Assembly: GCA_034190085.1 (NCBI GenBank)
Contig: JAXHTS010000008.1
Coordinates: 1-33,661 of the forward strand
DNA: 33,661 bases
Source: Spirochaetota bacterium
GTDB lineage: Bacteria > Spirochaetota > UBA4802 > JAFGDQ01
Reading direction: 5' to 3'
The position numbers and the translations under genes are program-made. This document shows, one piece after another, positions 1 to 33,661 of this stretch (position 1 is its first letter; every line of letters starts with the position of its first letter). The notes below the pieces were generated by a model. That model was not told the origin of the DNA and searched no databases. It worked only from the letters and a program-made list of their open reading frames with translations.

Positions 1-1
1 A

Positions 2-94
2 TTCTATAATAGACAGAGAATTCATTCTTTTCTTGACTATAAAAGTCCGGAAGAATATGAATCATCTGATTCAATAATTAAATATGTTGCTTAA
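2..94 (+). CDS. IS3-family transposase (OrfB), C-terminal end only
   Basis: This is the last 30 codons of an open frame that enters from the left edge and stops with TAA. The residues [20 protein letters not shown] match the ending of IS3-family OrfB integrases, where a 'YN..R.HS.L.Y.SPEEYE' block closes the DDE integrase core. The catalytic Asp and Glu would lie upstream, outside the window. The right end of the insertion sequence probably falls shortly after the stop, near 97-140, because bases 97-116 have a 'TGTCCGTAATTGCGGGG' flavour reminiscent of IS3-type termini. No second end is available to confirm this. Family assignment is fairly secure; whether the element is complete cannot be seen. 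Confidence 0.72.
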
Positions 95-339
95 CTATGT
101 GTCCGTAATTGCGGGGCAAGCCCATTCATTACCGGGTTGATCCTATTTTTAATATTAGGCTTCTTTCTGCTAATCTCTTTTAACGCTTCTTCACCTCCAT
201 TCTCATAAAGTTCTTTAAATCTGTAAAAGCTATCTCTTGAATATCCAAAAACTTTACATGCTTGTGATACATTACCCAATTCTCTTGCAAGTCTTATTAG
301 ACCAACTTTTGTTTTGATTATTTTGTCTTCTTGGTTCAT
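91..339 (-). pseudogene. IS481-type transposase, N-terminal fragment
   Basis: The frame begins with [11 protein letters not shown] and continues through a helix-turn-helix block, [20 protein letters not shown], then [15 protein letters not shown]. This is the hallmark N-terminus of IS481-family (leucine-zipper/HTH) transposases. Full-length members are about 300-350 residues with a downstream DDE domain. Here the similarity stops around residue 70, near base 140, and the frame ends in unrelated sequence beside the IS3-type gene end. ATG 339 is preferred over the GTG at 345 because a GAGGAG ribosome site sits six bases before it. The likely story is an IS481 copy truncated by the neighbouring IS3 insertion. 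It cannot make an active transposase. Confidence 0.75.
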
Positions 340-366
340 AGACACTCCTCATAATTGTATTTGCCG

Positions 367-410
367 AAAAGTGACACTTATTCCTCCCGGGGGAAATAAG
401 TGTCACTTTT
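367..410. repeat. Strong palindrome upstream of the IS481 fragment
   Basis: Sixteen bases at 367-382 (AAAAGTGACACTTATT) are the exact reverse complement of 395-410. They are separated by a short C/G-rich centre that can partly pair as well. The palindrome lies about 30 bases upstream of the truncated IS481 transposase start. It may be a terminal inverted repeat brought together in inverted orientation, or a hairpin guarding the element. Pairing is seen directly; the role is inferred. Confidence 0.6.
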
Positions 411-512
411 ATTATTGGACTGTCAGATATTATCTTAACTATTACAATTTTTATGTGAAAATTCGCCCCAGTTTCCGCCAACCCTTGACAGCTCAATGCA
501 TGTATTTTTTAG

Positions 513-539
513 TTGACATTGAATTATAATTGTTATAAG
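513..539 (+). promoter_or_regulatory. Possible sigma-70-type promoter for the GAF/PP2C gene
   Basis: TTGACA at 513-518 and TATAAG at 534-539 are separated by 15 bases, slightly short of the usual 17. The next gene starts about 120 bases downstream. A second TTGACA at 485 lacks a good partner. Consensus match only. Confidence 0.35.
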
Positions 540-657
540 AGTAATAGATTAATATTTCTTCACTTGAGTCCTTTACATCTTAAATCCTTGAATCCCATGT
601 AGTTTATGAGCACATAATGATAAGATTTTGCGTTTAAACCGCATTAAATTTAATACC

Positions 658-1944
658 ATGGAACTTGATAAGCCAGATAAATACACCTTAGAGTATCTTG
701 AAAGAAAGTTAGATAATCTTAGCAAACTTGTTGATATCAACAGAATAGTAAACTCCACTCTTGATATAGCTAAATTACTCACAATAATAATGGAAACGAT
801 CAAGGATATTATGCTGACAGAGGCGAGTACCCTTCTATTATATGATGAGGAAACTAATGATTTAGTATTCAAGGTTGCTCTGGGAGAAGCTGGAAAGGAA
901 TTAACAGAAAAATATAGGGTTAGATTAGGACAAGGAATAGCGGGTTGGGTTGCCGAAAATAGAAAGGCCCTGTACATTAATGATGTATATAGCGATAAAC
1001 GCTTTGATCCCAACTTTGATAGGATAACAGGATTTAAGAGTAAATCAATTCTCTGCTCACCACTACTTTTTAAGGGAAAGCTTATTGGTGTAATTCAGGC
1101 AATAAATCCCTTAGGAAGGGCGGTATTTAATGACGATGACACAGCACTCTTTAATGCATTTGCTGATCAGGCTGTTTTAGCGGTTCAGAATGCGATCCTT
1201 TTTCAGAATGCACTTGAGGAGGGTAGGATTAAATATGAACTTAAGGCTGCCAGTTCTATTCAGAAGTCTCTCTTGCCTGTTATAAACCAGAAAATTAATA
1301 ATATTAAAATAGCTGCTAGATTTGTATCAGCAAGAGAGGTGGGAGGGGAATTTTATGATATATTTCAATTCAATAATGATTCCATTGGCATAGCGATCGG
1401 GGATATTCATACAAGAGGGATACCTGGAGCGCTGTATGCTTCTATTATAAGTGGTGTGGTGAAGGCTCTCTCAAGGATAATTGGCAGAAGTCCGGTAAAA
1501 TTACTCAAGTATGTAAATGAAGTAATAAAGGATAATTGTGAATTCATAAGTAACGTGTCCCTATTTTATGGTGTAATATCCTGCAAGGAGAAAGATATCC
1601 AATTTGTTAATGCTGGAGTTGCATATCCAATAATAGTCCGAAATGGTGTGGCAAGATATCTGAAATTTGAGATTAAATCCATTTGGGAAGAGACGATATG
1701 GCCTAAGAGAATAAGGGTAAAATTAGAAAAAGATGATATTTTTATAATCATTACTGATGGGATAGTGAATATAAAGGATAGAGGGGCTAAGCACCTTGGT
1801 CTTAAGAGGATAATGGATTTTTTGAGTAATGAAAAAAAATCCCCAGAGGATATTGTTGATTCCTTGATTAGGCTTGCAGATGATTTTGCTGATGGGTTAG
1901 AGAAGAGAGAGGATATTTCTGTTATTGCATTTGAGGTTGAGTAA
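658..1944 (+). CDS. GAF-domain SpoIIE/PP2C-type protein phosphatase
   Basis: Soluble regulator of about 428 residues. An N-terminal helical stretch (about 10-35) precedes a GAF sensor domain (about 40-180, with GQGIAGWVAENRKALYINDV and FADQAVLAVQNA). A short linker (IQKSLLP, typical of RsbU-like proteins) leads to a PP2C/SpoIIE phosphatase domain (about 220-427). Phosphatase motifs seen are GGEFYD near 229-234, GDIHTRGIPGA near 248 and ITDGI near 366. The first metal-binding Asp of the usual GGDFYD is Glu, and the GDVSGKG-type loop is divergent. Family members dephosphorylate anti-sigma-factor antagonists. A TTG at 628 extends the frame by ten codons; ATG 658 is preferred, although neither has a clear ribosome site. 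No anti-sigma partner is adjacent. Confidence 0.85.
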   Translation: MELDKPDKYTLEYLERKLDNLSKLVDINRIVNSTLDIAKLLTIIMETIKDIMLTEASTLLLYDEETNDLVFKVALGEAGKELTEKYRVRLGQGIAGWVAENRKALYINDVYSDKRFDPNFDRITGFKSKSILCSPLLFKGKLIGVIQAINPLGRAVFNDDDTALFNAFADQAVLAVQNAILFQNALEEGRIKYELKAASSIQKSLLPVINQKINNIKIAARFVSAREVGGEFYDIFQFNNDSIGIAIGDIHTRGIPGALYASIISGVVKALSRIIGRSPVKLLKYVNEVIKDNCEFISNVSLFYGVISCKEKDIQFVNAGVAYPIIVRNGVARYLKFEIKSIWEETIWPKRIRVKLEKDDIFIIITDGIVNIKDRGAKHLGLKRIMDFLSNEKKSPEDIVDSLIRLADDFADGLEKREDISVIAFEVE

Positions 1945-2019
1945 TCAATTTGATCTTGAGATTCCTTAACAATTTTTTTTATTATTGAAAATTTCTTATA
2001 ACAATCAATGGTGAATATT

Positions 2020-2238
2020 ATGAGTAATTTTATTTCTGTTATACTATGTAGAAATTGCAACTCCCGTTATGTTGAAATTGATGAATGGACTAGTGATATG
2101 AAGGCTGTGTTTTATTGTAAAACATGTCATTACAGCGAGGTTGTTGAGAAATTCACTTTAGGACGATGCAGGGTTTCTAATACTGAGCTTCAGAATGCAA
2201 GGGATACAAGAGCGACTCCGGGAAAGGCAGAGAGGTAA
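2020..2238 (+). CDS. Small zinc-ribbon protein, function unknown
   Basis: A 72-residue basic-tailed protein. Two Cys pairs, CRNC near residue 10 and CKTC near residue 34, are spaced as in a zinc ribbon. A third conserved-looking block, FTLGRCRVSNTELQNARDTRA, follows. It probably binds zinc, perhaps contacting nucleic acid or a protein partner; this is inference from the Cys pairs only. An in-frame ATG at 2008 would add four residues; neither start has a good ribosome site. It follows the phosphatase gene by about 75 bases on the same strand and converges with the next gene. Coding status is supported by the clean motif pattern. No specific function is claimed. Confidence 0.6.
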   Translation: MSNFISVILCRNCNSRYVEIDEWTSDMKAVFYCKTCHYSEVVEKFTLGRCRVSNTELQNARDTRATPGKAER

Positions 2239-2262
2239 TTAAAGATACCTGAACAGTTTTCC

Positions 2263-3075
2263 CTATTTGAATATTCTTTTAAGAATAGATTGAATGAAGA
2301 ATAATATTATTGTTAAAAGCCTGCCAAATCGCCAAGGCCTTGTGATTATTCGATAAAACCAGTCAAGACCTCTTTTCATAAAGAATGCTGGTGCCTTCTT
2401 GATCTCTCCAGATATTACGTCTAAACTGCCTCCAATACTAATAAATACTCCATTCTTAAATTCATTCTTTATTTTATATATCCATATGTCCTCTTTGGGA
2501 AAGCCAAGACCAACAAATACGATATCTGCATTGGACTTTCTTATTGCTTCTATAACAGATTTCTCTCTATCCTCATTAAAATATCCCCCATGCCTTCCCA
2601 CTATTCTGATCTTTGGAAAAGATTTTCGAATATTAAAAAATGCCTTTTCAACTATTTCAGATTTTCCACCAACCAAAAAAATTGTGTATTCATTTATCTC
2701 AGCAATTCGTATAATATCCATTATAAAGCTAATAATGGATATGCTCTCCTTTAATTGAGAGCCTATCTTTTTTGATGCCCATTTTATGCCTGCTCCACTG
2801 GCTAAATGCAAGGATGAACTGCTGGATATTATACTCAAGTCAGGATTAGATTTCATTCTCTTGATCTTGTAGGGATTAAATGAGATCACATGATGGAATC
2901 CACCCTTTTCAATCATCCTCATTACCTTAACAACAGCCTGATTTCGTGTAAGATTATCTATTCCTATTCCCAAAATATTTACAACATTCGCATCATCCAA
3001 GCTAGTTTGATTATACTCCAAGACTAAATCTCTATCTTCTTTCCAGGAATTATAATAGGATATATCATCTTGCAT
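2263..3075 (-). CDS. WecG/TagA/CpsF-like (GT26) glycosyltransferase, catalytic positions altered
   Basis: A 270-residue protein of the family that transfers N-acetylmannosamine-type sugars to undecaprenyl-linked acceptors in glycan synthesis. The C-terminal half is typical: VGLGFPKEDIWI near 186-197, SIGGSLDVISGEIKKAP near 211-227, and GLDWFYRIITRPWRFGRL near 234-251. The N-terminal active-site block is not. The usual 'aDGxG' reads ASGAG at 92-96, placing Ser where the catalytic Asp sits. The Thr expected just before the Asn-Pro near 67 is Phe. The C-terminal tail is basic and hydrophobic, fitting membrane association. The start ATG has AAGGAG seven bases upstream. It may be inactive or have changed chemistry. 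No glycan cluster surrounds it. Confidence 0.78.
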   Translation of the reverse strand: MQDDISYYNSWKEDRDLVLEYNQTSLDDANVVNILGIGIDNLTRNQAVVKVMRMIEKGGFHHVISFNPYKIKRMKSNPDLSIISSSSSLHLASGAGIKWASKKIGSQLKESISIISFIMDIIRIAEINEYTIFLVGGKSEIVEKAFFNIRKSFPKIRIVGRHGGYFNEDREKSVIEAIRKSNADIVFVGLGFPKEDIWIYKIKNEFKNGVFISIGGSLDVISGEIKKAPAFFMKRGLDWFYRIITRPWRFGRLLTIILFFIQSILKRIFK

Positions 3076-3358
3076 TGAATTCTCCTTGGAGTTTGTTCAT
3101 TTAATTACTCTATCTAAGGTGTGACTGTAAAAATTTCATTATACAAATATAGGGATTTTTGTTATTTGCTAATGATATATATGTAATATGCATTTATAGA
3201 TGGAGCATCAATCCTTTTCATAAATATTATATCATAACTTGATTTAGAAAATTACTGATGGAAAGGGTGTATCTCAGCTTCATTTTTCTAATCCTGAATA
3301 AGGCATACTCAGCGGTAATGATAAGAGGGGTATGCTCATCTCCATATTCTTTTTAATA

Positions 3359-4627
3359 TTATATAAAATTATTACTTTTAATAGCACAGAAGCTGCCACA
3401 CATGGAACATTGATCTGAATCGGATGGGATTTCACTTCTGTATTTCTGAGCCTTTTCTTTATCCAAAGATAGCTCAAATATTGCCTCCCAATCTCTCTCC
3501 TTTCTGGCCTTAGAAATTTTATTATCCCATTTAATTGCCCTATCATTCATCTTAACGATGTCAGCCACGTGAGCTGCTATCCTTGACGCAATGACCCCTT
3601 CCCTCACATCCTCAACTGTTGGAAGTCTAAGATGTTCTGCTGGGGTCACATAACAGAGAAAATCTGCCCCATTTGCCGCTGCTATTGCTCCACCAATTGC
3701 GGATGTAATATGATCATAACCAGGGGCTATATCCGTCACAATTGGTCCTAGAACATAATACGGCGCATTATCACAAAGGGCTTTTTGAAGCCTCATATTA
3801 TCTGCTATCATATTAATGGGAACATGACCAGGTCCTTCAATAATAGCCTGGACACCTCTCTCTCTCGCCCTTCTTGCTAATTTCCCAAGAAGAATCATTT
3901 CATGAGTTTGTCCTCTATCGTTAGCATCACTAATACAACCAGGCCTGAGACCATCACCAAGGCTTATGGCTACATTATATTTTTCTAATACATCAAGAAT
4001 CTCATCATAATGTTCATAGAGAGGATTCTCTTTATTGTGTCTGGATATCCACTCAGCCAAAATTGAGCCACCTCTGCTAGTTATTCCGATGATCCTTTGC
4101 TGAGAACGAAGGGATTCGATGGATCCTATTGTAACCCCAGCGTGAATTGTCATGAAATCCACGCCATCTTTAGCCTGTTTAGTGACAACCCTAAGGAAAT
4201 CCTCTATAGTCATATCGATGATTGATCTGTTTTTGCTAATCATATCCACAGCAACCTCATATAAGGGTACCGTGCCGAGAGGAACAGTTGATTGATCGAT
4301 TATTCTTTTACGGAAATCAGAGATGTCTCCTCCAATGCTAAGATCCATAACAGTATCCGCACCAGCTTCGATTGCAACTCGTAATTTTTCGAGTTCCACA
4401 TCCACGTCCATTAAATCCGGGGAGGATCCAATGTTGGCGTTAATCTTTGTGCTCAGGCCTCTACCCACCGCTATGGGATTGATGTCCCTAACATTATTCT
4501 TAAGTATAACAATTTCACCTTTTGCTAGCATTTGCATAACAAAATCAATGGATATATCTTCCACATTGGCGATATGCTCTATCTCAGGTGTGATAATTCC
4601 CTTTTTTGCGCTTGCTATATAGTTCAT
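3359..4627 (-). CDS. thiC: Phosphomethylpyrimidine synthase ThiC
   Basis: Radical-SAM enzyme that converts aminoimidazole ribotide to hydroxymethylpyrimidine phosphate for thiamine synthesis in the cytoplasm. The 422-residue protein is the short form, lacking the extra N-terminal domain of proteobacterial ThiC. Hallmarks visible are IEGPGHVPINMI, LGPIVTDIAPGYDHITSAIGGAIAA, FLCYVTPAEHL and the C-terminal [4Fe-4S] cluster motif CSMCGSFC close to residue 411. The tail ends about ten residues after it, as expected. An AAAGGA site precedes the ATG. I looked for a TPP riboswitch in the 260 bases upstream and did not recognise one. It stands alone, without other thi genes, apart from the distant MoaD/ThiF pair. 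Confidence 0.95.
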   Translation of the reverse strand: MNYIASAKKGIITPEIEHIANVEDISIDFVMQMLAKGEIVILKNNVRDINPIAVGRGLSTKINANIGSSPDLMDVDVELEKLRVAIEAGADTVMDLSIGGDISDFRKRIIDQSTVPLGTVPLYEVAVDMISKNRSIIDMTIEDFLRVVTKQAKDGVDFMTIHAGVTIGSIESLRSQQRIIGITSRGGSILAEWISRHNKENPLYEHYDEILDVLEKYNVAISLGDGLRPGCISDANDRGQTHEMILLGKLARRARERGVQAIIEGPGHVPINMIADNMRLQKALCDNAPYYVLGPIVTDIAPGYDHITSAIGGAIAAANGADFLCYVTPAEHLRLPTVEDVREGVIASRIAAHVADIVKMNDRAIKWDNKISKARKERDWEAIFELSLDKEKAQKYRSEIPSDSDQCSMCGSFCAIKSNNFI

Positions 4628-4900
4628 ATTCCTTTAATAATCTTAATGCATCTCATAAGGGGAGATAAGTATGAGAAGTGCTGAACTCCCTACATGATTA
4701 TTTCAAATAATATTTTATTGATATTATCCTAAATTACAGTTTTAAACTCTTTAGTATAAATTAGTGGTTGTCAACAAGAAAATCATAAGTATTTTCGGTT
4801 ATGATATTCTTCACTCAGAGTGTCATCCTTAATTGAATCTATTTTGGGTGAATGCAAAAGTATATCAATAGGATTAAAATAAATTCGTGTGGAGGATCAA

Positions 4901-5692
4901 ATGATAATAAAACAGATTTATTCAGATAATGCTTTTCAGAATTTCACTTATCTCATTGGCTGCCCGGAATCAAAGGAAGCGCTTATAGTAGACCCCTTAG
5001 ATGCAAATAAGTGCCTTCAAGTAGCAGATTCAAATGGATTTGTTATCAAACATATTCTGAATACTCATGAACATATGGATCACACAGCAGGTAATGAGGA
5101 TATTAGAAGGACTACCGGTGCTAAAGTGATTGCATTTGTCGATTTAATGAATATTATTGATAATATAGATAGAGGTGTATCGGATGGTGATATAATAAAT
5201 GTAGGAAATTCGGTGGAATTGGAAGTGCTCTATACACCAGGTCACACAATGTCCCATATCTGTCTTCTTTCACGGACTGATAGTCCCGCGTTATTCTCGG
5301 GTGATGCATTATTTAATGCCGGTGCTGGGAATTGTTATAATGGAGGTGATCCGGAAACGCTATATCGGACCTTTAATGAATGTTTTATAAAATTGCCTAA
5401 TGAAACAAGGGTATATCCAGGACATGATTATTTTGCAAACAATTTGAGATTCACACTGGATATAGAGCCTGATAACGGAAGAGCAAAAGAAATGCTTGAT
5501 AAGGTCAAGGATCAGAATCCTAATAAGCCCTTTATCACTACATTGAAAATGGAAAAGGATATCAATACCTTTTTCAGAATAACCAGTCCTACAATTGTTG
5601 CGAACCTATCTAAAAAATTTCCTGATATATCAAACAATCCATCGCCAAAGGACGTATTTGTGAAATTAAGAACCCTTCGGAATCAATGGTAG
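4901..5692 (+). CDS. Metallo-beta-lactamase-fold hydrolase, glyoxalase II-like
   Basis: A 263-residue binuclear metal hydrolase of the hydroxyacylglutathione hydrolase type, which cleaves thioesters such as S-lactoylglutathione. The metal motif is THEHMDH (about 53-59), followed by PGHTMSH, GDALF and PGHDY. The C-terminal alpha-helical domain ends with the family's 'FVKLRTLRNQW' signature. The usual GDTLF(x)GCGR loop reads GDALFNAGAGNC, so the glutathione-site details differ and the true thiol carrier may not be glutathione. A GTG at 4889 opens the frame four codons earlier, but GGAGG at 4891-4895 sits five bases before ATG 4901, which fixes the start. Monocistronic by spacing. Confidence 0.85.
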   Translation: MIIKQIYSDNAFQNFTYLIGCPESKEALIVDPLDANKCLQVADSNGFVIKHILNTHEHMDHTAGNEDIRRTTGAKVIAFVDLMNIIDNIDRGVSDGDIINVGNSVELEVLYTPGHTMSHICLLSRTDSPALFSGDALFNAGAGNCYNGGDPETLYRTFNECFIKLPNETRVYPGHDYFANNLRFTLDIEPDNGRAKEMLDKVKDQNPNKPFITTLKMEKDINTFFRITSPTIVANLSKKFPDISNNPSPKDVFVKLRTLRNQW

Positions 5693-5993
5693 AATCAGGC
5701 CTTGTTTTAGATATTAGTTGAGTAGGGCATGATCATCTATGGGTGAGAAAGGGCTAACTTCATAGCAATTGTCGATATTCTACCTAACACTAACCATGAA
5801 GGCGACTTATCCTGACTTAGGATAGACTTAACGCGACATAACTATATCAAATGCTTAAAGCACTTGACAAATGGTTTGATATAATTAATAATCTAAAATC
5901 CACATTAATGCTGAAATATTAACTTCTCACCACCTTTTGATTATAAAATCAACTTCTATTCACTGAGCCGATACTGTTCTTAAGGAGATATAA
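5693..5993. other. Intergenic region with a weak promoter candidate
   Basis: No gene is recognised in these 301 bases. TTGACA at 5864-5869 is followed 17 bases later by AATAAT (5887-5892), a possible promoter for the methyltransferase-like gene with a leader of about 95 bases. A small inverted repeat (TATCCT/AGGATA) sits near 5808-5824. A clear AAGGAGAT ribosome site lies just before 5994. Confidence 0.3.
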
Positions 5994-6776
5994 ATGACAA
6001 TTTTAGAAAAGAGAAGAGAGTTTCTTGAATTTGACAGCAACAATAATTTCTATATTGAACCCGAGAACAGGCATAGCGCTGTCAGGGAGAGGTTATTTGA
6101 TATTATTAAAACATATAATCCCAAGATAATCGTAAAGGCGGGTATTGGAAGTGGGCGGCTCTTGTTGGATATAGCAAGGGAATTTGATATATATATGCTA
6201 GTTGTTGAACCGTCATTAAATATTATTAAAGATTTTTTACAGAAGAATAGAGAAGATGAAACAATTGAGAGGATTAAGTTTCTCAATGGAGATCTTCATG
6301 ATTTCCCTGTGGACTATTATGCAGCAGATCTTTTAATCTGCATTGATTATCTGGATATTTTTGATTCAAGTAGGTGCATAGATGAATTTAAGAGGGCGCT
6401 CCAATTTGATAAAATATTATTCATTTCTGGGACAGTGCTAAATAGTGATGACATTGAAGGCCTTTATGATGATTTTATGAGGATGGTGTTTCCATTACAC
6501 AATGATTATTACCTTGAAAATGATTTCAGGACCTTTCTGGAGCTAAAGGGATTTGAACTCATGAAGAGTATGCTCTTAAAATTTGAAAATAATATTAAGT
6601 CTGAGATTGAGTATTTTGCAAGCATATACAATGATAAATCCGAAGATTCTGCATATGCATTTCTGCAAAGTAATAGAGAGAAGTTTAATGAGCTTTATTG
6701 TATGGATGATGAATATAATTTCTCTACATCATATTATATTGGCACCTATATGAGAAAGAAGCCTGATAAGTCGTAA
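5994..6776 (+). CDS. Probable class I SAM-dependent methyltransferase
   Basis: A 260-residue cytosolic protein. Residues about 43-60 (PKIIVKAGIGSGRLLLDIA) fit the glycine-rich SAM-binding motif I of class I methyltransferases. An acidic end to the second strand follows (MLVVEPS, about 72-78). Next are a DLHDFP motif II-like stretch near 100 and the strand AADLLICIDYLDIF. The C-terminal third is charged and unassigned. The substrate cannot be predicted. The ATG is set by a good AAGGAG site six bases upstream. The next gene downstream is 167 bases away, so co-transcription with the Lol genes is possible but unproven. Confidence 0.65.
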   Translation: MTILEKRREFLEFDSNNNFYIEPENRHSAVRERLFDIIKTYNPKIIVKAGIGSGRLLLDIAREFDIYMLVVEPSLNIIKDFLQKNREDETIERIKFLNGDLHDFPVDYYAADLLICIDYLDIFDSSRCIDEFKRALQFDKILFISGTVLNSDDIEGLYDDFMRMVFPLHNDYYLENDFRTFLELKGFELMKSMLLKFENNIKSEIEYFASIYNDKSEDSAYAFLQSNREKFNELYCMDDEYNFSTSYYIGTYMRKKPDKS

Positions 6777-6943
6777 ATTCAGTTCTTACAGGTATAAATT
6801 GATCTATTTACTTTTTTCTATTGGTGCAATAATCCAACACTATTCAATTGAGAAGAATCTACTCTATCCATATGTGATGCAAGGGGTTGTTTCAAAAAAA
6901 TGCTTTATGTAAAATATGATTACATGGAAGGGAAGTATTATAT

Positions 6944-8248
6944 ATGAGATTATATGAATTCTTTATAGGGTATAGATACCTGAAGGCAAAGAAGAGTCAA
7001 CTCTTCATATCCTTTAATACGATACTCTCTGTAATAATTGTATTTATAGGGGTTTTTACACTTATCATTGTGATCTCAGTAATGAACGGATTCCAAAGCC
7101 AAATAAAAGATAAAATACTTGATGTTGATTCACATATCGCTGTTGAGGACCTTTATAATACTCAGGGCATGAAAGGGATTAGGGAGTATAAGCAGCTTAT
7201 GGAGAAGGTGAAATCGATTAAGGGTATATTGACGGTAAATCCATATATTCAGGGTCAAGGGCTTTTTAGATTCGTTGAAAATGTTAGTCCTGTAGTTATA
7301 AGAGGGATTGGAGGCAAGGATTATATGCCCTTAGACGTTCAAAAATTTATTATTGAAGGCGAAAAGGAATATAAGGGATATAGGGATGTGTATATCGGAT
7401 CCGAGATGGCATTTAATTATAATGTCAAGATAGGTGATATGATTGAACTAATAGTTCCAAAGGGAAGGTTGACCGCGACTACTGGAATAACCCCTGGAAA
7501 GGGTACCTTTAGGGTTATAGGTTTTTTTAAGACACATTATTATGAGTTTGATACAGGTCTGGTAATAATGTCCCTTAAATCAGCACAAAGATTATACGAG
7601 ATCGGGGATGTTGCAAAGGGATTGGCAATAAAAATTGATGATCTGTATAAAATGGATTATTATGCCTCGAAAATACAAACAGAAATAGGATTGGAATACC
7701 AAACCCTAACTGCTCAGCAGAGGAATGCCAATTTTTTCTATGCCCTTAAGCTTGAGAAGCTGATTATGACGATAATCCTGTTTCTGATTATTATCTCAGC
7801 AGGATTTACTATCATGGGCACAATGGTAATGGTTGTGATGGAAAAGAGAAAGCCAATTGGTATTCTGAAATCAATGGGAGCAAAACCAATTTCAATTATG
7901 GTTATATTCGTATTGGAGGGTTTTGTAATTGGCGTGATGGGATCATTGCTGGGTGTGATTTTTGGGCTTGCCGCTTCTCTAAACATCGAGTCGATAATCA
8001 GATGGATAGAGAATCTCATAAATGATGGAATGGTCTTCATCTATGATCTATTTAATCTTGGGGTATTCTATCATGTCTCCCTTGTGCCGAAAAACGTATA
8101 TTATCTTGATACCATCCCAACGGAGATAAAGCCTGAGTTTATTGTGACTGTTGCTATTCTGTCTGTTTTTCTCTCCACAATCTCGGCAATTTTTCCAGCA
8201 TGGCATGCATCGAGGCTGCGACCGGCTGAGATAATAAGATATGAATAA
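6944..8248 (+). CDS. Lipoprotein-releasing ABC transporter permease (LolC/LolE type)
   Basis: Inner-membrane permease that extracts outer-membrane-destined lipoproteins for delivery to the LolA carrier. The 434-residue sequence has the standard plan. One N-terminal membrane segment (about 22-48) is followed by a large periplasmic MacB-type domain (about 50-260). Three membrane segments then form the FtsX domain (about 273-300, 320-345 and 395-420). The ending ISAIFPAWHASRLRPAEIIRYE is typical of the family. MEKRKPIGILKSMGA near 304 is the conserved cytoplasmic coupling region. The ATPase gene follows after 25 bases. Only one permease is present, so it may act as a homodimer or pair with another encoded elsewhere. 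I cannot separate LolC from LolE. Confidence 0.9.
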   Translation: MRLYEFFIGYRYLKAKKSQLFISFNTILSVIIVFIGVFTLIIVISVMNGFQSQIKDKILDVDSHIAVEDLYNTQGMKGIREYKQLMEKVKSIKGILTVNPYIQGQGLFRFVENVSPVVIRGIGGKDYMPLDVQKFIIEGEKEYKGYRDVYIGSEMAFNYNVKIGDMIELIVPKGRLTATTGITPGKGTFRVIGFFKTHYYEFDTGLVIMSLKSAQRLYEIGDVAKGLAIKIDDLYKMDYYASKIQTEIGLEYQTLTAQQRNANFFYALKLEKLIMTIILFLIIISAGFTIMGTMVMVVMEKRKPIGILKSMGAKPISIMVIFVLEGFVIGVMGSLLGVIFGLAASLNIESIIRWIENLINDGMVFIYDLFNLGVFYHVSLVPKNVYYLDTIPTEIKPEFIVTVAILSVFLSTISAIFPAWHASRLRPAEIIRYE

Positions 8249-8273
8249 CATGCAAATGGGCGAGGCCTTATAA

Positions 8274-9020
8274 ATGAAACAATACATACTTGAAGTTGAG
8301 AACCTTGAGAAGATATATGGTTATGGCAAAAATGCGCTTAGGGTATTGGAAAAAGTATCCTTAAGGGTTGAAAAGGGCGAGATTGTATCTATTATCGGAC
8401 CTTCCGGAGCGGGAAAATCTACTCTATTGAACATGATAGGATGTATTGATGGATTTAATTCAGGCAAACTGATGCTACTTGGGAAGGATGTTTCCAATCT
8501 CACTGTTGATGAGTTGTCTGGATTCCGAAATAGGCATGTTGGGTTTATTTTCCAGTTTCATAATCTTCTGAATGAGTTTACAGTTCTTGAAAATATAATG
8601 ATTCCCTTACTAATAAGGAGGGTTCCGAATAGAGAGGCCAATAGGAGAGTAAAAGACATAATTGAAAGGTTTAATCTATCGCAGAGGATCCATTATAAAC
8701 CCACTGAGCTTTCAGGAGGTGAATGCCAGAGGATTGCTGTTGCAAGAGCAATTGTGGGAAATCCTGATATTGTACTCGCTGATGAGCCAACAGGGAACCT
8801 GGATAGTGTAAATTCTAGGATATTGACGGATACCCTTCTTGATCTTGTTAGGGAGAATAACACCACTATTATAATAGTGACACATGATAAAGACATCGCC
8901 GCAATGACAGATAGGACAATAACCCTAGTGGATGGTAATATTCTTCAAGATGAATATAACATAAAGAGAGATGAGGTCCTTCATGAGATCAATGAAGGGA
9001 TAAGTATTGACAGTATCTAA
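8274..9020 (+). CDS. lolD: Lipoprotein-releasing ABC transporter ATPase LolD
   Basis: ATP-hydrolysing subunit that powers the adjacent permease. The 248-residue protein has Walker A GPSGAGKST (about 42-50), the Q-loop in FIFQFHNLL, the signature LSGGECQRIAVARA (about 145-158), Walker B IVLADEPTGNLD and the switch His in VTHDKD. The 'FQFHNLLNEFTVLENIMIPLLI' region is typical of the LolD/MacB branch of ABC ATPases. It carries about 20 more residues at the C-terminus than E. coli LolD. It is encoded 25 bases after the permease on the same strand, so the two surely form an operon. Confidence 0.92.
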   Translation: MKQYILEVENLEKIYGYGKNALRVLEKVSLRVEKGEIVSIIGPSGAGKSTLLNMIGCIDGFNSGKLMLLGKDVSNLTVDELSGFRNRHVGFIFQFHNLLNEFTVLENIMIPLLIRRVPNREANRRVKDIIERFNLSQRIHYKPTELSGGECQRIAVARAIVGNPDIVLADEPTGNLDSVNSRILTDTLLDLVRENNTTIIIVTHDKDIAAMTDRTITLVDGNILQDEYNIKRDEVLHEINEGISIDSI

Positions 9021-9385
9021 CTCCGCAAAGAAAGATTCCTACAAAAAAAATTATTTCATAATCCCAGAAAGCAATCAGGTAAATATTTATTTCTTGTATT
9101 TCACCCTCAGATAATCTAATATATATGGTGTAATGATAACCGATGTTAAGTTGAATAATCGAAACTCGATTAAACCTTCTTCCAAATTTATACAATCTAT
9201 TATATGTCGGGTTCACGCCTGACATTTCTATTACTTGATGAGAGTACATTGTTATACCAGATAATAATCTAATTCTAATAATGTTACGAGCCTGATTCAG
9301 GAGGATATAGTAATGTTAACAAAACCTGAATGTTATGAGCTTTTTCATTGATAGACCCTATATGAAAAAGTAGATAGGAGAAATC
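9021..9385. other. Intergenic region with a weak hairpin
   Basis: These 365 bases show no convincing gene. A seven-pair stem with one G-T pair lies at 9205-9224 (TGTCGGG, loop TTCACG, CCTGACA); it has no T-run and is a weak terminator candidate at best. An AGGAGA ribosome site for the next gene is at 9377-9382. Confidence 0.3.
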
Positions 9386-10483
9386 ATGCCTGAAGAAATA
9401 CAAACTATTACAGATAAGAATAGTTTTGAGAAGATTCTCAAGTATTTTTTAAATAATCCTGCCTATCTAAAATCGGATAATGGGAATATTAAAGTACAAT
9501 TTTTTCAATACCATAATGATAAAGCCGCATTCAGGATACAACTCATAAAAAAAATTCAGGAAGATAGTGTAATCTTTACAAGGCATCATAATAATACAAT
9601 ATATGCCTATTTAAAATTCTTCGAGAGACAGGGGGAAGACACATTCCTATTTATCCCGAGCAGGTTTCAGATCATGACTGATACCAGAAAAGAAAATCGA
9701 ATATCGCTTAACATCGGGGGAGAAGAGAGAAAAATAATATATGTATCCAATATAATCTCTGACTTAATAATTAAGAATTCACTTGCAATGGAGATTAAGA
9801 AAACAGATCGTATAAAAGAGATGTTCAAGAATAATATTGCGAACAAATATAAGCACTTGAAGATTTATTTCTGTAATGAAGGGATGAATGATCCCAGAAT
9901 GAAATATTTCTTTGCTCAAAGAAAACCAATTTTTATTCCTGATATTAACAATCCACAATCAGTGAAGGACGATAACGAGTTCAATTCCTATATAAACAAT
10001 ATCTATTCGAAAGATATATATTTAAAGAGCAATGCGGAACTCATTTCCGAGATTTCCGTGCCACTTCTTTATAAGATGAAGATGCCATACGGTTATATTA
10101 AGATTCATAGTGACGCACCCTTTGCAGAGTCAATATTCTCAATTGTAAAAAAAGTCGCTATAAAGATGGATGAGCTTATTATTAAAAACAAGATATTTCC
10201 AATCTCAGAGGATAAGCTTATAGTAAGTAATGTCTCAAGAAGTGGTTTGGGATTAGCATTTAAGAAAAAAAAATTGATTCGATACTTTAAAGAGAATTGC
10301 ATTATTTATGGAGAGATGATATTGCCGGAGTATAAAAAGGCATCCTTAATCGCGGTAGTTAAGCACATAAGCATATTGAGTAATAATATTATCCATGTTG
10401 GTCTTGAAATAAGTGAAATGGATGCCTTAAGTGAAATAAACTATGAAGAATTTCTTGAATCTATTGATTATTCCTCAGAATAG
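9386..10483 (+). CDS. PilZ-like protein resembling the Leptospira DUF1577 family
   Basis: A 365-residue soluble protein without membrane segments. An RxxxR-type stretch (RKENRISL near 101) lies in the middle. A C-terminal block reads VSNVSRSGLGLAFKKK (near 277), followed by strands ending IIHVGLEISEM. The N-x-S-x-x-G element plus an upstream Arg motif is how PilZ domains bind cyclic di-GMP. Here the two are about 175 residues apart, which is unusual, so the C-terminal domain may be PilZ-like without the classical ligand loop. Overall length and pattern recall spirochaete proteins grouped as DUF1577. The start is set by AGGAGA. Role: probably second-messenger or envelope signalling, inferred only. 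Confidence 0.55.
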   Translation: MPEEIQTITDKNSFEKILKYFLNNPAYLKSDNGNIKVQFFQYHNDKAAFRIQLIKKIQEDSVIFTRHHNNTIYAYLKFFERQGEDTFLFIPSRFQIMTDTRKENRISLNIGGEERKIIYVSNIISDLIIKNSLAMEIKKTDRIKEMFKNNIANKYKHLKIYFCNEGMNDPRMKYFFAQRKPIFIPDINNPQSVKDDNEFNSYINNIYSKDIYLKSNAELISEISVPLLYKMKMPYGYIKIHSDAPFAESIFSIVKKVAIKMDELIIKNKIFPISEDKLIVSNVSRSGLGLAFKKKKLIRYFKENCIIYGEMILPEYKKASLIAVVKHISILSNNIIHVGLEISEMDALSEINYEEFLESIDYSSE

Positions 10484-10538
10484 GATAATTTTATTTTTTT
10501 ATCTTGACTTATTTGAAAAATATATCAAATTGATATTC

Positions 10539-12272
10539 ATGAATCAGGCAGTGACATATAGTGGGCAAAATGTTCTGGAGTATGACTTCAGTACCTATTC
10601 CAGATATTGGCGAGTTAACAGATCTACTCATGAGGCTACAGAACTTGCTCTAATTTTAAGGGCATTGCGCAAGGTTGTCAGTCATATTGGAACTAACGTA
10701 AAGCCAATACATTGGGCAGGAATGACTGATTCGAACAATAAGTCTATCATCATAAATGCTGATGAAATCCAAGGTGTTTACCCTATCCCTTACGAGCAGA
10801 TGGATTTATTTGTGGGTCATGTCGTTCGTGAAGCCTTTGCGAGTATAGAATGGAGCGAATGGATAAGAGACCGCATTCAGGAACAGGTTGTTAAATCATA
10901 TAAGGATAAACTCGATTTTCTCAGCAAAATGTTTGTAGCAGCAGAGGATATCTATATAAGTTATTTTGTTAATTCTAGAATTTGGCCTCTCTATCTTAAT
11001 AATTATTGGAACTATCTGGATCATATCAATTATAGAGATCCTTCGCTTCCACCAACCCCTACGTCGTTATCCAATGTCTGGAAAAAGTGCATTCTATTAA
11101 ATGAAAAGCCTGATAATCTCCATCCATATTATGAAGTTCCCTTGAGTATTCTAATTACCTATACTCAAGCCATAAAAATAGCTTCACAACTTTCTTCTGT
11201 TGGACAACGGAGAAATAGTAGGGTAGATATTTATGTCAGAATGTGGGAGATGCTCTACAGAGCGATATCAAATTGGGAAAAGATCGATTTCCCGGACGAG
11301 GGGGTAAACATACCCGATGAGTTAGGCCCCAAGAAAAATACTGAAGATATCTCTGATGTTAAAGAGGATGAGATCGCTCAGGAAGAGGAAGAGGTCGAAA
11401 ACACAGAAGAGCTCGATCCTGATCTTGTCTCAAAGATTAGTACAATTTTAGAGGAAGGTGAGACGGATTTAACAAAGAACATTGCCATTGCCGTTGAGGA
11501 GCCTACAGCCAAGGATATGACTACAATCCATACTAGGGCCTCTGCCACATCGTCAGTCGTTGCTGATTCGATTCAGGTGAGGCGATTAAGAAAAATATTT
11601 AAGAAGCAAAAGGCTCTGCATAAGAAGTTAAGCCAGAGACATGTAAAAAGATATTTGGATCAGGGAAAACTAGACGCACGTAGATTGTTCCGAGTGCCCA
11701 TCGATGGAAAGGTCTTTAAATGCAAGATCACTATTCGCCCAGAGAAGGCATGGAATATTACGATCGTTTCTGATGCTTCTGCCTCAATGAGTGGAAGAAA
11801 TACAGTACAGAGGCCATGGGATTCCGCTGAAAAAACCTTTGTCTCTCTGGTTGAGGCAGCTAAGGGTTTTAAAAATCAACTCGATGTTTATGGCTATCAT
11901 GAAGAGGGTGACCAATGTGTTCTAATAAAACTCTATCATAATGATACACTCTTTACTGTGACACCCTCAGGCCGAACCCCATCAGGTCAGGCTATTATGG
12001 CAGCAGCATTAATGATGAAAGAAAGATACCAAAAAAAATTGATAATTCACATTACTGATGGAGCGGCAAATTGTGGTCTAAATATTGTAAAGTCATTAGA
12101 TTATTGTAAAAATAAAAATATTGATCTAATTACAATCGGATGCGGATGTAATCAGCAGACTAGCGATTTTCTAAGAACAAGATTCCCCGAAGGTCAGCTG
12201 TTGCTGATGGATGATATTAACGATCTATCAGTAGGACTGGAGAGATTGTTTAAGACTAAACTTCTAAAATAA
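10539..12272 (+). CDS. VWA-domain protein resembling the CobT cobaltochelatase subunit
   Basis: About 577 residues. The N-terminal region (1-260) is helical and aromatic-rich. An acidic linker (about 268-310) and a basic helical stretch (about 347-385) follow. The C-terminal VWA domain (about 405-577) has an intact metal-ion-dependent adhesion site: DASAS at 412-416, Thr480 in PSGRTPSGQA and TDGAAN near 506. The domain order (helical, acidic linker, VWA) is that of CobT and related partners of MoxR/CobS AAA+ ATPases. No cobalamin gene or MoxR ATPase is nearby, so a chelatase role is unsupported. A longer frame begins at 10443 and overlaps the upstream gene by 41 bases. ATG 10539 is preferred because protein-like composition begins there, though it lacks a clear ribosome site. 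Confidence 0.75.
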   Translation: MNQAVTYSGQNVLEYDFSTYSRYWRVNRSTHEATELALILRALRKVVSHIGTNVKPIHWAGMTDSNNKSIIINADEIQGVYPIPYEQMDLFVGHVVREAFASIEWSEWIRDRIQEQVVKSYKDKLDFLSKMFVAAEDIYISYFVNSRIWPLYLNNYWNYLDHINYRDPSLPPTPTSLSNVWKKCILLNEKPDNLHPYYEVPLSILITYTQAIKIASQLSSVGQRRNSRVDIYVRMWEMLYRAISNWEKIDFPDEGVNIPDELGPKKNTEDISDVKEDEIAQEEEEVENTEELDPDLVSKISTILEEGETDLTKNIAIAVEEPTAKDMTTIHTRASATSSVVADSIQVRRLRKIFKKQKALHKKLSQRHVKRYLDQGKLDARRLFRVPIDGKVFKCKITIRPEKAWNITIVSDASASMSGRNTVQRPWDSAEKTFVSLVEAAKGFKNQLDVYGYHEEGDQCVLIKLYHNDTLFTVTPSGRTPSGQAIMAAALMMKERYQKKLIIHITDGAANCGLNIVKSLDYCKNKNIDLITIGCGCNQQTSDFLRTRFPEGQLLLMDDINDLSVGLERLFKTKLLK

Positions 12273-12362
12273 AATTAAGTCTGTTTTACAGATTTAGTTG
12301 CGGTATTGATATTACATTTATTGACAAACAATTTATATAACACCATTACCCTCTTGCCTTGA

Positions 12363-12782
12363 TTAAATATTCTGTTTATTATTAGTAAGACAATTTTTGC
12401 AAATACCCTTTAAATATAATTGGCTCTCAATGATTTCATGCCCATTGATTATATTATTAATTTTAATGGGTGGAGCAATATTAACATCATACAGCCCCTC
12501 ACAGGTATTACATATTAAATGAGCATGGAATTCTATTTTAGCGTCATATCTTACTTCATTATCATCTACCAATAGAGTCATTACTATTCCCTTTTCTATA
12601 AATGTCTTAAGTGTGTTGTAGACAGTCGTTTTCGATAGGGTAGGTATTTCTTTCAGGATATCTTGATAGATAGTATCAACTGTGGGATGAGTCTTAGTAT
12701 TAAGAAGATATTCAAGAATCTTCAAACGTTGATAGGATGGATTTATTCCTCTTTCTGCTAAAATATTTTTTAAACCGAGCAT
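12363..12782 (-). CDS. Fur/PerR-family metal-dependent transcription regulator
   Basis: DNA-binding repressor of about 139 residues. The N-terminal winged helix (about 1-80) contains YQRLKILEYLL and TVYNTLKTFIEKGIV, the family's recognition helix. The C-terminal dimerisation domain has the metal-binding stretch YDAKIEFHAHLIC and two Cys pairs, CNTC and CKNC, which form the structural zinc site. PerR, Fur and Zur cannot be told apart safely; the short tail and His pattern (EFHAHLIC) lean towards PerR-like. A GTG at 12791 opens the frame three codons earlier, but an AGGTG sits seven bases before ATG 12782. It is transcribed away from a long intergenic region and may autoregulate there. Confidence 0.88.
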   Translation of the reverse strand: MLGLKNILAERGINPSYQRLKILEYLLNTKTHPTVDTIYQDILKEIPTLSKTTVYNTLKTFIEKGIVMTLLVDDNEVRYDAKIEFHAHLICNTCEGLYDVNIAPPIKINNIINGHEIIESQLYLKGICKNCLTNNKQNI

Positions 12783-13254
12783 ACAATGCACCTGAGTACG
12801 GCATTAGAATTGTATTACATCATGTAGTTTACATTTAAAGAGTTTTATCTTCATATTGCTTAAGTATAGGTAAAATTAGAGGAAATGTCCAGAATAATCA
12901 AGTCAATTTTTTCTCTTTTACCAGAGGCAATATAGAGTTCTTGTATTCCCTTTTGTGTGCTGTACCATTATACAGTATAGTAATGATTACTTGATGGTTA
13001 GAGTGTTTTTCTTGATGTCTTGATTAAAACCATATTTGAAATTTAACTTGACATTTGATATGAATGCCTATTTAGATTATTATAATACAAGTTATCGAGT
13101 TATAAACATATAGAATATAGGGATGTTGCAAATTAGGAGAGGATGTTTAGGATTTGATGAAGGTTGTGAATGATATGCATAATAAGCTATTTATATAATT
13201 CAGGAATACCGCTTAATGTACGATAAAATAACTATTGAGCTTAACTTTTTTATA

Positions 13255-13262
13255 GACCGGTC
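13255..13262. promoter_or_regulatory. GACCGGTC palindrome, possible TetR-type operator core
   Basis: A perfect eight-base GC palindrome stands out in very AT-rich sequence about 275 bases before the acyl-CoA synthetase. GACCGGTC cores occur in operators of TetR-family fatty-acid regulators, but the flanks here are not symmetric and no TetR gene is in the window. Confidence 0.3.
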
Positions 13263-13491
13263 GACACATTACATGAATGTTGTTTTCTAGAATTCTCGAA
13301 TATATTTCAGTTTTTTTCATAGAATAATAAAAAAGATATCCAATATTGAAAAGTAGTTTTATTTTAAATTAGTAGAGCTTAAGATCAATTCTTATATTAA
13401 TAAAGGCAATATAGCAGGTGAAGTGAGGCATAAAATTGCAATCTTTCTTTTCTTCAACCTGTTTTTTTATATAATCATGTAGGGGTAATTG

Positions 13492-13509
13492 ACTTATAGT
13501 GCTATAAGT
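13492..13509. promoter_or_regulatory. Perfect 18-base inverted repeat before the acyl-CoA synthetase
   Basis: ACTTATAG-TG-CTATAAGT: two exact eight-base arms around a two-base spacer. It ends 27 bases before the start codon and overlaps a possible promoter (TTGACT at 13489, TATTAT at 13513). Its size and place fit a dimeric repressor site. Symmetry is seen; operator function is inferred. Confidence 0.45.
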
Positions 13510-13536
13510 TATTATTATTTGTAAACCGGAGGTACA

Positions 13537-15363
13537 ATGACAGGGCACAAGGAGGTTTCAATAGCAGCTATTTTTCTTAATCGAGTAAATAAATATAGAG
13601 ATAGAGCATGCATTACCTATAAGAAGGGTGAAAAATATGTTGATATATCCTGGAATCATATGTATGAGAAGATTCAAAGCCTTGGACAATACTTAATATC
13701 AGTAGGTATTAAAAAAGGGGATCGAATTTCCATCTTTTCACTGAATAGATATGAATGGTGGATAGCAGATATGGCGATCCTATCCATCAGAGCAATAAGT
13801 GTGCCGATTGATGCTACAAGCTCCTTGGAGGAGGCTCAATATGTAATTGATCATTCAGGTTCGAAAGTTTGTTTTATAGGGGATGATGAACAGCTTCAAA
13901 AAATAATTAAAGTAAAAAGAAAGCTTTCCGCATTGAAGTGGGTAATTGCCTTTGATAAGCATGATATTAAGAAGAAGGATGTCATATTCTTGGATGATGC
14001 TCTTAATAAGGGTAGGGAATATAAAAATACAAGCTCATTTAAAAGAAGATTAAATTCTATCAATCCCTCTGATATGGCGACCATAATTTATAACTTTGGG
14101 GCTATAGGAAATCCACGGGGGATTATGCTCTCTCATGATAACATCGTTGCAAACATAAATCAGATATTAGAGAATTCTTGTGAGTATATGACTGAGGATA
14201 GTATAGTTCTCTCATCCTTGCCTTTCTCGCATGCAATGGAGAGGATCGGTGGTTACTATATGCCCATTGCAATAGGCGCTAAAGTTGCCTTTGCTGAGAG
14301 TTTTTCAAAGATTGAAGAGAATCTATTGGAAGTAAGACCTACAAATTTTATCAATGTTCCGAGACTCTATGAGAGAATATGCGAAAAGGTAGGCATTTAT
14401 TTTGCACAATTATCCCCTTTCAAGAGGGCTGTCTACTGTTGGGCAATGAAGATTGCTTCAAAAAATGTTAAATATGCCTGTAATAACCTGCAAAGAAAAG
14501 GCCTGTATGCAATATTGTATAATATTGCTGATGGATTGGTTTATACTAAGTTAAAGGAATCTATTGGTATGGATAGAATAAAAACAGCGATGTCAGGTGG
14601 TGGGCCACTGCCTGTCTCAGTCGCTGAATTTTTTCTGGGAATTGATATTACAATACTTGAAGGTTATGGCCTTACTGAAACTACTGCTATTACACATGCC
14701 AATATGATTGGGAAGGTTAAGCCTGGCACTGTTGGAGTGCCAATAAAGGATACAAAGATAAATCTATCCAACGATGGCGAAGTCCTTATTAAGGGGCCGC
14801 AGGTGATGCTCGGATATTATAAGGATAAAAAGGCGACAAAAGAGATATTTACTAAGGATGGTTTTCTTAAGACAGGTGATATAGGTGAATTGGACAATGA
14901 TGGATATTTAGCTATAACAGGAAGAATAAAGGATATAATTATCACTTCTGGCGGGAAAAATATTTCTCCACAGAATATTGAGAGGAGTCTTAAATTATCG
15001 AGGTATATAGACCAGGTCGCGATTATAGGCGATAAGAGGAAATATCTTACCGCTCTAATTATCCCCTCTTTTGATGAGATCAAGGAATGGGCAAGGTGTA
15101 ATAATATCACCTTTATGGATAATAATGAGTTAATAGAAAATGAGAGAATTGTTGATCTATTTGAGAAGGAGGTAGCCAAGTATTCCGAACAATTTTCTCG
15201 ATTAGAACAGATCAAGAGGTTTATTCTGCTGAATACTGAATGGACTCAGGAAACTGAAGAATTTACTCCAACCCTGAAGGTTAACAGGAGAGTAATTGAA
15301 GAGAAGTATGCAAATAAAATTGATAGCATGTATCCACCAAATGTTTATACTCAATTATATTAG
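13537..15363 (+). CDS. Long-chain acyl-CoA synthetase (AMP-forming), altered P-loop
   Basis: A 608-residue enzyme of the ANL family that activates fatty acids through an acyl-adenylate for degradation or lipid synthesis. Conserved blocks are ILEGYGLTETTAI (about 373-385), GYYKDKKAT with FLKTGDIGE (about 430-450), and the hinge-to-C-domain segment GRIKDIIITSGGKNISPQNIE. The phosphate-binding loop, normally Y(T/S)SGTTGxPKG, reads YNFGAIGNPRG at 185-195, so both hydroxyl residues that grip ATP phosphates are gone. The rest suggests a folded, maintained protein. GGAGG sits four bases before the ATG. It is a single-gene unit bounded by an upstream palindrome and a strong terminator. Either the catalytic rate is lowered or ATP is held differently. 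Confidence 0.87.
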   Translation: MTGHKEVSIAAIFLNRVNKYRDRACITYKKGEKYVDISWNHMYEKIQSLGQYLISVGIKKGDRISIFSLNRYEWWIADMAILSIRAISVPIDATSSLEEAQYVIDHSGSKVCFIGDDEQLQKIIKVKRKLSALKWVIAFDKHDIKKKDVIFLDDALNKGREYKNTSSFKRRLNSINPSDMATIIYNFGAIGNPRGIMLSHDNIVANINQILENSCEYMTEDSIVLSSLPFSHAMERIGGYYMPIAIGAKVAFAESFSKIEENLLEVRPTNFINVPRLYERICEKVGIYFAQLSPFKRAVYCWAMKIASKNVKYACNNLQRKGLYAILYNIADGLVYTKLKESIGMDRIKTAMSGGGPLPVSVAEFFLGIDITILEGYGLTETTAITHANMIGKVKPGTVGVPIKDTKINLSNDGEVLIKGPQVMLGYYKDKKATKEIFTKDGFLKTGDIGELDNDGYLAITGRIKDIIITSGGKNISPQNIERSLKLSRYIDQVAIIGDKRKYLTALIIPSFDEIKEWARCNNITFMDNNELIENERIVDLFEKEVAKYSEQFSRLEQIKRFILLNTEWTQETEEFTPTLKVNRRVIEEKYANKIDSMYPPNVYTQLY

Positions 15364-15372
15364 AATATTCTA

Positions 15373-15398
15373 GGGGTTGGGATTAGCATCCCAACCCC
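15373..15398 (+). terminator. Rho-independent terminator after the acyl-CoA synthetase gene
   Basis: A perfect ten-base stem (GGGGTTGGGA / TCCCAACCCC) with a six-base loop begins nine bases after the stop codon and is followed by TTTAATTATT. It also lies just past the end of the convergent ahcY gene and may stop transcription from that side, although the T-rich tail favours the plus strand. Confidence 0.85.
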
Positions 15399-15438
15399 TT
15401 TAATTATTATAATAGGATACCCATTGTAATAATAAGGC

Positions 15439-16692
15439 TTATGTGCCCTCCTGCCAGGAATTGAGATATTCGATCTGTTCTTTAGTCAGTTTATCGATTT
15501 TAACGCCTAAAGCTTCTATTTGGAGTTTCGCAATCATAGTGTCTATCCTTTCAGGTAGTTTTATAACCTTCACAGGAAGTTTATCTCTATTTTTTACGCA
15601 ATACTCAACTGCCAGCGCCTGGCCGCAGAAGGATGTACTCATTACTGCTGATGGATGACCTTCAGCACATGCTAGATTAACCAACCTCCCTTCACCAGCA
15701 AGATATATCTTTTTCCCATCAACAATATACTCATCAAAGAGAGGTCGAACGCTTCGGTTTGATGAAGCATATTTTATTAGGCTTTTAACATCTATCTCAT
15801 TATCAAAATGACCTGAATTTGCAAGGATAGCTCCATCCTTCATCTTTTTTATGTGTTCTATCCTGATTACATTTTTATTGCCGGTTACAGTGATAAAGAT
15901 ATCCCCTAAAGGCGCTGCTTTTGCCATAGGCATTACTGAGAATCCATCGAGTTTTGCTTGTAATGCACAAAAGGGATCAACCTCAGTAATAATAACGTTT
16001 GCTCCCAATCCCCTGGCTTTAAGTGATACACCCTTCCCGCAGGACCCATAGCCAACGACTACCAGATTTTTCCCAGCAATAAGTATATTTGATGCACGTA
16101 AGATTCCATCAAGTGAACTCTGTCCTGTCCCATAGTAATTATCAAGTAGGTGTTTTGTCTTGTTGTCATTTACAGCTATCATTGGATACCTCAACACACC
16201 CTCTTTCTCCATTGCATTTAATCTTATTATTCCTGTAGTTGTTTCTTCGCATCCACCATATATATTCGATATCATTTCAGGATGATTAGTGTGTATCTCA
16301 GTTACAAGATCGCATCCATCATCTATTGTTATGTTGGGTTTTGCATTGATTACCTTGTTAATAAATCTATAATAATCCTTATTCGTTTCGCCCTTATAGG
16401 CATAAACGTTAACTCCCTTCTTAGCTAAGGCAGCCGCAACATCATCCTGAGTAGAGAGTGGATTGCAACTAGTTATTGCAACTGAAGCCCCTCCAGACAT
16501 AAGAGTATCAACAAGCACTGCAGTCTCTTTGGTAACATGTAGAGCCATTCCTACTGTAATACCCTTTAAAGGCTTCTCCTTTACAAATCGATCCTTAATC
16601 TTCAGCAATGCGTTCATCTCCATCATAGCCCATTCAATGTTCTTTATGCCCTGTTCAGCCAGACTCATATCCTTTACTTCATAATCTGCCAT
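15439..16692 (-). CDS. ahcY: S-adenosylhomocysteinase
   Basis: NAD-dependent enzyme that splits S-adenosylhomocysteine into homocysteine and adenosine, relieving product inhibition of methyltransferases. The 417-residue protein has the substrate-domain motif SCNPLSTQDDVAAAL (near 81), the NAD-binding GYGSCGKGVSLKARGLGA (about 211-228), and AEGHPSAVMSTSF near 341. It is the shorter archaeal/thermophile-like form: it ends YLNSWQEGT and lacks the C-terminal Lys-Tyr extension of the long form. AAGGAG lies seven bases before the ATG. The next gene upstream on this strand ends 92 bases before it, so they may share a transcript. I saw no S-adenosylhomocysteine riboswitch in that gap. Confidence 0.95.
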   Translation of the reverse strand: MADYEVKDMSLAEQGIKNIEWAMMEMNALLKIKDRFVKEKPLKGITVGMALHVTKETAVLVDTLMSGGASVAITSCNPLSTQDDVAAALAKKGVNVYAYKGETNKDYYRFINKVINAKPNITIDDGCDLVTEIHTNHPEMISNIYGGCEETTTGIIRLNAMEKEGVLRYPMIAVNDNKTKHLLDNYYGTGQSSLDGILRASNILIAGKNLVVVGYGSCGKGVSLKARGLGANVIITEVDPFCALQAKLDGFSVMPMAKAAPLGDIFITVTGNKNVIRIEHIKKMKDGAILANSGHFDNEIDVKSLIKYASSNRSVRPLFDEYIVDGKKIYLAGEGRLVNLACAEGHPSAVMSTSFCGQALAVEYCVKNRDKLPVKVIKLPERIDTMIAKLQIEALGVKIDKLTKEQIEYLNSWQEGT

Positions 16693-16783
16693 AGAATACT
16701 CCTTCTGTTTTTTATATTGTGATAAAAGTGAGTAATATAGAATGTGTCAACAATAAAAATTATTATAAAGCAATATTCTAAAA

Positions 16784-17236
16784 TTAAGAATATATAACAA
16801 TTTCAATCCCAGCCTCTTTGATCATCTCCATGGCAACAGAATCATTGTAATGATTATTTATAACAATTTTTTTTATTCCACTATTTATAAGCATTTTTGT
16901 ACAAATTGAGCAGGGATGATGTGTAGCATATATTGTAGCACCTTCAATAGAGACACCGTAAAGGGCTGCCTGGATAATTGCATTCTGCTCTGCGTGTAGA
17001 CCTCTGCATAACTCGTGCCTCTCTCCTGATGGGACATTATATCTCTTACGCAAGCAGGTTTCTTCTGTACAGTGAGATATTCCTATTGGTGCCCCGTTGT
17101 ATCCTGTAGTTAGTATTCTCCTCTCCTTTACAATAACAGCCCCCACCTTCCTTCTGATACAAGTGGCTCTTGATGAGACATCCTCAGCAATTTTAATAAA
17201 GTATTCATCCCAAGATGGCCTAATGATCATTTTCAT
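16784..17236 (-). CDS. dCMP deaminase-like zinc cytidine/deoxycytidylate deaminase
   Basis: A 150-residue cytosolic enzyme that most likely converts dCMP to dUMP for thymidylate synthesis. The zinc and catalytic motifs are intact: HAEQNAI (His and Glu, near 80) and HPCSICTK (two Cys ligands, near 107). The insert between strands ([20 protein letters not shown]) is typical of the ComEB/dCMP deaminase group. Its ATGA start overlaps the end of the upstream gene by four bases, so translation is probably coupled. Allosteric dCTP/dTTP control is known in some relatives but cannot be judged here. Confidence 0.88.
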
Positions 17237-17832
17237 TCAACCCTATACTTAAAGTTTAATTTTGTGGAAACTCTCTCCTTAGTATTAAGTGTGATGACTG
17301 CTTGTAGGGGGACATGCCTCTTTTCTAATGAGATAAGGGTCTTCTGGGGAGGGGTGATATGCTCTGGATTTTCTTCAGCATATCTTCTAAAATAGGATAT
17401 ATCAATCCCTTTTACAAAGGTTTTTAGCTCACCTGGTAGTAATTTGACGCTAGAGATATTATCCCCTATTGACAAATTGAATATTTTTGCTTCAGCATGT
17501 TGAATGTTTATATCGGCAATTGAGTTATTATAATAATAAGACTTTTCTACATTGGAGTTAGATTTTATTGTTACTGATAAAACATAGTTACTCGATTTTT
17601 CCTCTCTTATAAGAGAAAAACGATATTCCATTTCATCAAGGATAAGGCTTGTAGTATGATAGATACTTTCATGGCCTCTTTGGTTGATAATGGCTAGGAT
17701 TATTACAATAACTATAATATCTATTATCAGGATAATCTTTGATAACCTTCGTCTTTTAATGAAGGTTTTAGGTTTTTCTCCTGTTCTAATTTTTTCTAAT
17801 GTCTCCTGAGTAAAGTCTCTTTTGTCAATCAT
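17233..17832 (-). CDS. Membrane-anchored protein of unknown function
   Basis: A 199-residue protein I do not recognise. A cytoplasmic, basic N-terminus (about 1-30, ending KRRR) leads to one hydrophobic segment (about 32-50, [17 protein letters not shown]). An extracytoplasmic domain of mostly beta character follows (about 60-199), suggesting a single-pass anchored protein with its bulk outside the cytoplasm. The C-terminal half ([16 protein letters not shown] and [23 protein letters not shown]) looks like a beta-sandwich. The stop overlaps the dCMP-deaminase start by four bases, so the two are co-translated, but no functional link is evident. The start lacks a clear ribosome site. Confidence 0.7.
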
Positions 17833-18327
17833 GAGTGGTATAATTTAACCATCCTTGATTATAATATTATGGTTGTTTAATTCAATAACATCATAAATTT
17901 TGCCTATATTAAATGTGATTAGTATTTCTCCCTTTTAGCCCTACGATATGGGATGATGTATTATCAAGGGTGTTCAAATGTTATTTTTTTAGAATAATAT
18001 AAAATTGTCAATAAAAGAATGTGATATCCTAAATTCAAATTCGAAGAGTAACATGGATTCTGTAGGCAATGGCCTCATGAAGCCCTATAGGATAAAGGGT
18101 TTTTAAGAAATAAATCCAAACAGGAGGCTAAATGAAAGAGCTAGAATAAATTTGGGCTAGTGCAAATCATACACAAAGATACTAATGTAACAAAGATTTT
18201 GTTTAATATCTCCATTTCAATTTCTGTAATTATTCTTTGTGGTTCTGCGCCTTTGTGCGTTTCCTATTCAACTTAGACTGACTTGGAATATATTCAAAGC
18301 TTAAAAAATTATAATTTATAAAAAATA
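17833..18327. other. Intergenic region with abortive start and repeat-like sequence
   Basis: About 495 bases without a full gene. A strong AGGAGG (18122-18127) precedes ATG 18132, but that frame stops after five codons (MKELE). Downstream, ACACAAAGAT near 18171 and TTCTTTGTGG near 18234 form an inverted pair. Around 18234-18262 the text TTTGTGGTTCTGCGCCTTTG resembles CGCAAAG-type dispersed repeats seen in other bacterial genomes. Confidence 0.4.
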
Positions 18328-19017
18328 TTATGAATCTTCGTCACTGCTGCTCCTAAGTATTACTAATGCATCAACTGCAACTGGTTTATTGCCAGCAATT
18401 ATAAGTGGATTTATGTCTATTTCAGCAATCTCGTCATACTCCATTCCTAAATCTCCTATCCCGATAAGCGCCTTTACTAAAACAGACCTATCTACTGCAG
18501 GACTACCCCTGAATTCATCAAGAAGCTTCTTGGTCTTGATCTCATCAATCATCTCCTCGGCATCGAACTCCGTAATGGGCGCAATCCTGAAGCTAACATC
18601 CTTCAATACCTCAGTAAAAATACCTCCAAGCCCGAACATAACACATGGTCCAAACTGAGGATCTCTCGTTAAACCAATGACAAACTCTCTAACACCCTTA
18701 ATCATTTCCTGAACCAGTACCCCATCGAGCTTTGTATCTTTACTCATTATTTCATCAAATGTAGCAATAACCTCTTCATCATTAGCTACCCCCAATTTCA
18801 CCATACCCATCTCTGTCTTGTGAGTAACCACATCAGAACACCCTTTTAATACTAAAGGATAACCTATATCCTTCGCTATTTTCAGCGCCTTATCCTTTGA
18901 GGTAGCCAAACCCTCTCGTGTAATTGGAACACCCGCCATATTTACAAGCCTTTTGGAATCGTATTCCGAAAGCGCCTTCTGTCCTTTTTCAATAGCATTT
19001 TTAATTATTTCTTGCAT
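18328..19017 (-). CDS. ATP-grasp beta subunit of ADP-forming acyl-CoA synthetase
   Basis: A 229-residue ATP-grasp protein of the acetyl-CoA synthetase (ADP-forming) beta-subunit type, which links acyl-CoA hydrolysis to ATP formation or the reverse. Visible blocks are GYPLVLKGCSDVVTHKTEMGMVKLG (near 52-76), VLVQEMIKGVREFVIGLTRDPQFGP (near 100-125), VMFGLGGIFTEVLKDVSFRIAP and AEIDINPLII near the end. Length fits the separate beta subunit. The CoA-binding alpha subunit that carries the phosphorylated His is not in the window, so this gene is an orphan here. GAGGTAA precedes the ATG. Substrate unknown; other acyl groups are possible. Confidence 0.88.
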   Translation of the reverse strand: MQEIIKNAIEKGQKALSEYDSKRLVNMAGVPITREGLATSKDKALKIAKDIGYPLVLKGCSDVVTHKTEMGMVKLGVANDEEVIATFDEIMSKDTKLDGVLVQEMIKGVREFVIGLTRDPQFGPCVMFGLGGIFTEVLKDVSFRIAPITEFDAEEMIDEIKTKKLLDEFRGSPAVDRSVLVKALIGIGDLGMEYDEIAEIDINPLIIAGNKPVAVDALVILRSSSDEDS

Positions 19018-19817
19018 GTAAATTACCTCATAATATTTCGATCGTTAGTTATTATTTATTAAACTCTTCATTTTAATTATGATTTAAAATATAAAAAATA
19101 TAATTAAGTATTCGATATCTATTATATCTTAAAAAATGAACCGGATATATATATAGAATTAAACAAATAAACAATACATTTAGTAAAACAATCATTTAAT
19201 GAAAGCATCCCTAAGTCATTCATTCAATAAATATAATCTATTATGTATTACTGCGACCCTGTAATATGATTGCGCTATATTATTATTGAGATTATAGATT
19301 TAATATATTTTAATTATATCATTAAATGATCAAGTAGTTTGAATACTTCTTCATCAATAGAATCATTGTCAATGATTTTTTTGCATATTGGACCTACAAT
19401 CTCAAAAGAGTTATATAGAAAATCCTTGCTAATCACTAAATCTACAGGTTAAAGAATACAATGAAGTCAGAAAAACCGATTTTCAATCACAAATTTCAGG
19501 CATTTTCACCCTTCAAGAATCCCATGATTAAAATACTTCTTAATTATGCGAATTGTCTGGATGATTAAAACCTTATAGTACTATTTAGATAATTGAATAA
19601 ATATCCAATCTGAAGGCGCACTAGATTATATTTTTATTCTTTTACATAATAAGATTTCATAGGGTATTTTGGTTTATGCTCTTAATGATTTTTATAATGA
19701 TCCATTTGATAAGACCAATAATGCTAAGTATTCGATTGTAATATTAACTTTGATTACCTATAACCAATTTATTAATTAGGATATTGGGAGTGAAAACATT
19801 AAAAAGATATAAATTAT
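19018..19817. other. Long AT-rich intergenic region
   Basis: These 800 bases lie between two minus-strand genes. No full-length gene is recognised. One short minus-strand frame (19314-19436) looks coding and is listed separately. The rest is extremely AT-rich with frequent stops in all frames and may be decayed sequence. Confidence 0.45.
19314..19436 (-). pseudogene. Possible gene remnant or 40-codon small gene
   Basis: From GTG 19436 the frame gives a 40-residue peptide with amphipathic, protein-like make-up (SFEIVGPICKKIIDND, then IDEEVFKLLDHLM), ending in TAA. An in-frame stop lies five codons upstream. No ribosome site is apparent. It reads like the last helices of a larger decayed protein. 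Family not recognised. Confidence 0.25.
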
Positions 19818-20549
19818 TCAAATAGTGGAACAGGATTGACATTGAGTATTTCGATTAAGCTTCACTTCTCGAAATTTCATGTTTATACCGTCAAAGACCA
19901 TGAGTCGGTTAGTGAGCAGTTTCCCGATTCCCACAATGAGCTTGATTGCCTCCATTGCCTGTAGGCAGCCAATGATACCTGAAGTTGTCCCCAATACAGG
20001 GGTTATCGTGGAAGGTGGGGCAACAGGGAAGATGCATCGTAGACAGGCTGTCTCTCCAGGTATCATTGTGGTTAAAGCGCCTTCTAACCCGTAAATACCA
20101 CCATATATATAAGGAATATTCATATTAAGGGCAGCTTGATTCAATAGATATCTTGTTGGAAAATTATCCAAAGCATCCAGAATTATGTCACAATCATGTA
20201 AAAGTTTAATGACATTATCCTCGGTTATTGTTCCAACTACACCCTCTATATTGATAGAGGGGTTTAATTCTTGCATCTTCTCTTGTGCAGCACTTGCCTT
20301 TTTTCTTCCAATATCCCTATCCAGATAGAGAATCTGACGATTGAGGTTGCTCAAACTTACTTCATCATGATCTACGATTCGTAAATTCCCCACACCTGCC
20401 GCGGCAAGGTAGTAAGAGATGGGTGAACCTAGCCCTCCTGCTCCAGAAATGAGAATACTTGATCTCTGCAGTTTCTCCTGCCCTTCAATCCCAATATCAT
20501 CAACGAGAATTTGCCTCCTATACCTCTCTTGTTCCTTCTCGGCAATCAT
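19818..20549 (-). CDS. E1-like sulfur-carrier adenylyltransferase (MoeB/ThiF/HesA family)
   Basis: A 243-residue E1-like enzyme that adenylates the C-terminal Gly-Gly of a small sulfur-carrier protein. It has the family opening RYRRQILVDDIGIEGQEKL, the nucleotide loop GAGGLGSP (about 36-43) and LSNLNRQILY with the catalytic Arg. DNFPTRYLLN and the structural zinc Cys pairs (CLRC near 190 and CQSC at the end) are also present. Its partner, the MoaD/ThiS-like gene, lies just upstream in the same operon. The open frame extends upstream to 20666, overlapping that partner gene, but the family's N-terminus matches a start at ATG 20549. Whether it serves molybdopterin, thiamine or another pathway is not decided by the sequence. 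Confidence 0.9.
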   Translation of the reverse strand: MIAEKEQERYRRQILVDDIGIEGQEKLQRSSILISGAGGLGSPISYYLAAAGVGNLRIVDHDEVSLSNLNRQILYLDRDIGRKKASAAQEKMQELNPSINIEGVVGTITEDNVIKLLHDCDIILDALDNFPTRYLLNQAALNMNIPYIYGGIYGLEGALTTMIPGETACLRCIFPVAPPSTITPVLGTTSGIIGCLQAMEAIKLIVGIGKLLTNRLMVFDGINMKFREVKLNRNTQCQSCSTI

Positions 20550-20625
20550 ATGATTTTCAACCTGTAGAGCAGGTATGTGGCTACCTTTGTAAAATAATCC
20601 AAAAGAAATGTCAATCTGCCCATCC

Positions 20626-20898
20626 TCATCCTCCTGCAAAAGCAGACATGAAATCCACTTCATCACCTTCTTTTAAAGGTGTCTGCATACCCTCAAGCAT
20701 ATTAATATTATCGCCATTTACAAAAACAGAAATCGAAGCCAGCACTTCTCCTTGATTATCACATATTTTATCTTTTGATCCCGGAAATCGTTCTTCGAGA
20801 TTATTGATACATTCCAGAACACTATTTGCAGAAAGCCGCACCTCTTCTTCACCATTTGTGAGTTTACACAACTCTCCTGAAAACCTTGCTATGATCAT
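20626..20898 (-). CDS. MoaD/ThiS-like ubiquitin-fold sulfur carrier
   Basis: A 90-residue beta-grasp protein ending in Gly-Gly (FMSAFAGG), the tail that is adenylated and thiocarboxylated to carry sulfur. Length and internal pattern (NGEEEVRLSANSVLECINNL, then VFVNGDNINML and PLKEGDEVDFMSAFAGG) fit MoaD-like proteins better than the shorter ThiS (about 66 residues). The start has a strong GAGGAGGT site that overlaps the end of the upstream gene, with 12 bases between them. The E1-like gene follows after 76 bases. No MoaE, MoaC or ThiG is nearby, so the sulfur acceptor is open. Relatives also supply tungsten cofactor for aldehyde:ferredoxin oxidoreductases. Confidence 0.9.
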   Translation of the reverse strand: MIIARFSGELCKLTNGEEEVRLSANSVLECINNLEERFPGSKDKICDNQGEVLASISVFVNGDNINMLEGMQTPLKEGDEVDFMSAFAGG

Positions 20899-20910
20899 TC
20901 CTAACCTCCT

Positions 20911-21444
20911 CTATTGCTTCCATCCTAAGCAGACATCGTCTGGTTTATCAAAAAAAATCTTAAACTTTTGGCGTGACTCTTCTCTAACACTCTCTGCTTC
21001 CTCCTCTGTCAAGTTATGAGACTTTATCCATGCTTCCATGTGCAGTCCCCCTGGCAACCACTTCTCAATAACCTCTCTCTCATAGACCCATCGTTTCCCC
21101 TTTGCGCCAATATTCAACATAATATCTAGAACCTCATCCCTCTGTCTGTCATCACAATAAACACACATAACACAATGCTCAAGTGTCGCCCATTTTTGAG
21201 GATCACGATCGTATTTAGCACAAGGAATCTTTCCGCTCTCAACATGAGGATCAATTTTTCTGGCCATCTCATGAATCTCCTCCTTTTCTCCAATGAAGAC
21301 CCACTTGCCCCAATGCTCTAAGTATTCCTTATTGGTTAATTGCTTGCCATCGAATTTCATGTAGGAAGGGGGTTCACTAGGGCCATCAAAATACTCTTTA
21401 TTAAGAATAAATATGTACCAGGACTCTGGTCTGTCAAAAATCAT
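20911..21444 (-). CDS. Uncharacterised 177-residue protein leading the sulfur-carrier operon
   Basis: A soluble 177-residue protein rich in Trp, Asp and Glu, without signal peptide or membrane segment. Distinct stretches are EHWGKWVFIGEKEEIHEMA (about 43-61), LEHCVMCVYCDD near 87-98 with three Cys in C-x2-C-x2-C spacing, and GAKGKRWVYE near 114. The GKW...HxxCVY pattern faintly recalls the Bles03/DUF1917 fold found in archaea and animals, but this is a weak resemblance. A strong AGGAGGT site precedes the ATG, and the MoaD-like gene starts 12 bases after its stop. A role with the carrier and E1 pair is likely from context only. Confidence 0.7.
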   Translation of the reverse strand: MIFDRPESWYIFILNKEYFDGPSEPPSYMKFDGKQLTNKEYLEHWGKWVFIGEKEEIHEMARKIDPHVESGKIPCAKYDRDPQKWATLEHCVMCVYCDDRQRDEVLDIMLNIGAKGKRWVYEREVIEKWLPGGLHMEAWIKSHNLTEEEAESVREESRQKFKIFFDKPDDVCLGWKQ

Positions 21445-21734
21445 ATTGACCTCCTATTGCTTAGTAATGGAAATATTTTAAATTGAACACAATAGGGTGC
21501 ATATCAATGAATTCTAACCTTGTCCCTACTTAATAACATCAAATAAAACAATTGGCACCCCTGTAAGAGTCTGGGATTAAGTATACAAAACTGAATTGTG
21601 CAATCCTATTCGCAAAAATGTCACACATGAAAAAGTCGATTTCATAATAATACTGATCTAAGCCAATAACATGTGGTTATAGCAAGATAAAAAATTCCAT
21701 CAAAAGTTACTATTGCGCTGGCACCATTTAATGT

Positions 21735-22480
21735 TTAAAATACATATCCACCGGACAGTGTCAATTTAGTATATTTAAACTCCAAATCAATGACATCAGT
21801 TATTGTTACAACAAGTGGAGAATAGCCTGGTACAATATCTACGTCTTCTCCAGAAATAGAACCTTCATTAACTGAATAGAGAAATTCTATCTGAGCACCA
21901 TTTGAAAACCTTAGTCCCATTCCAATACCCCAGTATAAACCACCTTCTAAATCCATTTCTTCCGGAAAATCGTCATCACCTAGAAAGAAGTTATATCCTG
22001 CATGCACTGTTGCAAAGGTGGAAACACTACTTCCAGTATCTTTCCCAAATTTAACTAAACCATAGATTGGTATAAACTGAAATTTCCCCTCAAATTCATC
22101 TTCATCAAAACCTCTTTCAATCTGGTATGTGACACCTATCCCCAATCCGAATCCATCTGCTATTTTAGCTCCAAATTCTGCTGATATAGAAATAGCATTA
22201 TCAATATCATAATAAATACTACCACTACTATTAATCGTAACTTTAGACATTTGAGTTGGAAAATCTTCATTATATTGAGCAATAGTAGATGTTACATCTC
22301 CTTTTACTTCAGCATCGCCACTTATATCGATTCCCCACTTAAAAATAAAAAAATGCAATTGTTCATCACTCTCTTTTCGCTATCATCCTCTGATTCTTTG
22401 TCTTTCTCTGCATATGCAAAATTCAAAAAACAAACAGCCATAAAGAGTAATAGCGCTATTGATATAAATCTTATCCTCAT
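21735..22480 (-). pseudogene. Outer-membrane beta-barrel protein gene, split by a -1 frameshift
   Basis: ATG 22480, with GGAGG upstream, starts a signal peptide of about 24 residues (ending FLNFAYA before EKDK). That frame stops at codon 53. The rest continues in the -1 frame from about 22375 to 21735. The barrel portion has repeated amphipathic strands (GLGIGVTYQIERGF, GLYWGIGMGLRFSNGAQIEF, KLTLSGGYVF) and ends in Phe, as outer-membrane proteins do. One extra base would restore a protein of about 248 residues. If it lies in the A run at 22374-22377 (minus strand), the joint reads DDSEKESDEQLHFF, a natural acidic linker. A second candidate site is the T7 run at 22347-22353, which contains the slippery heptamer TTTTTTA in the zero frame. 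A sequencing error, true mutation or recoding are all possible. Confidence 0.75.
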
Positions 22481-22988
22481 GAAGCCCCTCCCATATTTTT
22501 TAATTCTAATATTACAATCTCAATTGTTTTGTACATTCAAGGCATGTATATTCTTTCTTCAATAAAATATGCCCTACAAATAATCAAATCATATAATATC
22601 AATCAATTATTAACATATAATTCCTATATGATAAATTCTGCGGATAGTGTCATTTGTCAATAGATAAATACTGCTTCAAGTTTACACACTTCCAATGGAA
22701 TATATAGTAGTAAGGGATAGTATATATTCTAAGCAGAATATCCAAAGCCCCTATATATAAGTCTATTAATCATCAAAACCAGAACAACCTTTTTTATAAA
22801 AATGTTACTTTCCAAAATGTATTTTTATCCACGCAAATAGCTGGGATTACAGTACTTCCCCCAACTATTTATTGAGTGATGGTATAAATTATCATGCTTC
22901 GTGAAATCCTATTAAAGAGGTTGGTCATCTCAGAAATGGATGATAGGATAAATGAGAGAGGTTGGATGATTTTTGCAGGGGTTTAAAC
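22481..22988. other. Intergenic region, no gene seen
   Basis: About 508 AT-rich bases. A nine-base perfect inverted repeat (GAATATATA at 22698-22706 and TATATATTC at 22721-22729) is present, which is modest given the base composition. A GGAGG ribosome site for the barrel gene lies at its left edge on the minus strand. Otherwise nothing is recognised. Confidence 0.4.
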
Positions 22989-23866
22989 CTATATGTAAAA
23001 TGTAGAGTGTCCGATCAATTGACATTTACCACCAATTTCTATATTATATTTTCCATCGTAATAACTTCCTCTCATCATTATTTTGGATGGTCTCCCAATT
23101 TCGATTCCCTGTTCATTTTGTATCTCAAATTTTTGGCCAAACACGCCATACTTCAATAAGTAACCGGTTAACGGGCCAGCAGCAGATCCGGTTGCGGGAT
23201 CCTCAATTATTCCCAAATGCGGAGCAAAAAATCTTGCATGGACCCTTGATTCTGAATTCTCAGTATCAAAGGTGAAAACATATGGCGCTATAGAATTAGT
23301 ATTTGCAAAAAATCAATAATTTTATTTACAATACCTGTGGCCTCCCGCACTGACGATAGACTTTTAATAGGTATTAATAGTATTGTATTGCCTGTTGACA
23401 CCTCTTCAATAGGCAGAGCATCTGAAATATCTCCAGGCTTTAATCCGATAAGCCCAGCAATTATGTCTTTATCCTCGAATATATTCCAAAACTCTGGATC
23501 ATTTTGTCGCATCCAAATATTTCCATCCGATTGTACCAATGGTATTATCCCTACTTTTGTCCTTAGCCTTATTGAACTTTTGTTTTTCAGTTTGACATCA
23601 AGATGATTTAGTAAAACATAAGCGGTTCCTAATGTTGGATATCCTGCGAACGGCATTTCTGAACGTGGAGTAAAAATCCTGATATCAAAATCTGCCTGAG
23701 CATCAGGACTATTTAAAATAAATGTTGTCTCAGAATAATTGATCTCGTTTGCTAATTTCTGCATCTGATCAAAGCTTAGATCATCAGCCAAAGGAAAGAC
23801 CGCAAGTTGATTCCCAGCAAATGGGGTATCAGTAAATACATCTAAAAGAATACAATCCCTTTTCAT
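22989..23866 (-). pseudogene. PhzF-family epimerase/isomerase gene, interrupted by a single-base frameshift
   Basis: PhzF-fold (diaminopimelate-epimerase-like) enzyme. The first part has FTDTPFAGNQLAVFP, the catalytic Glu in INYSETTFIL, and FTPRSEMPFAGYPTLGTAYVL. The frame breaks in a run of six T (plus-strand A6 at 23307-23312). In the next frame it continues FANTNSIAPYVFTFDT, then RFFAPHLGIIEDPATGSAAG, the conserved C-terminal active-site loop. Adding one T restores about 292 residues, a normal family length. ATG 23866 is preferred over TTG 23893 because AAGGA lies just before it. The damage is a single base in a homopolymer with both halves well conserved, so a sequencing error or a very recent mutation is likely. 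The metabolic role of most PhzF homologues is unknown. Confidence 0.87.
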
Positions 23867-23918
23867 ATCTTTCCTTTCCCTTACTGCAAACAAATAATGA
23901 CTCGCGCGTCATTTTATG

Positions 23919-26777
23919 CTATTGAATATACCCCCATCCCCTAAGCACCTCCTTTATGCCGGGACTCAAGTTTATATCCTTATCGCTCCTGCTCATCTCC
24001 ATCCAGTAGTTCAATGGTATTCTTGAATAATAAATAGATGCTTCAGGAATATCCTTCCTCTCCAACCCGGTTTTACCAGGCTCCCGCGCAATATGAAAAT
24101 CAATATCTCCGGACAATTGAATGGGGTTGTTAAAAATATTCACACACTCTATAGATGAGAATATTCCACTTCTCGGCAAGAGCTTGCCATTCTTATATAT
24201 TGTAATCGTTAAAGGGGTGTCGCTTGGATCTGTCTCAAAACTCATATATGCGCTCTTTGAGCTAACTCTAGCATTAAAGACTATCTGTTTACTCCATTGA
24301 GTGGTAAAGGTTACATACTCATCATATACCTCCGGATATATTATTACACCGCTTTGAGTCTGCGCTTTTACAGTATATAAATTCTCAATGCCGTCAGGGG
24401 ATGGAGATATCTGAATAAAATTCTTATCAGGATAATCGACATAATTTTGAAGATATAATTCCCTCATTTTATCCAACAGCACATTGTTATGACTACTCAA
24501 TGAAAGATTATGAGTCTCATATGGATCATATTGCAGGTCATAGAGATACTCCTGGTGCATGATCAGCTTTTTTTTGTCTTCAGTACTTCTATATTTATAG
24601 AGGCCCAATAGATTTCTCCAATACTTATATCTTCCATTGTATACAAATCCCCGCTGAAATCTTCCCACAAATGAAGCTATGCTCCTCTTGGTTTTATCCT
24701 TATCTTTGCTGAATAACATTCTTTTAAAACTCTTTCCACTAAATTTTTCACACTCCCTAGCTAACGCAAGATCAAGAAGTGTTGGGCTGATATCCAAGGC
24801 GCTTATCGTTGACGTCACCCTTCCGGGAACCACATTTAGGTTAGAAGGAGCAATTATAATCCATGGAATATTTACAACATCATCATACAGATTTATATCA
24901 CCTTTCCTGATATAGATTGAATGATTATATGACGAAGCCACTAATTGGGATTCTCTTTCAAATATGGAGAACCAATCCCTATTCTCACCCTCCCCTCTAT
25001 AGTATAAACACCGACCCATGCTGTGATCTGAAGTGATAACAACAATCGTATTTTTGTCTAAATGTAATCTTTCGAATGCATCCATTATATGACCGAGGCA
25101 GTCATTCATATAACGCAAGTTGCCTAAAATCGTAGCGGAATTTATAATAAAGTTGCATTGAAAATATGCAGGGATAAAATATCTCAATGGAATCCAACGC
25201 GGCGTATGCGGAACATTGATGTGGGAATAAAGGAAAAATTTTCTATTTTGGTTTTCATTCAAAAACTCAATTATCCTTCTGAAATTCTCTGTTAGTTCAG
25301 TTGTCTCCATCGTATAATCGTAGTTCTCATCAAATCCAAGATCAACTCCAACGCCAGAAACACCATGCCCCTGGGCATTGCAGCTTATCTGCTTTGTAAA
25401 ATATCCATGTTTGGATAACTCGTCAGCAAGGCTAGCAAAACCCATATCATGGAACTCGCTCTTATTCTTGTCGGTTACAATATTTCTGAAAACTGGAAGA
25501 CGACTCTTTGTGTACAACTGTGAAGTCCAGAGCGACACTATGGAAGGACGCGTCACCTGTCCTGTACTGTACATCCTGTCAAAGATACAGATGTTATCAG
25601 TATATCTATCAATTATTGGGGTTACAACTCTGCGAGGCCCGAGCTTAATAAAGGCCTCGTCCAGGTTGTTTTTCTCAAATACATCATAATATTCATATAG
25701 ATCAATATGATATTTGGATAAAGTATCGAATATAAGATATACAATGTTTAAATGATCATCCCTTTTTTTCTCACAAAGTGTCAAGATCCTCGGAGATCCA
25801 AGAAAAAGATAGTTCCTATCGCCACCCTCCACAGTAATCTCTATCTCAAGTTTCCCTTCGCTTCCTGGTATTTCCTGCTTTATTCTCTCCCATCCAACAT
25901 AATCTGTCAAAACGCTCCTTCCTCGATGTCGCAAGTAAAAAAAGATGGAAGAGATAGGATTTGAATACCTGAAGGGGAGAATATCAGGTTTCCTTTCTCT
26001 CATTATCTTCTTTTCTAATAAAAGCCTCTTCCTTTTTCTGTCTGCAAAAAACAATCTCAGGATGCCGTCCCCAGTATATGAATCAGCAAGGGTGGGAAAA
26101 ACTGCATCAAATTCTATAAACCTAGCCTTACCCCTAGTTTTCCCTAACGCATAAACAATCCTCGAATCTCCCTTCAGGACTATAGAATTCTTTTGATAGG
26201 TATAATAAAATATCCTACCAGTCGAATATTTCAGATTATTACTTATAGATTTATTGTAATAAGGATTAGTATCGATATAAAAGTCATCCCTTCGTAATTC
26301 GCTCTTTAGGAGAAAATCGCGATCCTTCCTTGTGAGAGGATTACTAATCTCAGCATCCTTAAGGCTGCGGATTAGGTCTATCTCAACCTCCTCATGAGAA
26401 TCATTAGTATATTCTACTGATGCGGCTTTATTTCGCAAATATTCCTGATCATTTGGGAAGAAGCAATAATTGTACCAGCATAAAAGGAAGACCAGAACTA
26501 TCAATCCAATGGACAAGAGGGTAATTATGAAATATTTTAGAGAGTGATAAAGAAATTTCAATCTATCGATCTTTTTGATGAGATAGAAAATAATCCAAAT
26601 AGATATGCTAACCGCAATTACCTCTTTCAAGGAATAGTAGAGATACGCTGTTCTAGACCAATTTTTAAGAATATATATTATAATACATATACATATTACT
26701 GTTATGAACATATTACGCCAAGGACGTAAAAACTCTTTTATCTTGTTAATCCTTTTCATTTGAAGAAAAACACACAT
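23919..26777 (-). CDS. Large membrane-bound sulfatase/alkaline-phosphatase-superfamily protein
   Basis: About 952 residues. Three hydrophobic segments (about 20-40, 50-67 and 82-106) anchor a long extracytoplasmic part. First comes a beta-rich domain (about 190-335), then the sulfatase-type catalytic domain (about 345-720; NIVYLIFDTLSKYHIDLYEYY, VTRPSIVSLWTSQ and VVITSDHS), then a C-terminal beta-sandwich. Where arylsulfatases have Cys/Ser of C-x-P-x-R, this protein has Thr (T-R-P-S). That suits a phosphotransferase or hydrolase that uses Thr rather than formylglycine. The ending 'LRGWGYIQ' is typical of sulfatases. Its ATG shares a base with the preceding gene's stop (TGATG), so translation is coupled. 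The substrate is probably an envelope glycan or lipid, by inference. Confidence 0.82.
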   Translation of the reverse strand: MCVFLQMKRINKIKEFLRPWRNMFITVICICIIIYILKNWSRTAYLYYSLKEVIAVSISIWIIFYLIKKIDRLKFLYHSLKYFIITLLSIGLIVLVFLLCWYNYCFFPNDQEYLRNKAASVEYTNDSHEEVEIDLIRSLKDAEISNPLTRKDRDFLLKSELRRDDFYIDTNPYYNKSISNNLKYSTGRIFYYTYQKNSIVLKGDSRIVYALGKTRGKARFIEFDAVFPTLADSYTGDGILRLFFADRKRKRLLLEKKIMRERKPDILPFRYSNPISSIFFYLRHRGRSVLTDYVGWERIKQEIPGSEGKLEIEITVEGGDRNYLFLGSPRILTLCEKKRDDHLNIVYLIFDTLSKYHIDLYEYYDVFEKNNLDEAFIKLGPRRVVTPIIDRYTDNICIFDRMYSTGQVTRPSIVSLWTSQLYTKSRLPVFRNIVTDKNKSEFHDMGFASLADELSKHGYFTKQISCNAQGHGVSGVGVDLGFDENYDYTMETTELTENFRRIIEFLNENQNRKFFLYSHINVPHTPRWIPLRYFIPAYFQCNFIINSATILGNLRYMNDCLGHIMDAFERLHLDKNTIVVITSDHSMGRCLYYRGEGENRDWFSIFERESQLVASSYNHSIYIRKGDINLYDDVVNIPWIIIAPSNLNVVPGRVTSTISALDISPTLLDLALARECEKFSGKSFKRMLFSKDKDKTKRSIASFVGRFQRGFVYNGRYKYWRNLLGLYKYRSTEDKKKLIMHQEYLYDLQYDPYETHNLSLSSHNNVLLDKMRELYLQNYVDYPDKNFIQISPSPDGIENLYTVKAQTQSGVIIYPEVYDEYVTFTTQWSKQIVFNARVSSKSAYMSFETDPSDTPLTITIYKNGKLLPRSGIFSSIECVNIFNNPIQLSGDIDFHIAREPGKTGLERKDIPEASIYYSRIPLNYWMEMSRSDKDINLSPGIKEVLRGWGYIQ

Positions 26778-28900
26778 CAATAACGCAGTATTGGATAGAT
26801 ATAATCATTCTTAATATACACATCGCTATTTCTTCCAATCCATTGGAAGAGTTTATTCTTTAATCTATGAAAATTTGACTTATCAATCGAAGCGATATTT
26901 GTCGTCTCACCGGGATCACGCAGGGTATCATACAACTCGTATGCGATTCTATCCCTCAAAGGCATATAGATAAGCTTGTATCTACCGTCAAAGATATACC
27001 TATGTTTTGCTAAATTTACAGTATCCGCATAATTCTTATTAACTACAACCTGATTATCAAGCTGGAAGTCTATCTCAGAAAGTAAGGCGATATCGGGATA
27101 GATAATTCGTAGCTTTTGAAAGAAAAGATCACTACGCATATTGTTGTCGAACCAGATTCCGGTTTCCCCAAAAGCGCATAACGCATCAGCCCTTCCCCCT
27201 TCAAGAAGTGGCAACAAGGACACACCCTCCATGTGATCGGGAATAGTCTCATTCAGGATAGACAACAGGGTTGGAGCCACATCAACATGCCGTACAACAT
27301 CGAATATGTCTCTCTTCTCTAAGCCCAATTTCGGGTATCGGATTATGAGTGGAATTCTGGTAGAATAAAAACCCCTAAAATGCTCTCCATGCCCCATCCC
27401 AAGTGATGCCTCATAAAGATTCTCCCCGTGATCTGACAGTATCACAATTATTGTGTTATCCAGAATATCATTATCAGATAAAAATTTTATTATCCTGCCC
27501 ACCTCATCATCAAAGGCCCTCAAGCCTCCATCGTATAGCGCTCTGATCTGTTCGATGTCCTCTTCTGATAAATTGACCTCCTTGTTGCTATCCAACGAGA
27601 CTATTCTCTGTTTGAAATACTTGTATGGGCCCTTATAATCATTCTTTGAGTAGAGTTTATAATATGGATAGGGAGAGGCATAAGGGAAATGTGTGGAAGA
27701 GAAGAAGGTCGTAATAAAGAATGGCCTGCCCTTAGATTTTTTCAAAGACCTGAGTATTCTCTCTCTTAAAAAATATGTCGGGCAAAAGTACGCTGAATCC
27801 TTCAATACCGGAAACAAAGACAATCCCATTGTATTCGTCAGCAGGGGAGAGAGGAATGTGTGATCTCCCAATATAGATTGTTCTATGAGAAACTCAAAAT
27901 TGAAATATGGGACATCAAGGTTTTCAAAACCCAGATCAATTCGGCTAAAGATATCTCCGGCAAAATCCGCGACTACCGATGAATAGTATCCCTTATCATT
28001 TAATATCCTAACTATGGTCTCAAAATTTCGATTAACATCACTTGATATTGGAAACATATGCCGAATCCCATGGGTTGATGCAAACTGCCCTGTAAGGATG
28101 GAAACCCATGACGGGAAGGTCCTTGGAACCTCAATATATGCATTCCTGAAGGAGACCCCCTGGTTGATCAAGCTATCAATATTGGGAGTTGTATCTATAG
28201 AGTACCCATATCCGCTAAAATGATCCGGCCTTAGGGCATCGGATGCCAGAATTAAAATATTTGGTTTATCACTCTTATCAAATCCATCCAAATCAAGGGA
28301 ATATACTATAGATAGGACAATGGAGATGCATAAAAGAAAAAGGATAATCCTATTGAAAATTATGTTTCTGGCCTTCAAGGCAGCCAAAAGAATAATAACG
28401 AAAACCGATGATATGATTATAATCTGTAACATCGTTAAAATTGCGGGATTGATGTTATCTGCAAAAAAATCGAGTATAATCTTGTTGGCATGATTTTTGA
28501 AGTAAAAATTATTCATATATACCTGTGGATAGTTGACTATATCCTTAAAGAAGGTGATAAAAAATATTATACTCGAAAAAAGAAGATTTAACAGGAATCC
28601 TTTACGCCGGTTTATTTCTTTATTAAATATATAGGAATAGGAAAAGAGAAATAATTGGATCATCATACCAAGAACAAGGCCGATCACTAAATATACGAAT
28701 AATATTTTCAACAGGAAAAATATTATATGCCCAAGGAAATTGTCTAATATGAAATTTTCAATAACCTCGCTAGTATTTCCCATATATGATATTGATAAAT
28801 TGTTAACCAAACCATATAAGAAGAATAGGAAAAAGAGGGATGGACCTGCTACTGAGGGGAATAAAAAATTCTTTATCGTGTAAAATTTTTCCTTTAACAT
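26777..28900 (-). CDS. Membrane-bound sulfatase-family protein with multispan N-terminus
   Basis: A 707-residue protein. Five or so N-terminal membrane segments (about 15-35, 50-80, 100-120, 150-172 and 180-200) are followed by an extracytoplasmic catalytic domain. Metal-site blocks are clear: NILILASDALRPDHFSGYGY (about 213-232), the nucleophile region VPRTFPSWVSILTGQ (near 258), ILSDHGENLYE and GMGHGEHFRG. The nucleophile position is Thr in T-F-P-S, not Cys. The layout of membrane domain plus sulfatase fold resembles LtaS/phosphoglycerol-transferase-type enzymes, but sequence blocks are of the sulfatase type. It is transcribed first in the pair; its stop overlaps the start of the larger paralogue. 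Likely role: modifying surface polysaccharide or lipid. Confidence 0.87.
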   Translation of the reverse strand: MLKEKFYTIKNFLFPSVAGPSLFFLFFLYGLVNNLSISYMGNTSEVIENFILDNFLGHIIFFLLKILFVYLVIGLVLGMMIQLFLFSYSYIFNKEINRRKGFLLNLLFSSIIFFITFFKDIVNYPQVYMNNFYFKNHANKIILDFFADNINPAILTMLQIIIISSVFVIILLAALKARNIIFNRIILFLLCISIVLSIVYSLDLDGFDKSDKPNILILASDALRPDHFSGYGYSIDTTPNIDSLINQGVSFRNAYIEVPRTFPSWVSILTGQFASTHGIRHMFPISSDVNRNFETIVRILNDKGYYSSVVADFAGDIFSRIDLGFENLDVPYFNFEFLIEQSILGDHTFLSPLLTNTMGLSLFPVLKDSAYFCPTYFLRERILRSLKKSKGRPFFITTFFSSTHFPYASPYPYYKLYSKNDYKGPYKYFKQRIVSLDSNKEVNLSEEDIEQIRALYDGGLRAFDDEVGRIIKFLSDNDILDNTIIVILSDHGENLYEASLGMGHGEHFRGFYSTRIPLIIRYPKLGLEKRDIFDVVRHVDVAPTLLSILNETIPDHMEGVSLLPLLEGGRADALCAFGETGIWFDNNMRSDLFFQKLRIIYPDIALLSEIDFQLDNQVVVNKNYADTVNLAKHRYIFDGRYKLIYMPLRDRIAYELYDTLRDPGETTNIASIDKSNFHRLKNKLFQWIGRNSDVYIKNDYIYPILRY

Positions 28901-29229
28901 TCAATTTATTTTGGATTAGGGGAAAATAATATCTCAAACATAAGGGGAAGAATTAAACCGATTATTCTATCGGTCAAGCTATTTTCTCGGATTTTCACTA
29001 GACACTATAAAACAACCCAAAAACTATGAATTACAGGCAGTTACCATCACCCTCACTCCTGCATCATAATGTGATTCCTTCATTAGCCGGGAATGATATC
29101 TGCCAAATGTAGCTGATAGCGCATCTTCAACCCACTCACTCTACTACTCAACATGTCAGCATGGCTTTGTTATCAATCATAAGGTCCTCTTCTTAGCCGA
29201 AAATGGGAGGTGATGGTACAGCTTTATTA
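28901..29229. other. Intergenic region with inverted repeat and possible remnant
   Basis: No complete gene in 329 bases. A ten-base perfect inverted repeat (TACCATCACC at 29042-29051 and GGTGATGGTA at 29209-29218) brackets a patch richer in G+C than the surroundings. On the minus strand, 29024-29140 is open for 38 codons with protein-like content (WVEDALSATFGRYHSRLMKE), without start or ribosome site. This may be a decayed mobile fragment. Confidence 0.35.
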
Positions 29230-30339
29230 TCACAAATGGACATCCTCAAAGAGTCTTATGAATTCTCTTGCAGTCCTTTCCCATGAATACTTTTTACAAT
29301 TATCAAAACCCTTTTCAATAATTTCACTTTTCAGAGCCATATTATTTGCAATCTCAAGCATCCCCTTTGCGATATCATCGATGTCATAGGGATTTACCAA
29401 CAGCCCCCCTTCCCCTGCCACCTCCGGACAACTGGATACCCTGCTTGTTATTACCGGGCAGCCGCAGGCCTGCGCCTCAAGGATTGGCAAGCCAAAGCCC
29501 TCATATTTAGATGGATAAAGGAAACAATCCGCCAGGTTGTATATTGCTACAAGCTCATCATCCTCTAAATAATCAAGCTTGATCACTCGTTGGCTCAGAT
29601 CATGCTCTTTTATAAAATCATATACCTTATTATCCCTCCAGGAATACCCCCCGATGAAATAAATATTGTGCTCCACCCTATCCTTAATTCTCAAAAATGC
29701 CTTTAACACGTTTATCATATTCTTCCTAGGACTCAGTGAGCCTATATATAAATAAAATGGCATTTTGAGATCATACTTCATAATAACACCCTTAAGTATA
29801 TTCTTATCTGTGATTTTCCTAAACTTCTTCTCCACACCCTCCGTAATAATTCTAATTCTATTTTTCTCAATATTAAGAAGCTCAATCATTCTAGAAGCGG
29901 TAAATTCTGAAACAGTCAAATCAATGTATGAGAATTTCGCTGCCACTGGAATCATTAGCTTGTGGTGAAGGTTGTCGAAAAACCTAAACTCACGGAAATT
30001 AAATTTCTCAAAATATACTATGTCATGATACACAGGAATCTTCCTGCCCCTTATAATCGGCGAATATGTATTCTTTGGAAACAAAAATACATCGATCCTA
30101 TTCAGATATGAAAATATTGGGATATATATATAATCATAGATAAATTTATTTCGTATTCTACGGATGATCATTCTAAAATTATTCGGCATTGCAAAATCCA
30201 GATGGATCTCTTCCTTCAATAAGATATAATATATATTTTTTTTATCGATCACTGACAACTCTCGTAAAATATTATATAGATATCTATATGGCCCTCCCTG
30301 TCTATCGTTCAAGACCCTTGCATTTATTGCAATCTTCAT
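29230..30339 (-). CDS. GT4-family glycosyltransferase
   Basis: A 369-residue GT-B-fold transferase of the GT4 ('glycosyl transferases group 1') family, probably acting at the inner face of the cytoplasmic membrane in surface-glycan synthesis. Hallmarks are the N-terminal donor/acceptor loop RQGGPYRYLYNIL, YIGSLSPRKNMINVLKAF (near 196), and the nucleotide-sugar motif YPSKYEGFGLPILEAQACGCPVI (near 275) with the E-x7-E pair. EVAGEGGLLVNPYDIDDIA follows. Sugar specificity cannot be read from sequence. AGGA is eight bases before the ATG. Transcription heads towards the sulfatases, 330 bases away, and away from gmhA-hldE, so all may serve one envelope pathway. Confidence 0.9.
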   Translation of the reverse strand: MKIAINARVLNDRQGGPYRYLYNILRELSVIDKKNIYYILLKEEIHLDFAMPNNFRMIIRRIRNKFIYDYIYIPIFSYLNRIDVFLFPKNTYSPIIRGRKIPVYHDIVYFEKFNFREFRFFDNLHHKLMIPVAAKFSYIDLTVSEFTASRMIELLNIEKNRIRIITEGVEKKFRKITDKNILKGVIMKYDLKMPFYLYIGSLSPRKNMINVLKAFLRIKDRVEHNIYFIGGYSWRDNKVYDFIKEHDLSQRVIKLDYLEDDELVAIYNLADCFLYPSKYEGFGLPILEAQACGCPVITSRVSSCPEVAGEGGLLVNPYDIDDIAKGMLEIANNMALKSEIIEKGFDNCKKYSWERTAREFIRLFEDVHL

Positions 30340-30744
30340 AGCATAAATCCTAAAAAATTAATATGTTGGCGAGCTTACTCCAATATTAACATCCTCATAA
30401 AGGGAAGGTAAACATACCGCATATTAGACATATCCTCTCAGGAGGGCAATTACAATTTACAATTCACTCCAATATGAATTTCTGGTATAATTCGCCAAAC
30501 TCTTCGCTGCTTGGGATTACATTACTTTGCTTGCTATATTTTAATTACCCCCCTAGATGGATTGAATAATTAATCCATCGTATCGAAATCCAGTATTATA
30601 GCAGGTATAATATTATAAAGAAGAAACACTATTAAAATGCTTGATGAAATATATCATATAATTATTATAGTTGTTCAATTGCAATCATTACATTGAGGAT
30701 AATGAATGATGTAATAATTACCCCTAATACAGAATAGAATAAAA
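30340..30744. other. Divergent intergenic region with a hairpin
   Basis: These 405 bases separate the divergent glycosyltransferase and gmhA genes and must carry both promoters. A perfect eight-base hairpin, GATGGATT / AATCCATC with an eight-base loop, lies at 30556-30579 and is a candidate operator or hairpin. No gene is seen. The gmhA start lacks a recognisable ribosome site. Confidence 0.4.
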
Positions 30745-31308
30745 ATGATCTTAAACGATTCAATATACGAACATATAGAAGTTGTCAAAGGTCTGATATC
30801 ACTCGAAAATGAAGTAACCAAATTCGCATCCAGGTTATCAACAGCCTTTCGAGATGGACATAAACTCTTAATAATGGGGAACGGGGGAAGCGCCGCAGAG
30901 AGTCAGCATTTTGCAGCGGAAATTGTAGTGCGATATAAAAAGAATAGAAAGGGATTGCCAGCCATTGCCTTAACAACAGACAGCTCAATTTTAACGGCTA
31001 CAGGGAATGATTATTCCTTTGATGAGATATTCTCAAGACAAATTGAAGCATTAGCCAAAAAAGGAGACATAGTGTTAGGCATATCAACATCTGGAAAGAG
31101 CATTAATGTATTGCATGGAATGCGCGCGGCAAAGAGCATAGGCTGTTATACCATTGGCCTTCTTGGGAATGACGGTGGAAGCATATCCAGACTATCAGAT
31201 TTGCCTATTGTAATTAAGAGCCATAACACACCGAGAATTCAGGAATGTCATAGCATTATCATTCACATAGTCTGTGAAATACTCGATGAGGAGTTTGTGA
31301 ATGAATAA
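30745..31308 (+). CDS. gmhA: Phosphoheptose isomerase GmhA
   Basis: Cytosolic SIS-domain enzyme converting sedoheptulose 7-phosphate to D-glycero-D-manno-heptose 7-phosphate, the first step towards the LPS core heptose. The 187-residue protein shows IMGNGGSAAESQHFAAEIVVRY (near 43-64), with GNGGSAA and the zinc-site His/Glu pattern. GDIVLGISTSGKSINVLHGM and the C-terminal PRIQECHSIIIHIVCE, with Glu and His ligands, follow. It could be confused with the paralogue DiaA, but the adjacent overlapping heptose-kinase gene settles the role. The hldE-like start lies eight bases inside its end. Confidence 0.93.
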   Translation: MILNDSIYEHIEVVKGLISLENEVTKFASRLSTAFRDGHKLLIMGNGGSAAESQHFAAEIVVRYKKNRKGLPAIALTTDSSILTATGNDYSFDEIFSRQIEALAKKGDIVLGISTSGKSINVLHGMRAAKSIGCYTIGLLGNDGGSISRLSDLPIVIKSHNTPRIQECHSIIIHIVCEILDEEFVNE

Positions 31309-32581
31309 ACTCGATCTATCAAGTGCATATGTATTAACTGTTGGAGATATTATACTTGATAAATTCTATTTGGGGAAGGTTAGCAGAATATCTCCAGAAG
31401 CTCCTGTACCTATAGTACAGATTAACGAGCAGAGGTATGCTCTCGGTGGAGCTGGTAATGTAGTAAACAATATTGCTCACCTTGGAGCTGCGTCATATCT
31501 TATTGGTATAGTAGGGAAGGACAGCAATAGGGATATAACAAAAAAACTGCTCAAAGATATTAATATAGAAAGCAAACTCTTTGAGACAGAAAATCCCACA
31601 ACTACTAAAATTAGAGTAATAGGAGAACACCAGCAGGTAGTAAGACTTGATTTTGAATCTACACAAGAGATAGGGTATTCACTCCAGGAAAAAATTGAAA
31701 AGGAAATCGATAATTGCATCACTAATGTTGGTGCCCTAACAATCTCCGATTATGGCAAAGGTCTATGCTGTTTCGATCTTTGTCAATATATGATCAAAAA
31801 GGCCAAGCATGCTGATATTCCATTAATAGTAGATCCCAAAGGATGCAACTGGGATAAGTATAAAGGAGCAACGATTATTACACCAAACATCAAAGAATTT
31901 GGTCAAGTCGTTGGCAAAGAGATAATAAACGAAAATGAGGAGATAGAAAAATATGGCATTGACGTTATTAATAAATTAAATCTTGAATATCTGCTTATAA
32001 CGAGGTCCGAGAAAGGGATGAGTTTAATATCAGAAAATGGATGCTACCATATACCGACCGAGGCAATCGAGGTCTATGATGTATCCGGTGCAGGGGACAC
32101 TGTGGTGGGAACGATAGCCACTGCCCTTGCCTCAGGCCTGACCATGTTAGAATCTGTACAACTCTCAAATACCGCAGCCGGAATTGTTGTGCAGAAATTT
32201 GGTACAGCGCCGATCGAAATTGATGAGCTTTTACATTCCCTGCACACACATGGTGATTCAAAAATCATAACACAGGATGTACTCCCACGCATCATTAAAC
32301 ATCTGTCGAAAAAAAATAATAGAATAATCTTTACATATGGTGAATTTGACTTTTTAAACCTAAAAGACTTACACTTTCTTAAAGAGATCCGAGAAAAAGG
32401 AGATAAGCTAATAATTGGATTTAATTATCCAATTAAAGATAAGATTCATGATGCCTTAATTGAATTAATCTCAAACCTCGAATTTGTCGACTACTTAGTA
32501 ACTTACAATAATATAACACTCCCCTTATTTTTATCATCTATTCCCGAGGATGTAACTATTATCAATAGAGGGGATCAGTAG
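31301..32581 (+). CDS. hldE: HldE-like heptose 7-phosphate kinase with a degenerate second domain
   Basis: A 426-residue protein. Residues 1-315 form a PfkB-type kinase that makes heptose 1,7-bisphosphate: GDIILDKFYLG, SPEAPVPIVQ, ALGGAGNVVNNIAHLGA and the anion-hole/catalytic VSGAGDTVVG at 261-270. The C-terminal 100 residues align with the adenylyltransferase domain of HldE (IIFTYGEFDF, GDKLIIGFNYP, INRGDQ). There the nucleotide-binding 'CFDLLHAGHV' block reads EFDFLNLKDL, so both His of HxGH are replaced by Asn353 and Asp356, and the domain is short. Adenylyl transfer is therefore unlikely and a separate HldC/RfaE2 would be needed. GAGGAG precedes the ATG inside the gmhA end; the genes are translationally coupled. 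Confidence 0.9.
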   Translation: MNKLDLSSAYVLTVGDIILDKFYLGKVSRISPEAPVPIVQINEQRYALGGAGNVVNNIAHLGAASYLIGIVGKDSNRDITKKLLKDINIESKLFETENPTTTKIRVIGEHQQVVRLDFESTQEIGYSLQEKIEKEIDNCITNVGALTISDYGKGLCCFDLCQYMIKKAKHADIPLIVDPKGCNWDKYKGATIITPNIKEFGQVVGKEIINENEEIEKYGIDVINKLNLEYLLITRSEKGMSLISENGCYHIPTEAIEVYDVSGAGDTVVGTIATALASGLTMLESVQLSNTAAGIVVQKFGTAPIEIDELLHSLHTHGDSKIITQDVLPRIIKHLSKKNNRIIFTYGEFDFLNLKDLHFLKEIREKGDKLIIGFNYPIKDKIHDALIELISNLEFVDYLVTYNNITLPLFLSSIPEDVTIINRGDQ

Positions 32582-32684
32582 TTGTAATAGCTTTGATAAT
32601 CTGCAGAACAAATTATTTGACAAGTCGAGTGTATCTTTAAAAGTATCCTTTATCGATATAGTTTAAACAAAATATTGAGATAAC

Positions 32685-33404
32685 ATGAAAAAAATAATAA
32701 TAATATTTACTTCAATTATATTAATTATTCTATTATGGAATCTAAGCAGAAGCAAGGATTATCAAATTTTCGGGAAAATTATTAACCGAATAAATACATC
32801 TGAAAAAATAGTTGCCTTAACCTTTGACGATGGTCCCACAATAAAACATACAGATCAAATTATAGAAATTCTAAATTCAACAAATATTAAAGCCACCTTT
32901 TTCTTAGTGGGTAAATATATTGAAGAAAACCCTCAAGAATTTAAAAAGATCGTAGATCATGGGCATGAAATTGGCAATCATTCATATTCTCATAAACTTA
33001 TGATTATTAAAAGTTATAAATCTATTGCTAAAGAGATCAAAAAAACAAACAATTTAATAAAACAATTAGGCTACAGGGGTGAAACATACTTTCGACCTCC
33101 CTATGGGAAAAAATTATTTATATTACCCTACTATCTTGATAAAAATAATATTACAACAATAACCTATGATGTTGCACCTGATAGCTATTTAGATGTTAGC
33201 GCAAGCCCAACACAAATATCAGACTATGTTGTCAATAATACAAATCCAGGCTCTATTATACTTTTACATATTATGTTTAAATCATATATAAGTTCGATGA
33301 AGGCTGTTCCAGATATAATAAATAGATTAAGAGTTCGTGGATATCGCTTTGTTACAATAACAGAATTAATTGAGCATTCGGAACATCAACAATCATCATT
33401 ATAG
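32685..33404 (+). CDS. Membrane-anchored polysaccharide deacetylase (NodB family)
   Basis: A 239-residue carbohydrate esterase 4-type protein that removes acetyl groups from N-acetylated glycans. A hydrophobic N-terminal anchor or signal (about 4-18) puts the catalytic domain outside the cytoplasm. Metal and catalytic motifs are intact: TFDDGP (near 46-51), HSYSH for the His pair (near 98-102), and FRPPYGKK (near 138). LLHI near the end carries the catalytic His. It starts 103 bases after the hldE-like gene on the same strand and may share its transcript. Targets could be peptidoglycan or the surface glycan whose genes surround it. Confidence 0.88.
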   Translation: MKKIIIIFTSIILIILLWNLSRSKDYQIFGKIINRINTSEKIVALTFDDGPTIKHTDQIIEILNSTNIKATFFLVGKYIEENPQEFKKIVDHGHEIGNHSYSHKLMIIKSYKSIAKEIKKTNNLIKQLGYRGETYFRPPYGKKLFILPYYLDKNNITTITYDVAPDSYLDVSASPTQISDYVVNNTNPGSIILLHIMFKSYISSMKAVPDIINRLRVRGYRFVTITELIEHSEHQQSSL

Positions 33405-33540
33405 GATAATCCGTTATACCTTCTACAATTTAAACGGATAAACATATTTTAATCTATTTCAAACCTATAATTTTGACATTTCGCTTCCCAAATTCTCAGC
33501 ACCAATCTAATTTCTAAATTATCCTTGTATTTTTTTTTTT
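33405..33540. other. AT-rich tail ending in an 11-base T run
   Basis: No gene. A seven-base inverted repeat (ATCCGTT at 33409-33415, AACGGAT at 33433-33439) may help end transcription of the deacetylase gene. The T run at 33530-33540 marks a sharp composition boundary with the following bases. Confidence 0.4.
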
Positions 33541-33659
33541 ACTCGGGCGCGGCACCCGATGGTGGTGTCCTTGCCGATCAGCACCGGGCCGTGGAGCTCG
33601 GCCATGTCGTGAACGTCGCAGTTGCCCTCCATGAAGACGCCCCCGTCTCCCAGGTCGCC
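33541..33659 (-). CDS. Partial hexapeptide-repeat (left-handed beta-helix) protein, foreign composition
   Basis: In this GC-rich end the minus strand is open throughout. It reads GDLGDGGVFMEGNCDVHDMA, then ELHGPVLIGKDTTIGCRAR. The 'PVLIGKDTTIG' spacing is the hexapeptide repeat of acyltransferases and the C-terminal domain of sugar-nucleotide transferases. By hand count 83 of 121 bases are G or C, unlike the rest of the window at about one third. The frame enters from the right edge and is lost at the T run. It is probably from another genome joined by assembly. Exact enzyme unknown. Confidence 0.65.
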
Positions 33660-33661
33660 GT

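Follow-up and report, generated by a model that had tools for sequence, protein, structure and literature searches.

A three-gene module was identified that consists of a 177-residue protein of its own family (F177), a ubiquitin-like carrier (UBL) and an E1-like adenylyltransferase (E1). It probably helps to build or run hydrocarbon-activating radical enzymes, and occurs almost only in genomes that carry them. These enzymes, which are sensitive to oxygen and attack toluene and alkanes in its absence, are the X-succinate synthases (XSS), the fumarate-adding glycyl radical enzymes (GREs) that include the benzylsuccinate and (1-methylalkyl)succinate synthases. We hold it very likely that the module is associated with XSS, and an accessory role for XSS is likely; the specific chemistry proposed below is tentative. 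The module was found in a stretch of 33,661 nucleotides from a Spirochaetota bacterium (assembly GCA_034190085.1, contig JAXHTS010000008.1), here called the window, in which its genes are as follows:

20911-21444, minus strand: F177, 177 aa, open reading frame of an apparently undescribed family
20626-20898, minus strand: UBL, 90 aa, MoaD/ThiS-type beta-grasp carrier (PF02597, 1.7e-11; moaD_arch, 3.8e-13, just above its cut-off)
19818-20549, minus strand: E1-like adenylyltransferase of the MoeB/ThiF type, 243 aa (PF00899, 6e-77; start at ATG 20549)

All three genes are genuine, and they are conserved together as a cassette. The minus-strand reading frames exist where the first-pass annotation of the window had placed them, and the cassette is not a chance arrangement, because it recurs in other genera. 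Strong ribosome sites and tight spacing had been ascribed to all three genes. This holds for F177 and UBL, which are 12 nt apart and each follow a strong Shine-Dalgarno sequence (AGGAGG and GAGGAGG), but not for E1, which starts 76 nt after the end of UBL and has no strong Shine-Dalgarno sequence. The E1 reading frame as opened spans 19818-20666 (minus), and the GTG at 20666 falls within the UBL gene; the most likely start is ATG 20549, since homologues begin there. The cassette is followed on its own strand by a gene at 18328-19017 (minus) that resembles the ATP-grasp beta subunit of a CoA ligase (ADP-forming acyl-CoA synthetase type). No such gene was noticed beside the other F177 loci.

The UBL matches the ThiS/MoaD profiles over the whole domain and also shows similarity to the SAMP1 and Urm1 profiles. 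As had been noted for the window, the carrier ends in Gly-Gly (..SAFAGG) without an extension. None of the 17 carriers has residues beyond the terminal AGG or AAG that would need to be trimmed; 13 of them end in GG and four in AG (AAG). The E1 had been credited with all of its motifs. The nucleotide-binding motif and fold and both CxxC zinc pairs are indeed kept, and the protein aligns over its full length to ThiF (1zfn) and MoeB (1jw9), but the crossover-loop cysteine of these two enzymes is missing. In the alignment, the loop reads TITPVLG where ThiF has ..CRTAGVVG, and the cysteine is absent in 11/11 cassette E1s (that of the window and 10 related ones). A second E1 in the genome of the window (G000, C30; L074:9512-10240), next to which no carrier gene was detected, also lacks it, and the absence is therefore a feature of a wider clade and not of this system only. 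Taken together with an invariant cysteine in F177 (C97, see below), the missing loop cysteine favours a route in which the adenylate reacts directly with a sulfur donor or with F177; judged from these residues, such a route would be preferred over an E1 thioester followed by classical conjugation.

F177 has no sequence match in Pfam, NCBIfam or the PDB sequences. The same was found for its relatives: none of 19 members matched a Pfam family, and a profile of the 19 members gave only chance matches to PDB sequences. The residues that are invariant among the 19 homologues are W45-G-K-W48, K77-Y78, R80, C97-D98, R100, W119, W129, G132-G133 and W139. Two patterns that had been noted in the protein fared differently. 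C91-x2-C94-x2-C97 is not a signature of the family, as C97 is its sole invariant cysteine, whereas in the GKW...CVY pattern GKW (46-48) is invariant and the CVY part is not strict. The first-pass annotation had also pointed to Bles03/DUF1917, given a motif resemblance (GKW, ..VY..D). This identity found no HMM support, as none of the 19 members matched PF08939 at E<=10. A first AlphaFold model of F177 was too weak (pLDDT 69.5); a second, seeded with the member from L006, reached a pLDDT of 77.6 and has a beta-alpha-beta-beta-alpha-beta core. A Foldseek search with the latter returned nothing significant (best E-value 0.06). Entries of eIF4E recurred (probability up to ~0.9, TM ~0.37, E > 0.2), interspersed with folds of the aspartate-kinase regulatory, CutA1 and PII-like types, and no Bles03 structure was among the best 50 hits listed. 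The predicted fold thus weakly resembles eIF4E-like proteins, which is compatible with the Bles03 idea but does not establish it. The genome of the window encodes a paralogue of F177, 45% identical, on contig 75, with a further carrier (..AAGG) and a gene for a MoxR ATPase next to it.

Four relatives of F177, each with an adjacent carrier and E1, were found by scanning GTDB representatives, and in a profile search of 395 genomes of the phylum of Desulfosarcina 16 were positive, one of them only weakly. Of 21 F177 loci, 17 have the carrier directly adjacent and 11 have an E1 nearby; MoxR and/or VWA genes occur in about 12, and a GRE and/or GRE activase in 10. The family is therefore not one that occurs mostly apart from carrier and E1 genes, nor did any HMM assign it a known function, and F177 with its carrier, often with E1, can be taken as a conserved and apparently undescribed system, although F177 or UBL may correspond to a named gene among bssG-L of denitrifying betaproteobacteria. 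Two arrangements predominate. One is F177-UBL-E1 (the window, L003, L037, L052 and L005); the other is UBL-F177-MoxR-VWA-radical SAM-E1 (L038, L040, L041 and L043), with UBL-F177-MoxR in L007. In a third subfamily (L042, L048, L049) no carrier lies beside F177; in L042 and L049 it stands beside a glycyl radical enzyme and its activase.

The clearest links to XSS come from two loci. In L047, the module is part of the same operon as the bss genes, which run on a single strand as bssD-bssA-bssB-bssF-bssE-UBL-F177-E1. The BssA of this locus scored 1590 bits against the Thauera BssA structure (4pkc), BssB matched PF18512 (3.7e-40), and the activase scored 479 bits against the BssD profile, just below the cut-off of 496; the VWA protein is BssF-like and the MoxR protein BssE-like. 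In L005 (Desulfosarcina widdelii), the neighbour of the cassette is a GRE of the BssA type (1289 bits to 4pkc vs 503 to MasD), and homologues of BssE and BssF are present. Between the cassette and the bss genes of L005 lies a gene for a TetR-like regulator, whose homologue in L047 was identified by Pfam. A link of F177 to aldehyde:ferredoxin oxidoreductases (AORs), for which a search had been suggested, was not borne out: none was seen beside any F177 locus, and its conserved partners are fumarate-adding GREs, chaperones of the BssE/BssF type and a radical SAM/SPASM protein. There is no XSS gene in the window itself, and the link escaped the first reading because the XSS genes lie outside it. 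No F177 was found in the viral contig and plasmid collections searched, nor was BssA found in the plasmids.

The co-occurrence of the two families was scored with a cut-off of E<=1e-200 for XSS and two candidates per genome. Among the 395 genomes of the phylum of Desulfosarcina, 15 have a clear F177, 21 have XSS and 12 have both (Fisher p ~5e-15, a value that ignores relatedness and, as the genomes are related, overstates their independence). In the phylum of the window, 393 genomes were searched for each, and its own genome is the only one with F177 and the only one with XSS. F177 is lacking in 8/20 clear XSS genomes and is therefore not obligatory for XSS; it is a frequent but optional companion, not a universal one. 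Conversely, three F177-positive genomes (G394, G437, G525) have no full-length XSS at the strict cut-off; all of them have the VWA protein, and the genomes may be incomplete.

The genome of the window has 33 PFL-like hits, of which ~30 are of one XSS type. A representative scored 1319 bits to the solved MasD, a (1-methylalkyl)succinate synthase, vs 502 to BssA. With ~30 MasD-type large subunits in 4.3 Mb, many of them in tandem (C64, C52, C79, C67 and others; L055-L067), the genome shows an extreme expansion of this fumarate-adding enzyme; no other genome among the 393 of the phylum is of this kind. At L066, a gene for a glycyl radical enzyme is degenerate, with three internal stops (5751-7382; G000 C76:35513-37141), and a 732-aa reading frame nearby (1627-3825) looks by eye like an aldehyde:ferredoxin oxidoreductase. 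Another family of ~350 aa, which has a hydrophobic N-terminus resembling a signal peptide or anchor (..AKKxxKYxWKxAT..), recurs beside XSS copies and a class 2 VWA/radical SAM pair:

L059:8180-9223, L063:361-1395, L064:1062-2132 and 6508-9066, L065:604-1662, L086:2352-3401: ~350-aa family with hydrophobic N-terminus

One further protein of the proposed system is encoded in the window:

10536-12272, plus strand: BssF-like VWA protein, class 2, with a complete MIDAS (DASAS ... T ... TDG)

The reading frame of this protein opens at 10443, and homology places the start at ~10536. Its orthologues share an operon with UBL-F177-MoxR in L038-L041 and L043. With the window's own protein as the query, a BssF-like VWA protein was found in 17/17 F177-positive genomes tested, in 20/21 XSS-positive genomes and in 0/19 controls. 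The homologues fall into two classes: BssF proper, which lies beside XSS genes, and class 2, which includes the protein of the window and is found mostly in F177 genomes. The radical SAM/SPASM protein is present in 12/17 F177-positive genomes vs 0/8 XSS-positive genomes that lack F177. Its nearest named models, AhbD and NirJ2, matched far under their cut-offs, and the genome of the window has one such protein, at C83. A tandem array of the order radical SAM - MoxR - VWA - radical SAM - VWA - radical SAM was seen at L085:6862-14797 (G396 C35), where class 2 chaperone units are repeated away from F177.

The reading that we put forward, to which about an even chance is given, is that the module serves as a dedicated ubiquitin-like or sulfur-carrier relay for the maturation or upkeep of XSS and works with a MoxR-VWA pair. 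The C-terminal glycine of UBL would be adenylated by the E1, as suggested by the kept MoeB/ThiF fold and motifs. With no loop cysteine in the E1, the adenylate would then pass directly either to a sulfur donor, which would give UBL a thiocarboxylate as in the MoaD/MoeB pair, or to C97 of F177. Given its close adjacency, F177 may be the dedicated partner or acceptor of UBL, as MoaE is for MoaD. UBL/F177 and the MoxR ATPase-VWA chaperone pair of the BssE/BssF type would assemble, modify or repair the XSS complex. The radical SAM/SPASM enzyme may also join in many lineages; the small subunits of XSS carry Fe-S clusters. Against this reading stand the XSS genomes without F177, the three F177 genomes without a full-length XSS hit, the absence of XSS genes from the window and the F177 subfamily that has no carrier at its side. 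We know of no sulfur-derived modification of BSS. Stated at its most specific, F177 would be a new client or acceptor family with which the ubiquitin-like system installs or maintains something on fumarate-adding GREs, be it sulfur or a short-lived UBL tag, and the MoxR-VWA AAA+ machine would handle UBL; this version is possible, but the balance lies against it.

Several other explanations were weighed. The MoaD/ThiS and MoeB/ThiF sequence families would suit an ordinary sulfur carrier for molybdopterin, tungstopterin or thiamin. This is very improbable, since the genome of the window encodes a MoaD-MoaE-like pair elsewhere (C35) as well as a further ThiS-family protein (C73), and no MoaE, ThiG or AOR gene was seen in the F177 neighbourhoods. 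The separate genes suggest that the carrier of the window is a dedicated one and, as it appears, not that of the molybdenum cofactor. A role of UBL as a covalent modifier, which like SAMP or Urm1 would mark XSS subunits or F177 for repair or removal by the AAA+ protein, agrees with its profile similarity to both, with the conserved AAA+ partner and with a C-terminal glycine that is always exposed. It is nevertheless improbable: the E1 is without a loop cysteine, four carriers end in AAG rather than GG, and inspection of the neighbourhoods (not a per-family profile search) revealed no E2, JAB protease or proteasome gene.

It is also unlikely, if less so, that UBL acts chiefly by contacting the VWA MIDAS of the MoxR-VWA machine, in the manner of Rea1. 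The MIDAS of Rea1 contacts UBL domains through Mg2+ and an acidic residue of the UBL (PMC6624252), and NorQD illustrates how a MoxR-VWA pair can remodel clients (PMC13036017). The genes for UBL, MoxR and VWA lie side by side, or almost, in L038-L041, L043 and L047, and the MIDAS (DxSxS-T-TDG) is complete in all full-length VWA homologues checked, though not in a 400-aa protein of L049. Such a contact would, however, leave the E1 and the strictly free C-terminal glycine unexplained, and VWA proteins are also found in XSS genomes without F177. The link to XSS may instead be an indirect one, where the module serves another step of anaerobic hydrocarbon metabolism, for example with a cofactor that the radical SAM/SPASM protein makes, and co-occurs with XSS because of a common lifestyle. 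The radical SAM protein does track F177 better than XSS, and class 2 VWA loci are often without an adjoining GRE. This too is unlikely, given that the module is directly linked to bss genes in L047 and L005 and that F177-UBL stays by a GRE or activase in lineages without a nearby radical SAM gene.

If the most specific version is true, it would reveal a bacterial ubiquitin-like and AAA+ maturation pathway for hydrocarbon activation. XSS are hard to activate in vitro (PMC10239695), and the roles of bssE and bssF are still open; the carrier, E1 and F177 are concrete candidate factors for co-expression with XSS. The set also ties ubiquitin-like chemistry to anaerobic hydrocarbon degradation and can serve as a marker for a subset of fumarate-adding organisms. 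A literature search, with subscription papers outside its reach, gave nothing that connects bss genes to MoaD, ThiF or ubiquitin-like proteins.

Comparable systems are known. BssE and BssF of the bss operon are homologous to the MoxR AAA+ and VWA proteins described here and are needed for toluene degradation in denitrifiers: BssE is essential, and disruption of bssF abolishes growth on toluene, with polar effects on downstream genes not excluded (PMC5874301). The class 2 MoxR-VWA pairs, by contrast, are paralogues, and UBL, F177 and E1 go unnamed in the bss descriptions found (PMC5874301, PMC7285207). The pairing of the Rea1/Midasin MIDAS with the UBL of Rsa4 or Ytm1 likewise combines an AAA+ motor, a VWA/MIDAS domain and a ubiquitin-like partner, but it belongs to eukaryotic ribosome assembly and has no E1, whereas the UBL-VWA contact in the present system is putative. 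With the MoaD-MoeB pair, the module shares a beta-grasp carrier with a free C-terminal glycine and an adenylyltransferase of the MoeB/ThiF fold that has two CxxC pairs and lacks a rhodanese domain; it differs in having F177 as the partner instead of MoaE, in its linkage to fumarate-adding GREs, in the absent crossover-loop cysteine, and in that the genome of the window keeps a MoaD-MoaE pair apart from it. The survey of ubiquitin-like gene neighbourhoods in prokaryotes by Iyer et al. (2006, PMC1779556) includes AOR, siderophore and further contexts, among which benzylsuccinate and glycyl radical enzymes do not appear. In the AOR clusters of that survey, a carrier (MoaD) and an E1 (MoeB) are tied to one enzyme family by neighbourhood, as they are here; in the present case there is no AOR, the clients are GREs, and F177, MoxR and VWA are added.
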